Positions 1 to 64,000 of a stretch of DNA of 64,000 nucleotides are shown piece by piece. The position numbers and the translations under genes are program-made. Under the pieces are notes generated by a model. That model did no database searches. It was given only the letters and a program-made list of their open reading frames with translations, and had not been told where the DNA came from. Position 1 is the first letter of the stretch; the number at the start of each line of letters is the position of its first letter. The stretch is taken from NCBI GenBank assembly GCA_015231795.1, contig JADGAX010000003.1:62001-126000 (forward strand). The letters are read 5' to 3'. Source of the DNA: Alphaproteobacteria bacterium (lineage in GTDB: Bacteria; Pseudomonadota; Alphaproteobacteria; Rhodospirillales; WMHbin7).

Positions 1-1
1 A

Positions 2-373
2 TTCGCCAGCCACAAGCTGACCATTTCGGGCGTCCGTCTCGACGCGTCCGGCCTGACCATGCAGACGGTGACCGCCTCCAACTGGACCGACTCGTCCACC
101 ATCGAATCGGGCATTGCCCAGGTCGATGCCGGTCTGAAGTCGCTGCGCGCCGAGGCCAGCTCGTTCGGTTCGAACAACTCGGTCCTGCAGATCCGCTTGG
201 ACTTCACCAAGAACCTGATCAATACCTTGGAAGAAGGCGCCGCCAAGCTGGTGAACGCCGACATCAACGAGGAATCCGCCAACCTGCTTTCGCTGCAAAC
301 TCGTCAGCAGTTGGGTATTACCTCGCTGTCGCTGGCCAACCAGTCCGAGCAGTCGATCCTTAAGCTCTTCTAA
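2..373 (+). CDS. Flagellin, C-terminal part (cut by window edge)
   Basis: The reading frame is open from the first bases of the window and ends in the typical flagellin C-terminal D0/D1 helices. These include the stretches NLINTLEEGAAKLVNADINE and SLQTRQQLGITSLSLANQ, which polymerise into the filament core. The first in-frame ATG is at 59, but the coding sequence clearly extends upstream of the window, so this is a partial gene. A strong terminator follows, and the flagellin regulators flaF and flbT converge from the other side. Only the C-terminal 123 residues are seen, so which flagellin paralogue this is cannot be told. Confidence 0.93.
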   Translation, partial: FASHKLTISGVRLDASGLTMQTVTASNWTDSSTIESGIAQVDAGLKSLRAEASSFGSNNSVLQIRLDFTKNLINTLEEGAAKLVNADINEESANLLSLQTRQQLGITSLSLANQSEQSILKLF

Positions 374-400
374 GAGCGAAGCTAGCAGTCAAATTGGGAA

Positions 401-427
401 GGGGGCGCTCCACCGGCGCCCCCTTTT
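401..427 (+). terminator. Rho-independent terminator of flagellin
   Basis: An 8-bp perfect stem (GGGGGCGC at 401-408 with GCGCCCCC at 416-423) closes a 7-nt loop and is followed directly by four T. It sits 28 bases after the flagellin stop codon. Confidence 0.88.
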
Positions 428-458
428 CCTTTGTTCAGCGCGCCTCACGTCGGCATAC

Positions 459-487
459 AAAAACGCCCCGGAAGTCCGGGGCGTTTT
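459..487 (-). terminator. Terminator of flbT-flaF, probably bidirectional
   Basis: The stem AACGCCCCGGA / TCCGGGGCGTT is flanked by A on one side and T on the other, so it can act on both strands. It lies just past the flaF stop codon and is the natural end of the leftward flbT-flaF transcript. It may also back up the flagellin terminator. Confidence 0.8.
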
Positions 488-508
488 GGCTTCGGCGGAA
501 ACCGAAGA

Positions 509-946
509 TCAGGCGGAGATGCCGCCTGTCGGTGAAGGCGGGGGCGTTGCCGGGGCCGGGCTTGGTTCGCCAGCGGCATCCGGGGGCGAAATGCGCAGCC
601 CTTCGGCCAAATTGCGATTCACGTTGATCAACACATCCAGAAGATTCGCCGTGCCTTCGGCCAGCGCCTTGGCGGTCTGCTTGTCGACGAAAATGCTCAG
701 GCTCATGATGTTGGCCTTCAATTCCGGCGGCAGCTTGTTGTTCTTGTCGGTGATGTCGGTCTGGATGATGGTCCAGAGCAGATGATTGAACCTAAGCGCC
801 TGACTGAAGGCTTGGTAATTGTCGACGTCCTTCTTGGCTTCTTCAAGCAGGAACGCCGCCTTCGTCAGCGCCATCGCCTCGACCTCGCGGGGAGACATGG
901 CGGTCTTTTGAGCGTCGCTGTAGGCGTTAATCTTATCCTTGGCCAT
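509..946 (-). CDS. flaF: Flagellar biosynthesis regulator FlaF
   Basis: This 145-residue protein has the FlaF family core, with the SPREVEAMAL segment near residue 20 and a helical region to about residue 120. In alphaproteobacteria FlaF works with FlbT to couple flagellin synthesis and secretion to flagellar assembly. The C-terminal 25 residues are proline- and alanine-rich and look disordered. The start is supported by GGAGG nine bases upstream. It overlaps the end of flbT by 14 bases, so the two are co-transcribed and probably translationally coupled, and the pair faces the flagellin gene. Confidence 0.88.
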   Translation of the reverse strand: MAKDKINAYSDAQKTAMSPREVEAMALTKAAFLLEEAKKDVDNYQAFSQALRFNHLLWTIIQTDITDKNNKLPPELKANIMSLSIFVDKQTAKALAEGTANLLDVLINVNRNLAEGLRISPPDAAGEPSPAPATPPPSPTGGISA

Positions 947-1331
947 GAGACAGAACCTCCTGTTCGAAATCTATCAGCTTTCTGCAGACCTTCAAAGCCT
1001 GGTAATGGTCGCCTTCAAGGATGCGCTGAGACATTTCCATGATGATTCCCAAGACTTTTTCGTTGGGAACCGCGTTGACGAACTCGCGGACGAAGGAAAA
1101 GTAAAGATCGTGATAGTCCTTTTCCTGCCGGGGATTGGCGTACATGTTCAAGACGGTGACATAGATTTTTTTTGCGGCGGTGTCGGCTTCGTCAGGCGTG
1201 ATGACCTCACGTTCCTTCAACACGGGCACCTTGTTCAAGATCACCAATTCGGCCTTGGTGCCGCCATTGGAAATGACGGCCGTGCCGATCAACGCCTTTT
1301 CATGCGGCTTCAACGTAATTTTCAAGGGCAT
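933..1331 (-). CDS. flbT: Flagellin mRNA regulator FlbT
   Basis: This is a FlbT-family protein of about 132 residues. FlbT binds the 5' untranslated region of flagellin mRNA in Caulobacter and controls its stability and translation in response to flagellar assembly. The N-terminal MPLKITLKPHEK matches the usual family start, so the ATG at 1331 is chosen over a TTG six codons upstream. TTGGGAG lies 11 bases before it. The gene is first in a two-gene leftward operon with flaF, next to a flagellin gene, which is the standard alphaproteobacterial arrangement. Confidence 0.9.
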   Translation of the reverse strand: MPLKITLKPHEKALIGTAVISNGGTKAELVILNKVPVLKEREVITPDEADTAAKKIYVTVLNMYANPRQEKDYHDLYFSFVREFVNAVPNEKVLGIIMEMSQRILEGDHYQALKVCRKLIDFEQEVLSHGQG

Positions 1332-1441
1332 GAAAATGCCAACTCCCAAATGAACAAGCCGAAGTATGCCCCAAATTCATTAACAACAATAGACCTGCAA
1401 ATGGGCAGGGTCGAGTCGTAGAAAGAAAATCTGCCAAGAAA

Positions 1442-1468
1442 AGAAAACGGGCCGCTTTTGGCGGCCCG
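1442..1468 (-). terminator. Terminator of the glycine-zipper lipoprotein gene
   Basis: The stem CGGGCCGC (1448-1455) / GCGGCCCG (1461-1468) has a 5-nt loop. On the minus strand it is followed by TTTTCTT, as expected for an intrinsic terminator 29 bases after the stop codon of the lipoprotein. Confidence 0.85.
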
Positions 1469-1496
1469 CTCTCGTCATGTGTTTGAAAACAAATGA

Positions 1497-2003
1497 TCAG
1501 CCGGTCAGACCGGTGGCGGCCCAACTGCCGTCTTGCATGCGGCAGGCGGTTCCCTGGGTGGTGCCGCTGTTGCGCGGGGTGGCGACGCTGGCCTGGAAAT
1601 CGCGGCACAACGTGCCGTCGCTCATCATATAGGTGTTGGTCGGCATGAAGACGCCCGAATTGCCGGTCTCATCATTGTTCCAGCCGGCGGCTTGGCCGTT
1701 GGGCAGGCTGGCAAAGGCCTGATTCGCCGTATTTTCAGCCTTGCGCATATCCATCTGCGACAGCATGGCGCCTGCCTGCGCACCGACATAGGCGCCTGCC
1801 GCGGCGCCTAGGGCGGCATAAACGACGCGGCTCCAACCGGCGCCGGGTCCACCGTAATAGACGGCCAAACCGCCAATAACGGCGCCCGTTGCGGCGCCCA
1901 TGGCTTCGCCCATGCTGGCCGGACCACCCGTTCTGGGCGGCATGTTGGCGCAACCGGACAGAAGAAGAGCGCCCGAAAGCGCCACGACGATCGACTTCTT
2001 CAT
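1497..2003 (-). CDS. Glycine-zipper outer-membrane lipoprotein (17-kDa surface-antigen type)
   Basis: This 168-residue protein starts with a lipoprotein signal peptide ending in the lipobox LLSG-C (Cys at about residue 18). A Gly/Ala-rich region (residues 28-80) with the GxxxG spacing of glycine-zipper proteins follows, and then a C-terminal domain with two cysteines. This layout is that of the Rickettsia 17-kDa surface-antigen or RT0821-like family, whose exact role is unknown. The ATG at 2003 is preferred over a longer frame because AAGGAG lies a few bases upstream and the signal peptide begins there. The gene is monocistronic with its own terminator. Confidence 0.78.
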   Translation of the reverse strand: MKKSIVVALSGALLLSGCANMPPRTGGPASMGEAMGAATGAVIGGLAVYYGGPGAGWSRVVYAALGAAAGAYVGAQAGAMLSQMDMRKAENTANQAFASLPNGQAAGWNNDETGNSGVFMPTNTYMMSDGTLCRDFQASVATPRNSGTTQGTACRMQDGSWAATGLTG

Positions 2004-2215
2004 CCCTTGGGTCTCCTTACCTTTTGGACGAAACTGGTATCGGCAGCACCGTTCCGGCCACCGCAACTCCTGTGGATAATATCTGAAAAGTGTCGGCGAA
2101 TCGAGCAGTTCCGCGCTTCTTCGGCTCCTTCTGCCCAACTGATTGAAAAATATCGGTCACTGTTGCAAAAGAGATTCGCTTGTCAGGCCCCGTGCGGGGG
2201 CTTCATAGTCGCTCC

Positions 2216-3148
2216 ATGAGCTTACCCATTGATTCCATTGGGGCCGTTTATCTGGCGGCCCAGGGCTTCGAGTCCGAGCTGGCCCATGAATTGGGGGCCG
2301 ATGCCTTGTCCTTGGGTGGCGGGCTTTGGGCGACGCAGGCGCGGCCGCGCCCGGCCGCCTGGGCGCAGAACATCTGGCTGCAGCCAGAACTCATTCCCGT
2401 TGCCTCCATCGGCCAAGCGGTCAAGGAGTTGAAGGCAAGGGGGCGCAATTGGGCCGCCACGGCCTTTCACCTGCACCGGCGCACGCAGCTGATCTTGGAC
2501 CAGTTGCCAAAGGTGTCGGCCAAGCCGCTGGTTTTTCCCACTCCGGCCCCCACGGCGCCCATGGGCGCCTTTGCGCTTTTGGAGGCGGGCACGCTTTTGG
2601 CGTCGCCTCGAACCTCTAGCCCCTTTGCTAACGGCGAGGCGAAATTCGTCGAGGACAGGTCCAATCCGCCCAATCGCGCCTATCTGAAATTATGGGAGGC
2701 ATTGACCCGGATTCGCCGTTATCCGCAACCGGGCGAGACATGTCTTGATCTTGGCGCCAGTCCGGGCGGTTGGACCTGGGTGCTGGCTGGGTTGGGGGCC
2801 GCCGTCACCGCCATCGACAAGGCGCCGCTGGATCCCAAAATCACAGCCCTGCCCAATGTGACTTGCCGACAAGACAGCGCTTTCGCGCTTGATCCCAAAA
2901 TAGTCGGCCCCGTCGATTGGCTGTGCTCGGATGTGATCTGCTATCCCGAGCGATTGCTGGAGCTGATCGAACGCTGGCAGGGTCAGGCCAGGAATTTCGT
3001 AATCACGGTCAAGCTGCAAGGCGAAACGGATCATGCCGTCATTGACCGCTTCAAGTCTTTCCCAGGCAGCCGCATCGTGCATCTGTTTCACAACAAGCAT
3101 GAGCTGACCTGGATATCCACCGAAGATCCTCTGCCCGATTATCTGTGA
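2216..3148 (+). CDS. RlmM-like 23S rRNA 2'-O-methyltransferase (FtsJ-type)
   Basis: This is a 310-residue SAM-dependent methyltransferase. The N-terminal third resembles the RNA-binding part of RlmM. The Rossmann fold begins with the SAM-binding motif LDLGASPGGWTW (about 177-188), typical of FtsJ/RrmJ enzymes, followed by CSDVIC and a lysine in VKLQGE. RlmM methylates the ribose of C2498 in 23S rRNA in E. coli. The same target here is inferred from fold and domain order and is not proven. The stop overlaps nothing downstream, but the next gene starts only 11 bases later, so the two form an operon. Confidence 0.75.
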   Translation: MSLPIDSIGAVYLAAQGFESELAHELGADALSLGGGLWATQARPRPAAWAQNIWLQPELIPVASIGQAVKELKARGRNWAATAFHLHRRTQLILDQLPKVSAKPLVFPTPAPTAPMGAFALLEAGTLLASPRTSSPFANGEAKFVEDRSNPPNRAYLKLWEALTRIRRYPQPGETCLDLGASPGGWTWVLAGLGAAVTAIDKAPLDPKITALPNVTCRQDSAFALDPKIVGPVDWLCSDVICYPERLLELIERWQGQARNFVITVKLQGETDHAVIDRFKSFPGSRIVHLFHNKHELTWISTEDPLPDYL

Positions 3149-3159
3149 CAGGAGCCGCC

Positions 3160-3765
3160 ATGACGCCGCCCAAAACATTGTTCGACTTGGCCGGAGCGAA
3201 ACCGCAAGCAGCCCGCTGGTCCCAGGCGGCGTTGCTGCTGATCGATCATCAACTGGAATACGATGTCGGCGGCGGTCTTGAACTGCCCGACATCCTGGCG
3301 GCAAAGGCAGAATTGCTTCGCCTGCTCGCATTGGCCCGAGCCAAGGGCGCGCCTGTGATCCATGTCGCCCATCATGGACGCCCGGGCGGCGGACTGTTCG
3401 ATCCCAGCGGCCCCAAAAGCGGCTTCATGACCGAGGCCCTGCCCAGCGCTGGCGAAACGGTAATCCTGAAAGGGTTGCCCAACGCATTCGCCAAGACCAA
3501 TCTTCATGAAACGCTGACCAATATCGGTCGTAAGGATCTGATCGTGGCGGGATTCATGACGCATATGTGCGTCAGCACCACGGTTCGTGCCTGCTCGGAA
3601 ATCGGATATCTGCCGACCGTGGTGGCCAGGGCCTGCGCGTCACGGGATTTGCCCGACCCATGCGGTTCGGCCATTCCTGCCGAAGTCGTGCATCAGGTGG
3701 CGTTGGCCGAATTGTCCGACCGCTTTGCGGTGGTGGTCAAGACAGCGTTGGAAATACAAGATTAA
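3160..3765 (+). CDS. Cysteine hydrolase of the isochorismatase family
   Basis: This 201-residue protein has the catalytic triad of isochorismatase-like hydrolases: Asp29 in LLLIDHQ, Lys104 in VILKG and Cys137 in THMCVST. Family members cleave isochorismate, nicotinamide, N-carbamoyl compounds or ureidoacrylate, and sequence alone does not tell which substrate is used here. The ATG at 3160, with AGGAG six bases upstream, is preferred over the GTG at 3145, which overlaps the previous stop codon. It is probably co-transcribed with the RlmM-like gene. Confidence 0.85.
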   Translation: MTPPKTLFDLAGAKPQAARWSQAALLLIDHQLEYDVGGGLELPDILAAKAELLRLLALARAKGAPVIHVAHHGRPGGGLFDPSGPKSGFMTEALPSAGETVILKGLPNAFAKTNLHETLTNIGRKDLIVAGFMTHMCVSTTVRACSEIGYLPTVVARACASRDLPDPCGSAIPAEVVHQVALAELSDRFAVVVKTALEIQD

Positions 3766-4070
3766 GCGGCTGCACTAAAGTCGGGATTGGCATGTTTGTG
3801 GTTTGCATGGGCCACATAGCCGTAGGACTTGTCGATCTGTCGGGCTTCGGGGGCCGAAGGACGCTCAGCGGCCTTGGCCAGAACCTGCCAACTGGCGGCT
3901 GGCATCGTACCAGCCAAGTCACTGGCCCGGCCATGCTGCAATTGCGACTGTTCGCCAAAGGAATTTTCCGGCGCCGCAAAAGCACTGCCCGCGTTTGGTT
4001 GCGGGTTGACCTGGGCCAGTGCCCCCCTGGGAATAATACCGTTCAGACGGTTGCCGATGGAAAGTGACAT
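3762..4070 (-). CDS. Hypothetical protein, about 102 residues
   Basis: This open frame converges with the cysteine hydrolase and overlaps its end by four bases. The product starts MSLSIGNRLNGIIPRG, is rich in Ala, Gln, Asn and Pro, and has no membrane segment or recognisable domain. The ATG at 4070 has only a weak ribosome-binding site; a GTG at 4106 would add 12 residues. I do not recognise a family. It fills an otherwise empty 400-base gap and its composition looks protein-like, but it could be spurious. Confidence 0.4.
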   Translation of the reverse strand: MSLSIGNRLNGIIPRGALAQVNPQPNAGSAFAAPENSFGEQSQLQHGRASDLAGTMPAASWQVLAKAAERPSAPEARQIDKSYGYVAHANHKHANPDFSAAA

Positions 4071-4176
4071 GGCGGTCTCGCTTGGATGTTCGGAGGCAAT
4101 CGCCACCGTAAGACCAGCCTAGCGCCATCTTGTCGGCGACGCTGTGCGCGAGGTCACAAGCTGACTGTGAGCGCCG

Positions 4177-5343
4177 TCACACCGCCATCGCCAATGCCAG
4201 GATTTTCTCGACGCCGTCCTTGTCGATATCCTTGCGTTCGCCCAGAGGCAGGCTGCCCCGTTCGCTCAAGCGCTGTGCGACGATCTTGGGCGTATCCGAA
4301 GCTAGGCCGTAGGACCCAAGCCCCGCCGGAACGCCAACCGACTTGAAGAAGGCGCAAGTGCAAGCGATCGCTTGGTCGATGCGCTGGGATTCCGTACCAT
4401 CCTTGACGGCCCAAATCCGTTCGGCGAATTGCAGCAGCTTTTCGCGTTTGGCCTCGCGCTGCACCTCGATCAGTCCCGGCCAGACGCCCGCCAGCGTGCG
4501 CGCGTGATCGATGCCGTACAGGGCCGTCAGTTCGTGGCCGATCAGATGCGTGCTCCAATCTTGCGGCACGCCAACGGCGATCAGTCCGTTCAGCGCCATG
4601 GTGGCTGACCACATCAGGTTGGCCCTGGCGTCGTAGGACGCAGGCTCGGCCATGGCCGCCGGCGCGATGTCGATCAGCGTCGACAGCACCGACTCGGCCA
4701 TGCGGTCTTGCAATGCGGCCTGTGCGGGAAAGGTCAGATATTGCTCGAGCACATGCACGAAGGCGTCGACGATGCCGTTGCCGATCTGGCGGGCGGGCAG
4801 GGTGAATGTGGTTTCGGGGTCCAGAACCGCAAAGACGGGCATGACATGGGGCGAGCCGAAGGCCAGCTTCTCGCCGGTCGATGACCGGCTGATCACCGCA
4901 TAGGCGTTCATCTCAGAGCCGGTGGCGGGCAGAGTCAGCACCACGCCCAGCGGTACGGCGCTGGCAATGGGGGCGCGTTTGGTCAGGATGGTCCAGGCGT
5001 CGCCTTCGAATGGAATGGCGGCGGCGATCAACTTGCAGCCGTCGGCCACGCTGCCGCCGCCCACGGCCAGGATGAAATCGATCTTCTCCAGGCGAGACAG
5101 TTCAACCGCCCGCATCAGCGTTTCAAATTTGGGATTGGGTTCGATGCCAGCGAATTCGACGAAGAAAAGCCCGGCCTTGGAGAGGGCCTTGGTCACTTGC
5201 GCATGCACGCCATTGGCCTTGATGCTGCCGCCGCCATAGGCCAGCAGCACGCGCGACCCTTTGGGAATTTCCTTGGCGATCTGGGCGATCTGGCCTTGGC
5301 CGAAAAGTACCTTCACCGTGTTCTGGTAAACGAAGGGAGTCAT
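4177..5343 (-). CDS. yqhD: Iron-dependent NADPH alcohol/aldehyde dehydrogenase (YqhD type)
   Basis: The 388-residue protein aligns from memory along its whole length with E. coli YqhD (387 residues), an NADPH-dependent reductase of short and lipid-derived aldehydes. Visible features are the nucleotide-binding GGGS motifs at about 37-40 and 95-98, and metal ligands Asp193, His197, His266 and His280. AGAGGTGAC precedes the ATG. It lies nine bases after the penicillin-binding protein gene and is therefore second in that operon. The functional link between a murein synthase and an aldehyde reductase is unclear. Confidence 0.87.
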   Translation of the reverse strand: MTPFVYQNTVKVLFGQGQIAQIAKEIPKGSRVLLAYGGGSIKANGVHAQVTKALSKAGLFFVEFAGIEPNPKFETLMRAVELSRLEKIDFILAVGGGSVADGCKLIAAAIPFEGDAWTILTKRAPIASAVPLGVVLTLPATGSEMNAYAVISRSSTGEKLAFGSPHVMPVFAVLDPETTFTLPARQIGNGIVDAFVHVLEQYLTFPAQAALQDRMAESVLSTLIDIAPAAMAEPASYDARANLMWSATMALNGLIAVGVPQDWSTHLIGHELTALYGIDHARTLAGVWPGLIEVQREAKREKLLQFAERIWAVKDGTESQRIDQAIACTCAFFKSVGVPAGLGSYGLASDTPKIVAQRLSERGSLPLGERKDIDKDGVEKILALAMAV

Positions 5344-5352
5344 GTGTCACCT

Positions 5353-7353
5353 CTATTCGCCGATGCCGATGCCTTTCAACAGCTTCTTCAACATGCCGCC
5401 CGCATCATCGACGGCTCGCGAGATATCCGGCAGTTCTGGGGCTTCGAAGATGGGTGTTTGCGCGTGCCACGAATCGGCCAGCGGCCTGACGGGCAGGCCC
5501 GCATGGGCGGCTTCCATCACCTCGCGCCACAATTTGGCGGGCAGGCTGCTGCCCGTCACCTTCTTCATCGGCTTGGCGTCGTCATTGCCGATCCAGACCA
5601 CGGCGACGCGGTCGGCGGTAAAGCCTGCGAACCAAGCGTCACGGTAATTCTGGCTGGTGCCGGTCTTGCCTGCGACTGGCCTGCCGCCCGCCAGCGCCGC
5701 CGCCTTGCCGGTGCCGCTGGCGATCACCTCTGCCAGCATCTCATGCATGCCGGAAAGTGCCTGCGGGCTGATGACGCGCCTTGGTTCCATGGGTTCGAAA
5801 CGCCAAAGAACCGGGCCGTGGGTTTCGGCCACTTCGACGATGCCGAAGGGTTGGGTATAGAGACCGCCATTAGCCAGGGCGGCGTAAGCGCCCGCCAGCT
5901 CAAGGGGACTGGTTTCGCTGGATCCCAAGGCCAGGGTGGCGTCGGGGCGCAATTCCGACAGGATGCCCAACCTTCTTGCGGTGGCGATGACGCTTTTTAG
6001 CCCCACTTCCTCGGCCAACCGCACGGCGGCGGTGTTCAGCGATTGGGCCAGCGCCGTCTTCAAGGTGACGGTTCCCAGGAATTTGCCGGTGTAATTGTCG
6101 GGGCTCCAATCGCCCATCTGGATGGGCGCGTCCTCGACTGTGTCGTCGGGCGTCATGCCTGCTTCCAGGGCGGCCAGATAGACGAAGGTCTTGAAGCTAG
6201 ACCCGGGCTGGCGCTTGGCCTGATAGGCGCGGTCGAACTGGCTTTCGTCATAGTCGCGCCCGCCGATATAGGCCTTGATGGCGCCGTCGGTCGCCAGCAC
6301 GACGGCGGCTCCCTGCGTGGCGTTCAGCTTGTCGCCCTGGCCGTCGAGCATGGCCTTCACCCGCGCCTCGGCCTTCATCTGCGCCACGCGGTCCAGCGTG
6401 GTGGTGACGGTCAGGTCCTTGCCTTCGGTGCCGGGCATGGCGGCCACTTGGGCCAAAATCCAATCGACGAAATAGCGCCCATAGCTGGGACGCACGCGAG
6501 AGGTGGCGGCCACTTCCTCGCGCTTGGCCTTTGCGGCTTCGTCTGGCGTGATCGCTTCAGCATTGACCATGTTCTCCAGCACTTGGGCGGTGCGCGAGCG
6601 GGCCTTTTCGGGATCGTTGGCCGGGCTGTAGCGCGACGGAGCCTTCAACAGACCTGCGATCAGCGCCGATTCGTAAAGGCTCAGCTTGCGGGCCGATTTC
6701 CCGAAATAGCGCCTTGCCGCGGCATCGACGCCATAGGTGCCCGATCCCAGATAGACGCGGTTCAGATAGATGGTCAGAATCTCGCGCTTGCTGAACCTGT
6801 TTTCCAGTTTGAAGGCCAGGATGGCTTCCTGCACCTTGCGCTTCAAGGTGCGTTCAGGGGTTAGGAACAGCACCTTGGCCAACTGCTGGGTAATGGTGCT
6901 GCCGCCCTGGCGCACGCCGCCCATCATCAGATTGCGCACCACAGCTCGGGCCAACCCGATGGGATCGATGCCGAAATGGCTGTAGAAGCGCCTGTCCTCG
7001 GTAGCCAGAACGGCGGCGGGCAGGCTTTTGGGCAGGTCGTCCAAGTCCAACGTTTCGCCGTAGACGTCGCCGATGGCGGCGATGGTTTCGCCGTCAGCCG
7101 CCAGCAAGGTGACTGCCGGTCGTCTCGTGGCGGCATTCAGGGATTCGATGTCGGGCAGATCCTGGGCATACCAGACGACGAGTCCGGCCAGCAGGAACGC
7201 GCCCAGCAGTCCCAGCTTGAACAGGACCAGCAGCCAGCGGCCCCATCCGCCCTTCCGGTTGCGCGGATGGCGAGGCTTCTTGCGCGCTCGCGCGCGACCG
7301 CTTTCCACGCTGGGGCGGTCGTCCTTGGAAGCGGTCAGGGGGCGGGAGGTCAT
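5353..7353 (-). CDS. Bifunctional penicillin-binding protein 1A (glycosyltransferase/transpeptidase)
   Basis: This is a class A PBP of 666 residues that polymerises and cross-links peptidoglycan in the periplasm. A basic cytoplasmic tail (1-38) leads into one membrane anchor (39-62). The GT51 glycosyltransferase domain follows, with catalytic Glu119 in TEDRRFYSH and the RQGGSTITQQLAK motif. The transpeptidase domain carries SSFK (Ser385), SLN (438-440) and KTG (563-565), so both activities look intact. It is short for PBP1A and lacks an obvious inserted OB-fold domain. It is the first gene of an operon with yqhD and is divergent from trkH. Confidence 0.9.
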   Translation of the reverse strand: MTSRPLTASKDDRPSVESGRARARKKPRHPRNRKGGWGRWLLVLFKLGLLGAFLLAGLVVWYAQDLPDIESLNAATRRPAVTLLAADGETIAAIGDVYGETLDLDDLPKSLPAAVLATEDRRFYSHFGIDPIGLARAVVRNLMMGGVRQGGSTITQQLAKVLFLTPERTLKRKVQEAILAFKLENRFSKREILTIYLNRVYLGSGTYGVDAAARRYFGKSARKLSLYESALIAGLLKAPSRYSPANDPEKARSRTAQVLENMVNAEAITPDEAAKAKREEVAATSRVRPSYGRYFVDWILAQVAAMPGTEGKDLTVTTTLDRVAQMKAEARVKAMLDGQGDKLNATQGAAVVLATDGAIKAYIGGRDYDESQFDRAYQAKRQPGSSFKTFVYLAALEAGMTPDDTVEDAPIQMGDWSPDNYTGKFLGTVTLKTALAQSLNTAAVRLAEEVGLKSVIATARRLGILSELRPDATLALGSSETSPLELAGAYAALANGGLYTQPFGIVEVAETHGPVLWRFEPMEPRRVISPQALSGMHEMLAEVIASGTGKAAALAGGRPVAGKTGTSQNYRDAWFAGFTADRVAVVWIGNDDAKPMKKVTGSSLPAKLWREVMEAAHAGLPVRPLADSWHAQTPIFEAPELPDISRAVDDAGGMLKKLLKGIGIGE

Positions 7354-7503
7354 AGTGCGGCGCAGAATGGCAGGGTGGTTTGGGCTTGTAAATGGCGGAT
7401 AACAGCCAAAGACGTTAATATATCGTCAGGCCTTGGAGCGCCCCTGGACAAGCCGGGGCGGGTAGGGGATAGTCTCGCGTTCCCACGGCATTTTGGAAAC
7501 CTA

Positions 7504-8949
7504 ATGGAACTGCGTCCGATTTTTCTGGTGCTTGGCCTGTTGGTGTCAACGCTGGCCTTGTTCATGTTCTTTCCGGCGCTGGCCGACCTTGTGGCGCACC
7601 ACGAGGATTGGAAGGTCTTCGGCATTTCGGGTCTGGTCACCTTCTTCACCGGCCTGCTGTTCGTGGTGGGAAGCCGGGGGTCGGTCAATCATTTCACCTT
7701 GCGCCACGGCTTCGTTCTGACGTCGCTGTCTTGGGTGGTGCTGTCGGCTTTTGGCGCTTTGCCTTTCGTCTTCTCGCATATGAGCATGAGCTATACCGAC
7801 GCCTATTTCGAGGCGATGTCGGGCCTGACCACCACCGGGGCGACGGTGATCGTGGGTCTGGACAACGCGCCCCCGGGCATTCTGCTGTGGCGGGCCATCT
7901 TGCATGGCATCGGCGGCGTCGGAATCATCGTGATGGCGGTGGCGGTGCTGCCCAGCCTGCGCGTCGGCGGCATGCAGTTCTTCCGCATGGAATCGTCCGA
8001 CAAGTCGGAAAAATTCATGCCCAAGGCGGCGCAGATGGCGATGGGAATCATCCTTGTCTATCTGGCTCTCGTCGTTTTGTGTTTCGTTGCGCTTTGGGCG
8101 GCGGGCATGTCGGCCTTTGACGCCATCTGCCATGCCTTGTCCGCCATCTCCACAGGCGGTTTCTCAACCAAGGACGCTTCGGTCGGTTACTTCGCCAATC
8201 CCTTGTTCGAATGGATCATCGTCTTCTTCATGCTTTCGGGCGCGTTGCCTTTGACCTATTACGTCCGGGTGGCCAAGGAAGGCTGGCAGGCGGCGGCCAA
8301 GGGAAGCCAAGTGCTGACTTTCCTGGGCGTGGTCGCAATCTTCGCGCTCGTCCTGACCCTTTGGCTTTGGATCGTCCGGGGCGACGGTTTTTTCGACGCG
8401 CTGCGCTTGGCGTCCTTCAACGTCATTTCGGTCATTACGACCACCGGTTTCGTGACGCAGGATTTCAGCCTGTGGGGCGATTTCGCCATGATGGTTTTTC
8501 TGCTGGCGGCCTTTGTCGGCGGCTGCACGGGATCGACGACCGGTTCGGTCAAGATCTTCCGCTGGCAGGTGCTGACTCGCTACGTGCGCACGCAGTTGGC
8601 GCTGATGTATCAGCCCAACCGCGTTTTCACCTTGAAATACGATCAGTCGACCTATTCCAACGATGTCGTGCTGTCGGTCATCATGTTCGTGGTCGTCTAT
8701 TTCCTCAGCACGGCCTTTCTGGCCCTGGCGGTCAGTCTGACCGGCCTCGATTTCCTGTCTGCCCTGACCGGCGTGGTGGCCAGCATTGGCAATATCGGCC
8801 CAGGGCTTGGCAACACGGTTGGGCCATGCTGCACCTTCGAGCCGCTGAACGACGCCGCCATCTGGCTGCTGTCGCTGGCCATGCTGCTGGGACGCCTTGA
8901 AATCTTCACCCTGCTGATCTTGTTGACGCCCAACTTCTGGCGGCGCTGA
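7504..8949 (+). CDS. trkH: Trk potassium uptake protein TrkH
   Basis: This is a 481-residue integral membrane protein, close to the 483 residues of E. coli TrkH. The four repeated pore loops with selectivity-filter glycines are visible as TTTGAT, STGGFS, TTTGFV and GNIGPG, each between hydrophobic helices. With a TrkA-type NAD-binding partner, encoded elsewhere, it imports potassium. The ATG at 7504 begins the first transmembrane helix; the frame is open much further upstream over the PBP gene on the other strand, but that part is not coding. It converges with the lipoprotein gene with a three-base gap. Confidence 0.92.
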   Translation: MELRPIFLVLGLLVSTLALFMFFPALADLVAHHEDWKVFGISGLVTFFTGLLFVVGSRGSVNHFTLRHGFVLTSLSWVVLSAFGALPFVFSHMSMSYTDAYFEAMSGLTTTGATVIVGLDNAPPGILLWRAILHGIGGVGIIVMAVAVLPSLRVGGMQFFRMESSDKSEKFMPKAAQMAMGIILVYLALVVLCFVALWAAGMSAFDAICHALSAISTGGFSTKDASVGYFANPLFEWIIVFFMLSGALPLTYYVRVAKEGWQAAAKGSQVLTFLGVVAIFALVLTLWLWIVRGDGFFDALRLASFNVISVITTTGFVTQDFSLWGDFAMMVFLLAAFVGGCTGSTTGSVKIFRWQVLTRYVRTQLALMYQPNRVFTLKYDQSTYSNDVVLSVIMFVVVYFLSTAFLALAVSLTGLDFLSALTGVVASIGNIGPGLGNTVGPCCTFEPLNDAAIWLLSLAMLLGRLEIFTLLILLTPNFWRR

Positions 8950-8952
8950 GGC

Positions 8953-9546
8953 CTATCGAATATAGGCCGCCATATAGCCGCGGATATTTTCGCTCAAGCG
9001 GGCGTCAAGTTCCTTCATCATGGCTTCGACCATTTCGTACCAGACTTGGTCTTTCTGGTTGAGGGTGACGTCTTCCGGCACGCTCTGCACCCTTGTCGCC
9101 TTGGCCTCGGCCGAAGACAAAATCATGCCCCGCGCGTCGCGGATGGTCAGTTCGACCGCCAACTGGGAATTGTAGCGCGCCGACTGTTCCGTCTTGAACA
9201 TGCCCGTAAAGCCCTTGTCGGTCTTCAAATCGGTTTCGGTGACCGGGGCGTCCAGGATGCGAAATTCGGCCCGCAAGGGACCACCCACCGCCACCAGCCG
9301 GTCTTTGGCCCAGATGCGGGCGGCGGCTTCGGGCGAGAAGTTCATCAGATGCTCGACATTGGGGGCGGCCAGCGGCGCCTTGTAGCTGCTGACGACATCC
9401 ACCTGCGACACGGCGAGGCGGAACTGACCCAGATGGGCAAAGCTCATGCTGGGTTGGCTTTTGGGCGGCGGCGTGGTTTCGCAGGCCGCAAGAGCCAGGG
9501 GCAGGGAGATGGCGGCCAGGGCCAAAAGAGCGCGGCGCGTGATCAT
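8953..9546 (-). CDS. Conserved lipoprotein of unknown function
   Basis: The 197-residue product has an N-terminal signal peptide with two arginines and a lipobox ALAA-C (Cys at about residue 22). A folded region of about 170 residues follows without a domain I can name. It resembles alphaproteobacterial lipoproteins often annotated as hypothetical. Its ATG overlaps the stop codon of the upstream nuclease gene (ATGA overlap), so the two are translationally coupled and probably act in the same envelope compartment. Confidence 0.75.
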   Translation of the reverse strand: MITRRALLALAAISLPLALAACETTPPPKSQPSMSFAHLGQFRLAVSQVDVVSSYKAPLAAPNVEHLMNFSPEAAARIWAKDRLVAVGGPLRAEFRILDAPVTETDLKTDKGFTGMFKTEQSARYNSQLAVELTIRDARGMILSSAEAKATRVQSVPEDVTLNQKDQVWYEMVEAMMKELDARLSENIRGYMAAYIR

Positions 9547-10367
9547 GGGTCTTCCTCTTCGCTGGGCGGTGATGTCGTTGGCTGCGATGCTGAGGCTGAT
9601 TTATGGCCTTTTTCGGGCGGCGCGTCGAGCAGTTCCAGTTGTTCGGGATGGCTAAGTTCGATCATCGGGCCGTTGGTCAGAATGACGAAGCCGCGCACCC
9701 GCACCTTCTGGCCCTCCAACTTCTTGGGCGTGATCTTGGCTTGGCGCAACCGTTTGCCTGCCTCGCCATTCAGGGTCAGGGTAAAGTCGGTTTTCCAGTC
9801 GGGGCCGAAATTAAGGTAAGTTTTGCCCGTACCCCGTCCGGTGGCCAAAATCCTGCCTTCGACGATTTCAAACCGACCGGCGGGAACGAAACCATCGGCG
9901 GGGCGCAGGTGGTAGCGCTTGTCGGCCCACAGCCCCTGGCGTTGCTCGCGGGCCTGACTTTCCAGCGCAAGCAGCGTTTCAGCGCCCATTGCTGCATCGG
10001 ACTGGGTGGCGACGCGGGCAAGGCCGCGCAACAGCAATTCGGCTTGCAGCCAAGTGTCGCTGCCCAGCAAGGCGGCCTGGGCGCGCCTGCGCCCATAGCG
10101 GTCTGGCGGCGCTTCGGCGGCCAGGATCAATTTCTTGCCGCGCACCAGCTTGTCCAGCGCCTTTCTGGCCGTATCCGCCAACGGCTCGTCGTCCTTGGGG
10201 GCCAAAAGCCCCATCAGGCGCAATTCCTTGCCGTTGGACAGGCGAATAGTGTCGCCGTCGATCGCTTCTTGCGCGGCGATCGTCTCGCCCAGGGCAAATC
10301 CTTCCGGCAATGGCAGAGCCAGGGCTGGCAGGGGCAAAAGCAGAAAGGCCAAGAGTAGAAAACGCAT
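9543..10367 (-). CDS. Secreted thermonuclease-family (SNase-like) protein
   Basis: The 274-residue protein has a cleavable signal peptide (about 1-17) and a staphylococcal-nuclease-like OB-fold with the IDGDTIRL and DRYGRRRAQ signatures. It also has a second beta-rich half, residues 165-245. Family members hydrolyse nucleic acids, or have lost activity and bind them. The conserved Arg/Asp pattern suggests activity, but the key glutamate is not certain from inspection. It is co-transcribed with the following lipoprotein gene. The C-terminal tail is rich in Ser, Pro and Glu. Confidence 0.72.
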   Translation of the reverse strand: MRFLLLAFLLLPLPALALPLPEGFALGETIAAQEAIDGDTIRLSNGKELRLMGLLAPKDDEPLADTARKALDKLVRGKKLILAAEAPPDRYGRRRAQAALLGSDTWLQAELLLRGLARVATQSDAAMGAETLLALESQAREQRQGLWADKRYHLRPADGFVPAGRFEIVEGRILATGRGTGKTYLNFGPDWKTDFTLTLNGEAGKRLRQAKITPKKLEGQKVRVRGFVILTNGPMIELSHPEQLELLDAPPEKGHKSASASQPTTSPPSEEEDP

Positions 10368-10392
10368 CCTCAGAAACTATCAACGAAAACTA

Positions 10393-10472
10393 CTCGCGTG
10401 CAAGGCACGCGCGCCGGGTTCCATCCCGGCGGGAGCCTAGGGATGCGGAGCATCCCGCCCGGCGCCTGAGGG
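10393..10472 (+). repeat. Structured dispersed repeat, copy 1
   Basis: This 80-base element folds into three hairpins in a row: GCGTGC/GCACGC (10396-10410), GCCGGG/CCCGGC (10413-10430) and GGGATGC/GCATCCC (10440-10456). It ends in CGCCCGGCGCCTGAGGG. A second copy lies at 37253-37330 on the other strand. The first hairpin, the GGGAGCCTAG linker and the 3' end are nearly identical between copies. The second and third stems differ in sequence but remain paired. GCGCCGGG at the start of hairpin 2 can alternatively pair with CCCGGCGC near the 3' end. It sits between the rpsA terminator and the nuclease gene. Confidence 0.75.
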
Positions 10473-10495
10473 CAAACGAATAACGACTACCAACG

Positions 10496-10521
10496 AAAAA
10501 GGCGCTCCGCTAGGGAGCGCC
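10496..10521 (-). terminator. Terminator of rpsA
   Basis: The stem GGCGCTCC (10501-10508) / GGAGCGCC (10514-10521) has a 5-nt loop and is followed on the minus strand by five T. It lies 35 bases past the rpsA stop codon and ends the aroA-cmk-rpsA transcript. Confidence 0.88.
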
Positions 10522-10555
10522 TTTCCGTCATCAGACTTTGAAAGAAAAGTTACAA

Positions 10556-12235
10556 TCAACCTTCCTTCGACTGCTTTTCGCGCATGGCGGCGCCCAGGAT
10601 GTCGCCGAGCGAGGCGCCCGAGTCGGCCGAGCCGTAATCGGCCATGGCCTGCTTCTCTTCCTCGATCTCGCGGGCCTTGACGGACAGCGTGAACTTGCGG
10701 CTCGACTTCTCGATGGCGGTGATCTTGGCGTCGATCTTTTCGCCGATGGCGTAACGCTCGGGCCTTTGATCGGCGCGGTCGCGAGCCAGTTCCGCCTTGC
10801 GGATGAAGCCCGTAACGCCCTCGGTGATCTGCACCTCGACGCCGTTTTCCTGCACCTGCGTAACGGTGCCGGTGACCACGTCGCCCTTCTTGAAGCTGGA
10901 AGCGGCGCCAGCGAACGGATCGCTGGTCAGCTGCTTGATGCCCAAGCTGATGCGCTCCTTCTCGACGTCGACGTCCAGCACCTTGCACTTGACGTGGTCG
11001 CCCTTCTTGAAGCCCTGCAGGGCCTGCTCGCCGGGCTTTTCCCAATCCAGGTCGGACAGATGCACCATGCCGTCGATGTCGCCGGTCAGGCCCACGAACA
11101 GACCGAATTCGGTGATGTTCTTGACCTCGCCTTCGACTTCGCAGCCCACCGGGCACTTGTCCAGGAAGCCGCCCCACGGATTTTCCATGGTCTGCTTCAG
11201 GCCCAGCGAAATGCGGCGCTTGGCCGGATCGACGTCCAGCACCATGACTTCCACTTCCTGCGAGGTGGAAACGATCTTGCCCGGATGGACGTTCTTCTTG
11301 GTCCAGCTCATTTCGGAAACGTGGACCAGACCTTCGACGCCGGGTTCCAGTTCGACGAACGCGCCGTAGTCGGTGATGTTGGTGACGCGGCCCGTGTACT
11401 TGGCGCCGACCGGATACTTGGCGTCAACGCCTTCCCACGGATCGGCTTCCAACTGCTTCATGCCAAGCGAGATGCGCTGGGTTTCCGAGTTGAAGCGAAT
11501 GACCTGCACCTTGACGCTCTGGCCGATATGCAAGGCTTCCGACGGATGGTTGATGCGCTTCCAGGCGATGTCGGTGACGTGCAACAAACCGTCCACGCCG
11601 CCCAGATCGACGAACGCGCCGTAGTCGGTGATGTTCTTGACCACGCCATCCAGGATCTGGCCTTCCTTCAGGCTTTCGATCAGTTCCGAACGCTGCTCGG
11701 CGCGGGTCTCTTCCAGCACGGCGCGGCGCGAAACCACGATATTGCCGCGTGAGCGGTCCATCTTCAGAATTTGGAAGGGCTGGGGGTTGCCCATCAGAGG
11801 CCCGATGTCGCGCACGGGGCGGATATCGACCTGGCTGCCCGGCAAGAAGGCCACGGCGCCCGACAGATCGACGGTGAAGCCGCCCTTGACGCGCCCGAAA
11901 ATGGTGCCGTTGACGCGCTGAGCCGCCGTAAAGGCCTTCTCCAGAACGGTCCAAGCCTCTTCGCGCTTGGCCTTTTCGCGAGACAGCATCACCTGGCCGT
12001 CGCGATCTTCATAGCGCTCGACGAAAACGTCGATCACGTCGCCGATCTTTACTTCGGGCGAGCGGCCGGGGGCTGCGAATTCCTTGGTGGCGATGCGGCC
12101 TTCGCTTTTGAGGCCCACATCGATCATCGCCCAGTCGCCATCGACGGAGACGACGGTGCCCTTCAGCACTTGGCCTTCAAAGCCGCCGGTGCCAAAGGCT
12201 TCATTCAGGAGGTCAGCGAAATTCTCGGTCATCAT
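10556..12235 (-). CDS. rpsA: 30S ribosomal protein S1
   Basis: This protein of about 559 residues has six S1 RNA-binding repeats in a row. It shows the recurring sequences VKNITDYGAFVDLGG, GLLHVTDIAW and RISLGMKQLE, matching the length and layout of bacterial S1. S1 sits on the 30S subunit and brings mRNA to the ribosome. Two adjacent ATGs (12235 and 12232) are possible starts; AAAGGA lies about 12 bases before the first. It is downstream of cmk, the conserved cmk-rpsA order, and is followed by a strong terminator. Confidence 0.95.
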   Translation of the reverse strand: MMTENFADLLNEAFGTGGFEGQVLKGTVVSVDGDWAMIDVGLKSEGRIATKEFAAPGRSPEVKIGDVIDVFVERYEDRDGQVMLSREKAKREEAWTVLEKAFTAAQRVNGTIFGRVKGGFTVDLSGAVAFLPGSQVDIRPVRDIGPLMGNPQPFQILKMDRSRGNIVVSRRAVLEETRAEQRSELIESLKEGQILDGVVKNITDYGAFVDLGGVDGLLHVTDIAWKRINHPSEALHIGQSVKVQVIRFNSETQRISLGMKQLEADPWEGVDAKYPVGAKYTGRVTNITDYGAFVELEPGVEGLVHVSEMSWTKKNVHPGKIVSTSQEVEVMVLDVDPAKRRISLGLKQTMENPWGGFLDKCPVGCEVEGEVKNITEFGLFVGLTGDIDGMVHLSDLDWEKPGEQALQGFKKGDHVKCKVLDVDVEKERISLGIKQLTSDPFAGAASSFKKGDVVTGTVTQVQENGVEVQITEGVTGFIRKAELARDRADQRPERYAIGEKIDAKITAIEKSSRKFTLSVKAREIEEEKQAMADYGSADSGASLGDILGAAMREKQSKEG

Positions 12236-12322
12236 ATTACGGGGTAGTCCTTTCAAACGTCGCTATCCAGGCCAACCGGTTGTCTCCGGCGGTCTTGGTC
12301 ATGTTCGCGGATGAAACGATTT

Positions 12323-12949
12323 TCAGCCGCGCGTTCTTTCTGAAATGGTGTCGAGCGCTGCCCTGAAGGCTGCATCTGCATCGAGCTTGGTGGTATCGAG
12401 AACCACAGCGTCGGGCGCTGGCACCAGCGGGGCGACGGAGCGGGAACTGTCCCTTTCGTCGCGCTCGCGCATTTCTTCTAGAACGCGCGCGTATATAGAG
12501 GATTCCCCGCGTTCTAGCAACTCTTTATGCCTTCGCTCGGCTCGGGCCTCGGGTGAAGCCGTGACGAAAATCTTAACATTGGCCCCCGGGCAGACCACCG
12601 TGCCGATGTCGCGGCCATCCAAGACGGCCCCCTTGGCGGGCAGAGGGGGGTGGGTTGCGAATTTTCGTTGGAATTCAAGCAATTCTGACCGAACATTGGG
12701 GATGCTGGCGACTTTCGAAGCCGCTTGGCCGCCTTCCTCGGTGCGTAAATCTGGGGCTTTCAGGTCGTCCGGCGTCAACATCTGGGCAGCCTTGACGGGG
12801 TCCAATCCTTCCCGTTTTGCCTTCATGCCGACGGCGCGATAAATCAGCCCGGTGTCCAAATAAGCCAGATTCAGATGGGCCGCCAGCCGCCGGGCCAAGG
12901 TTCCCTTGCCCGCAGCCGCCGGGCCGTCGATGGCGATGATGAAGGTCAT
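12323..12949 (-). CDS. cmk: Cytidylate kinase
   Basis: The protein phosphorylates CMP and dCMP with ATP. It has the P-loop [10 protein letters not shown] close to the N-terminus, the YLDTGLIYR substrate motif and the DGRDIGTVV motif. At 208 residues it is slightly short but within the family range. The ATG at 12949 (MTFIIAIDG) is chosen over a GTG two codons earlier that overlaps the aroA stop. It sits between aroA and rpsA in the classic operon order. Confidence 0.93.
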
Positions 12950-12951
12950 GG

Positions 12952-14331
12952 TCACTCACTGTCCCTTTTCGCCAATCCCGAACTTGCTTGCGGGCCGCTT
13001 TGTTCAATCTTCGCGCCAAGCCCATTCATCAGTTCCACGAAACCGGGAAAGCTGGTGGCGATGGCCCGTCCATCGTCGATTCGCATGGGTTGGCGCGAGG
13101 CTAGGCCCAGCACCAGGAAACTCATGGCGATGCGGTGATCCAGATTGGCTTCGATCAAAGCGCCGCCCTGAGGGGCGCCCAATCCATGCACGATCAGGTC
13201 GTCGCCTTCCACCTCGATCGCCACCCCCGCCTTGGCCAAGCCGTTCGCCATGGCGGTCAGGCGGTCGCTTTCCTTCACCTTCAATTCCTTCAGGCCCAGC
13301 ATGCGCGTGGTGCCTTCGGCGAAGGCGGCGGCCACGGCCAGGATGGGATATTCGTCGATCATCGAAGGGGCGCGCTCGGGCGGGACGGTCACGCCCTTCA
13401 GGCGGCAGGACCGGACGACCAGATCGGCCACCGGCTCGCCCGACAATTCCCTGGCATTGGTCAATTGGATGTCCGCCCCCATTTCCCGCAAGGTTTCGTA
13501 AAGGCCGAAACGCAAAGGATTGGTGCCGACATTGGGCAAGGTAATTTCCGATTCGGGCACGATCAGGGCGGCCACGGCGGGAAAGGCGGCCGATGAAGGA
13601 TCGGCGGGCACCAGGATATGGCGACCGGTCAGTTCGGGGAATCCGTGCAGGGTGATGGCGCGTCCGCCCCCGGGGGCGGGGCCGACATCGACCTTGGCGC
13701 CGAAATGGCGCAGCATGCGCTCGGAATGGTCGCGGGTGGGTTCGGGTTCGATGACCGTGGTGGTGCCGGGCGTGTTCAGCCCTGCCAGCAAAACCGCCGA
13801 TTTCACCTGGGCGGAGGCCACGGGCAGTTCATAGACGATGGGTAGCGGGGCGTCGGTGCCTGCCACCGCCAGCGGCGGGCGTCCGCCCGAACGGGACAGC
13901 ACGCGCGCCCCCATGCGCTCCAGGGGTTCGGCCACCCGGCGCATCGGGCGTCGGCACAAGCTGGCGTCGCCGGTAAAGAAGGCGGTAAAGGGGTGGCTGG
14001 CCACCAAACCCATCACCAGGCGCATGCCGGTTCCCGCATTGCCCATGTCGAGCAGGGTTTCCGGCTCGGTCAGGCCGCCCACGCCGCGGCCCCAAAGGCG
14101 CCAGACTCCGTCCTGCCCGCGCTCGGCCTTGGCCCCCATGGCCCGCATGGCCGCAGCCGTGGCCAGGACGTCGTCGCCCTCCAGCAGGCCTTCGACGGTC
14201 GTCTCGCCCACGGCCAGGGCGCCCAGCATCAAGGCCCGGTGCGAAACGGATTTATCCCCGGGAACGCGGGCGGTTCCCTGAAGGCGGGGGGAGGCGGATG
14301 AAGACAGGGGCAGGGGGGTGGTTGGGGTCAT
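12952..14331 (-). CDS. aroA: 3-phosphoshikimate 1-carboxyvinyltransferase (EPSP synthase)
   Basis: EPSP synthase joins shikimate 3-phosphate and phosphoenolpyruvate in the pathway to aromatic amino acids. The 459-residue protein has the motifs [12 protein letters not shown] near residue 25, [12 protein letters not shown] near 97 and LKVKESDRL near 355. The GNAGTG form is closer to the class II enzymes than to the E. coli type; the class call is an inference from motif memory. The ATG at 14331 starts a protein of normal length, whereas the frame extends to 14913 without further homology. It leads the aroA-cmk-rpsA operon and is divergent from the TIGR02300 gene. Confidence 0.93.
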
Positions 14332-14460
14332 TTCCGGCTTGGCTTTGTTGGTTTGGTGATAATGCTTTTGACACACCGCGCTTAACGTGGCAAATGGCCC
14401 TTGCGGATCGCCCTGCCGGGGCGGCGCCATTTGAAGACCGGACTCGACGGAGGAGCAAGC

Positions 14461-14832
14461 GTGGCCAAGCCTGAATGGGGAACGAAACGCATCTGCCCAA
14501 GCTGCGGCTGCAAGTTCTACGATATGCAGCACATGCCTTGTGTATGCCCCAAATGCGAAACCAAGTTCGATCCGGCGCAGGCTTTGCGCGGCAGCAGGAA
14601 GGCCGCCGCCGCAGCAGCCGCCGCCGAAAAGGAAAAAGCCAAGAACGCCAAGGCCAAGCTGGCCGCGGTTCCCATCGAGGCCGAGGATGTCGTGGGCGTG
14701 GTCCTTGAAGGCGACGAGGTCGAGGAAGAGGGCGACGAAATCCTGGAAGACGCCTCGGACCTGGGCGAGGACGACGACGATATGGCCGAGGTCATGGAGC
14801 ATATCGACGAAGAAGGCGACGCCGAACCCTAA
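14461..14832 (+). CDS. TIGR02300 family (FYDLN acid domain) protein
   Basis: This is a 123-residue acidic protein. The N-terminus holds a zinc-ribbon-like [11 protein letters not shown] and [12 protein letters not shown] pair of Cys motifs. The rest is an Ala/Lys-rich helix and a very acidic C-terminus. It matches the alphaproteobacterial FYDLN acid domain family, whose function is unknown. The GTG at 14461 is the start because GGAGGAG lies directly upstream and the conserved core begins at once. It is commonly found beside aroA in alphaproteobacteria, divergently as here. Confidence 0.85.
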
Positions 14833-14966
14833 AAGGCTTGGTTTTTGGGGCCTCCCAGCGCCCCAAAAAACTTCTTGCGCAGGGGGGGGGAAGTTTCTAT
14901 GTTCCACCCCCACGATTCAAGTCCCCCGCGATTCTCCTACATTTAGGAATTTCGGGTGGCGACATC

Positions 14967-15042
<76 letters not shown>

Positions 15043-15047
15043 AATAG

Positions 15048-15078
15048 AAAGCCCGGTCAGAAATGACCGGGCTTTCTT
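15048..15078 (+). terminator. Terminator of tRNA-Ala
   Basis: A 12-bp perfect stem (15048-15059 with 15064-15075) closes a GAAA tetraloop and runs into TTTCTTAT. The symmetrical A and T flanks mean it could also stop the leftward csbD transcript. Confidence 0.9.
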
Positions 15079-15104
15079 ATGTTTTAGGATCGAGCCTATT
15101 GGCT

Positions 15105-15287
15105 TTATTTTGCCAGCACGTCCCTGACGGCATCCTTAACGCCGCCGACGGCGTTCTGGACCTTGCCCATGGCCTTTTCATCCTTTCCGTCGGCAACCAT
15201 CTTGCTGTCGCCAAGGGCGTTGCCGACGGCGATCTTGATGGAGCCTTTGGCCTGTTTGGCGGAACCGGCGATGCGATCTTTGTCCAT
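15105..15287 (-). CDS. CsbD family stress-response protein
   Basis: This 60-residue hydrophilic protein starts MDKDRIAGSAKQAKG and shows the repeated KGxxK/VGxALGD pattern of the CsbD family. These small proteins are induced by general stress in many bacteria; their molecular function is not known. The ATG at 15287 has AAAGGA seven bases upstream and is preferred to a TTG two codons earlier. It lies just downstream of the small membrane-protein gene on the same strand, with a gap of about 55 bases. Confidence 0.85.
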   Translation of the reverse strand: MDKDRIAGSAKQAKGSIKIAVGNALGDSKMVADGKDEKAMGKVQNAVGGVKDAVRDVLAK

Positions 15288-15342
15288 TTTCAATTCCTTT
15301 GAGATAGTTGCTGAGATTGAAGAAGATCGGGTGCGCGTCGCG

Positions 15343-15567
15343 TCACGCTCTCCTGTAAAAGCCGCCGCCCAGCAAGACGACGCCCAGAATCAGCACGCCC
15401 ACGGCGGCGGCAGGCGGTATGGAATGCGACGTGCTTTCCGTGGTCTCGATCTTCAGATCACCCAGCTTGGCCACTTCCGTGGTTTCGCTTGTGGTGAAAT
15501 AGGGAATGGCGAGACCCAGCACGCCAAGAACGGCCAGGACCAGTCCGGCAGCCATCAGCTTACTCAT
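15343..15567 (-). CDS. Small two-helix membrane protein
   Basis: The 74-residue product has hydrophobic helices at about 5-24 and 52-69 separated by a Thr/Glu-rich loop, and ends in RRA. The layout resembles small inner-membrane proteins of the DUF3185 kind, but this is a guess from shape and not a family match. TAGGAG lies eight bases before the ATG at 15567. The neighbouring CsbD gene suggests a stress setting. Confidence 0.68.
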   Translation of the reverse strand: MSKLMAAGLVLAVLGVLGLAIPYFTTSETTEVAKLGDLKIETTESTSHSIPPAAAVGVLILGVVLLGGGFYRRA

Positions 15568-15992
15568 TGTTTTTCTCCTAGAGCGGATCGTCTGAAATCG
15601 AAACCGACATCCGGCTTCGATTCTGGAGTGAACCCTAAAGATAGCTCTCATAAATTCCGACCTGCGGAATTTCGAGCGTCACGGTTCTTCAGACGGCATT
15701 TCTCTCATGATCATCCTAGCAGCACGCGCCTGTCGTGAAGCGGGCCGGAATATACCCAAGCCGCATGCGCCAAGGTCTCGACGATTTGCCGCAATCGCTT
15801 GCGTATATCCCGCAATCGCCGACAAGGCCCAATTTCCAAAGAAATCTGCTATAATCAGTTACGGCCATCGCCGCTCCATGATGATTGGCCTGTTTGGCAG
15901 GTTGGGGTGAAGGCCGACATTCATTTCGTGCATTCTTCACGCTTCGGCGCGATCCGGGTGAATCGAGAGTACAAGTCGCATTGGAGAGCCTC
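15568..15992. other. Intergenic region with an extended -10 promoter
   Basis: This 425-base stretch separates the leftward small membrane-protein gene from the rightward 77-residue orphan. I see no coding signal in it. It contains two copies of CGCAATCGC (near 15790 and 15812) and one good promoter-like TGCTATAAT (annotated separately). Confidence 0.5.
15847..15855 (+). promoter_or_regulatory. Putative extended -10 promoter
   Basis: TGCTATAAT is a perfect extended -10 (TGnTATAAT), which needs little -35 contact. It points toward the small genes at 15993 and 16229, about 140 bases upstream of the first. No convincing -35 hexamer is seen at the right distance. Confidence 0.5.
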
Positions 15993-16226
15993 ATGGAAGA
16001 AGCCACGCCATTTCAATTGAGCAGAATTTATGCGAGCGGTTGGAATGAGGGCAGGAAATTCGCCCTGGAAGACATCAAAGAAGTCGCCGATCTGGTCCGG
16101 AAGCTAAATCCGCATCAGTCGCCGACCGAGCAGGAGCGTTGGAACCAGGGTTTTCGCGACGCGGTTTTCAACGACAATGGCGGCGCGACGGCTTTTCGTC
16201 GCTCGCAAGTCACCTCAGGAGGATAG
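15993..16226 (+). CDS. Hypothetical protein, 77 residues
   Basis: The product starts MEEATPFQLSRIYASGWNEG, is hydrophilic and helical, and has a repeated aromatic pattern (ASGWNEGRKFA and RWNQGFRDA) about 38 residues apart, suggesting two similar helical units. I do not recognise a family. GGAGAG lies five bases before the ATG. A 49-residue gene follows three bases later, so the two probably form one operon. Confidence 0.62.
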   Translation: MEEATPFQLSRIYASGWNEGRKFALEDIKEVADLVRKLNPHQSPTEQERWNQGFRDAVFNDNGGATAFRRSQVTSGG

Positions 16227-16228
16227 TC

Positions 16229-16378
16229 ATGGCCAAGGGTCAGAAGCGAAGCGGGCGCGAGCCGAAGAAGCCGAAAATGGCTGCGAAGAAAGTCGAGGCG
16301 CCGATGTCGATCTTCGACGAGCGGTCGTCATCGAATCCGGCGAAAAAGGCGATGAAAAGCCACACGGTCAAGCATTAA
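16229..16378 (+). CDS. Small basic protein, 49 residues
   Basis: This very Lys/Arg-rich protein (MAKGQKRSGREPKKPK at the start, ending HTVKH) has a strong ribosome-binding site, TCAGGAGGA, before its ATG. It resembles short, lysine-rich proteins annotated as hypothetical in alphaproteobacteria. It has no Cys and no membrane segment. The composition suggests nucleic-acid or ribosome contact, but that is inference. It directly follows the 77-residue gene and is followed by the tandem hairpins. Confidence 0.62.
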   Translation: MAKGQKRSGREPKKPKMAAKKVEAPMSIFDERSSSNPAKKAMKSHTVKH

Positions 16379-16896
16379 AGCCAACGCCAAAAGAAAGCCC
16401 CTGGTTTGCACCAGGGGCTAAGTCAATACAGGGAGGCTTCACGTCTGGGAGACGTAGGGTTCCAACGAACCCCTTTCGAGCGTCACACTCGAAACTCGTG
16501 GACATTGCGCTGCATCTGTTGCGCCGCAATATTCGTGGTTTCCTATATAACGAGGAGAAGCATTCCTAACCATGCAGAATTCCACAGCTCTGCCATGCAT
16601 AATGCGCATGGCTTAATAATCGTGTAATATCAGCGCATTAGTGCTGAAGTTGACAGTATCTGCCCAGCGCAATGTGCAAAGATGGGTGGTTTTCCCCCGC
16701 CCGCTAGATGATCGGCATTAAACTTATTGCGAAGAGGCAAATGTGGGTTGCCCTTTGGCGGTCTCTGGCGAGTGAGCAGCGTCCCGATTTTGAGTGACTG
16801 CGTCGATTAATGGCATGTGAATAATCAATTTGAACTATGCCAATGAGAGGGCTACCCTTCACTGGCAATTCAACTATCCGCGAGAGGAGAAAACCA
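16379..16896. other. 518-base intergenic region with tandem hairpins before dps
   Basis: No convincing gene is present. The first part (16396-16494) is a row of four hairpins, listed separately. Further on are a perfect inverted repeat GCCATGC-7-GCATGGC (16592-16612) and a TTGACA (16652-16657) that could be the -35 of a dps promoter, though the matching -10 (TGTGCA) is poor. Confidence 0.55.
16396..16494 (+). ncRNA. Tandem hairpin array, possible small RNA or mRNA 3' end
   Basis: Four perfect hairpins follow each other with almost no linker in the last three: AGCCCCTGGT/ACCAGGGGCT (16396-16419), ACGTCT/AGACGT (16441-16455), GGGTTC/GAACCC (16457-16472) and TTTCGAG/CTCGAAA (16474-16494). The first could be the terminator of the 49-residue gene, but none has a proper T-run. 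The rest could be a structured RNA. It matches no RNA family I know, and the strand is inferred only from the upstream genes. Confidence 0.45.
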
Positions 16897-17379
<483 letters not shown>

Positions 17380-17401
17380 GACTTGCAACATGATGAAGGT
17401 G

Positions 17402-17421
17402 GGGGGGCTGAAAAGCCCCCC
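17402..17421 (+). terminator. Terminator between dps and the GGDEF-EAL gene
   Basis: The stem GGGGGGCT / AGCCCCCC has a GAAA loop and lies in the short gap between two convergent genes, 22 bases after the dps stop. The following CATTTCGTT is only moderately T-rich, and the same hairpin can serve both strands. Confidence 0.72.
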
Positions 17422-17435
17422 ATTTCGTTGACGCT

Positions 17436-20400
17436 TCACGTTCCCGCGGGGGCGGGCATGCGTTCTTCCGACATGCGCAGCCATTGTCCGGCGCGCTCGG
17501 CGCTCAGCGGTTTCGAGTACAGGTAACCCTGGGCCATGTCGCAACCCAGCTTGCACAACAGATCGGCTTCGACCTGCGACTCCACGCCCTCGGCGACGGT
17601 CGTCAGTTCCAGCGTTTGTCCTAAATTCACGATGGCCTCGACGATGGCCAAGTCCTCACTGTTGCTGCCAAGGTCGGTGATGAAGCCGCGGTCGATCTTC
17701 AACACGTCGATGGGCAGGCGCTTCAGATAGCTCAGGCTTGAATAGCCGGTGCCGAAATCGTCGACGGCCAGCCGCACGCCCATATCCTTCAGTTCCTGCA
17801 AGACCTGCGCGGCCTGGGCGGCGTTGGACATGACGGTGGATTCGGTGATTTCAAGCTCGAGCCTTGCGGGATCAAGGCCGGTGCGGGTCAGAATGTCCTT
17901 GATGCGCTCCAGCAGCTTGAGGTCCTGGAACTGACGGCAGGACAGATTGACCGAGACATGATCGACGGGAAGGTCCTTGTCCAGCCACTGCTTGACCTGT
18001 CGGCAAGCGGTTTCCAAGACCCAGGCGCCGATCGGCAGGATCAGTCCGGTTTCCTCGGCCAACGGAATGAATTCGCCGGGCGAGACCAGGCCATGCGCCG
18101 GATGGTTCCAGCGGATCAAGGCCTCGACCCCTGACGGCTCTGTGCTGGATAGCCGCACCTTCGGCTGATAGAACAACTCGAATTCGCCCATTTCCAGGGC
18201 TTGGCGCAGGCCGGATTCCATTTCAAGACGTTCGGTGGCGCGGCTGTTCATGCTGGTGTCGAAGAAGCGGTAGGTGTTTCGCCCGCCCGCCTTGGCCTGA
18301 TACATGGCTGTGTCGGCGTTCTTCAACAGTTCGGTGGCGTCGACGCCGTCCTGGGGGAAGACGGCGATGCCGATGCTGGTTCCGGCATGCAGGGATTGCC
18401 CGCCCAGCTCGAATCTTTCGGTCACCAGGGAAACGATGCGTTCGGCCAGATGGGCCAGTTCGGCGGTCGATCCGAAATCGGTCAGAATGATCACGAACTC
18501 GTCGCCGCCCAGGCGGGCCACCGTGTCGCTTTTGCGCACGCACAAAAGAAGGCGCTCGGAAACGCCCTGCAAAAGCAGGTCGCCAATATCGTGCCCCAAA
18601 CTGTCATTGATCACCTTGAAGCGGTCGAGATCCAGAAACATCACGGCGACGCGCATGACGTCGCGACGCGCCAGATCCAGCGCATGCGCCAGACGATCCT
18701 GCAATAGCAAGCGGTTGGGCAAGCCGGTCAGCGCGTCGTGATAGGCCTGATGCTTGATGCGCTCGTCCTTCTTGCGCGCCTCCGTCACGTCGCTGAACAC
18801 GGCGACGAAGCGCATCACCCGGCCATTCTCGTCGCGCACCGCCGTGATGGTCTGCCAGACGATGAACAGTTCGCCCGACTTCTTGCGGTTCCACACCTCG
18901 TCTTGCCAGCGCCCGTCGGCTTGCAACGTCTTCCACATGTCGGTGTAGAAGGCTTCGTCGTGATGGTCAGACTTCAAGATGCGCGGCGTTTGTCCGATCG
19001 CCTCTTCAGGGGGATAGCCGGTGATTTCGCTAAAGGCGGCGTTGACCGACAAGATTACGCCATGCGCGTCGGTCACCACAACGCCGTCATGTGTCGATTC
19101 ATAGACGCTGGCCGCCAGCTTCAGTTCGCGCTGGGCCTTGTGCAACTCGGTGATGTCAGTGCCGTAGATGTTGACGTAATCGGTGTTGGGGATCGGCACC
19201 AAGTTCAGGGATAGGCAGTGGCCGTCCACCTGGCATTCATGGGTATGGATCTGCCGATCCGCCATGACCTCGCGAACCCTGGCGTCCCAGGGGGCTGGCA
19301 GCTTGTCGCCCTGCCGGGCGCCCAGCATGGCGAGAAACGGCAAGCTGGCGTCGTTGGCCTGCATGACGATGCCGTTCTCATGCACGCGCAGAACCGGGAA
19401 GGGATTTTGCGTCGGGAACAACGCCATCGATTTCTGCTCTTCCTGGGCGCGGCGCAGCATCGTCACGTCCTTGACCAACACCAAACTTGCCAGGCCTTGT
19501 CCGCGCAGCTTCAGCCGCTCGAAAATGTGCAATCCGCCGGTTTCGTCTTCCAGCGTGATGTCGCCTTCGTCGTCGGCATCGCCCACGAACTTCTCGATTT
19601 CCCCGAATCTTTTGACCATGTCTTGCATGGTGGCGTTTTCGGGCACGACGCCAGCCTCGTCCAGTCGGATGATGCCCACGCCCAGATGGCCGGTCACGTC
19701 GTGCAGGACGCGCAATCGCTCCACCTCTGTCTCGGCCTGCATGCGAAAGGCCATATGCTTGAGCTTTTCCTCGGCCTCGCGCTCCAGGCGCGAGCGCGCT
19801 TTCATCACCTCGTCGGTCATGCGCTCGATCTGGGTCTCTAATCCTTTCAACTCGTCTTCCTGCTGCTCTTTCTCAAGCGCTGCCCCGAAAGCCTGGCGTG
19901 AAAACTGGCTGACCCGTTCGGAAACGCGGTTCAGGCGCCAGATCAAATAGGTCAGTGTAGCGGCAAACAGCAGCGACAAGGTCAGCGCCAGCGAGGCGCG
20001 TTGCAGGCGCTCTTGCGAAAGAATCGGCTGGACAAGCAGATTCATGCGCTCCTTGGGGATCAGGGTGGTGAAGTTGGCCCTGATCTCGGAAGCGCCGTAA
20101 TCGAAGAACTCCTCGCCGGTGACCAGAAAGCGGTCTTCCAAGCGATCGACAAGGGAACCTGACGGCAAGATTTCCGGCTCGGTGCTGGCCAATATCCTTG
20201 CCGGATTTCCCCCGGCCAGAATCAGGATGTGGTTCTTGTCTCGAAACAAGCCCTGGCCGCTGAGTAAAAAGCCGTCATCGACCTGGGAAACCAACATGAC
20301 ATAGGCGGCCGTCTGTCCATCGTCGCCCATGATGGGGCTGGCCGAAAAGAGATAGGGAAAGCCGTCGAACATGCGAAGCTGCGCATCCTCGATGGCCACG

Positions 20401-20894
20401 GCGATCTGGCGCAGATTGATCAGGGCAAGCGCGTCGGGCAATGGTTTGGAGCTTGTGGCGTAGCCGTCCAGGACCAAGCCCGCCGGGTCGAGCACCAGGG
20501 CGAAATCGACAGGCGGGAACGAGCGCAGGACGCTTTTTTTGGGAAACCAGGACGGCGTTTTGATCTTGATCCCGGCAGAGAGGTCCACGGGCGGATGGGC
20601 GCCGGCCTTGTAAGGGCGGACATGCTTGTCCAGGATATGTTCGCGGGCATAGCCGCTGGCGGCAATGGTTTGCGCCAGAACATGGTGAGAGCGCAGCGAA
20701 ACGTCGAAGCGCAGGCGGTCTTCATGGGCCTGCACTTCAAGCCGTGCCGCGAACTCGCGCTCGACCAATTCGCGCGTCCTGGCACTTTGGGCGAAGTCCA
20801 GAATCAGCCAAATGGGCGTAAGAGCCACAAGGCCCAAAAGCCCCATTTTCGCTACCACGGACAGGCGGCTCAGTTTCTTGAGCAAGTCCCCCAT
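17436..20894 (-). CDS. Membrane-bound PAS-GGDEF-EAL cyclic-di-GMP protein
   Basis: The protein has 1152 residues. An N-terminal membrane helix (about 15-34), a periplasmic domain of about 260 residues and a second helix (about 300-318) are followed by a coiled coil. Two degenerate and one clear PAS region (about 590-715, with GYPPEEAIG and a PAC-like end) come next, then GGDEF and EAL domains. The diguanylate cyclase motif RLGGDEF and the phosphodiesterase motif EALIRW with [10 protein letters not shown] are intact, so it could both make and degrade c-di-GMP. It starts nine bases after the PstS-like gene, so the binding protein may feed signal to its periplasmic domain. Confidence 0.9.
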
Positions 20895-20903
20895 AAGTTC
20901 CGC

Positions 20904-21938
20904 TTATCCTATCTCGCCGACCAACTCGTCATTTTTGAACTTCCAGCCTTTCTTGCGCAGCTCTTGGGCGGAAAGGATTCCGTAATAGGGATCGATGGCG
21001 GGCGCGCTGGCAACCAGCGTGGCGGCTAGGTCTTGCGCCTTGGGGTTGACCGCAGGCCCAGCCGTCCAGCTTGTGATTCCCATGACGCGGTAGAAGGGGT
21101 AACGCCCTTCGGCCGTCGCTCGCATGTCGGATGGGTGGATGCCGTTCAGTTTCAAGATTTTCACCTGTCCGCGCTGGGCGTTGTCGGCGATGTGATACAG
21201 CGTTTCCCAGCCGACCGCGTCCTTTGTCTGCGACACTTCGATAATCATGTCCTTGACGGCGGTCACATCCAGCGCCTGGCGGGCGAAATCGTCGGGATTG
21301 CCGATCAGCAGTTTCCAATGGCCGGGCCTCGGCTTGCAATGCAGCCGGGTGATGGCGCGCACCTCGTGCTTGGTGGCGATGCCGCTCATCGGAAGGTCGG
21401 ACCAGCTTTGGACCGCCCCTGTAAATAAGGCGCGGGCCTGCTCCCAGCTAATGTCGTTCAGCGGGTTGGACGGATGGACGATGATGGCCACCGGGCTGAT
21501 GCCGATGGTGTGATAGCTGACGCCCGGCAGCCGATCGACGACGCCAGGCGGGCAGCACATGCCGGTGATGTCAGCGCTTTTCTCGCCAAGCGCCGCGCTG
21601 GCCAGGCCGCAAGTGCCTTCTTGGGCCGCCAGTTTCAGCCCTTTTTCTTGTCCCCATTTCATGGCGAAGGGCACCAGGGCAGGGAAAATCTGTTGATCGA
21701 GGGCCAGCATCAGATCGACGCCTTGCGGGCGCGCGATGGGGCGTTCCATCCAGCTAGGCGGCATCGGGGTCAGGGCGTCGGGCGGGCTGAAAGGCTGGCC
21801 GCCCAGGCTTTTGGCCTGCGATGCGGCTGGGTAGGGGCGCATCAAGGCGCTTCCCAGGGCCAATCCGCCTGCCGCCATCAGGAAGCGGCGCCGGGCCAAT
21901 GGGGACACATTTTGCGAGCTCTGTGAAAAAGCTGGCAT
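20904..21938 (-). CDS. PstS-like periplasmic substrate-binding protein
   Basis: The 344-residue protein has a Tat-type signal (ARRRFLMAAGG, residues 15-25) and a PBP-like fold of the phosphate-binding type. It has GTCGLASAALGEKSADI for ligand contact and the VHPSNPLNDISWEQARALF segment typical of PstS relatives. No transporter genes are nearby; instead it is the first gene of an operon with the GGDEF-EAL protein. It may be a sensor subunit rather than part of a transporter, which is inference from context. AGGGAGG lies before the ATG. Confidence 0.78.
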   Translation of the reverse strand: MPAFSQSSQNVSPLARRRFLMAAGGLALGSALMRPYPAASQAKSLGGQPFSPPDALTPMPPSWMERPIARPQGVDLMLALDQQIFPALVPFAMKWGQEKGLKLAAQEGTCGLASAALGEKSADITGMCCPPGVVDRLPGVSYHTIGISPVAIIVHPSNPLNDISWEQARALFTGAVQSWSDLPMSGIATKHEVRAITRLHCKPRPGHWKLLIGNPDDFARQALDVTAVKDMIIEVSQTKDAVGWETLYHIADNAQRGQVKILKLNGIHPSDMRATAEGRYPFYRVMGITSWTAGPAVNPKAQDLAATLVASAPAIDPYYGILSAQELRKKGWKFKNDELVGEIG

Positions 21939-22278
21939 TTCAGCCTCCCTGATCTTTCACGCTGTCCATGCCTTTCCAAACCCGAGTCGGCACTGCCCGG
22001 TTGCACAAATCTATGTCCTGCTAAGGACCAAACGGGACGGTAGACGAAATTTCGGGTCAGGAAAAACGAAAAAATGTTGAGAATCATGGGATTAAATTAT
22101 AAAGCGATTAAACTGTGTGAAAACACGCATCTGACTTCCTTAACAGGTCATATCTGGAATGCTTGGTTTCAAGCCCTCTGGGGCGCTTCATGACGGAATT
22201 GTCATGGCGGGACTTGCCATGGCTGGCTGGCGTGGTATCTAAGGGCGCCCGAAAGACGCCCAGACATAAGGCCTGCCC
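21939..22278. other. Divergent promoter region between the PstS-like gene and carB
   Basis: This 340-base gap contains the start regions of two divergent genes. The middle (22060-22115) is AT-rich and holds a small hairpin, GTGTGAAAACACGC. I see no clear -35/-10 pair for carB and no coding signal. Confidence 0.5.
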
Positions 22279-25200
22279 ATGCCCAAGCGCACAGACATCC
22301 GCTCCATCATGATCATCGGAGCCGGTCCCATCGTGATCGGACAGGCCTGCGAATTCGATTATTCGGGGGCCCAGGCCTGTAAGGCGCTGAAGGAAGAGGG
22401 TTACCGGGTCATCCTGGTCAATTCGAATCCGGCCACCATCATGACCGACCCCGAATTGGCCGACGCCACCTATATCGAACCGATCACGCCCGAAATGGTG
22501 GCGCGCATCATCGAAAAGGAAAGGCCCGACGCGCTTTTGCCCACCATGGGCGGGCAGACGGCGCTGAACACCGCCATGGCGCTGGCCGATGACGGCGTGT
22601 TGGAGCGGCTGGGCGTGGAAATGATCGGCGCCAAGCGAGACGTGATCGCCAAGGCCGAGGACCGCCTGCTGTTTCGCGAAGCCATGACCAAGATCGGCCT
22701 GGAAAGCCCGATCAGCCAAGTCGTGAAGACGTTGTCCGAAGCCCGCGAAGCCTTGAAGCTGGTCGGCCTACCCGCCATCATCCGCCCCAGTTTCACGCTG
22801 GCCGGAACCGGCGGCGGCATCGCCTACAATACCGAAGAATTCGAGCGCATCGTGGCGGGCGGCCTGGCCGCTTCGCCGGTGCATGAAGTGCTGATCGAGG
22901 AATCGGTGCTGGGCTGGAAAGAATTCGAGATGGAGGTGGTGCGCGACAACGCCGACAACTGCATCATCATCTGCTCGATCGAGAATATCGATCCCATGGG
23001 CGTGCATACCGGCGATTCGATCACCGTGGCCCCGGCGCTGACCTTGACCGACAAGGAATATCAGATCATGCGCGACGCCTCGATCGCCACCTTGCGCGAG
23101 ATCGGGGTGGATACAGGCGGCTCCAACGTGCAGTTCGCCGTCAATCCCAAGAATGGGCGCATGGTGGTGATCGAGATGAATCCCCGCGTCTCGCGCTCCT
23201 CGGCCCTGGCCTCGAAGGCCACCGGCTTTCCCATCGCCAAGGTGGCCGCCAAGCTGGCCGTCGGCTATACGCTGGACGAACTGGCCAACGACATTACGGG
23301 CGTCACCCCCGCGTCGTTCGAGCCGACCATCGATTACGTGGTCACCAAGATTCCGCGCTTCACCTTCGAGAAATTCCCCGGCGCCGAGGCGCTGCTGTCG
23401 ACCTCGATGAAGTCGGTGGGCGAGGCGATGAGCGTGGGGCGCTGCTTTGCCGAGTCCCTGCAAAAGGGCCTGCGCTCGATGGAGACCGGGCTGTCGGGCC
23501 TTGACGATATCGAGATCGAAGGCGGCACCGGCAAGGATGCCGTGAAGGCGCAATTGTCAAAGTTCCGTCCCGACCGCCTGTTGGTCATCGCCCAGGCCTT
23601 CCGCCTGGGCCTGTCGGTCGAGGAAATCCAGGCGGCCAGCGCCTACGATCCCTGGTTCCTGCGCCAGATCGAGGCCATCGTGAAGGCCGAGGAAGCGATC
23701 AAGGTCAAGGGCCTGCCCGGCGACGCCCGCGAATTGCTGCGCTTGAAGGCGATGGGATTCTCGGATGCGCGCCTTTCGAAACTGTCCGGAAAGACCTTGA
23801 CCGAAGTGGCTTTCCGCCGCGAGGTCTTGAACGTGCATCCGGTCTATAAGCGCATCGACACCTGCGCCGCCGAGTTCGCGTCATCCACCGCCTATATGTA
23901 TTCGACCTATGAGGGCGACGGCATCGGTCCCGCCGAATGCGAGGCCCTGCCCAGCGACAAGAAAAAGGTGATGATTCTGGGCGGCGGCCCCAACCGCATC
24001 GGCCAGGGCATCGAATTCGATTATTGCTGCGTTCACGCCGCCTATGCGCTGGAAGAAGCCGGGTTCGAGACCATCATGGTCAACTGTAATCCGGAAACCG
24101 TTTCGACCGATTACGACACGTCCGACCGTCTGTATTTCGAACCCTTGACCGCCGAAGACGTGATCGAGATCGCCAGGGTCGAACAGAGGAAGGGAACGCT
24201 TCTGGGCGTGATCGTGCAATTGGGCGGCCAGACGCCCTTGAAATTGTCGCAGGCGCTGGAAAACGCCGGCATTCCCATTCTGGGCACCTCGCCCGACGCC
24301 ATCGATCTGGCCGAGGACCGCAAGCGTTTCCAGGAATTGCTGGAGCGCCTGAAACTGTTGCAACCCGCCAATGGCACCGCCACCTCGCACGAGGAAGCGC
24401 TGAACGCCGCGCACCGCATCGGCTATCCGGTGGTGATCCGCCCCTCCTATGTGCTGGGCGGGCGCGCCATGCGCATCGTCCATGACGACGAGGAACTGGC
24501 CATGTACATGCGCGATGCTGTGAAGGTGTCAGGCGACAATCCGGTGCTGGTCGATTCCTATCTGCAAGACGCCATCGAGGTCGATCTTGACGCCATCTGC
24601 GACGGCAAGGACGTGTATATCGCAGGCATCATGGAACATATCGAGGAGGCGGGCATCCATTCGGGCGATTCCGCTTGCTCGTTGCCACCCTATTCGCTGA
24701 ACGGCGCCGTCATCGACGAGTTGAAGAAACAGGCGCGCGCCCTAGCCCTGGGCCTTGAGGTCAAGGGCCTGATGAATGTGCAATTCGCGGTCAAGGATGG
24801 AACGGTCTATATCCTGGAGGTCAATCCCCGGGCCAGCCGCACCGTGCCCTTCGTCGCCAAGGCGACGGGCGTGCCGGTGGCCAAGATCGCCAGCCGCGTG
24901 ATGGCGGGCGAGACTTTGGCTTCGTTCCATTTGGCCGAGAAAACCCTGTCGCATGTGGCGGTGAAGGAAGCCGTTTTCCCCTTCGCCCGTTTCGCCAATG
25001 TCGACATCGTGCTGGGACCCGAGATGAAATCGACCGGCGAAGTGATGGGGCTGGATTACAGTTTCCCGGTCGCCTTCGCCAAGTCGCAGATCGCGGCGGG
25101 CACCAATCTGCCCTGTCAGGGCACGGTCTTCATTTCGGTGCGCGAAAGCGACAAGCGGGCCGCCGCCGAAATCGGCAAAAGCCTGTCCGACATGGGATTC

Positions 25201-25518
25201 AAGCTGATCGCCACCACCGGCACGGCGGCCTTTCTGGCCTCCAAGGGGCTTGAGGTGGGGGTGGTCAACAAGGTGCTGGAAGGCAGGCCGCATTGCGTCG
25301 ACGCCATGCTGTCGGGCCAAGTGCAGTTGGTGATCAATACCACCGAGGGTGCTCAGGCCCTGGCCGACAGCTTCGGAATACGCCGTACCGCCTTGATTAA
25401 CAACATAGCTCATTACACGACCATGGCCGGGGCCAGGGCAGCCGCCGAGGCCATCGAGGCCATGATTAAGGGAAAACTCGACGTCGCCCCCTTGCAGGCC
25501 TACTTCAAGGCGTCCTAA
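22279..25518 (+). CDS. carB: Carbamoyl-phosphate synthase large subunit
   Basis: The 1079-residue protein has the usual duplicated structure. Two ATP-grasp halves start [19 protein letters not shown] and [19 protein letters not shown]. They are joined by an oligomerisation region and followed by a C-terminal MGS-like allosteric domain, about 945-1075. With the glutaminase subunit CarA it makes carbamoyl phosphate for pyrimidines and arginine. carA is not adjacent, so it must be elsewhere. A terminator follows and then greA, an order known in other alphaproteobacteria. Confidence 0.96.
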
Positions 25519-25538
25519 GATATCGCCTGAACAGGCTG

Positions 25539-25575
25539 CCCCTCTGCTGCGAGCAGAGGGGTGGGGTTGTTTTGT
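25539..25575 (+). terminator. Terminator of carB
   Basis: A 10-bp perfect stem (CCCCTCTGCT with AGCAGAGGGG, loop GCG) is followed by TGGGGTTGTTTTGTTTTT. It lies 20 bases after the carB stop and before greA, so greA is either on its own promoter or reached by read-through. Confidence 0.82.
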
Positions 25576-25607
25576 TTTTCCTTTCTTGCAACGGCAGGGG
25601 AGCCGGC

Positions 25608-26081
25608 ATGGAAAAGATACCAATGACGCCCGAGGGGCTTTCCCGCCTTGAGGAAGAGCTGCGGAACTTGCGCTCCGCTGAACGGCCGGCGGTTATCCGC
25701 GCCATCGCCGAGGCGCGCGAGCATGGCGATCTTTCGGAGAACGCCGAATATCACGCAGCGCGCGAGCGTCAGAGCTTCATCGAAGGGCGCATTGCCGAGC
25801 TTGAGGATATTTGCAGCCGCGCCCAGGTCATCGATCCCAAGCAGTTTTCGGGTGACGTCGTGCGCTTTGGCGCTTCAGTCACCTTGGCCGACGAGGATTC
25901 CGACGACGAACCCACCTACCGCATCGTGGGCGCTCATGAATCCGACATTTCGAAGGGCTTGATTTCCGTTCACTCGCCCCTGGCCCGCGCCCTGATCGCC
26001 AAGAAGCTGGGCGACACGGTGGAAGTGAAAACGCCGTCGGGCATGAAGTCGTACGAAATCGTGAATGTGAAATACGGCTAA
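25608..26081 (+). CDS. greA: Transcription elongation factor GreA
   Basis: The 157-residue protein has the GreA N-terminal coiled coil with the acidic tip sequence [14 protein letters not shown] and a C-terminal FKBP-like domain. It enters the secondary channel of RNA polymerase and triggers cleavage of backtracked RNA. The ATG at 25608 ([10 protein letters not shown]) gives the normal family start and has CAGGGGAG upstream. It converges with the glycosyltransferase gene. Confidence 0.95.
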
Positions 26082-27196
26082 CCCAGCATCTCCCTGGCCA
26101 GCTTGACCGCATCCTTGGCCTCAAGCCGGGCCACGCATTCGTAACGCTCGCCCCGGAACGGCAATTGGCAGTCGCCGATGCAGCCTTGGCAGGGCATGTC
26201 GGACACCATTACCCGAAGATTGTCGGGCGCGTAGGCGGGCGCGTGCGGCAGCACTTCGCCGACATAGGCCGCCGCCGATAGCGACAGGGTGGGAACGCCC
26301 GACAAGGACGCCAGATGCATGGTGGCGCTGTCGGTAGCGATGACCAATTTGGCGGCCTTGAACAAGGGCAACAATTCCCGGAAGGGCCGTTCGATCACGC
26401 CCAGGCGTTCCGCCATCTCCTTGAAATCCGGATTGCGCTCGATGTCGCCCGGACCCGCCAGCAGCTTCAGATCGAAGTCGGAAAATTCCCGCGCCAAGGC
26501 TTCCCAGAAATCCGGCAAGGGCTGGCGGTCGCGGCTGGAAGCGAAGGGCGAGAAAAGGATGGTTGGCCGGGCCAGCGCCTCGGGCGGGGCCGACAGATGG
26601 CTTTCATGCAGCCGAAGCCTTGGCGCCTCGGGCGGTTGGCCGGTCAACGCCTGGGCCAGATGCAGCCAGCGTTCGATCATGCTGGCTGGCCTTGGGGCGG
26701 CGACCAGCTTGGTCAGGCGCTTGGCGTTGGTTTGCAGTTTGTCGCCGAATTTCGGCCAGGGTTTGGGTTCGAAGGCGGCGGAAAAATCCGCGCCATGCGC
26801 CGCCGCCGCCAACAGCGCGTCATCCATCCAGGGGTGTCTGCGCCAATCCAGCGAAACCACGCTTCCGACATTCCAGGACCGCACTTGGGCCAGGGTGGCG
26901 AAACGGTACCGCCAGTCCTTCATCAGCCGATAGAAATCGACGATCTCAACTTGGATGCCGGGCGGCATGGCAAAGGCGGTTTTTGCCGATTCCTTGCGCA
27001 GAAGAAGACGGATGGTTTCGCCAGGGGCAGCAAGGGTGCGAAAGGCGTCGATTGCGCAGGCCAGCAACAGCACGTCGCCCAGGCCGCCCGCCTCGATCAG
27101 CAACAGGCCGCTGGGTTTCTTGTCACTGACGCGGGCGGCGCCTGCCTTGACGGCGAGGGGATCGGTCAGCGCCCTTAAACGGCGCAGGGTGATCAT
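26078..27196 (-). CDS. Glycosyltransferase family 9 (heptosyltransferase-like)
   Basis: The 372-residue protein shows the GT9 layout: [15 protein letters not shown] near the N-terminus, and in the second half the [17 protein letters not shown] segment and [17 protein letters not shown]. Family members add heptose or related sugars to lipopolysaccharide at the inner membrane. A CxxCIGDC-like cysteine group lies near the C-terminus, as in many heptosyltransferase relatives. The ATG at 27196 overlaps the end of the Lrp gene, so the two are coupled. The exact sugar and acceptor are unknown. Confidence 0.8.
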
Positions 27197-27711
27197 GCGA
27201 CGTGGGTGTTGTGTTCCGTCTCGCCGTCGTCGTCGGCGTTCAGGTCGACCGGAACGCCCGGCTCCATCTTGGAATTGCGAATCGCCAAGGCCGATTTGAC
27301 GTGGCTGACATTGGGCGCGGCGGTCAATTGGGTGGTCAGGAACTTCTGATAGGCATCCCAATCGCTGGCGACAACCTTCAGAAGAAAGTCCGTTTCACCG
27401 GCCAACATGTGGCATTCGCGCACCTCCGGCCAACTGGCGACCAGCGCTTCGAAGGACTTCAGGTCATGGTCGGCCTGGCTCGACAAGCCGACATGCGAGA
27501 AGACGGTGACGTGATAACCCAAGGCCTGGGGGTCGACTTCGGCGTGATAGCCCCGAATATAGCCAGCCTCTTCCAACGCCCTGACGCGACGCAAACATGG
27601 CGGGGCGGAAATGCCAGCCCGCTTCGCCAGTTCGACATTCGTCATTCGGCCATCTTCCTGCAAATCGTGCAGGATACGCCGGTCAATCCGGTCCAGTTTA
27701 ACCCGCTGCAT
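27193..27711 (-). CDS. Lrp/AsnC family transcriptional regulator
   Basis: The 172-residue protein has the winged helix-turn-helix of Lrp (LDRIDRRILHDLQEDGRMTNVELAKRAG-type segment at 6-35, SAPPCLRRVRALEEAG next). The C-terminal RAM ligand-binding domain runs to about residue 150. A 20-residue acidic tail follows that typical Lrp proteins lack. Lrp proteins sense amino acids and control metabolism; the target is unknown. It is divergent from the peroxiredoxin gene and overlaps the glycosyltransferase by four bases. Confidence 0.9.
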   Translation of the reverse strand: MQRVKLDRIDRRILHDLQEDGRMTNVELAKRAGISAPPCLRRVRALEEAGYIRGYHAEVDPQALGYHVTVFSHVGLSSQADHDLKSFEALVASWPEVRECHMLAGETDFLLKVVASDWDAYQKFLTTQLTAAPNVSHVKSALAIRNSKMEPGVPVDLNADDDGETEHNTHVA

Positions 27712-27752
27712 GGAAATCCTTGGAACGCCAATCCCCTTGTTTGTGAAATTAT

Positions 27753-27779
27753 ATTATAACGCCAATTCCTATCCGCCAA
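27753..27779 (-). promoter_or_regulatory. Candidate promoter of the lrp gene
   Basis: On the minus strand TTGGCG (27779-27774) and a consensus TATAAT (27758-27753) are separated by 15 bases, somewhat short. It is followed by the lrp start about 42 bases downstream. The region is AT-rich. Confidence 0.45.
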
Positions 27780-27951
27780 GCCCCTTCGCACATGCAACGA
27801 AAGAATCATGCGCTGGCTATTTATGATGAATACATAAATATCAATTGGCTAGAGTATTTATTAGAACCAAATGAAAGGCTTGTTTTTCCAAGCGCTCTTG
27901 CCTAAAGTGCCAGAGTCTTTCCTCCCCAATTCCTTGATGGAGACTTCCCGT

Positions 27952-28575
27952 ATGTCCGAATGCTGCAATTCCGTTGGCGTCCTTGTCGGCAAGCCCGCCC
28001 CCGATTTCACCGCTCCGGCCGTGATGCCCAGCAATGAAATCAATCCTTCCTTCAATCTGAAGGCTTATCTGGCTGGCAGCTACGGCTTGGTTTTCTTTTG
28101 GCCGCTCGACTTCACCTTCGTCTGCCCTTCGGAAATTCTGGCGCATGACCACCGCGTCAAGGCCTTCGAGGAGCGCAACACCAAGCTGATCGGCGTGTCG
28201 ATCGATTCGCACTTCACGCATCTGGCCTGGAAGAATACGCCGGTCGAGAAGGGCGGTCTTGGCCAGGTTCAGTTCCCCATGGTGGCCGACATCAACCAGT
28301 CGATCTGCAAAAGCTACGGCGTGCAGTTGCCGGGCGGCATGGCGCTGCGTGGTACCTTCCTGATCGATAAGAACGGCGTTGTGCAGTCGCAGCATGTGAA
28401 CAATCTGCCGCTGGGCCGCAATGTCGATGAAGCGCTGCGTTTGGTCGATGCGCTGCAATTCACTGAGCAGCATGGCGAAGTCTGCCCGGCAGGCTGGCAG
28501 AAGGGCAAGCCAGGCATGAAGGCCGATCCCAAGGGCGTTGCCGACTACCTGGCCAAGCACGCCAAGGATCTGTAA
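27952..28575 (+). CDS. Typical 2-Cys peroxiredoxin (AhpC/Prx1 type)
   Basis: The 207-residue protein reduces hydrogen peroxide and organic peroxides. Peroxidatic Cys58 lies in DFTFVCPSE and resolving Cys178 in GEVCPAGW, so it is a typical 2-Cys enzyme, usually reduced by thioredoxin or AhpF. The thioredoxin reductase gene lies just downstream, after a terminator, which fits a thioredoxin-linked route. The ATG at 27952 begins the conserved protein. It is divergent from the Lrp regulator. Confidence 0.93.
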   Translation: MSECCNSVGVLVGKPAPDFTAPAVMPSNEINPSFNLKAYLAGSYGLVFFWPLDFTFVCPSEILAHDHRVKAFEERNTKLIGVSIDSHFTHLAWKNTPVEKGGLGQVQFPMVADINQSICKSYGVQLPGGMALRGTFLIDKNGVVQSQHVNNLPLGRNVDEALRLVDALQFTEQHGEVCPAGWQKGKPGMKADPKGVADYLAKHAKDL

Positions 28576-28599
28576 ACCTGCCCGTTCAGAGATGAAAAG

Positions 28600-28629
28600 A
28601 CGGGCCGGGGCGTTGCTCCGGCCCGTTTT
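28600..28629 (+). terminator. Terminator of the peroxiredoxin gene
   Basis: The stem ACGGGCCGG (28600-28608) / CCGGCCCGT (28618-28626) is followed by TTTGCG. It lies 25 bases after the stop codon. Confidence 0.85.
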
Positions 28630-28706
28630 GCGTTCAGCATGCCTTGCCTGATGGGCCTGGGCTTTCTATTCTAAGACAAGCAAACGAAAAACAAGGGGTT
28701 CGGCGG

Positions 28707-29654
28707 ATGGCCACCAAACATACGAGAATTCTAATTCTGGGTTCGGGGCCTGCTGGCCTGACGACGGCGATCTATGCCGCCCGGGCGAATATGAAGCCGA
28801 TCCTGCTGGCCGGTCTGCAACCGGGCGGGCAGTTGACCATCACCACCGATATCGAGAACTTTCCCGGCTTCGCCGAGCCGGTGGGCGGTCCTTGGCTGAT
28901 GGAGCAGATGCAGCAGCAGGCCGAAAATGTGGGAGCCGAGATCGTTTACGATCTGGCCATGAAAGTGGACTTGTCCAAACGCCCCTTTACCGTCACAGCG
29001 GATTCGGGCGATGTCTTCACAAGCGACACGCTGGTGATTTGCACCGGCGCCTCGGCCAAGTGGCTGGGCATTCCCACCGAGAAGGCCTTCCAGGGCTACG
29101 GCGTTTCCGCCTGCGCCACCTGCGACGGTTTTTTCTTTCGCGGCAAGGAAGTTGCCATCGTGGGCGGCGGCAATACGGCGGTGGAAGAGGCGATCTACCT
29201 TACCAATCATGCATCGAAGGTGACGCTGATCCATCGCAGGGATTCGCTTCGCGCCGAGAAGATCATGCAAGACCGCATGTTCGCCAACCCGAAGATCAGC
29301 GTGATCTGGGACACGGTGGTCGAGGAAGTGGTGGGCGACGCCAATCCGCCGTCGATGACCGGCCTTAAGCTCAAGAATGTGAAGACCAACGAGACCAGCC
29401 TTTTGAAGGCGGATGGCTTGTTCGTCGCCATCGGCCATTCGCCTAACACCGAATTGTTCAAGGGCGTGCTGGACATGGACGGCGAGGGATATCTCATCAC
29501 CCAGCCTGGCAGCGTCGCCACCAATGTCCCCGGCGTTTTCGCGGCAGGCGATGTGCAAGACAAGATCTATCGTCAGGCGGTGACGGCCGCCGGAACCGGA
29601 TGCATGGCCGCCATCGAGGCCGAGCGCTTCATGATCTTGAACGGCGGCCACTGA
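28707..29654 (+). CDS. trxB: Thioredoxin-disulfide reductase
   Basis: The 315-residue flavoprotein has the FAD-binding GSGPAGL near the N-terminus, the redox pair Cys136/Cys139 in CATC, the NADPH-binding GGGNTAVEEA and the C-terminal FAAGDVQD. It transfers electrons from NADPH to thioredoxin. The stop overlaps the start of the LysR gene (TGATG), so the two are coupled. Confidence 0.94.
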   Translation: MATKHTRILILGSGPAGLTTAIYAARANMKPILLAGLQPGGQLTITTDIENFPGFAEPVGGPWLMEQMQQQAENVGAEIVYDLAMKVDLSKRPFTVTADSGDVFTSDTLVICTGASAKWLGIPTEKAFQGYGVSACATCDGFFFRGKEVAIVGGGNTAVEEAIYLTNHASKVTLIHRRDSLRAEKIMQDRMFANPKISVIWDTVVEEVVGDANPPSMTGLKLKNVKTNETSLLKADGLFVAIGHSPNTELFKGVLDMDGEGYLITQPGSVATNVPGVFAAGDVQDKIYRQAVTAAGTGCMAAIEAERFMILNGGH

Positions 29655-30562
29655 TGTCCAACATGGACTGGGACAAACTTCGGGTCTTTCACGCGGTGGC
29701 GGAAGCTGGCAGCTTCACCCATGCGGGAGAGACCTTGAATTTGAGCCAGTCCGCCGTCAGCCGTCAGATCAGCGCGTTGGAAGAAAGCCTGGGCGTTACG
29801 CTTTTCCACCGCCATGCGCGCGGCTTGATCCTGACCGAACCTGGCGAGTTGCTGTTTCGCACGGCGCGCGAGGTCTTCGCCAAGTTGGCGATGACCGAGG
29901 CCCAACTGGCCGAGGGCAAGGACCATCCGCAAGGCCCCTTGAAGATCACCACCACCGTCGCTTTCGGCACATTGTGGCTGACGCCGCGCATCCGCGAATT
30001 CCTGGATCTTTATCCCGACATCACGGTGTCGATGGTGCTGGACGACGGCGAGTTGGACTTGTCGATGCGCCAGGCCGATGTGGCGATCCGCATGCAGCCG
30101 CCCCGCCAGCATGATCTGGTGCAGCGCCATCTGATGACCATGCGCCATAAAGTGTATGCCGCACCCGACTACCTGAAGAAGTACGGCATGCCGCGCAGCC
30201 CGGCCGAGTTGGACAAGCACCGCATCGTGGTTTACGGCGAAGTGGGGACTTTGCCGATTGCCGACGTGAACTGGCTTTTGGAAGCGGGCGCCAACCCGGA
30301 AAAACCCAGGCGGGCGGCTTTGACGGTCAATAACATCTACGGCATCTTCAAGGCGGTGCTGTCGGGCGTGGGTCTGGCGGCGTTGCCTGATTACATGTCG
30401 CAGGAAGCCAACAATCTGGTCGAGGTCTTGCCCGAGTTGGAAGGCCCGCCGATCGAAGCCTATTTCGTCTATCCCGAGGAGTTGCGCAATTCAAAGCGCA
30501 TCTCGGTCTTTCGCGATTTCCTGCTGCGCAAGATCACCGAACAGGGACACGGGAAGGGCTGA
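29654..30562 (+). CDS. LysR family transcriptional regulator
   Basis: The 302-residue protein has the N-terminal helix-turn-helix of LysR regulators (LNLSQSAVSRQISALEE, about 28-44) and a substrate-binding effector domain. Its place in an operon with trxB suggests a role in redox control. It does not show the cysteine pair I would expect of OxyR, so the signal is unknown. Confidence 0.9.
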   Translation: MSNMDWDKLRVFHAVAEAGSFTHAGETLNLSQSAVSRQISALEESLGVTLFHRHARGLILTEPGELLFRTAREVFAKLAMTEAQLAEGKDHPQGPLKITTTVAFGTLWLTPRIREFLDLYPDITVSMVLDDGELDLSMRQADVAIRMQPPRQHDLVQRHLMTMRHKVYAAPDYLKKYGMPRSPAELDKHRIVVYGEVGTLPIADVNWLLEAGANPEKPRRAALTVNNIYGIFKAVLSGVGLAALPDYMSQEANNLVEVLPELEGPPIEAYFVYPEELRNSKRISVFRDFLLRKITEQGHGKG

Positions 30563-30566
30563 TGCC

Positions 30567-30603
30567 ATAAGCCATTGACTTATGTAAGCCACTGGCTTAT
30601 AAT
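30567..30603 (+). promoter_or_regulatory. Promoter and operator of the brnT operon
   Basis: A near-perfect sigma-70 promoter is present: TTGACT (30575-30580), a 17-base spacer and TATAAT (30598-30603). An inverted repeat ATAAGCCA (30567-30574) / TGGCTTAT (30593-30600) spans it and touches both elements, as expected of an autoregulatory operator. The predicted start of transcription falls on or next to the A of the brnT ATG at 30610. Confidence 0.78.
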
Positions 30604-30609
30604 TTCTTC

Positions 30610-30921
30610 ATGTTCGAGTGGGACGAAAGCAAAAGCGAAGCGAACTTTCTGTCACGGGGTTTCGACTTCGCCTATGCGTCTCTCATCTTCGAAGGCCCCA
30701 CGCTTGAGAAGGACGATCTTCGTGCCGCTTATGGCGAGCGGCGCATTCAAGCTGTCGGGCGCGTGGGAGAAGACTTCCTTTTTGTTGTCTATACGTGGCG
30801 GAGCGGCGTGCGCCGGATCATTTCAGCAAGGCCTGCCAGCAGGAGAGAACGCGATGGCTATTGTCAGATATACGGCGGCGGAAGCGAAGGCCAAGGCCCG
30901 AGTGAACCGGAACCTGCTTAA
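30610..30921 (+). CDS. brnT: BrnT family toxin (RelE-like ribonuclease)
   Basis: The 103-residue product begins MFEWDESKSEANFLSRGFDF and contains the RVGEDFLFVVYTWR and RRIISARPASRRERDGY motifs of BrnT, a RelE-like RNase. The C-terminal 20 residues beyond the conserved end overlap the antitoxin frame. There is no ribosome-binding site before the ATG, and the promoter is so close that the mRNA is probably leaderless. The antitoxin overlaps it by 68 bases. Confidence 0.82.
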   Translation: MFEWDESKSEANFLSRGFDFAYASLIFEGPTLEKDDLRAAYGERRIQAVGRVGEDFLFVVYTWRSGVRRIISARPASRRERDGYCQIYGGGSEGQGPSEPEPA

Positions 30922-31222
30922 GGAAACGTCCGAAAAGAATATCGCCAGGTATGCTGAAGAAGACGGCACGAATCCCAAAGGCGAGGATTTCGTGAATGCT
31001 TTGGCCGAAGGGCGCGCCCGCAAAGTGATGCCGCTCGATGTGGCGGCCATCCGCAAGAAGACGGGGCTGTCCCAAGAGCGCTTTGCTTACGCTTTTCAGA
31101 TCAGCCCGCACACGCTGCGCAATTGGGAACAGGGACGGCGCGTTCCCGAAGGTCCCGCCCGCGCCCTGTTGCTCGCCATCGACCGCGATCCCGAAGCGGT
31201 TACCCGCGCTCTGGCGGCGTGA
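30854..31222 (+). CDS. XRE/HTH antitoxin partner of BrnT
   Basis: The 122-residue protein has a long helical N-terminus and a C-terminal XRE-type helix-turn-helix (LSQERFAYAFQISPHTLRNW, about 75-95). AGGAG lies nine bases before the ATG, in contrast to the toxin gene. BrnT is usually paired with BrnA, a ribbon-helix-helix protein, so this pairing is unusual. It likely represses the promoter at 30567-30603 and blocks the toxin, as inferred from the overlap and the helix-turn-helix. Confidence 0.78.
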   Translation: MAIVRYTAAEAKAKARVNRNLLKETSEKNIARYAEEDGTNPKGEDFVNALAEGRARKVMPLDVAAIRKKTGLSQERFAYAFQISPHTLRNWEQGRRVPEGPARALLLAIDRDPEAVTRALAA

Positions 31223-31233
31223 AAGGCTCTAAG

Positions 31234-31656
31234 TTAAACAAACACCATCGCGCCATTGCTAGAAGCGTCGGCCAAGAAAGTGACGACGCCGCCCAGCGCC
31301 ACCGGCACGTCCGCGCGCAAGTCGCTATGGTCGATGCCCAGCGCCTTCAGGCCCATTTCGCAGACCTGAAACGTCACGCCCAGCGCGATGCAGGCTTCCA
31401 GCAGTTCCTCGAAGGCGCCGATGCCGCGTTTCTTGAACATCTCATCCATGGCACTGGCCGAGGCGGCTTCCTCGCTGGGCAGTTTTCGCCAGCCATCGCC
31501 GGTCAGCAAGGCTCGGGCAGCACCCATGGTGAAGAACAAGGTGACCGGGGTGTTGGAAGCGATGGCGGCCCCGGCCATCACCAGCGCGTAATGCACGCGC
31601 TCGAACTGGCCCGAGAAGACCACGATGGACAGTTTGTCAGGCGGCGGCGCAGGCAT
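31234..31656 (-). CDS. DsrE-family protein
   Basis: The 140-residue protein has the DsrE/DsrF-like fold: a beta-alpha start (LSIVVFSGQFERVHYALVMAG), the VTLFFTMGAARALL strand and the conserved cysteine in FQVCEMG. Relatives carry persulfide sulfur or act in sulfur relay. It is separate from the DsrE of the dsr operon at 56.8 kb and overlaps the end of the moeB-like gene by 20 bases. This suggests it works with the E1-like enzyme and with cysteine synthase. Confidence 0.8.
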   Translation of the reverse strand: MPAPPPDKLSIVVFSGQFERVHYALVMAGAAIASNTPVTLFFTMGAARALLTGDGWRKLPSEEAASASAMDEMFKKRGIGAFEELLEACIALGVTFQVCEMGLKALGIDHSDLRADVPVALGGVVTFLADASSNGAMVFV

Positions 31657-32449
31657 GACCGGTGTAATCCTGGCTGGACAGATCTAGGATGGTCGGATGA
31701 TCGCCGCACAGTTGGCAGCCCGGGTCGCGCTTCACCTTGATCTTGCGCATCTCGCAAGAAAGCGCATCGACCATGACCAGCGATCCCGACAAGGATTCGC
31801 CGATGTTCAACAATTCCTTCAGGGTTTCCGTGGCCTGCATGGCCCCCATCCAGCCCGCGATGGCCCCCAACACGCCCGCCTGCGCGCAAGAGGGAATGCT
31901 TTCCGGCGGCGGCGGTTCCTTGAAGATGCAGCGATAGCAAGGCCCGCCGGCATGCGTCTTGTAGACCGACAACTGGCCGTCAAAGCGAAGAATGGCGGCC
32001 GAGACCAACGTTTTCCTTGCAAGATGGCAGGCGTCGTTGACCAGAAAGCGGGTGGCGAAATTGTCCGAGCCGTCGCAAATCACGTCATAGCGCGCAAGCA
32101 GGTCCAGCGCGTTCTCGGGGCTTAAGCGCAGACGGTGGGCTTCGACCGCGACGTCGGGATTCAGTCGATTCAGCGTGCGCTTCGCACTTTCCACCTTGGA
32201 CTGGCCGACATCTTCGGTACCGTGCAATATTTGGCGCTGAAGGTTCGACAGATCGACCATGTCGTCGTCGATGACGCCAATCGTGCCCACGCCAGCGGCG
32301 GCCAGATACATGGCGACGGGAGAACCCAAGCCGCCCGCGCCAATCACCAGAACTTTCGACCGCAGCAGTTGCGCCTGACCCGTGCCCCCCACTTCGTTCA
32401 AGATGATGTGGCGGGCATAGCGGAGAATCTGCTCGTCGGTAAAATCCAT
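31637..32449 (-). CDS. moeB: MoeB/ThiF-type adenylyltransferase
   Basis: The 270-residue E1-like enzyme has the ATP-binding GAGGLGSP (37-44), the RQILHGTEDVGQSK segment, and two CxxC zinc motifs (CYRC and CQLC). It activates the C-terminus of MoaD or ThiS for sulfur transfer. There is no C-terminal rhodanese domain, so a separate sulfur donor is needed. It lies between cysK (overlap TGATG) and the DsrE-like gene, which may supply that sulfur. MoeB and ThiF cannot be told apart by eye. Confidence 0.85.
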   Translation of the reverse strand: MDFTDEQILRYARHIILNEVGGTGQAQLLRSKVLVIGAGGLGSPVAMYLAAAGVGTIGVIDDDMVDLSNLQRQILHGTEDVGQSKVESAKRTLNRLNPDVAVEAHRLRLSPENALDLLARYDVICDGSDNFATRFLVNDACHLARKTLVSAAILRFDGQLSVYKTHAGGPCYRCIFKEPPPPESIPSCAQAGVLGAIAGWMGAMQATETLKELLNIGESLSGSLVMVDALSCEMRKIKVKRDPGCQLCGDHPTILDLSSQDYTGHACAAA

Positions 32450-33417
32450 CACTCGTCTTCGAACAAGGGGGTCGATAGATAACGTTCGACGAAGCTGGGT
32501 AGAATGACGACGATCATCTTGCCTTTCATGTCGGGACGGCAGCCGATTTCAAGCGCAGCGGCCAAAGCGGCGCCCGATGAAATGCCGACCGGCAAGCCCT
32601 CTAGCTTGGCGGCCTTGCGGGCCACGGCGAAGGAGGTTTCGTTGCTGATTTGCAAAATTTCATCGACCAACCCGCGATCCAGCACGCCCGGCACGAAACC
32701 GGCGCCGATGCCCTGAATCTTGTGCGGCCCCGGCGCGCCGCCTGACAGGACGGGGCTGTCTTCGGGTTCCACAGCGATCATGCGCAGGCTTGGCTTCTTG
32801 GCTTTCAAAGCCGCTCCAATGCCGGTCAGCGTGCCGCCGGTGCCGACGCCGGAAATCACCATGTCGACGCCGCCATTGGTGTCTTTCCAGATTTCCTCGG
32901 CGGTGGTGCGTTTGTGAATTTCCGGGTTGGCCGGGTTTTCGAACTGCTGGGGCATAAAGGCCCCTTTCGTCGCCTTGACCACTTCCTCGGCCTTCAATAC
33001 CGCGCCGCGCATGCCCTTGGAAGCGGGGGTCAAGATGATTTCAGCGCCCAGATGGGCCAGCATCTTGCGCCGCTCGATCGACATGCTGTCGGGCATGGTC
33101 AGGATCAGCTTATAGCCCTTGGCGGCGCAGACGAAGGCCAGCGCGATGCCCGTATTGCCCGAAGTGGGTTCGACGATCACGTCGCCAGGCTTGATCTTGC
33201 CTGCCTGTTCGGCGGCTTCGATCATCGCCAGTCCGATACGGTCCTTGACCGAAGACAGCGGATTGAAGAATTCGCATTTGCCAAGAATGATCGCCCCGGC
33301 GCCCGCGTCGGCAGCCAGTTTGGGCAGGCGGATCAACGGCGTCGCGCCGATGGTGTCAACGATGCTGTCGTAAATGCGTCCGCGAAACTCAGGAGCTTGG
33401 TTGGAAGAGGACGTCAT
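32449..33417 (-). CDS. cysK: Cysteine synthase A
   Basis: The 322-residue PLP enzyme makes cysteine from O-acetylserine and sulfide. The PLP lysine is Lys58 in [19 protein letters not shown] is the phosphate and substrate loop and GTGGTLTG the second PLP-binding loop. It follows the Rrf2 regulator gene by 24 bases and overlaps the moeB-like gene. Confidence 0.94.
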
Positions 33418-33441
33418 GGCGCGTTTCCTTCTTTCTTTGAC

Positions 33442-33897
33442 TTAAATGGCGAAGTCGAGCTTGTTCTCGGCTTCGCTGGCAATTCCGGTGCGGTAGGCCA
33501 GCATGCACAGATCGTCGATCGAGATGGATTCGAGCCTGGACATGATCTCATCTTGCTGCTTGAACCACATGGGTCGGATGACCTGGCGGCCCAGTTCCGA
33601 TCCCGGCATGTCCTGGTAGGGGTCGTTGGCCATTTCAAGGGCGCTGACCACGCGCACGATTTCGCCCACCGTGATGCGCCGTCTCTCGCGGGCCAGCCGA
33701 TAGCCGCCCTTGGGGCCGCGCACGCCGGTCAGGATGCCGCTGCGCACCAGTTGCTGAAGCGTCTGTTCGAGATAACGCCTGGGAATGCCCTGGCGTCTGG
33801 TGATCTCGCGGCTTTGCACCGGCTCGCCGCCCGCGTGATAGGCGATGTCGAGCACCGCTTCGATGGCAAAAAGCATTTTCTTGGATGGCTTAAGCAT
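33442..33897 (-). CDS. Rrf2 family transcriptional regulator
   Basis: The protein of about 151 residues has an N-terminal winged helix-turn-helix (EITRRQGIPRRYLEQTLQQL, then GPKGGYRLAR). It lacks the three cysteines that hold the Fe-S cluster in IscR and has only one Cys, near the C-terminus. This makes a CymR-like regulator of cysteine metabolism more likely, which fits its place before cysK. AAGGAGG precedes two adjacent ATGs; the second (33897) has the better spacing. Confidence 0.86.
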   Translation of the reverse strand: MLKPSKKMLFAIEAVLDIAYHAGGEPVQSREITRRQGIPRRYLEQTLQQLVRSGILTGVRGPKGGYRLARERRRITVGEIVRVVSALEMANDPYQDMPGSELGRQVIRPMWFKQQDEIMSRLESISIDDLCMLAYRTGIASEAENKLDFAI

Positions 33898-33913
33898 CAT
33901 GCCTCCTTATTGA

Positions 33914-34357
33914 TTACGTTCCGGTCGAGCCGAAGCCGCCGGTTCCTCGTGCGCTGTCTTCCAACTTTTCCGCCTCCAGCAGGGAGATGCGGGTGACGGG
34001 CGCAATCACCATCTGGGCGATGCGCATGCCCCGCGTGATGGTGAAGGGGTCGCCCGACAGATTGATCAGAATGACCTGCACCTCGCCCCGGTAGTCGGCG
34101 TCGATGGTGCCGGGCGAGTTGAGAACGGTAATGCCGTTCTTCAGGGCCAGCCCCGAACGCGGGCGGATTTGCGCCTCGAACCCATGCGGCAGCTCGATGG
34201 CGAATCCCGTGGGCACGGCCGCGCGCTGGCCAGACCCCAGAACCAAGTCTTGGGTGACTGCGGCGGGCAAATCCAGCCCTGCGGCATGAAGAGTGGCATA
34301 GCTGGGCAGAGGGATGTCCTTGCCATGCGGCAAGCGTTGGATCATGGCCGTGCTCAT
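33914..34357 (-). CDS. dut: dUTP diphosphatase
   Basis: The 147-residue protein is a trimeric dUTPase, with the family motifs [24 protein letters not shown] and the C-terminal [11 protein letters not shown] that closes over the active site. It removes dUTP and provides dUMP. Its ATG overlaps the coaBC stop (ATGA), the coaBC-dut order common in bacteria. Confidence 0.95.
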
Positions 34358-35577
34358 GACTTTTTCCCCTTGCTGGCCGAGGGCTTCAAGGCGCTGGCGA
34401 TCCTGCCCGCCAATTCCGTTCCGATATCGGCTTTGCTCATCCTGGGCCAGCTTTCGATTCCATCACGGGTGATCAGATGCACCTGATTCATGTCGCCGCC
34501 GAAGGTGCCCGTCCCTTCCGAGACGTCATTGGCCAGAATCCAATCGGCCCCCTTGGCCTTCAATTTCTCTTGCGCGAAGGCCGACAGTTTCTGCGTTTCG
34601 GCGGCGAAACCGATGACCAGTCGGGGTCGGTTCTTCTTCAAGGCGGACAGGGTTGCCAGAATGTCGGGATTGGTCGCCAGTTCAAGCGCTGGCGGGGCCG
34701 CTCTCTTGGCCTTTTTCATCTTGTCCTTGGCGGGCGCTTTTACTTTCCAGTCGGCAACGGCGGCGGCGCAGATGGCGATGTCGGCGGGCAGGGCGCCAAG
34801 ACAGGCGGCCAGCATTTGCTCGGCGGTTTCGACGTGTTGCGTGCGAAGGCCGGTCGGGTCGGGAAGTGAAACCGGACCCGACACCAGCGTCACCTCGGCC
34901 CCGGCCTTGGCCAGCGCCATGGCGATGGCATGGCCTTGCTTGCCCGAGGAACGGTTGGCGATGTAACGAACCGGATCGATCGGCTCGTGCGTGGGGCCGC
35001 TGGTGACCAGGGCGCGAAGGCCGGATAGCGGGCCGGATGCGAACTGGGCTTCGATGGCGGCAAGAATGTCTTGCACGTCGGCCAAGCGACCGGCGCCGAC
35101 TTCGCCGCAAGCCAAATCGCCCGCTTGCGGCCCTACGCATGCGCAGCCGCGAGACAGCAGCAGCTTCAGGTTGGCTTGGGTGGCCGGATGCTCCCACATG
35201 GCCGTGTTCATCGAGGGGGCCAACAAGATCTGCTGGCGGGTAGCCAGCAAGACAGCCGTGGCCAGATCATTGGCCATGCCAGCGCCCATGCGGGCCATCA
35301 GATCGGCGGTGGCTGGGGCCACAAGGATCAAATCGGCCTCGCGCGCTAGGCGGATATGGCCCATTTCGATCTCGTCGGTCAGGGAAAACAGATCCTGATG
35401 AACCTTCTCGCCGGTCAGGGCGGCCATTGAAAGCGGCGTGACGAAGCGGGAACCCGCCTCGGTCAGCACGCATCTGACCCTGGCGCCCCGTTCCATTAAC
35501 CGCCGGGCCAAGTCCAATGTTTTGTAGGCGGCAATGCCGCCCGCAACGATAAGAAGGATTTGTTTTCCAGAAAGCAT
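34354..35577 (-). CDS. coaBC: Bifunctional phosphopantothenoylcysteine decarboxylase/synthetase
   Basis: The 407-residue protein joins CoaC (flavoprotein decarboxylase, about 1-180, with APSMNTAMW and [16 protein letters not shown]) to CoaB (synthetase, from [21 protein letters not shown] onward). It performs two steps of coenzyme A synthesis. The ATG at 35577 is chosen because the flavoprotein fold starts there, though the ribosome-binding site is weak. Confidence 0.93.
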
Positions 35578-35703
35578 GTGCCCCGCGCGATCAATATTCC
35601 ACAATCCGCCGTGTTGTTAGAATAGATTTAACGCCCATCTTAGCGCAAGGGCCAAGTGTGAAATATTTATATCTTACGTAGCGTCAAGTTAATGATGGGG
35701 TGG

Positions 35704-37242
35704 TTATTTAAGGAATAGGAAGACCAAGAGAATGGCCGCCGCTACCCAGGCCAGCGAGCAGGCCGAGCAAACTTTGCGTTTATGTCCTGATTTCAAGGCT
35801 CCAAGCGTGTCGGGATGCAGCTTGATTCCCTGACTGGACAGCATGCCTGCCACTTTTTGGCCCTGGGAAATGATATGGGGCAGGCTGGCGATGCCGCCCG
35901 CCGTCCCCGTTACGGCCTCCTTGAGGCGGGCCAACGGCCCCAGGTGATCGGCCATCCAACCCTGAACCATGGGCTGGGCCAGCATCCACATATTCAGGTC
36001 GGGGCACAGGCTGCGCCCGACCCCTTCGGTGACCAGCATGCTTTTCTGGAGCAGCAGCAACTGAGGCTGAACTTCCATCTCGAACGTCTCGGTAATCTGG
36101 AACAACTGGCCCAGTAGCCGGGCCAGGGAAATTTCGGAAAGCGGGCGGCCTAGGATGGGTTCGGCGATCGAACGGCAGGCCTGGGCGAAGGTTTCGACCG
36201 ACTTGTGGCCCGGCACGTAGCCCGCCTCGAAATGAACTTCGGCGGCGCGCTTGTAATCGCCGGTCAGGAAGCCCAGCAACATTTCGCCCAGATAGCGGCG
36301 GGTGGAAAGGTCCAAACGGCCGGTGATGCCGAAATCGACGGCGATCAGATTGCCGTTCGCATCGACGAACATGTTGCCGGGATGCATGTCGGCGTGAAAG
36401 AAGCCGTCGCGGAAGACCTGATTGAAAAAGGCGGCGGCGGCCTTCTCGACCAGCACCTTGGGATCGAAACCGGCCTCGATCAGGCGTTCGCGTTCGTCGA
36501 CCGGAATGCCGTGCACGCGTTCGAGGGTCAGGACGCGTTTGGCGGTGCGCGTCCAATCGACCTCGGGAATGTTGAAACTGTCGTCGCTGGCGAAATTCTC
36601 GGCCATTTCGGCAGCGGCGGCGGCTTCGAAGCGCAAATCCATTTCCAGCAGCACCGTCTCTTCGATGGTGCGCACGGTTTCAATGGGTTTCAGGCGACGA
36701 AGCTGGGGTTGGGTGGCTTCCACGATTTCCGCCAGCCAAAGCAGGAAATCGAGATCGCGGGCGAAGGCCTGTTCGATGCCGGGGCGCAACACCTTGACCG
36801 CCACTTCGCGACCTTCGACGGTGACGGCGAAATGTACCTGCGCGATGGAAGCCGCCGCCACCGGCACATCGTCGAAACTGGAATACAGGCTGTCTAGGGG
36901 TTGGGCCAGTTCGGCCTCGATGGTGGCTTTGGCCTGGTCGCTGGGGAAGGGATCGAGGCGGTCTTGCAGTTCCGACAGATCGGCGGCGATTTCGTCGCCC
37001 AACAGGTCCGAGCGCGTGGACAGGGTTTGTCCGAATTTGATGAAGCTGGGACCCAGTTCGATCAGGGCGGCGGCCAGCCGCTGGCCGGGCCTGCCCGGCG
37101 CCTTTCGCCAATTGGTGAGCTTGACCAGAAGCGCTACCTGATGGCCGATGCCGAAATGGTCCAGCAGAAATAGGGCGTCATGACGCGCCAGGACGCGGGC
37201 GATATGAATCAGGCGGGAAAAATTGCGGACGAAACGGATCAT
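35704..37242 (-). CDS. ubiB: UbiB family protein (ubiquinone biosynthesis)
   Basis: The 512-residue protein has the ABC1/ADCK kinase-like fold with the KFGQTLSTRSD segment, an Ala-rich nucleotide loop (PVAAASIAQVH) and the HADMHPGNMF motif. C-terminal hydrophobic helices end in AWVAAAILLVFLFLK and anchor it. UbiB supports ubiquinone synthesis. It follows ubiE on the same strand, and the second copy of the structured repeat lies just before its start codon. Confidence 0.93.
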   Translation of the reverse strand: MIRFVRNFSRLIHIARVLARHDALFLLDHFGIGHQVALLVKLTNWRKAPGRPGQRLAAALIELGPSFIKFGQTLSTRSDLLGDEIAADLSELQDRLDPFPSDQAKATIEAELAQPLDSLYSSFDDVPVAAASIAQVHFAVTVEGREVAVKVLRPGIEQAFARDLDFLLWLAEIVEATQPQLRRLKPIETVRTIEETVLLEMDLRFEAAAAAEMAENFASDDSFNIPEVDWTRTAKRVLTLERVHGIPVDERERLIEAGFDPKVLVEKAAAAFFNQVFRDGFFHADMHPGNMFVDANGNLIAVDFGITGRLDLSTRRYLGEMLLGFLTGDYKRAAEVHFEAGYVPGHKSVETFAQACRSIAEPILGRPLSEISLARLLGQLFQITETFEMEVQPQLLLLQKSMLVTEGVGRSLCPDLNMWMLAQPMVQGWMADHLGPLARLKEAVTGTAGGIASLPHIISQGQKVAGMLSSQGIKLHPDTLGALKSGHKRKVCSACSLAWVAAAILLVFLFLK

Positions 37243-37252
37243 TTGCTATCGC

Positions 37253-37330
37253 CCCTCAAGCGCCGGGCGCGTTTCTCCGAAACGCTAGGCTCCCGCGCGC
37301 ACCGGCGCGCGCGCGTGCCTTGCACGCGAG
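37253..37330 (-). repeat. Structured dispersed repeat, copy 2, in the ubiE-ubiB gap
   Basis: Read on the minus strand this 78-base element has the same order as copy 1 (10393-10472): CTCGCGTGCAAGGCACGCGCG, a second hairpin (here a GCGCGC stem), GGGAGCCTAG, a third hairpin (GCGTTTC/GAAACGC around GGA) and CGCCCGGCGCTTGAGGGG. Stem sequences differ from copy 1 but pairing is kept. It lies in the ubiE-ubiB gap, is in the mRNA sense, and ends 11 bases before the ubiB ATG, where its TTGAGGGG could act as a ribosome-binding site. Confidence 0.75.
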
Positions 37331-37366
37331 ACTTCCTGTTCGCATTTCTGGGCGTTCCCAAGTCCT

Positions 37367-38113
37367 TCACAGTCGCCACGCCGAATGGATGGCGGCGATG
37401 CCGCCCGACAGGTTGCGATAGCGGGCCTGCTCCAGCCCAGCCTCTTCCATCATCGAGACCAGTTCTTCCTGGGCCGGGAAACGGCGGATGCTTTCGGCCA
37501 GATACTGATAGGCCTCGGCGTCGCCCGCCACTTTGGAACCCAGCCAGGGCAGGACCGAAAAGGAATAGGTATCGTAAATCTTGTCGAATACCGGCAAGAC
37601 GACGCGGCTGAATTCCAGGCAGAAAAAACGTCCGCCGGGCTTCAAGACGCGTTTGGCTTCGGCCAGGGCCAAGTCGATATGCGTAACGTTGCGAAGACCA
37701 AAGGCGATGGTGTAGGCGTCCAGGCTGGCGCTGGGCAGCGGAAGACGTTCGGCGTCGCCCACCACCCAGTCAAGTCCCTGCAAATAGCCTTTGTCGATGG
37801 CTCGCTCGCGGCCCACCTTCAGCATTTCCGCATTGATGTCGCAAACGGTCACCTGTTCGCCGCCGCGATCCAGGAAGCGAAAGGCGATGTCGCCCGTGCC
37901 GCCGGCGACGTCCAGCAGATGCTCGCCCGGACGGGGTTTGACGGCGTCGATGAAGGCGTTCTTCCAAAGCCGGTGGATGCCCAGGCTCATCAGGTCGTTC
38001 ATCAGGTCGTAGCGGGGCGCTACGGAATCGAAGACGGCCCTGACCAGCGAGGCCTTTTTGGCCTCTTCCACGGTCTGAAAGCCGAAATGGGTGGTCTGCG
38101 GTCGTTCATTCAT
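37367..38113 (-). CDS. ubiE: Ubiquinone/menaquinone methyltransferase UbiE
   Basis: This protein of about 248 residues is a SAM-dependent C-methyltransferase of quinone synthesis. It has VFDSVAPRYDLMND, the SAM loop LLDVAGGTGDIAFRF and the FGLRNV motif. The ATG at 38113 is chosen; another at 38128 would add five residues, and neither has a good ribosome-binding site. It is the first gene of the ubiE-ubiB unit and is divergent from rpsT. Confidence 0.93.
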   Translation of the reverse strand: MNERPQTTHFGFQTVEEAKKASLVRAVFDSVAPRYDLMNDLMSLGIHRLWKNAFIDAVKPRPGEHLLDVAGGTGDIAFRFLDRGGEQVTVCDINAEMLKVGRERAIDKGYLQGLDWVVGDAERLPLPSASLDAYTIAFGLRNVTHIDLALAEAKRVLKPGGRFFCLEFSRVVLPVFDKIYDTYSFSVLPWLGSKVAGDAEAYQYLAESIRRFPAQEELVSMMEEAGLEQARYRNLSGGIAAIHSAWRL

Positions 38114-38187
38114 GGGGGAAACATACATTAACTTTTGGCCAAGTCCCTATATTAATATGCAAAGAGGGGTTCGGCGCCACTCGGGGC

Positions 38188-38216
38188 TTGACGCGCCCTG
38201 TTTCGCGGACTATAAA
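38188..38216 (+). promoter_or_regulatory. Sigma-70 promoter of rpsT
   Basis: TTGACG (38188-38193), a 17-base spacer and TATAAA (38211-38216) form a near-consensus promoter. It lies about 40 bases before the rpsT start, giving a leader of roughly 35 bases. Confidence 0.82.
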
Positions 38217-38257
38217 CCGCGCTCTTTTTAATCGATGACCGGACGGGTTTTAAAGTC

Positions 38258-38521
38258 ATGGCCAACCACAAGTCGGCAAAGAAGCGCATCCGCCAGACGG
38301 CGCGCCGCACTGAAGTCAACACGGCCCGCATGAGCCGTATCCGCACCTTCGTCAAGAAGGTTGAAGCCGCTATCGGCGCGGGCGACAAGGCCGCCGCCCA
38401 GGCCGCCTTCAAGGAAGCGCAGCCTGAAATGGCGCGTGGCGTGACCAAGGGCGTTCTGCACAAGAACACCGTGTCGCGCAAGATTTCGCGCTTGGCCAAA
38501 AGCGTCAAGGCGCTCGGCTAA
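38258..38521 (+). CDS. rpsT: 30S ribosomal protein S20
   Basis: The 87-residue basic protein starts [13 protein letters not shown] and has the three-helix S20 pattern that binds 16S rRNA. The ATG has only a weak ribosome-binding site, which is common for rpsT because S20 represses its own translation. It has its own promoter and terminator. Confidence 0.96.
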
Positions 38522-38550
38522 CATCAACTGAAAAACGCCTGAAAATGGGA

Positions 38551-38580
38551 CGCGCTCGAGACATCGAGCGCGCCTTTTTC
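38551..38580 (+). terminator. Terminator of rpsT
   Basis: The stem GCGCTCGA (38552-38559) / TCGAGCGC (38564-38571) with loop GACA is followed by GCCTTTTTCTTTT. It lies 30 bases after the rpsT stop. Confidence 0.9.
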
Positions 38581-39015
38581 TTTTCTCAAAAAGAATCAGC
38601 GTCAAGGCTAAAAATTTTTCTCAGCCTGCGTCGTGCGCCTCTTGCCATCACGCCGAGTCGCGAGTAAAGTCCGACCCCTCGCCAGCGAGTCGGAGACTCA
38701 CACAGCAAAGAAATATAAAATGTTGAACCGCCTAGAAATAGGTCGCTTATTTTGCAGAATGCGAAGTATCCATTTGAATGTTTAAACTTTACTTAATGTC
38801 GTTCGAATTTGTTCGTTTGTTGTATTCAAAAAAGCAATAAGGGGCGCTGAAGCGCTCCGGCTCTTGGAAGAAGATTCCGCCAGGGTGGGGGTAAGCTTTC
38901 GCCAGGAGGGTCTTGCGTTCCGTAGCTCCGAGGGGCGGGACGCGCGGAAGGCGGGCGGCGTCCATGTCATGGACTGCTGGTTAGTACGGGCGTAGTTGAG
39001 AGGGCGGAGAAGGGG
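38581..39015. other. Intergenic region upstream of dnaA
   Basis: About 435 bases with no convincing gene. A hairpin TCCGAC-TCGC/GCGA-GTCGGA lies at about 38669-38693, and an AT-rich stretch at about 38700-38840. I looked for DnaA boxes (TTATNCACA on either strand) and saw none, so I do not call a replication origin here. It must hold the dnaA promoter. Confidence 0.5.
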
Positions 39016-40473
39016 ATGGATGTGTCGGCGAAAGTGCTGTCGACGAAAGACCGGTCGCAAGCGGGCATTGGGGGTCTGAGCGAAGAAAAGCGTTGGGAGA
39101 AGGTTCGCACCCGTCTGCGTGACGAGGTGGGCGAGGCCGCTTTCAAAAGCTGGTTGGCTCCCGTTGACATCAAGGATGTCCGAGATGGTCGTTTGCGGCT
39201 GAACGCGCCTTCGCGCATGGTGCGCGATTGGGTGCAGACCCATTATGCCGACCGCATCCGCGCCCTGTGGGGCGCCGAAGCGCCTGGCGTGCACAAGGTC
39301 GAAGTGGCCATCGCGCCGCCCAGGGCCAAGGTGCCGCCGATTCCGGAAACCGTTCCCGCCGTCGTCGGGCGCAACATCGAAGCGCGCGAAGCAGCCAAGG
39401 AAGCCGGTCAGCCGGCGCCGGTTCTGGCCAGCGATGCCGATCGCGATGGCCTAGGCGCCCAGTTGGACGCCCGCTACACCTTCGACAATTTCGTGGTTGG
39501 AAAGCCCAACGAATTCGCCCATGCCGCCGCCCGGCGCGTGGCCGAAAGCAAGACGCCCGCCTTCAATCCCCTGTTCCTTTACGGTGGCGTGGGCTTGGGC
39601 AAGACGCATCTGATGCATGCCATCGCCTGGGAAATCCGCAGCCGCGATCCGCAGCGCAGCGTGCTTTATCTTTCCGCCGAAAAGTTCATGTACCGTTTCG
39701 TGCGCGCACTGCGCCATCAAGACATCATGGCCTTCAAGGAACAGTTCCGCTCGGTCGACGTGCTGATGATCGACGATGTGCAGTTCATCAGCGGCAAGGA
39801 TTCGACGCAGGAAGAATTCTTCCACACCTTCAACGCCCTGGTGGATCTGGGGCGCCAGATCGTGGTGTCGGCCGACAAGTCGCCTTCGGACCTTGAAGGC
39901 CTGGAAGAGCGCTTGCGCTCGCGCCTGGGCTGCGGTCTGGTCGCCGACATCCATGCCACCAGCTATGAATTGCGCCTTGGCATCCTTCAATCCAAGGCCG
40001 AGCAGATGGGCGTCGACGTTCCGCCCAAGGTCATGGAATTCCTGGCCCACAAGATCACCTCGAACGTGCGCGAGTTGGAAGGCGCTTTGCGCCGCGTGAC
40101 CGCCCATGCCCAGTTGGTCGGGCGTTCGATCACCCTGGAAAACACCCAGGAAGTTCTGCACGACATCCTGCGCGCCTCGGATCGACGCATTACCATCGAG
40201 GACATCCAGAAACGCGTGGCCGAGCATTTCAACATTCGCCTTTCCGACATGTCGTCGGCCAGACGCGCCAGGGCGGTTGCTAGGCCCCGGCAGGTGGCGA
40301 TGTATCTGGCCAAGCAGTTGACCAGCCGCTCGTTGCCCGAGATCGGACGCAAATTCGGCGGGCGCGATCACACCACGGTGATTCACGCCGTGCGCAAGGT
40401 CGAGGAACTGGCCAGCCGCGATAGCGGCTTCGCCGAGGATGTCGAGCTGCTGCGCCGGATGCTGGAAGGCTAA
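39016..40473 (+). CDS. dnaA: Chromosomal replication initiator DnaA
   Basis: The 485-residue protein has the four DnaA domains. The N-terminal helper-binding domain is about 25-100 and the linker is Pro/Ala-rich. The AAA+ domain has GGVGLGKTHLMHA (Walker A) and LMIDDVQF (Walker B). The C-terminal DNA-binding domain ends with SLPEIGRKFGGRDHTTVIHA. It opens the origin. It is followed by dnaN, recF and gyrB in the classic order. Confidence 0.97.
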   Translation: MDVSAKVLSTKDRSQAGIGGLSEEKRWEKVRTRLRDEVGEAAFKSWLAPVDIKDVRDGRLRLNAPSRMVRDWVQTHYADRIRALWGAEAPGVHKVEVAIAPPRAKVPPIPETVPAVVGRNIEAREAAKEAGQPAPVLASDADRDGLGAQLDARYTFDNFVVGKPNEFAHAAARRVAESKTPAFNPLFLYGGVGLGKTHLMHAIAWEIRSRDPQRSVLYLSAEKFMYRFVRALRHQDIMAFKEQFRSVDVLMIDDVQFISGKDSTQEEFFHTFNALVDLGRQIVVSADKSPSDLEGLEERLRSRLGCGLVADIHATSYELRLGILQSKAEQMGVDVPPKVMEFLAHKITSNVRELEGALRRVTAHAQLVGRSITLENTQEVLHDILRASDRRITIEDIQKRVAEHFNIRLSDMSSARRARAVARPRQVAMYLAKQLTSRSLPEIGRKFGGRDHTTVIHAVRKVEELASRDSGFAEDVELLRRMLEG

Positions 40474-40613
40474 ACCTCCTTCTAAATCAGCGATCTAAAA
40501 CGACCTCCGAGTCGCTTGCCGGGGGCAAGAAAGGGCTTCGCCTTGGCCTAACCCGTTGCTATACTCATCGCCCTTTTAGGGGATGCGAATCGGGACAGGA
40601 GTGGAAACCAGCC

Positions 40614-41729
40614 ATGAAGCTGACCATTGAACGCGCAGCGCTTTTGCGTTCGCTCAATCATGTGCAAAGCGTGGTCGAGCGGCGCAACACCATACCCATC
40701 CTGTCCAATGTGAAGCTGGAAGCCAAGGGCGCAGGCCTGTCGCTCAACGCCACCGACATGGATCTCGACATCGTTGGCCAAGTGGCGGCTGAAGTGGCAA
40801 GGCCCGGCGAGACGACGGCGCCCGCCCATACGCTGTATGAAATCGTGCGCAAACTGCCCGAGGGATCGCAAGTCGAGATCGAGGAATCGGGCGAAGGCCA
40901 GATCACCTTGAAGTCGGGCCGCTCGAAATTCACGCTGGCCACTTTGCCGGTCGCCGACTTTCCGGTGATGAGCGGCGGCGAATTGCCGCACGAGTTCCAA
41001 CTGGCCGCCGAAGAACTGAGATCCTTGATCGACCGCACGCGCTTCGCCATCTCGACCGAGGAAACGCGCTACTACCTGAACGGCATCTATCTGCATGCGG
41101 CGAAAAGCGACGGCATTCCGGTCTTAAGGGCCGTGGCCACCGACGGTCATCGTCTGGCCCGCGTCGAAGTGCCCTTGCCCGAAGGAGCCGAGGGCATTCC
41201 CGGCATCATCGTGCCCAGAAAGACGGTTGGCGAGTTGCGCAAGCTGATCGACGAAACCGAAAAGCCGATCCGCATCGGACTGTCGGATTCCAAAATCCGC
41301 TTCTCGTTCGATGGCGCCGTGCTCACCAGCAAGCTGATCGACGGCACCTTCCCCGACTATGAGCGCGTCATTCCGTCCGACAACGACAAAACCATCGAAG
41401 CCAGCTGCAAGGAATTCGCAGCCGCCGTCGATCGCGTCTCGGCCATTTCGACCGAAAAGTCACGTGCCATCAAACTGGCCGCCGTCAAGGGCATGCTGAC
41501 CCTGTCGGCCTCGAGCGCCGAGAATGGCAGCGCGGTGGAAGAGTTGGAAGCCAGCTATGACGGCCCCGCCATCGAGATCGGTTTCAACTCGCGCTATCTG
41601 ATGGACATTCTGGCCCAGATCGAGGGCGATGCCGTGCGCCTTGACCTGGCCGACGCCGCTTCGCCCACCGTGGCCAGGGAAGTCGCCGACGGCAGCGCCA
41701 TCTATGTTCTGATGCCGATGCGCGTATGA
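40614..41729 (+). CDS. dnaN: DNA polymerase III beta subunit (sliding clamp)
   Basis: The 371-residue protein is the ring-shaped clamp with three similar domains. It has MKLTIERAALLRSLNHVQSV at the start, the ATDGHRLAR segment mid-protein and the C-terminal YVLMPMRV. Its length fits the family. AGGAG lies upstream of the ATG. It is 140 bases after dnaA. Confidence 0.97.
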   Translation: MKLTIERAALLRSLNHVQSVVERRNTIPILSNVKLEAKGAGLSLNATDMDLDIVGQVAAEVARPGETTAPAHTLYEIVRKLPEGSQVEIEESGEGQITLKSGRSKFTLATLPVADFPVMSGGELPHEFQLAAEELRSLIDRTRFAISTEETRYYLNGIYLHAAKSDGIPVLRAVATDGHRLARVEVPLPEGAEGIPGIIVPRKTVGELRKLIDETEKPIRIGLSDSKIRFSFDGAVLTSKLIDGTFPDYERVIPSDNDKTIEASCKEFAAAVDRVSAISTEKSRAIKLAAVKGMLTLSASSAENGSAVEELEASYDGPAIEIGFNSRYLMDILAQIEGDAVRLDLADAASPTVAREVADGSAIYVLMPMRV

Positions 41730-41751
41730 GCGCCAAGATGTTGATGCGCGT

Positions 41752-42900
41752 TTGATCGAGCCGGGCCAGTCCATTCCCTCCTTGGCGGTGGTTCGGCTGC
41801 GATTGACCGGGTTTCGTTCCTACGGCCATCTGGCGCTTGATCCCGAAAGGCGGCCGGTGGCGCTGTTCGGCCCCAACGGGGCGGGCAAGACCAATCTGCT
41901 GGAGGCCGTGTCGCTGTTGGCGCCGGGCCGGGGGCTTCGCCGGGCCAGACCGCAGGACTTGGCGCAGAAGGACGGTGCTGGCGGCTGGGCGGTGGCGGCA
42001 TCCTTGGTTTGCGGCGCTGAGCGATATGAGGTCGGCACCGGTTTCGAACCGGCGGATGGCGAGCGCAGGCAGGTGCGGATCGATGGTCAATCGGCCAGGG
42101 GGGCGACGGCGCTTTCCGGATTTTCCGCCGCCGTGTGGCTGACGCCCGCCATGGATCGTTTGCTGGCCGAAGGGCCGGGGGCGAGGCGCAAGTTGCTGGA
42201 CCGCGTGGCCTTCGGTTTCGATCCCGGCCATGCCGGGCGGGTAACGGCCTATGAAAAGGCGATGAGCGAGCGGGCGCGCTTGCTGACCGGGCAGGGCATG
42301 AAGGCCGACGCGGCCTGGCTGTCGGGGTTGGAAGAGATCATGGCCGCCAAGGGCGTCGCGGTGGCGGCGGCAAGGCGCGAAGCGGTCAGGCGGCTGCAAG
42401 AGGCGATGGCGCAAGGCCCCGACAGTTTCCCCCGCCCCCAATTGGGTTTGGCGGGGTCGGTCGAGGAGGATTTGCAGACCAGCCCGGCCGTGGAAGTGGA
42501 AGACAAGTTGCGCGACGGCCTAAGGCAGGCGCGCCCGCGCGACCGGGAAAGTGGCGGCGCATCGCTAGGGCCGCACCGCAGCGATCTTGTGGTGCGCCAT
42601 GCGGCCAAGGACATGTCGGCAGCACTTTGCTCGACCGGCGAGCAAAAGGCGCTGCTGGTGTCGTTGGTGCTGGGCTGGGCCAGGGCGTTGGCGGATGCCA
42701 GGGGCTTCGTGCCCCTGGTGCTGCTGGATGAGGTTGCGGCGCATCTGGATGAACTCCGGCGCGCCCAGTTGTTCGAAGCGTTGGACGATCTTGGCGCCCA
42801 GACATGGGCCACGGGAACCGACGCGCATCTTTTTTCCGCCTGGGGGGCGCGCGCGCAATTGTTTCGCGTCGAAGCCGGGCGGGCGACCATTATGAACTGA
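41752..42900 (+). CDS. recF: DNA repair and gap-filling ATPase RecF
   Basis: The 382-residue SMC-like protein has VRLRLTGFRSYG at the start, Walker A GPNGAGKTNLLEA, the signature-like STGEQKALL and Walker B VLLDEVAAHLD. It helps load RecA at gaps. Only TTG (41752) or internal TTG/GTG codons (41779, 41785) are available as starts. I use the first; the true start is uncertain. Confidence 0.93.
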   Translation: MIEPGQSIPSLAVVRLRLTGFRSYGHLALDPERRPVALFGPNGAGKTNLLEAVSLLAPGRGLRRARPQDLAQKDGAGGWAVAASLVCGAERYEVGTGFEPADGERRQVRIDGQSARGATALSGFSAAVWLTPAMDRLLAEGPGARRKLLDRVAFGFDPGHAGRVTAYEKAMSERARLLTGQGMKADAAWLSGLEEIMAAKGVAVAAARREAVRRLQEAMAQGPDSFPRPQLGLAGSVEEDLQTSPAVEVEDKLRDGLRQARPRDRESGGASLGPHRSDLVVRHAAKDMSAALCSTGEQKALLVSLVLGWARALADARGFVPLVLLDEVAAHLDELRRAQLFEALDDLGAQTWATGTDAHLFSAWGARAQLFRVEAGRATIMN

Positions 42901-45351
<2,451 letters not shown>

Positions 45352-45387
45352 GGCTTAGCCAATCAACGAATTCTATGTTGGGAAGAT

Positions 45388-46125
45388 ATGTCAGAAGATG
45401 GTGTAGGAAACTTACTTAAGTTTCTTGGTACAGAGCACCAGCAGATTCTTACGACGTTGGTGACCTGCCGGGAGGAGTTTGACGCCTTTTCACAGCTTGA
45501 TGCTCTTTATCAAGCCGTATTGGCAAACAGAGAAGTCTCAGGCCAGAACTTGGTTCTGCATCAACTTTTTATTTTTGCTCATTACCATCTATATTTTGCT
45601 ATTTCGACACTCATGCGCTGCCATTTGTCTGAGGCGTTTGCTTCTGCTCGCGTGGCGATTGATGCCGCTCTCGCTGCAGCAATTATGATAGAAGATAGAA
45701 GCTTGCAGGCTGCCTACATTAAAAGGGAAAAACCCTTTGATAAGCTTGTTCGGCATTACAAGAATCTAATCAGAGACAGCAAATCTGTTCCAGAAATGGT
45801 GCCTCACCTAATTAAGCGGCACGACTTCTGTAGTCGGTATGCATCTCATGCTGATATGGATGTCTTTATACACCGTTCTTCGGTTATTGAAGGGCCTGGG
45901 GACGTGTTGGCTGTTGGATATTTCCAATTTCCTGACAGTCCAAACATGATGCGTATGTATATTCTTCAGCTGCTCCATGACTTTATCGTTGTCCTAGATA
46001 CCTTCTCTGCTTTTTTTGTCGATGAAATTAGATTTGCGCCTGAAAATTGGCGTCAGGCCTTACGTGGCCTGGGAAACTTTGTAGAAGACCGTCTTCGTAT
46101 TCTCGAGCCAACGCCTACAAAGTAA
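45388..46125 (+). CDS. AT-rich orphan gene, unknown protein of 245 residues
   Basis: The product starts MSEDGVGNLLKFLGTEHQQI and is mostly helical, with a central part (SARVAIDAALAAAIMIED) that resembles DUF5677-like proteins; this match is tentative. It has no signal peptide or clear membrane segment. The base composition is clearly more AT-rich than its neighbours, with many A/T third positions, and it sits between gyrB and a toxin-antitoxin pair, so recent transfer is likely. I do not know its function. Confidence 0.72.
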   Translation: MSEDGVGNLLKFLGTEHQQILTTLVTCREEFDAFSQLDALYQAVLANREVSGQNLVLHQLFIFAHYHLYFAISTLMRCHLSEAFASARVAIDAALAAAIMIEDRSLQAAYIKREKPFDKLVRHYKNLIRDSKSVPEMVPHLIKRHDFCSRYASHADMDVFIHRSSVIEGPGDVLAVGYFQFPDSPNMMRMYILQLLHDFIVVLDTFSAFFVDEIRFAPENWRQALRGLGNFVEDRLRILEPTPTK

Positions 46126-46129
46126 ATCC

Positions 46130-46396
46130 TCAATAATGATATCGGCATTGCACGATAACGGCTTGGCGGGAATCGCCAGCACCTTCCACCCGATAGACCA
46201 GCCGGTGTTCGCCGGTGATGCGTCGTGACCACCAGCCGGAAAGCGTGCCCTTCAAAGGTTCGGGCTTGCCCAGCCCCTTGAAGGGCTGGCGCGAGAGGTC
46301 TTTCAGCAGCTCGTTGATTTTGCCAACCACGTTTTTGTCGTTGGTCTGCCAGAAGAGATAATCGTCCCACGCCTCTTCGGTCCACAGCAGCTTCAT
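46130..46396 (-). CDS. yoeB: YoeB toxin (Txe/YoeB mRNA interferase)
   Basis: The 88-residue toxin starts MKLLWTEEAWDDYLFWQ and ends CRYHY. It has the YoeB features: KINELLKDLSRQPFKGLGKPEPLKG, SGWWSRRITGEHRLVY and the terminal His-Tyr. YoeB cleaves mRNA in the ribosomal A site. Its ATG overlaps the stop of the antitoxin (ATGA). Confidence 0.93.
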   Translation of the reverse strand: MKLLWTEEAWDDYLFWQTNDKNVVGKINELLKDLSRQPFKGLGKPEPLKGTLSGWWSRRITGEHRLVYRVEGAGDSRQAVIVQCRYHY

Positions 46397-46647
46397 TCAA
46401 CGGCCCGCTTGCGCGGCTTGGCCTTGCCCGCATTGGCGCTGTTGATGGACGCCATCAGCCTAGCCGCGTTGACCGGGCTTTGCAGCAGATGAAGCGTTTC
46501 CATGATGCCGTCGAATTCTTCCTTATCCAGCAGCACGGCGGAAGGGGCGTTCTGGCGCGTCACCAGCAAGGGCGTGCGCGACTGGTGAACCTCGTCCAGG
46601 CGCTCGCGCAGATGTTCGCGCAGGTCGGTATAGGTGCAGGTGTTCAT
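46393..46647 (-). CDS. yefM: YefM antitoxin (Phd/YefM family)
   Basis: The 84-residue antitoxin has the Phd/YefM fold. The N-terminal TYTDLREHLRERLDEVHQSR binds DNA, LLVTRQNAPSAVLLDKEEFDG follows, and the C-terminus neutralises YoeB. GGAGG lies upstream of the ATG. It probably represses its own promoter with YoeB, through the TGTACA motifs just upstream. Confidence 0.92.
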   Translation of the reverse strand: MNTCTYTDLREHLRERLDEVHQSRTPLLVTRQNAPSAVLLDKEEFDGIMETLHLLQSPVNAARLMASINSANAGKAKPRKRAVE

Positions 46648-46665
46648 CGCCGCCTCCAGAAGACA

Positions 46666-46702
46666 CGTACAGAAATATGTACATATCTTCTGAAAAGGTC
46701 AA
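46666..46702 (-). promoter_or_regulatory. Promoter and TGTACA operator of yefM-yoeB
   Basis: Two motifs, TGTACA (46678-46683) and TGTACG on the minus strand (46666-46671), have centres 12 bp apart. In E. coli the YefM-YoeB repressor binds palindromes with core TGTACA. A -35 TTGACC (46702-46697) and a -10 CATATT (46679-46674) at 17 bases place the motifs over the -10 and the start of transcription. Confidence 0.72.
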
Positions 46703-46719
46703 GAAGCGCCTAACGCCAC

Positions 46720-49410
46720 CTATGCCTTCGGCAGCAGCACATGGAAAGTGGCGCCGAAACCGGCCTGGCTTTCCACCCAGACCCGCCCGTTCAGATGTTC
46801 GACGATGCCGCGCGAGATGGCCAGCCCCAGCCCGGTGCCCGAAGGCTTGCCGGTTTGCTTGTCGCTGACTTGGCGGAATTTGTCGAAGATGGCTTCGTGA
46901 TGGGCCTCGGGCACGCCGGGGCCGTTGTCAGACACCGTGAACAAGATGCCGTCCTCGCGGCTCGCCAGTTCGGCGCGGATGCGCCCGCTGCCCTGGGGGG
47001 CAAACTTCACGGCGTTGGACAATAGATTGATCAGCACCTGGATCAAACGGTCGCGGTCCGCCATCACTTGCAACTGGTTTGCCGGCAAATGTTCCAGGAC
47101 GGCGATGCCCTTGTCCTGGGCCAAGCGGCGCGTGGCCGCCAGGGCGGCGTCCAGGGCTTCGTTGGCGTCGATGGGGCGGATGTCCCAGCCCAGCGATCCG
47201 GCCTCGACCTTGGCCAAGTCCAGCACCTGATTGATCAGGCGGGTCAGCCGCTCGCTTTCCTCGACCACGATGCGCAGGAATTCCTGGCGCTGTCCGGGAT
47301 CGAGATCCGGGTTGTCGCGCAGGATTTCCGAGAAGGATCGGATCGAGGTCAGCGGCGTGCGCAATTCATGGGTGACGGTGGAAACGAAATCGTCCTTCAG
47401 CCGGTCCAGTTCCTTCAGCCGTTCGTTGGCGGCCTTCAATTCGGCGCTGGCGGCTTCCAGTTTCTGGCTGTAGGCGATCACCTGCGAGGCTTCGTCCAGA
47501 ATCTCCATCACCTCGGTCAGGCCCATCACCTCGCCCTTGGCGACGTTGGCCACCATCACGCGGGCCGAGGCGGCGCCGATGGCGCCCGCCAGCAGCCGCT
47601 CGGCGAAGGCCACGAATTCCGCGTCCACCACTTCCATCTCGGCCAAATCCAAACCGCGCGCCTGGGCATGGGCCAAAAAGGCGCGCTCGGCATTCTCGGT
47701 GCCCACGAAGCGGGCGGTCAGCGCCAACAGGTCGGCCATCTGGGCGGTGCCCCGCCAGAAGCGCCCGCCGCCGGTTTCACCGGCAGGCTTCAGGGCATCG
47801 ACGAACAAGGTGGCCTGAATGCGTTCCAGCGTGCCCTGGCTGGACAGCATCGATACCCAGACATACAGGCCCAGATTGGCCATCATGCTCCAGATCAAGG
47901 CATGGGTGATCGGCTCGAAGCCGGACAGGCCGAACAGGGCATAGGGTTTCAGCAATTCGATGCCGAAGGGTCCGGTTTCGATGAAGGCCCCGGAAATCCA
48001 GCCCGAACGGGCGAAGGAAGGCAGCAGCAGCGTATAGAACCAGATGGCGGCGCCCGCCGACAGACCAGCCAGGGCGCCGGTTCTGGTCGCTCCCTTCCAC
48101 AGAATGCCGCCCAGCAGGGCGGGGGCGAATTGGGCGGCGGCGGCGAAACTGACCAGACCGATGGTGACCAAGGCGTAGGACTGGCCGATGAAATGCGCAT
48201 AGAGATAACCCAGCGCCACCACGCCCACGATGGCCCAGCGTCGGATGCTGAGCAGCAGGCCCGACAGGTCGGCCCGGTCCTTCAAATGCGACGGCGACAG
48301 GCGAAGCAAGGCGGGCATCACCAGATCGTTGCAGACCATGGTGGCCAGGGCCACCGTTTCCACGATGATCATGCCGGTGGCCGCCGACAGGCCGCCGATG
48401 AAGGCGAACAAGGCCAGCGCGTTCTGCCCGGCGCCCAGCGGCAGGTCCAGCACGAACAGGTCGGGATTGACGCTGGTGCCATAGGCCAGCCGTCCCGCCA
48501 GCGCGATGGGCAGCACGAACAGATTGATCAGCAGCAGGTACAGCGGGAACATCCAGGCCGCTTGGCGGATATGGTCTTCCTGCACATTCTCGACCACGGC
48601 CACCTGGAATTGGCGGGGCAGGGTGATGATGACCAGACCAGACAGAAAAGTCAGCGCCACAAAATCGCCCATCGCATGCGCGTCGGGTAGCGTGAACAGG
48701 CGGTGAAGCTGCGGGTCTTGGGCGGCCTGCTGGAATAGTTGCGCCGGGCTTTCGAACATGAAAAAGCAGACGAACAATCCCACCGCGATGAAAGCCACCA
48801 GCTTGACCAGACTTTCGAAGGCGACGGCGGCCACCATGCCTTCATGGCGCTCCGAGGCGTCGATATGGCGCGTGCCGAACAGAATGGCGAAGGCGGCCAA
48901 CAGCAGGGCCACGTAAAAGGCGGTGTCTTCCAGCACCGGCGGCACGGCCTTGTGCTCGGTTTCCGACAGCACCAAGGCCTGGAAGCTGGCCGAGACGGCT
49001 TTCAGCTGCAAGGAGATGTAGGGCATGATGCCGATCACCGCGATCACGGTGACCAGCCCGCCCAGCAGCGTGCTTTTGCCGTAGCGGGCCGACAGGAAAT
49101 CGGCGATCGAGGTGACGCGCTGGGCCTTGGAAACGCGGGCCATCTTGCGCAGCAAGATCCACCACAGGGCGGCCATCAAGGTGGGTCCCAGATAGATGGG
49201 CAGGAATCCGACGCCGCCGGTGGCGGCGCGCCCCACGCTGCCGTAAAAAGTCCAGGACGTGCAATAAACGGCGATCGACAGCGCATAGACGCCGGGCCAT
49301 GAAATCAGGCTTTTGCCCTGGTCGGCCCTTTTGTCGCCCCACCAAGCCAGCGCGAACAATAAGAAGAGATAGGCGAGTGCGACGGGGATGACCAGCCAGG
49401 GGTTCAGCAT
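46720..49410 (-). CDS. Sodium/solute symporter-fused histidine kinase
   Basis: The 896-residue protein joins an SSS (SLC5) transporter domain of about 13 membrane helices (about 1-520) to a linker. A histidine kinase follows, with H-box VTHELRTPLTSIRSF (about 670), N-box NLLSNAVKFAP and G-boxes DNGPGVP and GTGLGL. This is the CbrA/CrbS architecture, in which the transporter part senses or moves a small solute such as acetate or histidine. The ligand here is unknown. It is the last gene of a four-gene operon with a CheY-like regulator. Confidence 0.9.
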   Translation of the reverse strand: MLNPWLVIPVALAYLFLLFALAWWGDKRADQGKSLISWPGVYALSIAVYCTSWTFYGSVGRAATGGVGFLPIYLGPTLMAALWWILLRKMARVSKAQRVTSIADFLSARYGKSTLLGGLVTVIAVIGIMPYISLQLKAVSASFQALVLSETEHKAVPPVLEDTAFYVALLLAAFAILFGTRHIDASERHEGMVAAVAFESLVKLVAFIAVGLFVCFFMFESPAQLFQQAAQDPQLHRLFTLPDAHAMGDFVALTFLSGLVIITLPRQFQVAVVENVQEDHIRQAAWMFPLYLLLINLFVLPIALAGRLAYGTSVNPDLFVLDLPLGAGQNALALFAFIGGLSAATGMIIVETVALATMVCNDLVMPALLRLSPSHLKDRADLSGLLLSIRRWAIVGVVALGYLYAHFIGQSYALVTIGLVSFAAAAQFAPALLGGILWKGATRTGALAGLSAGAAIWFYTLLLPSFARSGWISGAFIETGPFGIELLKPYALFGLSGFEPITHALIWSMMANLGLYVWVSMLSSQGTLERIQATLFVDALKPAGETGGGRFWRGTAQMADLLALTARFVGTENAERAFLAHAQARGLDLAEMEVVDAEFVAFAERLLAGAIGAASARVMVANVAKGEVMGLTEVMEILDEASQVIAYSQKLEAASAELKAANERLKELDRLKDDFVSTVTHELRTPLTSIRSFSEILRDNPDLDPGQRQEFLRIVVEESERLTRLINQVLDLAKVEAGSLGWDIRPIDANEALDAALAATRRLAQDKGIAVLEHLPANQLQVMADRDRLIQVLINLLSNAVKFAPQGSGRIRAELASREDGILFTVSDNGPGVPEAHHEAIFDKFRQVSDKQTGKPSGTGLGLAISRGIVEHLNGRVWVESQAGFGATFHVLLPKA

Positions 49411-49415
49411 GGCGG

Positions 49416-49661
49416 CTACTCCTGCCCGCCATCTTGGCCGCGCGACAGCGCGCGGGCGATCAGAATGATCAGAGCGCCCCAGGCCAGAAAAAGATACAGA
49501 TACAAAAGCGGGATGCCGAAAACCGTTTCATCACGGTTGAAGATGGACAGCCACGGCGGCAGGAACAGACCCATGCCCAGAAGGAAAATTCCCGCCAGCC
49601 TCGTCTCGCGCCCCCCCTGACTGGCCAGCCGTACATGAGGAGGGGCGCGGCGGTGGGGCAT
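49416..49661 (-). CDS. Small membrane protein associated with the SSS kinase
   Basis: This 81-residue protein has two hydrophobic helices (about 22-38 and 47-68) with a conserved-looking FNRDETVFGIPLLYLY between them. TAGGAG lies upstream. It is five bases before the kinase gene and ten after the exonuclease gene. Small two-helix proteins of this kind are often partners of SSS transporters, so it may be a subunit; this is inference. Confidence 0.75.
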   Translation of the reverse strand: MPHRRAPPHVRLASQGGRETRLAGIFLLGMGLFLPPWLSIFNRDETVFGIPLLYLYLFLAWGALIILIARALSRGQDGGQE

Positions 49662-49670
49662 GGGCGGCTC

Positions 49671-51734
49671 CTAAAAACTTTCCTGGTTGGCGCGCATCTG
49701 GGCCGCCATGTTGGTCAGGCGCATCACTTGGCCCAGCGTGACGATACCTTGAGATTCCAGAATTTCGATCAGACGGACCAGCACGACAGCCGTGGCCAGC
49801 GCATCGCCAAGCGCCGTGTGCCGGTCGGGAATGTCGATATTGAAACGCAGCGCGATGCCGTCCAGCGAATGATCTTCCAGATGCTGGTCGGCCAAGCGCG
49901 ACAGCAACAGCGTATCGACCACCGGATTGGTAAAGCGCACGCCGGTCGCCTTTTCCTTCAGATGCAGGAATTTCAGATCGAAGGCGGCGTTGTGGGCGGC
50001 CAGCACGGCGTCGCCCGCGAAGTCCTTGAATTGCGGAAGCACGATGGCGATGGGCGGCTTGTCTTTGACCATCTCGTCGGTGATATGGTGGAACTTGATG
50101 CTTTCGGGGGGGATTTTCCGTCCCGGATGGACCAGACGTTCGAAAGTTTCGCCGGTCAGCAATCGTCCATTCACCACGCGCACGGCGCCCATCGAAATGA
50201 TTTCGTCGCCTTGCGACGGCTTCAACCCGGTGGTTTCCGTATCGAACACCACGAATGTCAGGGATTTCAGGCTGCGTCCGGCCAGATCGCCGACATCGGC
50301 ATGCTGGGCCAGCAGGCTGAAATCGTAGAATTCAGGTCTGGGCGGCGGTCGGTCGGCCTCTTGCTTCAGGACCGGAGCCGACAAGGGGGTCAACAGGGGC
50401 AGGCGCAAAAGCGCATGGCCGCTTCCGGCGGGCTGGCTCCAGATTTCCGCGCCGTGGCGCTCCAAGGCGTCATAGACCGTTTCCGGTCCCTCGGCGCCTT
50501 CCAAAGGTTCGAACAGCCATTGCTTGATGTCCTGGTCTGAGAGCGTTTCCCCTTTCCAGATCAGGTCAAGATAGACCCGTCGGTCGCCCAGCTTGGTTTC
50601 GGCGTCGATTTCATTGACGGCGAAGCGCTGCGCCAGCCTTCTGGCCAATTGCGACAGCAGCAACAGCAGCAGATGGTGATCGGCCTGCAGCCATAGCGGC
50701 ATGCCGACCAAAGTGACGCGCGGCCCGCCGCTTGGCGACAAACGTCTGTCCAGGCATGAAATCAAGTCCGAGCCGTGCAATTCGCCCATCGGCCAACGAC
50801 CCAAGGCATGGCCGCGATAGGCCTTGGCCAGTTCGTCCAGCCGGTCGCTCAGACGCCTGGATTCGTCCAGGATCACGCGGTCGAAGGATTGTCGGACATC
50901 CGGCCTCATGTCGGGATAGCCGTTCAATGTTTCGGACGCGGCGCGCAGATTGGCGACCGGTTGGCGCAAATCGCGGGTCAGCGCCTTGCGTACCATGCTG
51001 GCGCGTTCCAGATCGTCGATGCGCCCGCTCATGTCGGTGAAGGTCAGGACATAGGCGGTTGTCTTGCCCGCGGGATCGAGAATAAGTCCCATGCGGCCTT
51101 CCAGCAGGCGCTTGGCGTCGGCGGTGGCGCACAGAAAGGGAAGCGTGTCCTCGGCCCCCGGCAGACCCGAACGGCGCTTGTGTTCCAGAAGCTCCAGCGT
51201 ATGCAGAATGGCGGCCCTGGAGACCAGGGCGAAAAGCGGGCGGCCCAGCCCCACCGCTTCCGGGGTTCCGAACAGGCGCGTGGCGGTCTGGTTGTAAAGC
51301 AATAACTGGTGATTGAGGTTGCAGACCAGCACACCTTCGGCCAGATCGACCAGGATCACTTCCAGCCAGCGCTTTTGCTCTTCCGACTGGCGGGTGGCCT
51401 TTTCAAGTTCGGCGTTGAAGGCGCTTTGGCTGGTCGTAATGGATTCGGCCAGCTTAATCTGCGAGGGAACCAACTCGCCCAGCCAATGCCGGTCGGGAAA
51501 GATGGGCGCCCTGGCGTTTCCCCTGGTCTGGGCCAGATAGGCCGCCTCGCGGGCCATCAGCGCGGCAGGCGCCAGGATCAAGCGGTCGACCAGCAGCCAA
51601 GCCAGCAAAAGGGTTGCTGCCAAGATGCCCGACGCCGCCAACAGGAGCTTGCCTGCGGGCAGAATGGCAAGAATCCCCATCCCGATAACCGCCAGCAGCG
51701 CGAAAGAGATGGCTGCTCGGTTGCGATGTGTCAC
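49671..51734 (-). CDS. PAS/degenerate-kinase protein with DnaQ-type 3'-5' exonuclease domain
   Basis: The 687-residue protein has two N-terminal membrane helices (about 7-50), a PAS region (about 120-240) and a region like a histidine kinase dimerisation helix (RKALTRDLRQPVANLRAA) that lacks the histidine. The C-terminal DEDDh exonuclease domain (about 500-660) has FDTETTG, AHNAAFDLKFL and HTALGDALAT, so all catalytic residues are present. The GTG at 51734 is the start, with AAAGG upstream. It lies in the operon with the SSS kinase. How a membrane sensor would use an exonuclease is unknown. Confidence 0.85.
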   Translation of the reverse strand: MTHRNRAAISFALLAVIGMGILAILPAGKLLLAASGILAATLLLAWLLVDRLILAPAALMAREAAYLAQTRGNARAPIFPDRHWLGELVPSQIKLAESITTSQSAFNAELEKATRQSEEQKRWLEVILVDLAEGVLVCNLNHQLLLYNQTATRLFGTPEAVGLGRPLFALVSRAAILHTLELLEHKRRSGLPGAEDTLPFLCATADAKRLLEGRMGLILDPAGKTTAYVLTFTDMSGRIDDLERASMVRKALTRDLRQPVANLRAASETLNGYPDMRPDVRQSFDRVILDESRRLSDRLDELAKAYRGHALGRWPMGELHGSDLISCLDRRLSPSGGPRVTLVGMPLWLQADHHLLLLLLSQLARRLAQRFAVNEIDAETKLGDRRVYLDLIWKGETLSDQDIKQWLFEPLEGAEGPETVYDALERHGAEIWSQPAGSGHALLRLPLLTPLSAPVLKQEADRPPPRPEFYDFSLLAQHADVGDLAGRSLKSLTFVVFDTETTGLKPSQGDEIISMGAVRVVNGRLLTGETFERLVHPGRKIPPESIKFHHITDEMVKDKPPIAIVLPQFKDFAGDAVLAAHNAAFDLKFLHLKEKATGVRFTNPVVDTLLLSRLADQHLEDHSLDGIALRFNIDIPDRHTALGDALATAVVLVRLIEILESQGIVTLGQVMRLTNMAAQMRANQESF

Positions 51735-51745
51735 GGGCGGGCCTT

Positions 51746-52111
51746 TCAGTCGAGATATTGGCGAACCCGATCGACCACTTCCCGGGTCGAAAAGGGCTTG
51801 GTGATGTAATCGTCGGCGCCCATGGCCAGGCCCTTCTCGCGTTCGACGTCCCGGCCCTTGGCGGTCAGCATGATGATGCGCACATCCTTCCACAAAGGGT
51901 TGGCGCGCACGGTCTGGCAAACGTCATAGCCGTCGCGTTTGGGCATCATGACGTCAAGCAAGATCAGGTCGGGGGGCTGTTTGGCTACTTCATCGAGCGC
52001 TTGTTCGCCATCCCTTGCCACGCGCACCTCGAACCCCGCCTGGCGCATCAGAAATTCAAGCGACAAAACGATATTCGACTCGTCGTCGACCACCAATACC
52101 GAGCGGCCCAT
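51746..52111 (-). CDS. Single-domain response regulator (CheY-like)
   Basis: The 121-residue receiver domain has the acidic pocket VVDDE (about 8-12), phosphoacceptor Asp in LILLDVMMP (about 53), Thr in IIMLTAK and Lys in ITKPF. It has no output domain, so it must act by protein contact. It is the first gene of the leftward operon and the likely partner of the SSS-linked kinase. GGAGGAAAG lies upstream of the ATG. Confidence 0.92.
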   Translation of the reverse strand: MGRSVLVVDDESNIVLSLEFLMRQAGFEVRVARDGEQALDEVAKQPPDLILLDVMMPKRDGYDVCQTVRANPLWKDVRIIMLTAKGRDVEREKGLAMGADDYITKPFSTREVVDRVRQYLD

Positions 52112-52200
52112 CCGCTTTCCTCCACCACTTGTTTTCGGCGTTTTTCGCCTCTTTGACTGAAGAGTATCAGAGGGATACGAAGCGCGCTACACTGGATGCC

Positions 52201-52986
52201 ATGAAAAAGACGGGAATCGGTCTTCTGTTGATCGGCCACGGCGCAAGCCGGGGAGGCGGCGGTCCCGTGTGCCGTCTGGCCGAGCGCTTGTCGGACATGG
52301 GACGTTTCGACGAAGTGGCAGCCTGTTTTTGGAAGGAACGGCCCTTCGTTTCCGAAGGGCTAGGCTTGATCTCGTCGCCCACCGTGTTGGCCGTGCCGGT
52401 TTTCGCCACCGAAGGGCGCATCGCCAAGGAGATGATCCCCCGCGAAATGGGCTTGTCCGGACGCTTGACCCATCTGCCCGGCGGCAGACTTGTCCATTAT
52501 CTACATCCAATTGGCGTTCATCCTGGGTTGGCGGCGCTGGCCGACGCCAGGGCGGCCAGAGCGGCTGAATCCGCCGGGTTCAACCCCAGCAAAGCAGCCT
52601 TGCTGCTGATTGCGCATGGCAACAAGCAAGGCGGCGGCGCTCGCGAGAGCGCCGAGCAACTGGCCGGGAGGCTTCGTGCGGCGGGTCGCTGGTCTTGCGT
52701 CAGGGTTATGTTTTTGGAAGAAGAGCCTCGGGCTGCGGATTGGCTGGAGCTGACCGGCGAGGATGAGGTGGTGGTTCTGCCCTTGCTGCTGGCGGAAGGT
52801 CAACATGCGGCGCACGACGTCGCACCGCTGTTCGGGCTTGAGCAACTGGGCGGCGGCGATCTTGTGCAGACCCGTTTCGGCGGGCGGCGGATTGCGATCT
52901 TGCAGGGGCTGGCCGACGATCAGGCCATGGCCTGGCTCATCCTTCGGATGGCTGAGGAGGCACTGCTTGGGCCCAACCCGCCATAA
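52201..52986 (+). CDS. CbiX/SirB-type chelatase (probable sirohydrochlorin chelatase)
   Basis: The 261-residue protein is a tandem of two CbiX-like domains, each starting with LLLIxHG (GIGLLLIGHGASRGG and AALLLIAHGNKQGG). The second half also has VVVLPLLLAEGQHAAHD, with the expected second His. The first half has VFATEGRIAKEM, where that His is missing. Such proteins insert Co or Fe into sirohydrochlorin. Being beside dsr, whose DsrAB needs siroheme, it more likely makes siroheme; this is inference. It overlaps the 88-residue gene convergently by 50 bases. Confidence 0.75.
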   Translation: MKKTGIGLLLIGHGASRGGGGPVCRLAERLSDMGRFDEVAACFWKERPFVSEGLGLISSPTVLAVPVFATEGRIAKEMIPREMGLSGRLTHLPGGRLVHYLHPIGVHPGLAALADARAARAAESAGFNPSKAALLLIAHGNKQGGGARESAEQLAGRLRAAGRWSCVRVMFLEEEPRAADWLELTGEDEVVVLPLLLAEGQHAAHDVAPLFGLEQLGGGDLVQTRFGGRRIAILQGLADDQAMAWLILRMAEEALLGPNPP

Positions 52987-53203
52987 GTCCCGCCAGCTTG
53001 GCGGCGGTTGTGGCATCCAGGTCCAGGGTGGTGAAGCGTTTTCCTTCCTTGATCGAAACGCGCAGCATCTCGAAGCCGGAATCGTAGGTCAGGCGGATCA
53101 GGCGCACTTCGCGGCCCCAGGGTGCGGGGAAACGGGCCATTTCTTCCTGGCGCAATTCGTTCGGCTGATTGCCAGGCGGCGTCATCTCTTCGCTCATGGT
53201 CAT
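52937..53203 (-). CDS. Conserved-looking 88-residue protein coupled to TauD
   Basis: The product starts MTMSEEMTPPGNQ and has a compact core, with WGREVRLIRLTYDSGFEML followed by a helix TTAAKLAGLMAGWA. I do not recognise a family. The ATG overlaps the stop of the TauD-type gene (ATGA), with AGGA upstream, so the two are translationally coupled and probably work together. A six-base later ATG (53197) is possible. The end overlaps the chelatase gene on the other strand by 50 bases. Confidence 0.72.
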   Translation of the reverse strand: MTMSEEMTPPGNQPNELRQEEMARFPAPWGREVRLIRLTYDSGFEMLRVSIKEGKRFTTLDLDATTAAKLAGLMAGWAQAVPPQPSEG

Positions 53204-54075
53204 TGGCTTTCCTGAATTCTGTCGTAATAGCGGGCGCGCCACAGCAGGCGCGGGGCGGATGCATCGTCCTTGAAAGACTGGCGCGTGTGAAGCACGTTAT
53301 TTGACAACAATCCCTGGCCCGCTTCCAGGCGATGTTCGAACAGGCCGAAGGGCGGGTCGCGCAAAATCTCCTCCAAGGCCTTCTTGGCGGCCTGGACATT
53401 CGGCGCGGGGTTCCATTCGATCGAGCGGGTCCTGGCCGTGTAGCGCATATGCAGCTTGCCGTCCGGCCAGACCGAGAAGACCGGCCCCGCGCGCATTTGC
53501 CGATTGGTCATGTCGGCATCTTCATTGGGCGGAATGGCGAAGGCGTCGGGGCGCATCAAGGCTTCGATGAATGCGGGGTCGCGGTCTCGAAGGGCGATAT
53601 AGGCCAGCTCGTGGTCCAAAAGCGCATTGACCCCACCTTCCCTGGCGGGCTGCTGGCACCACAAGACCAAGCCGCGCACTTGGTTTTCCATGCTGTTGTA
53701 ATAACCGTCCGTGTGCCAGGCGATGGGCTTGTCGGTATAGGGAATATAGCGCTGGCGGGTGCCTTCGGGCGCCACCGACAGCGGGCTGATGCCGTCGTCG
53801 TCGGCCAGTTGGTTGGCATCCAGACGGGTCAGGCCGAAGCAGGCGCAGAACCGGCGCATGGTTTCCTTGGAGCAACTGGCCGAAGAGGCAGCGAAAACCG
53901 CCATATTGGCCCGGCTCACGAGACCGAGCAGGGCTTGGCGCTCGGCTGGCGTTGGGTTCCTTGGGTCGTTGATTTCGACCACCAAGTCGCCAACCCGGTC
54001 GGGCAGGGCCTGCAATTTGGCGTCACGCCAAGCCAGATAGGCTGCGATTTCCGTCAGATCGAAGGGAGATTTCAT
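53200..54075 (-). CDS. TauD/TfdA family Fe(II)/2-oxoglutarate dioxygenase
   Basis: The 291-residue protein has the metal-binding triad His121 and Asp123 (AWHTDG) and His263 (VLHTRQSF), and an Arg near 280 for 2-oxoglutarate. TauD relatives oxidise taurine, other sulfonates, 2,4-D or carnitine precursors. The substrate cannot be told, but the place next to dsr raises the possibility of a sulfonate that releases sulfite. It is divergent from dsrA and leads the 88-residue gene. Confidence 0.85.
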   Translation of the reverse strand: MKSPFDLTEIAAYLAWRDAKLQALPDRVGDLVVEINDPRNPTPAERQALLGLVSRANMAVFAASSASCSKETMRRFCACFGLTRLDANQLADDDGISPLSVAPEGTRQRYIPYTDKPIAWHTDGYYNSMENQVRGLVLWCQQPAREGGVNALLDHELAYIALRDRDPAFIEALMRPDAFAIPPNEDADMTNRQMRAGPVFSVWPDGKLHMRYTARTRSIEWNPAPNVQAAKKALEEILRDPPFGLFEHRLEAGQGLLSNNVLHTRQSFKDDASAPRLLWRARYYDRIQESQ

Positions 54076-54454
54076 TATATAGGCCTCCTGCGTTGCTGCA
54101 TGCTGCGCAGAAAATGCCGGTTAGACAAGGGGTTGTCTTTGAGAACGCTTCTTAAAATTAATTACCAAAGAATCTTTGCCTTTGTAAGAAAATGTGCTGG
54201 ATTCCTCTTTCAACGATATATTATGATGTTTTCATGTAAGCCCCACGCCGAGAGATCCGGAAGGCTTTTGGCGAGAGAAGAGGGTTTGCGCATATTCGCA
54301 AGGACTGATAAAAGCCTGTGAGTTAGCGCAATGTGGAGGAGCACCGGCGAGGGCGGGGACGCTGTATTTCCCTGCATCCGCTCGGAACGATGCCTATCAA
54401 GGCTCTCAAGGTGGCCGCCTTGGGAAGCGTGTCATGTCGATGGTGGAGGAAAAG
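54076..54454. other. Divergent control region between the TauD gene and dsrA
   Basis: This 379-base region holds the start signals for the TauD gene and the dsr operon. The left part (about 54150-54240) is AT-rich. A putative promoter lies at 54268-54296. No strong palindromic operator is seen. The leader from that promoter to dsrA would be about 150 bases. Confidence 0.5.
54268..54296 (+). promoter_or_regulatory. Candidate promoter of the dsr operon
   Basis: TTGGCG (54268-54273), a 17-base spacer and CATATT (54291-54296) resemble a sigma-70 promoter oriented toward dsrA. The match is moderate and no start site is known, so this is a tentative call. Confidence 0.4.
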
Positions 54455-55702
54455 ATGGCCAAACAGATGCCCAAGACGCCCCTTCTTGACCAATTGGAAA
54501 GCGGCCCCTGGCCCAGCTTCGTGACTGGTCTGAAGAGACTGGCGAAGTCGGACACCCGCTATGCCGACATGATGAAGGATTTGCTGGGTCAGCTCGAACA
54601 TTCCTACGAAACCCGCAAGGGCTATTGGAAGGGCGGCACGGTCGGCGTGTTCGGTTACGGCGCGGGCGTCATTCCCCGCTTCTCCGAAGTCGCCGAGAAA
54701 TATCCCGAATCCAAGGAATTCCACACCATCCGCATCATGCCGCCCGCCGGCATGCACTACACCACCGACCTGTTGCGCAAGCTGTGCGACGTTTGGGAGC
54801 GTCATGGCTCGGGCCTGATCGCCTTCCACGGCCAGTCGGGCGACATCATGTTCCAGGGTTCGACCACCGAGAACATTCAGCCCGCCTTCGACGAGCTGAA
54901 CGAAATGGGCTTCGATCTGGGCGGCGCTGGCGCCGGCGTGCGCACTTCGGTCTCTTGCGTGGGCGCTGCCCGCTGCGAGCAAAGCTGCTTTGACGAGGCC
55001 AAGGCGCTGCGCATGACCATCAATTCGATGGTCGACGACATGCATCGCCCCTCGCTGCCCTACAAGTTCAAGGTCAAGTTCGCTGGCTGCGCCAACGACT
55101 GCGCCAACGCCATTCACCGCGCCGACATGGCCGTGATCGGCACCTGGAAGGACGACATTCAGGTCGACCAGAAGGCCTTCCAGCAGATCGTGAAGGAGCG
55201 CGGCCGCAAGGAGATCATCGATCAGGTGGTCCGCATGTGCCCGACGCAGGCGCTGTCGCTGAACGACGACGACACTTTGGACGTCGACAACAAAAGCTGC
55301 GTCCGCTGCATGCACTGCATCAACGTCTGCACCAAGGCGCTGAAGCCCGGCAAGGAACGCGGCGCCGCCATTCTGGTGGGCGGAAAGCGCACCTTGAAGG
55401 TTGGCGATCTGATGGGCACGGTGATCGTTCCCTTCATGCCGCTGAACACCGAGGAAGACTTCGAGGGTTTTGTCGAGCTGGCTCGCAACGCGCTGGAATT
55501 CTTCGCCGAAAACGCTCTCGAACACGAGCGCACCGGCGAAATGATCGAGCGCATCGGCCTGTCCAACTATTTGGAAGGCTTGGGGTTGGACCTCGATCTG
55601 AACATGATCGCCGCTCCTCGCTCCAACTCCTACGTCCGCATGGACGGCTGGGACGAGGAAGTGAAGAAGTGGAACGCCCGACACAAGTCGGCCGCCGAGT
55701 AA
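54455..55702 (+). CDS. dsrA: Dissimilatory (reverse) sulfite reductase alpha subunit
   Basis: The 415-residue protein is the alpha subunit of siroheme sulfite reductase. It has the siroheme/4Fe-4S cysteines in SCVGAARCEQSC and FAGCANDCANA, and an inserted ferredoxin domain with CVRCMHCINVC. With dsrL, dsrEFH and dsrC alongside, it works in the oxidative direction, from sulfur to sulfite. The ATG at 54455 has GGAGG five bases upstream; two earlier ATGs (54434, 54440) are less well placed. It is the first gene of the dsr operon. Confidence 0.97.
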   Translation: MAKQMPKTPLLDQLESGPWPSFVTGLKRLAKSDTRYADMMKDLLGQLEHSYETRKGYWKGGTVGVFGYGAGVIPRFSEVAEKYPESKEFHTIRIMPPAGMHYTTDLLRKLCDVWERHGSGLIAFHGQSGDIMFQGSTTENIQPAFDELNEMGFDLGGAGAGVRTSVSCVGAARCEQSCFDEAKALRMTINSMVDDMHRPSLPYKFKVKFAGCANDCANAIHRADMAVIGTWKDDIQVDQKAFQQIVKERGRKEIIDQVVRMCPTQALSLNDDDTLDVDNKSCVRCMHCINVCTKALKPGKERGAAILVGGKRTLKVGDLMGTVIVPFMPLNTEEDFEGFVELARNALEFFAENALEHERTGEMIERIGLSNYLEGLGLDLDLNMIAAPRSNSYVRMDGWDEEVKKWNARHKSAAE

Positions 55703-55740
55703 GTTAGACAACGAGATAGATAGAGAGACCGGAGGAATCC

Positions 55741-56811
55741 ATGGCTGAGCCCCGTCGTCCAATTGAAAGCGGCGTTCCCGACCCGATGCCGTTCATGCAT
55801 CCCTTGATGCGCAAAAACTATGGCCACTGGTCGTGGCACGATCGTCCGCGTCCGGGCGTTCTGCATCACGTCGCCGAATCGGGCGACGAGATCTGGACCG
55901 TCAAGGCTGGCACCCAGCGCCAGATGGACGTGTTCACCGTGCGCACCCTGTGCGACATCGCCGACAAGTTCGCCGAAGGCCACGTCCGCTTCACCGTGCG
56001 CTCGAACATCGAGTTCATGGTTTCCAAGAAGGACATGGTCGATCCCCTGATCAAGGCGCTGAACGACGCGGGCTTCCCGGTCGGCGGCACCGGCAATTCG
56101 GTGTCGATGATTTCGCACACCCAGGGCTGGCTGCATTGCGACATTCCGGGCACCGACGCCTCGGGCGTCGTCAAGTCGCTGATGGACGAACTGTACGAAG
56201 AGTTCACCAACGAGCGCATGCCCAACCGCGTGAAGATCACGACCTCTTGCTGCCAGATCAATTGCGGCGGCCAGGGCGACATCGCGATCAACATCCAGCA
56301 CACCAAGCCGCCCAAGATCAATCACGATCTGGTCAGCTTGCAGTGCGAGCGCCCCGCCGTGGTGGCGCGTTGCCCGGTGGCGGCCATTCGCCCCGCCATG
56401 GTCAACGGCAAGCCTTCGCTGGAAGTCGACGAGAAGAAGTGCGTTTGCTGCGGCGCCTGCTTCCCGCCTTGCCCGCCCATGCAGATCAACGATCCCGAAC
56501 ATTCGAAGATCGCCGTTTGGGTTGGCGGCAAGCATTCCTCCACCCGCTCGCGTCCCACCTTCCACAAGCTGGTGGCGGCGGGCCTTCCCAACAACGCGCC
56601 GCGTTGGCCGGAAGTCGCCGAGACGGTGAAGAACATCCTGCGCGCCTATCAAAAGGATGCAAGGGCTTGGGAGCGCGTTGGCGAGTGGATCGACCGCATC
56701 GGCTGGCCGCGCTTCTTCGAACTGACCGGCCTGCCCTTCACCAAGTACCATCTGGAAACCTGGCGTGGCGGGCGTGCAAGCCTGAACGCTTCGGCCCATT
56801 TGCACTTCTAG
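55741..56811 (+). CDS. dsrB: Dissimilatory (reverse) sulfite reductase beta subunit
   Basis: The 356-residue beta subunit has TTSCCQINCGGQGD, the cysteine pattern of the siroheme site, and a ferredoxin domain with CVCCGACFPPCPP. It forms the alpha2-beta2 enzyme with DsrA. GGAGG lies upstream. It is 38 bases after dsrA. Confidence 0.97.
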   Translation: MAEPRRPIESGVPDPMPFMHPLMRKNYGHWSWHDRPRPGVLHHVAESGDEIWTVKAGTQRQMDVFTVRTLCDIADKFAEGHVRFTVRSNIEFMVSKKDMVDPLIKALNDAGFPVGGTGNSVSMISHTQGWLHCDIPGTDASGVVKSLMDELYEEFTNERMPNRVKITTSCCQINCGGQGDIAINIQHTKPPKINHDLVSLQCERPAVVARCPVAAIRPAMVNGKPSLEVDEKKCVCCGACFPPCPPMQINDPEHSKIAVWVGGKHSSTRSRPTFHKLVAAGLPNNAPRWPEVAETVKNILRAYQKDARAWERVGEWIDRIGWPRFFELTGLPFTKYHLETWRGGRASLNASAHLHF

Positions 56812-56823
56812 TCGGGGGCGGGA

Positions 56824-57183
56824 ATGAAGTTCGCCATTCTTGTCAACGAAGGCCCGTTCAACCATCAGGCCTCGGACTCGGCCTACCAGTTCGCCAAGGC
56901 GGCGCTCGCCAAGGGACACCAGATTTTCCGGGTGTTCTTCTATTACGACGGCGTCTACAACGCGAGCAAGCTGTCCGAGCCGCCCACCGACGACCGCAAT
57001 GTCGTCGCCAATTGGGGCAAACTGGCCGAAGAGCATAAGCTGGATCTCGTCGTCTGCGTTGCCGCGGCGCTTCGCCGCGGCATCAAGGACGAGAACCTGG
57101 CACCGGGATTTCGCATCTCGGGCCTGGGCCAGTTGATCGAGGCCGGCATCCAGGCCGACCGTTTGGTCACCTTCGGCGACTAA
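56824..57183 (+). CDS. dsrE: Sulfur transfer protein DsrE
   Basis: The 119-residue protein is the persulfide-carrying subunit of the DsrEFH hexamer. The active-site Cys78 (DLVVCVAAALRRGI) is present; this cysteine is required for sulfur transfer to DsrC in Allochromatium. It starts 12 bases after dsrB and is followed by dsrF. Confidence 0.95.
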   Translation: MKFAILVNEGPFNHQASDSAYQFAKAALAKGHQIFRVFFYYDGVYNASKLSEPPTDDRNVVANWGKLAEEHKLDLVVCVAAALRRGIKDENLAPGFRISGLGQLIEAGIQADRLVTFGD

Positions 57184-57194
57184 GGGAGGGCAAG

Positions 57195-57578
57195 ATGGAA
57201 GAAGAAATGGAAGCCGGCGTCGTCAAGAAGTTCATGTATGTGAACCGCAAGCAGCCCTATGGCACGGTCTATGCGCTTGAAGTGCTGGAAATGGTGCTGA
57301 TCTCGGCCGCCTTCGATCAAGACGTGCATCTGGTCTTCACCGACGACGGCGTGCTTCAGCTGAAGAAGGGCATGGATACCGCCGCCATCGGCATGAAGAA
57401 CTTTTCGAAGACCTATCGCGCGCTTGAGGGTTACGACATCGAGAAGCTCTATGTCGATCAGGAATCCTTGGACGAGCGCGGCTTGTCCGAAGACGACCTG
57501 TTGGTCGATGTCCAGGTCGTCAGCCGCGCCGAAATGGCCAAGCTGATGGACGACATGGACGTCATCCTGACGGCTTAA
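57195..57578 (+). CDS. dsrF: DsrF, subunit of DsrEFH
   Basis: The 127-residue protein has the DsrE/F fold, starting VKKFMYVNRKQPYGTVYALEVLEM. It has no catalytic cysteine, as is normal for DsrF. It lies between dsrE and dsrH and completes the sulfur-relay hexamer. Confidence 0.94.
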   Translation: MEEEMEAGVVKKFMYVNRKQPYGTVYALEVLEMVLISAAFDQDVHLVFTDDGVLQLKKGMDTAAIGMKNFSKTYRALEGYDIEKLYVDQESLDERGLSEDDLLVDVQVVSRAEMAKLMDDMDVILTA

Positions 57579-57595
57579 TGAGAAGGAATGAGAGC

Positions 57596-57904
57596 ATGAG
57601 CCTTCTGCACACCGTATCCAAGTCGCCCTTCGAGCGGACGAATTTGCAAAGCTGCCTGCAGCTGGCCGCGCCCGGATCGGCCATTCTTTTGTATGAAGAC
57701 GCCGTGATCGGCGCGATGCAGGGCACGGCGTTGGCCGACCTTGTCGCAGGCGCCGCCAAAAGCTGCAAGCTGCACGTGCTGGGACCCGATCTGGCCGCGC
57801 GCGGTCTGGACGCCGCCAAGGTGCTTCCCGGCATTGCGGTCGTTGATTACGCAGGTTTCGTCGATCTGGCCGAACAGGCCTCGGCGGTTCAGGCGTGGTG
57901 CTGA
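57596..57904 (+). CDS. dsrH: DsrH, subunit of DsrEFH
   Basis: The 102-residue protein starts MSLLHTVSKSPFERTNLQSC, with a conserved Cys at about residue 20, and ends VQAWC. The ATG at 57596 matches the family start. An earlier ATG at 57578 overlaps the dsrF stop (TAATG) and could add six residues. DsrH is a TusB-like subunit of the DsrEFH complex. Confidence 0.94.
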   Translation: MSLLHTVSKSPFERTNLQSCLQLAAPGSAILLYEDAVIGAMQGTALADLVAGAAKSCKLHVLGPDLAARGLDAAKVLPGIAVVDYAGFVDLAEQASAVQAWC

Positions 57905-57943
57905 TTTAGAACTAAGAACCAGGACTTAGAGGAGAAAGATAAG

Positions 57944-58276
57944 ATGGCTTACACTGCGGACGGCAAGACGGTCGAAGCTGACGAAGAAGGCTACCTCGTC
58001 AACATCAACGAGTGGAGCGAGGGACTGGCGGGTGAAATCGCCAAGGCCGAGCAGATCAACATGACGCCCGAGCATTGGGAAGTCGTGAACTTCCTGCGCG
58101 AGTACTACAACGAATACCAGATCGCTCCGGCGATCCGCGTGCTGACCAAGGCGATCACCAAGAAGCTGGGCGCCGACAAGGCCAGCAACAAGTACCTGTA
58201 CGAACTGTTCCCGTACGGTCCCGCCAAGCAGGCGTGCAAAATCGCCGGTCTGCCGAAGCCCACGGGCTGCGTCTGA
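57944..58276 (+). CDS. dsrC: Sulfur carrier DsrC
   Basis: The 110-residue protein has the C-terminal arm with both redox cysteines, Cys98 (QACKIAGLP) and the penultimate Cys109 (TGCV). These mark true DsrC, not TusE-like relatives. It takes persulfide from DsrEFH and delivers it to DsrAB, and cycles with DsrK. GGAGAAAG lies before the ATG. A strong hairpin follows. Confidence 0.97.
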   Translation: MAYTADGKTVEADEEGYLVNINEWSEGLAGEIAKAEQINMTPEHWEVVNFLREYYNEYQIAPAIRVLTKAITKKLGADKASNKYLYELFPYGPAKQACKIAGLPKPTGCV

Positions 58277-58300
58277 TCCTGGCTTTGGCGCAATGAAATG

Positions 58301-58334
58301 CCGGAGGGGGCGGGCGATGAATCCTCCCCCCCGG
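58301..58334 (+). promoter_or_regulatory. GC-rich hairpin between dsrC and dsrM
   Basis: CCGG-A-GGGGG (58301-58310) pairs with CCCCC-CCGG (58326-58334), giving nine base pairs with one bulged A and a 15-nt loop. No T-run follows, so it is not a classical terminator. It could stabilise the upstream mRNA or partly stop transcription, giving more dsrC than dsrM. Confidence 0.55.
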
Positions 58335-58366
58335 TTCTGGGATGGAATGGGTAAGGGAAGGCCGGC

Positions 58367-59095
58367 ATGACGGGCTTGAGCGTATTCTATGCTGCTCTGT
58401 TGTACGTGTCCGCCGCCGTTTTGGTGGCGGGGCTGGCGTTCAAGATTCGCCAGTACTGGACGACGCCTGCGCCGTTGAAGATCGCGGTGACGCCGGCGCC
58501 GACGACACAAGCTGGCGCCTATGTGCGCGTGGCGCGCGAAGCCGCCCTGTTCGAAAGTCTGTTCTATTCCAATCGCTGGCTGTGGATTTTCGCCATGGCC
58601 TTCCATGCGGGGCTGGCCCTGGTCCTGGTCCGTCATCTGCGCTATTTCATCAATCCGGTGCCCGACCTGCTGGCCTTGATCCAGCCGCTTGGCGTCTATG
58701 GCGGCATGGCGATGGTTGGGGGATTGCTGGTGCTGCTGCTTCGCCGCTTCGTCATCGACCGCGTGCGCTACATCACGCGTCCTTCTGACGTCCTGATGCT
58801 GTTGCTGCTGATCGGCATCGGCGTTTCCGGCTTCGGCATGAAATTCCTGCATCACACCGATGTTGTGGCGGTCAAGGCCTTCATCATGGGGCTTTACGTG
58901 TTCGACATCCGCGAACTGCCCGCCGAGCCGCCGCTGCTGGCCCATCTGTTCATGGTTGCGCTTCTGATGATCGTGTTTCCCTTCTCGAAGCTGCTGCATG
59001 TGCCGGGCGTTTTCTTCAGCCCCACCCGCAATCAGGCCGATGACCCGCGCGAGAAGCGCCATCTGGCGGCCTGGGCCGCCAAGTTGGAGGGCTAG
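58367..59095 (+). CDS. dsrM: DsrM, membrane cytochrome b subunit of DsrMKJOP
   Basis: The 242-residue protein has about six hydrophobic segments and His residues in membrane helices (FHAGLALVLVRHLRYF, KFLHHTDVV) suited to two b hemes, as in NarI-like proteins. It takes part in electron exchange with the quinone pool. It lies four bases before dsrK. Confidence 0.93.
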   Translation: MTGLSVFYAALLYVSAAVLVAGLAFKIRQYWTTPAPLKIAVTPAPTTQAGAYVRVAREAALFESLFYSNRWLWIFAMAFHAGLALVLVRHLRYFINPVPDLLALIQPLGVYGGMAMVGGLLVLLLRRFVIDRVRYITRPSDVLMLLLLIGIGVSGFGMKFLHHTDVVAVKAFIMGLYVFDIRELPAEPPLLAHLFMVALLMIVFPFSKLLHVPGVFFSPTRNQADDPREKRHLAAWAAKLEG

Positions 59096-59098
59096 GTC

Positions 59099-60595
59099 AT
59101 GGCGAAGGTTCCGTACACAGTTCCCGCCCTTGATGATCTGCCCACCGTTCCGCGCATCAAGCCGGGGGCGATGAGCGAGCTGAAGTCCTATGTCGCTGTG
59201 GCGGCGCATCAGGAGCCTTTGGGCTTCCCGGGCGAATTGGTCGAGAATTGGGAACAGGCCGCCGTCGCCAAGATGGGCGAGTTGCTGGGCAAGTATAAAA
59301 GCCTGCGCGTCTATCTGGACATGTGCGTCAAATGCGGCGCCTGCACCGACAAATGCCACTATTTCCTGGGTTCGGGCGACCCGAAAAACATGCCGGTGGC
59401 GCGCCAGGATCTGATGCGCGACATCTATCGCTATTATTTCACGCCCACGGGCAAGGTTTTGGGTTCGCTGGTCGGCGCCAAGCCTTGGACCAAGGAACGC
59501 CTGGACGACTGGTACAATTACTTCCACCAGTGTTCGCAGTGCCGCCGCTGTTCGCTGTTCTGCCCCTATGGCATCGACACCGCCGAAATCTCGATGGCGG
59601 CCCGCGAGATCATGGACTCGATCGGCCTTGGCCAGAAATACTGCAATGAGATCATCGGCAAGGTTCACAAGATCGGCAACAATCTGGGCCTGCCCGAACC
59701 GGCGCTGGTGAATACGCTGGAAGGCCTCGAGGAAGACGTGCTGGACGCCACGGGCCATGCCGTCAAGTTCCCGCTGGACGTCGAAGGCGCCGAGGTTTTG
59801 TTCGTGACGCCATCGGCCGATTTCTTCGCCGAGCCGCATGTCGACGGGTTGATCGGCTACGCCAAGGTCTTCCATCAGATGGGACTTAGCTGGACGATGT
59901 CCAGCTACGCCTCGGAAGCCGGCAATTTCGGCATGTTCATCGGCAATTACGAGCAGATGCGCAAAATCGCCATGCGCATCCGCGAGGCGGCCATCCAGCT
60001 CAAGGTCAAGCGCATCGTGTTCGGAGAATGCGGCCATGCTTGGCGCGTGGCTTACGCCTTCCTGAATTCGCTGGCCGGTCCGTTCGACTTCCTTGATCCG
60101 CGCTATCCCGTGCCGCAGCACATCATGGAATTGACGCGCGGCGCCATCTTGAGCGGCGCCATCAAGCTCGATTCCTCGGCCAACGCCGACAAGGTGGTTA
60201 CCGTGCATGACTCGTGCAACATCGCGCGCGCCACCCGCATGGGACCTGAACCCGGCTCTCAGTTCGAATATCCGCGTTTCGTGCTGCAGGCGGCCTGCCC
60301 GAAATTCGTCGACATGCATCCCGACGCCACCCGCGAACGCACCTTCTGTTGCGGCGGCGGCGGCGGCCTGTTGACCGACGAGTTGATCGACATCCGCATC
60401 AAGGGTGCCAAGCCCCGCGTGGAAGCCCTGCGCGACGTCGTCGAACAGCATGGCGTGACGCATATGGCCTCGATGTGCGCCATCTGCAAAAGCCAGTTCA
60501 CCAAGGTCCTGCCCTATTACGGTTACGAAATGGGCATGGTCCAAAGCGTACATCAGTTGGTAAGCAACGCCATCCTACTGGGCGGTAATTCTTAA
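59099..60595 (+). CDS. dsrK: DsrK, iron-sulfur catalytic subunit
   Basis: The 498-residue protein has two 4Fe-4S motifs (CVKCGACTDKCHYF and CSQCRRCSLFCPYG) and the CCG-type C-terminal motifs HDSCNIAR and CCGGGGGG for a non-cubane cluster, similar to HdrD. It is thought to reduce or oxidise the DsrC trisulfide/disulfide on the cytoplasmic face of the membrane, in complex with DsrM. Confidence 0.96.
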   Translation: MAKVPYTVPALDDLPTVPRIKPGAMSELKSYVAVAAHQEPLGFPGELVENWEQAAVAKMGELLGKYKSLRVYLDMCVKCGACTDKCHYFLGSGDPKNMPVARQDLMRDIYRYYFTPTGKVLGSLVGAKPWTKERLDDWYNYFHQCSQCRRCSLFCPYGIDTAEISMAAREIMDSIGLGQKYCNEIIGKVHKIGNNLGLPEPALVNTLEGLEEDVLDATGHAVKFPLDVEGAEVLFVTPSADFFAEPHVDGLIGYAKVFHQMGLSWTMSSYASEAGNFGMFIGNYEQMRKIAMRIREAAIQLKVKRIVFGECGHAWRVAYAFLNSLAGPFDFLDPRYPVPQHIMELTRGAILSGAIKLDSSANADKVVTVHDSCNIARATRMGPEPGSQFEYPRFVLQAACPKFVDMHPDATRERTFCCGGGGGLLTDELIDIRIKGAKPRVEALRDVVEQHGVTHMASMCAICKSQFTKVLPYYGYEMGMVQSVHQLVSNAILLGGNS

Positions 60596-60610
60596 GGTAA
60601 GGAAGCGACC

Positions 60611-62557
60611 ATGAACCATGTGAATGTGGAAAAAGAGCAACTCACTTTCCGCCGCTTCAAGGAAGGCGAAGACCGTTGGTCCGATCTGCAGGAGGCCATT
60701 TTCCAGGCTGGCTGGTCGCACAAATGTCCGACCTATGTTCATCGCGCGCCGCCTTGCCAGGCGAGCTGCCCCTCGGGCCACGACATTCGCGGCTGGCTGG
60801 ATATTGTGCGTGGCGTCGACAAGCCCCCGGCGGGCATGTCCATGCAGGAATACGCCTTCCACAAGATGACGATGTCCAACCCGTTCCCCGCCGTGATGGG
60901 TCGCGTTTGCCCGGCTCCTTGCGAAGACGGCTGCAATAGGAACGAGGTCGAGGATCACGTCGGCATCAATTCCGTCGAACATTACATCGGCAATTGGGCG
61001 CTCGAGAACAAGCTGGCCTTCCCGAAGCCCGAGAAGGAAACCGGTAAGAAGATCGCCGTCATCGGCGGCGGCCCGGCTGGCCTGTCGGCGGCCTATCAGC
61101 TGCGCAAGATGGGCCATACGGTCACCATCTATGACGATCGCGCCGAATTGGGCGGCATGATGCGCTATGGCATTCCCGGCTACCGCACGCCGCGCGATGT
61201 GCTGGATGGCGAGATCAAGCGCATTCTGGATCTGGGCGTGGCCACCAAGATGAATTGCCGCGTCGGCCGCGACGTGCAGTTGGCCGACCTGGAAAAGAAC
61301 AACGACGCCATCTTCTGGGCCATCGGCACGCATGCCGGTCGCGGCCTGCCGGTTCCCGGCGCCGACGCTCCCAACTGCATTTCGGGCGTCGCCTTCCTGC
61401 GCGCCTTCAACGAAGGCCGCCTTAAGTTCGTGACTGGCCGCATCGTCGTGGTCGGCGGCGGCGACACGTCGATCGACGTCGCTTCGGTGGCGCGCCGCTT
61501 GGGCCACATCACCCAGGTTCACGACAAGGACCGCGTCGAGCACGTCGTGCTGGGCCAGACCGCGCATGACGTGGCGACGGCGGCGACCCGCGAGGGCGCC
61601 AACGTCACCCTGACGTCGCTGTTCCCGGTGGAAAAGATGTTCGCCGCCGAGCGCGAAGTGGAAGACGCCAAGCGCGAAGGCGTGGAAATCAAGGGCGGCA
61701 TCATGCCGCTCGAGGTTCTGAAAGACGCCAACGGGCGCGCCCGCGCGCTCAAGATGTGCAAATGCACCATGGACGGCATGACGCCGGTTCCGCAAGGCGG
61801 CACCGAATTCGAGATCGAGTGCGATCTGATCGTGTCCGCCATCGGCCAGAAGGGCGACATGGAAGGCCTGGAAGCCATGGACAATGGCAAGGGCTTCATC
61901 AACGCCGACAAGCATTTCAAGGTGCCCGGCAAGGACAAGCATTTCGTGGGCGGCGACATCGTGCGCCCGCATCTCTTGACCACCGCCATCGGCCACGGCT
62001 GGATCGCTTCGGAAAGCATCAACACCTTCTTGAAGGGCGAAGAGTTCGGCAAGCGTCCCAAGGTCGACGTCCATCATTTCAACCTGATCGACGTGTTGCG
62101 CAACATGGGCCGCGAGCCTGAGAAATTCGTCACCAAGGAAGGCGAGCGCGGCACCAGCGAGGCCAATTTTGCCATTCACAACTACGAAGACCGCTCGACC
62201 AAGGAAGTGGTGCCTTCGGACGAGTTGTTCCTGGGCCATTTCCCCTACACGCAGCGCAACAAGCGTTCGGAAGTTCATATCTCGGCCGATCAGGTGATCG
62301 GCAATTTCGACGAGCGTCTGAAAACGCTGACCGATGCCGAAGTGGTGGCCGAGGCCAAGCGCTGCATGAGCTGCGGCCTGTGCTTCGAATGCGACAACTG
62401 CTTGGTCTTCTGTCCGCAGACGGCCGTGCAGCGTACGCCCAAGGCCGAGCGTGGCTTGGGCCGCTACGTCTACACCGAATATTCCAAGTGCATCGGCTGC
62501 CATATCTGCATGGATGTTTGCCCGACCGGCTACATCCAGATGGGTCTGGGAGAGTAA
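60611..62557 (+). CDS. dsrL: DsrL, FAD/Fe-S oxidoreductase
   Basis: The 648-residue protein resembles the small subunit of glutamate synthase. It has N-terminal cysteine clusters (CQASCPSGHDI and CPAPCEDGC), FAD-binding GGGPAGLSAAY and NAD(P)H-binding VGGGDTSIDVASVA. C-terminal ferredoxin motifs are CMSCGLCFECDNCLVFC and CIGCHICMDVCPTG. DsrL couples NAD(P)(H) to DsrAB and is a marker of the oxidative pathway. It starts 16 bases after dsrK. Confidence 0.96.
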   Translation: MNHVNVEKEQLTFRRFKEGEDRWSDLQEAIFQAGWSHKCPTYVHRAPPCQASCPSGHDIRGWLDIVRGVDKPPAGMSMQEYAFHKMTMSNPFPAVMGRVCPAPCEDGCNRNEVEDHVGINSVEHYIGNWALENKLAFPKPEKETGKKIAVIGGGPAGLSAAYQLRKMGHTVTIYDDRAELGGMMRYGIPGYRTPRDVLDGEIKRILDLGVATKMNCRVGRDVQLADLEKNNDAIFWAIGTHAGRGLPVPGADAPNCISGVAFLRAFNEGRLKFVTGRIVVVGGGDTSIDVASVARRLGHITQVHDKDRVEHVVLGQTAHDVATAATREGANVTLTSLFPVEKMFAAEREVEDAKREGVEIKGGIMPLEVLKDANGRARALKMCKCTMDGMTPVPQGGTEFEIECDLIVSAIGQKGDMEGLEAMDNGKGFINADKHFKVPGKDKHFVGGDIVRPHLLTTAIGHGWIASESINTFLKGEEFGKRPKVDVHHFNLIDVLRNMGREPEKFVTKEGERGTSEANFAIHNYEDRSTKEVVPSDELFLGHFPYTQRNKRSEVHISADQVIGNFDERLKTLTDAEVVAEAKRCMSCGLCFECDNCLVFCPQTAVQRTPKAERGLGRYVYTEYSKCIGCHICMDVCPTGYIQMGLGE

Positions 62558-62558
62558 G

Positions 62559-63002
62559 ATGCGGCTTCTGGCGGCGTTTCTTCTGGTTCTGACGCTGGGC
62601 GTGGCGGCTGCGCCTTCGCTGGCAGGGCCGCCCGAAGTGCCGAAGGCCAAGGGCGAGAAATGCTTGGCCGAGCCTGCCGACATGCGCCGCAACCACATGT
62701 CGATGCTGCTGCATCGGCGCGACGCCACCATGCATCAGGGAATTCGGGCCAGCAACAACGGCCTGAAGGCCTGTCTGGATTGCCATGCGGTCAGCAATGC
62801 CGAAGGCCAGCCGGTGGGCATCGACAACGACAAGCATTTCTGCCGCGTCTGCCACGATTACGCTGCCGTGCAGGTCGATTGCTTCGACTGTCACAATTCG
62901 CGCCCGGAAGCCAAAAAGGCGGCGGTCGAGCCGGTTGCCGACGTCATGCCGCCCGAAGCCGCGGAATCGCAGCCGGCGGCGCAGCCTGAGGGGGCGAAAT
63001 GA
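62559..63002 (+). CDS. dsrJ: DsrJ, periplasmic triheme cytochrome c
   Basis: The 147-residue protein has an N-terminal signal or anchor (about 1-22) and three CxxCH heme sites: CLDCH, CRVCH and CFDCH. A further Cys35 in EKCLAEP may be a heme ligand, like the Cys ligand known in Allochromatium DsrJ. The C-terminus is Pro/Ala/Glu-rich. The stop overlaps the dsrO start (ATGA). The ATG at 62559 starts one base after the dsrL stop. Confidence 0.95.
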   Translation: MRLLAAFLLVLTLGVAAAPSLAGPPEVPKAKGEKCLAEPADMRRNHMSMLLHRRDATMHQGIRASNNGLKACLDCHAVSNAEGQPVGIDNDKHFCRVCHDYAAVQVDCFDCHNSRPEAKKAAVEPVADVMPPEAAESQPAAQPEGAK

Positions 63003-63745
63003 GCGAGAACTGTCTGTCTCCAACAAGGCGCGGCCTTTTGAAGGCGGCGGCAGGTTCGGCGGCCCTTTTGGCGCCCGGCGTTTTCCTGCTGGCTGCTCCT
63101 TCGCCCAGCAAGGCGCGTCCCGACGACACGGCCACCGATTCCTCGGTGCGCTGGGGATTGCTGGTCGATACCAATCGCTGCGATCAGGAATGCACGGCCT
63201 GCGTCGACGCCTGCAAGGAAGAAATGGGATTGATCGGCAAGGGCCGTCCGGCCACCGACGCCCAGTATATCCGCAAGGTGGAACTGGCCGAGCCGAAGAC
63301 CGGCTTTACCCGTTCGTTGCCCATGATGTGCCAGCACTGCTCAAACCCGCCTTGCGCCGATGTGTGCCCCACCGGCGCCTCGTTCAAGCGGGCCGACGGC
63401 ATTGTCTTGGTCGACCGCCATATCTGCATCGGCTGCCGCTATTGCATGATGGCTTGTCCCTACAAGGCGCGCTCCTTTGCGCATGAGAAGCTGGAAGACC
63501 AAGCGGCCAACAATCCGCGCGGCAAGGGCTGCGTCGAGGCTTGCACCTTGTGCGCGCATCGCGTCGATGCGGGCATCGTTCCCGCCTGCGTCGAGGCCTG
63601 CCACGCCAAGGGGCGCGGCGCCATGCTGTTTGGCGATCTGCAAAATCCCGAACATGCCATCACCCAGGTGGTGGCCCAGTATCCCACCAGCCAGATCCGG
63701 GCCGATCTTAAGACCGACCCCGGCGTGCGCTATCACGGCATTTAG
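62999..63745 (+). CDS. dsrO: DsrO, periplasmic ferredoxin subunit
   Basis: The 248-residue protein has a Tat signal (TRRGLLKAAAGSAALLAPG) and 4Fe-4S motifs including CTACVDACK, CQHCSNPPCADVCPTG, CIGCRYCMMACPYKA and CTLCAHRV. It passes electrons between DsrJ and DsrP. It overlaps dsrJ by four bases and is followed by dsrP. Confidence 0.95.
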   Translation: MSENCLSPTRRGLLKAAAGSAALLAPGVFLLAAPSPSKARPDDTATDSSVRWGLLVDTNRCDQECTACVDACKEEMGLIGKGRPATDAQYIRKVELAEPKTGFTRSLPMMCQHCSNPPCADVCPTGASFKRADGIVLVDRHICIGCRYCMMACPYKARSFAHEKLEDQAANNPRGKGCVEACTLCAHRVDAGIVPACVEACHAKGRGAMLFGDLQNPEHAITQVVAQYPTSQIRADLKTDPGVRYHGI

Positions 63746-63759
63746 GGGAGCGCGCAAAC

Positions 63760-64000
63760 ATGGCTCATATGCCCGATCTCGTCTTCAAGGAGCTGAATGC
63801 CAAGGGTACGGCCTTCCGCGCCTTGTTCGTCATATTGGCAGGACTGTTCCTGATCGGCCTGGGGGCCGCCTACTATATGGAACATAGCGGCCATTGGGTG
63901 ACCGGCATGACCAATCAGGTCGTGTGGGGCATGCCGCACGTTTTCGCCGTGTTCCTGATCGTCGCCGCTTCGGGGGCGCTTAACGTCGCTTCGATCTCGT
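63760..64000 (+). CDS. dsrP: DsrP, NrfD-like membrane subunit (cut by window edge)
   Basis: The frame begins MAHMPDLVFKELNAKG at 63760 and continues open to the end of the window, with hydrophobic helices from about residue 20 (ALFVILAGLFLIGLGAAYYM) and again from about 62. This is the N-terminus of the NrfD-like quinone-interacting subunit, expected after dsrO. Only the first 80 residues are seen. Confidence 0.9.
   Translation, partial: MAHMPDLVFKELNAKGTAFRALFVILAGLFLIGLGAAYYMEHSGHWVTGMTNQVVWGMPHVFAVFLIVAASGALNVASIS

Follow-up and report, generated by a model that had tools for sequence, protein, structure and literature searches.

A small mobile repeat of alphaproteobacteria with covarying hairpin stems

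Two copies in the window and their relatives

The window analysed here, a stretch of 64,000 nucleotides from an alphaproteobacterial genome of the order Rhodospirillales (contig JADGAX010000003.1 of assembly GCA_015231795.1; G000 below), contains two copies of a short hairpin-rich repeat (Table 1). Copy 1 lies between a nuclease-domain gene and rpsA and is antisense to both, and copy 2 lies between ubiE and ubiB. The first-pass annotation had placed these elements at 10393-10472 and, on the opposite strand, at 37253-37330. Both are real. A covariance model of the four-hairpin unit (R1, built from 38 rows) sets their limits at 10395-10473 (+; 101.8 bits) and 37252-37328 (-; 83.0 bits), scores that follow from the construction of the model because both copies are among its 38 rows. 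No further convincing copy was found with R1 in the 64-kb window (next best E 0.03). The window also holds a tRNA gene at 14967-15039 (+).

As had been claimed, hairpin H1 is identical in the two copies, the linker, the GGA loop of H3 and the tail are kept, and most of both arms of H2 and H3 differ, with both copies remaining paired. Absent from that description were a fourth hairpin at the 3' end of the unit (H4, GCCC-GGCGCNTGA-GGGC) and a putative three-pair contact between GCC of the linker and GGC of the H4 loop.

Table 1. Parts of the two repeat copies and the genes beside them (window positions; A4, alignment of distinct copies described in the text)
Feature	Position	Strand	Remark
Copy 1 hairpin H1, CGCGTGC-AAG-GCACGCG	10395..10411	+	7/7 pairs change on both sides somewhere in A4
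Copy 1 hairpin H2, CGCCGGG-TTCCAT-CCCGGCG	10412..10431	+	6/7 pairs change on both sides
Copy 1 conserved linker, GGAGCCTA	10432..10439	+	10435-10437 (GCC) can pair with 10461-10463 (GGC, H4 loop)
Copy 1 hairpin H3, GGGATGC-GGA-GCATCCC	10440..10456	+	6/7 pairs change on both sides
Copy 1 terminal hairpin H4, GCCC-GGCGCCTGA-GGGC	10457..10473	+	1/4 pairs changes on both sides; outermost often unformed
Left 13-base direct repeat flanking copy 1, CTATCAACGAAAA	10377..10389	+	From the sequence; one such stretch in the aligned part of G003, which lacks copy 1
Right 13-base direct repeat flanking copy 1, CTACCAACGAAAA	10487..10499	+	From the sequence and the G003 comparison
Copy 2 hairpin H1 (identical to H1 of copy 1)	37312..37328	-	From the sequence and R1
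Copy 2 hairpin H2, CGCGCGC-CGGT-GCGCGCG	37294..37311	-	From the sequence and R1
Copy 2 conserved linker, GGAGCCTA	37286..37293	-	GCC (37290-37288) can pair with GGC (37264-37262, H4 loop)
Copy 2 hairpin H3, GCGTTTC-GGA-GAAACGC	37269..37285	-	From the sequence and R1
Copy 2 hairpin H4	37252..37268	-	GAGGGG upstream of the ubiB start ATGA
Gene for a protein with a staphylococcal-nuclease (SNase) domain	9543..10367	-	
rpsA (30S ribosomal protein S1)	10556..12256	-	
ubiB	35704..37242	-	
ubiE	37367..38128	-	

A covariance-model search of the kind suggested in the first-pass annotation turned up further copies in the genome, with pairing kept. In the 3.63 Mb of G000, blastn gave 22 matches and R1 at least 45 at E <= 0.1 (44 of these at E <= 1.1e-4), the latter count coming from 150 scored out of 5500 first-look candidates. 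A second genome of the same genus (G003) has 39 matches at E <= 0.1, four of them weak. A match at E <= 0.001 was obtained in 68 of 199 genomes (33 of 86 genera) within the order; in the survey of the class, 25 of 385 genomes have one at E <= 0.0001, and two of these (G000 and G025) belong to the order of the window. Five genomes hold 10 to 60 matches each. At least 120 stretches fit a strict pattern of H3 and tail, and Paramagnetospirillum, Telmatospirillum, Terasakiella, Magnetovibrio, Roseomonas, Neoroseomonas and Roseicella are among the matches listed; Roseomonas and its kin we take to be Acetobacteraceae. The family is thus widespread in alphaproteobacteria. Also among the matches listed are records titled Erythrobacter vulgaris or Stygiobacter MAG (L153 and L222), outside the expected groups, for which horizontal transfer, contamination or mis-binning are possible sources.

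Phage and plasmid records gave no blastn match to the element, and the strict pattern had no exact match in viral contigs. Rfam models matched only a tRNA in the window, and in seven loci searched at E <= 1 the gathering score was reached by a tRNA only; a known Rfam RNA family was rejected because no match to the element reached that score. Among open-licence PubMed Central papers we found no published description of this family, and the portions considered of the survey and review literature are silent on it. Tandem arrays of the element, with a period of roughly 96 to 110 bases, were seen at L016, L083, L112, L150, L218, L236 and L249, and the units of the L016 and L083 arrays start with GGAGCGCAGCGACCTAGG where H1 usually stands. 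The counts given below derive from regular-expression matches, which number 243 once redundancy is removed and include a few that are evidently due to chance; 229 could be parsed for H3 and 211 had called genes on both sides.

Ends, target duplications and empty sites

The element is dispersed and mostly intergenic, and its full-length form is mobile, with a 3-base TNA duplication. It is short and carries no gene of its own. The core measures about 80 bp. Full-length copies, about 140-155 bp long, carry two extra hairpins that form their ends and were absent from the first-pass annotation, the order being TACC, hairpin H0, H1-H4, hairpin H5, GGTA. These TACC/GGTA ends share a degenerate similarity over 22 bases, in pairs that were picked by threshold; no clear inverted ends were seen in the core forms, including the two copies of the window. 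In 30 of the 243 matches exactly one TACC and one GGTA fell within the search windows, which made these copies usable in the duplication test. Identical triplets flank 24 of the 30 (shuffle mean 7.1, largest value 15 in 2000 shuffles), and the triplet is TNA in 27 of 30 on the left and 29 of 30 on the right. The target-site duplication of full-length copies is of fixed length. It is unclear for copy 1, whose 13-base near-identical flanking repeat could be a target duplication or something else and is unexplained by the TNA scheme.

Thirty G000 loci were compared with 1.6 Mb, about 44%, of G003. Seven were occupied in both genomes and three were empty in G003 with a visible duplication in G000 (L060, L069, L071). 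Four were absent from G003 without clean edges (L058, L064, L067, L068), two were partly present there (L083, L086), one had one side displaced (L072), and 13 either lacked a clear counterpart or repeated another site of the set. At L069, one TAA in the empty G003 site corresponds to two in G000. At L060, the single TGA of G003 lies within an ATGA stop/start overlap and is again doubled in G000. At L071, the triplet GAA fits less cleanly, as G003 reads GAAGAA.

Copy 2 is common to G000 and G003 and is absent from G001 and G004, in which ubiE and ubiB overlap without a spacer; a TGA duplication at this site would fit. In G002 (L266), an unrelated palindromic stretch, CCTCACCCTGAGGA...TCCTCAGGATGAGGCG, was seen between ubiE and ubiB, so the same operon gap has been hit twice by different repeats. 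Copy 1 is absent from G003. In G001 a copy lies across the rpsA terminator from this site, and for that reason it is probably an independent insertion.

No mobilising enzyme was found. A transposon-sized pair of such ends was likewise not seen in 2.58 Mb of loci, to which G000 contributed its window only. In G000, the full-length 5'-end pattern with up to two mismatches occurs at 90 places, as opposed to 69 for the reversed control, and the three exact matches are known copies.

A second gene-less repeat was encountered in G003 (L312:5945-6212) and at loci of G001 and G002 (L360, L361, L363, L364, L366-L371). It measures about 260 bp, is bounded by long inverted ends (TACCAGYTTGCAGAATRAACAACC) and shows TNA duplications. 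Its pattern matches 13 times forward and 10 times in reverse in G002, several of these near contig ends, and not at all in G000. The tip of its ends, TACCA, is the same as that of the hairpin element. Copies are gene-less wherever both ends were seen, and several loci are cut by contig ends, so a longer relative is possible.

Covariation, a putative pseudoknot and the strand that pairs

In alignment A4, whose 107 distinct rows were aligned to the model and hence lean toward its structure, pairing is found in 94.7% of cells (68.9% shuffled), the covariation score is 0.478 (0.104 shuffled; at most 0.059 with the structure slid), and 20 of the 25 pairs change on both sides. Because A4 was fitted to the structure, the counts were repeated on a MAFFT alignment and on H3 without any alignment. 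The MAFFT alignment (A1, 37 distinct rows) gave a score of 0.259 (0.070 shuffled; at most 0.058 slid). Without alignment, H3 occurs as 93 distinct stem-loops in the 229 parsed copies; 69 of the 93 are free of mismatches if G.U is allowed and 58 if only Watson-Crick pairs are. The loop is GGA in 66 and its reverse complement TCC in none. Hairpin H4 is short and varies little, with the outermost pair formed in 51 of the 107 copies, although the variants GCAC/GTGC and GCGC/GCGC exist. H2 and H3 types combine in many ways among the copies.

A contact between GCC of the linker and GGC at the start of the H4 loop was first suggested by the fold of copy 1. In A4, standard pairs fill 99.7% of the cells of the three pairs concerned. 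The linker reads GGC in six of the 243 matches: in five of them (L132, L133, L141, L209, L247) the loop reads GCC, a sequence found in none of the 237 copies without linker GGC. The exception is another copy at L141, with linker GGC and an unchanged loop. The covariation thus amounts to one pair changed in five copies from at least three genera, with one copy against. The linker would accordingly covary with the loop of the fourth hairpin as in a pseudoknot, for which the evidence is good but thin because it consists of one covarying pair in few lineages.

Were the element constrained only as double-stranded DNA, each mismatch should be as frequent as its complement. Among distinct helices, G.U outnumbers A.C by 28 to 8 and G.A/A.G outnumbers T.C/C.T by 15 to 1; for inner pairs only, the former count is 18 to 7 (p 0.043), all these counts being drawn from related sequences. 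Tandem G.A is present in H2 and makes up six of the seven two-mismatch H3 stems. From this asymmetry we infer that the strand read from H1 to H4 is the one that must pair, as RNA or as single-stranded DNA. Predicted folds favour this strand slightly: the mean probability of the consensus pairs is 0.645, versus 0.589 for the opposite strand, as RNA, and 0.676 versus 0.642 as DNA. In single-sequence RNA folding, which is weaker evidence than covariation, copy 1 has a z of -2.20 and copy 2, whose best fold differs from the four-hairpin model, a z of -0.55; the opposite strands fold about equally (-2.41 and -1.68), that of copy 1 as well as the strand itself. As DNA, both copies form H1-H4 (z -3.33 for copy 1 and -2.42 for copy 2). 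Loops of the C-GNA-G type, according to what Hirao in 1994 and Yoshizawa in 1997 are said to have found, are very stable in DNA, which does not by itself decide between RNA and single-stranded DNA.

Interpretation and comparison with known repeats

The explanation we favour, with a probability of roughly two in three, is that both copies in the window represent the core form (H1-H4) of a small mobile element that is non-autonomous, one strand of which must fold in the element's own life cycle and whose new stems arise by jumps and are kept if paired. At some step of that cycle, one strand, as RNA or single-stranded DNA, would fold into H1-H4, with the AGCC linker and the loop of H4 joined in the pseudoknot. 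The loops and the linker would be read by a partner, probably a transposase supplied from elsewhere, and the stems would matter only as stems. New stems would appear in jumps, either through template switching (hairpin-templated repair) or because copies exchange hairpins, and only paired ones would be retained. By inserting at TNA, in many cases at a stop codon or an ATGA stop/start overlap, the element would spare the neighbouring genes. A stricter version, in which the element cannot do without a folded, pseudoknotted single strand, be it as an intermediate or as the object recognised, so that selection sees the stems purely as stems, and in which hairpins are rewritten in place by template switching or exchange, is put forward tentatively, and we lean against it; if it were true, the family would be a many-copy natural experiment on how stems change their sequence without passing through unpaired states.

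The most serious alternative, in our estimate unlikely, is that the repeat has been domesticated as a cis-acting structured RNA of host mRNAs, serving in 3'-end protection, attenuation or as a translation-initiation leader. Structured RNAs typically have pseudoknots, most resident sites have stayed paired, and the sequence GAGGG stands about 11 bases before ATG. The copies are also tightly intergenic: only 20 of the 211 with genes on both sides, as called without curation by a codon-usage script, overlap a gene by more than 20 bases. Sense starts lie 9 to 25 bases past the tail in 16 cases. In 11 of these the start is ATGA, and in nine of the 11 it follows TGAG by 10 to 12 bases. A further 45 copies have an opposing gene whose stop is no more than 25 bases from their end, orthologous copies being counted separately in both tallies. 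Against such a role, the folded strand is sense in 51 copies and antisense in 50 between co-directional genes, and copy 1 itself is antisense to both its neighbours. Convergent sites (83) outnumber divergent ones (27), as expected for harmless insertion, and several sites are empty in the sister genome. Replication shows no strand bias either in G157, the sole genome so tested (29 versus 31 of its 60 copies, with origin and terminus set by eye from 20 skew samples). The combination of no preference with respect to host transcription or replication and a clear preference for the pairing strand places the constraint, as we infer, in the element's own life cycle and not in its use by the host.

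The first-pass annotation took the covariation to mean selection on structure and not only common descent. The covariation is indeed real and extensive, but selection is only a part of the story, as is seen at insertions common to G000 and G003. At four of the seven, whose surroundings are about 90 to 97% identical, a stem has changed on both arms. In the pair L061/L306, H3 is wholly different, including the loop (GGA versus ACA), and H1, H2 and the rare GCAC form of H4 are unchanged. In L063/L328 the H3 stems are different, one pair of H4 has changed on both arms, and a G.U in H2 is one-sided. In L074/L358, two pairs of H1 and most of H2 have changed on both arms, with H3 kept, and in L087/L286 two bases differ in each arm of H2 (GA..GA versus TT..AA), the G000 copy also having an unpaired closing base in H1. 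Of the others, L059 has an identical core, L065 one change in the linker, and L079 a deletion in H2 and a G.U in H3; not every change at shared sites, therefore, has kept pairing. A look-up of stems, in which one palindromic string was counted twice, found the H3 of L306 at three places in G003, including its own. The H2 that L087 has in G000 turned up once elsewhere, in G003, and the remaining stems of these pairs that were looked up occur only at their own sites. Such changes of several bases on both arms at orthologous insertions fit template switching or exchange between copies, both possible sources of new stems.

Carried further, these observations would do without structural selection altogether: template switching between arms (quasipalindrome correction), together with copying between elements, would keep the stems paired. 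The multi-base changes on both arms, such as that in L087/L286, speak for this proposal, and template switching is reported, in the cited part of PMC8794818, to create hairpins and to maintain or mend them. We nevertheless consider it improbable, since selection is still needed to account for the conserved loops and linkers (with TCC never seen as the H3 loop), for mismatches whose strand asymmetry symmetric correction does not give, and for the covariation of the linker with the H4 loop across H3, which arm switching within one hairpin does not produce.

Slightly less probable still is an element of the REP/BIME type, which would be mobilised by a Y1 (RAYT) transposase through recognition of hairpins in single strands. 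The units are palindromic, some stand in tandem arrays (L016, L150, L218), and one copy in G002 (L053:918-1004) lies about 500 bases from a gene for a Y1 (RAYT-like) transposase. However, there is no Y1_Tnp match in G000, a genome of 100% completeness with 45 model matches, and G003 and G002 have one and two Y1 matches, respectively. The five other Y1 loci (L052, L054-L057) lack the tail motif. No GT(A/G)G head was found beside H3, where the conserved flank is AGCCWAG, and the 3-base target duplication likewise speaks against this type. The two-state RNA switch formerly proposed, through GCGCCGGG/CCCGGCGC, is very improbable and is rejected as a family trait, for although copy 1 has both arms, the competing arm GCGCCGGG occurs in only 8 of the 107 distinct A4 copies (9 of 37 in A1), as opposed to 98 of 107 for the pairing tail CCCGGCG, and the RNA and DNA folds of copy 1 both leave the competing stem unused.

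The usual reading of covariation is that it proves an RNA to be functional. In the present family, a textbook case of it, including a putative pseudoknot, sits in a mobile repeat that prefers neither strand relative to host genes, and some of this covariation arises in multi-base jumps at fixed sites. This calls for caution in searches for structured RNAs. With its many copies, a sister genome in which some of its sites are shared and others empty, and conserved loops as anchors, the family offers a tractable system for studying how compensatory changes occur.

Among known repeats, the BOX elements belong to the pneumococcus, a host from a different phylum. Like the present element, BOX (boxA-boxB-boxC) is modular, intergenic and foldable and is thought once to have been mobile, as described in the cited part of PMC3049150; in the present family each module is a single hairpin, with stems that vary from copy to copy, a distinction drawn from the description of BOX and not from its sequence. 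CGTC-tagged palindromic repeats are alphaproteobacterial and palindromic, as is this family, but they are reported missing in Acetobacteraceae, where this family occurs often; this separation, too, is made by description, from the portion used of PMC3733652. REP/BIME sequences with their RAYTs are palindromic intergenic repeats whose stem-loops matter as single strands, according to the section cited of PMC2817692; they differ in the GT(A/G)G head, in place of the AGCCWAG beside H3 here, in the Y1 enzyme, for which G000 gave no match, and in the target duplication seen here. The use of a TNA target with a 3-bp repeat is a habit of IS1031-type elements (IS5 subgroup), as stated in the part cited of PMC12016507, although the ends here begin with TACCA and those of ISLrh are 17-bp repeats starting with GA (same source and part). 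The element resembles bacterial MITEs in being small and gene-less, with a short target duplication and, in full-length copies, TACC/GGTA ends of degenerate similarity; it differs from them in that a parent insertion sequence was not found here, in its GC-rich sequence and in internal hairpins that covary across families.
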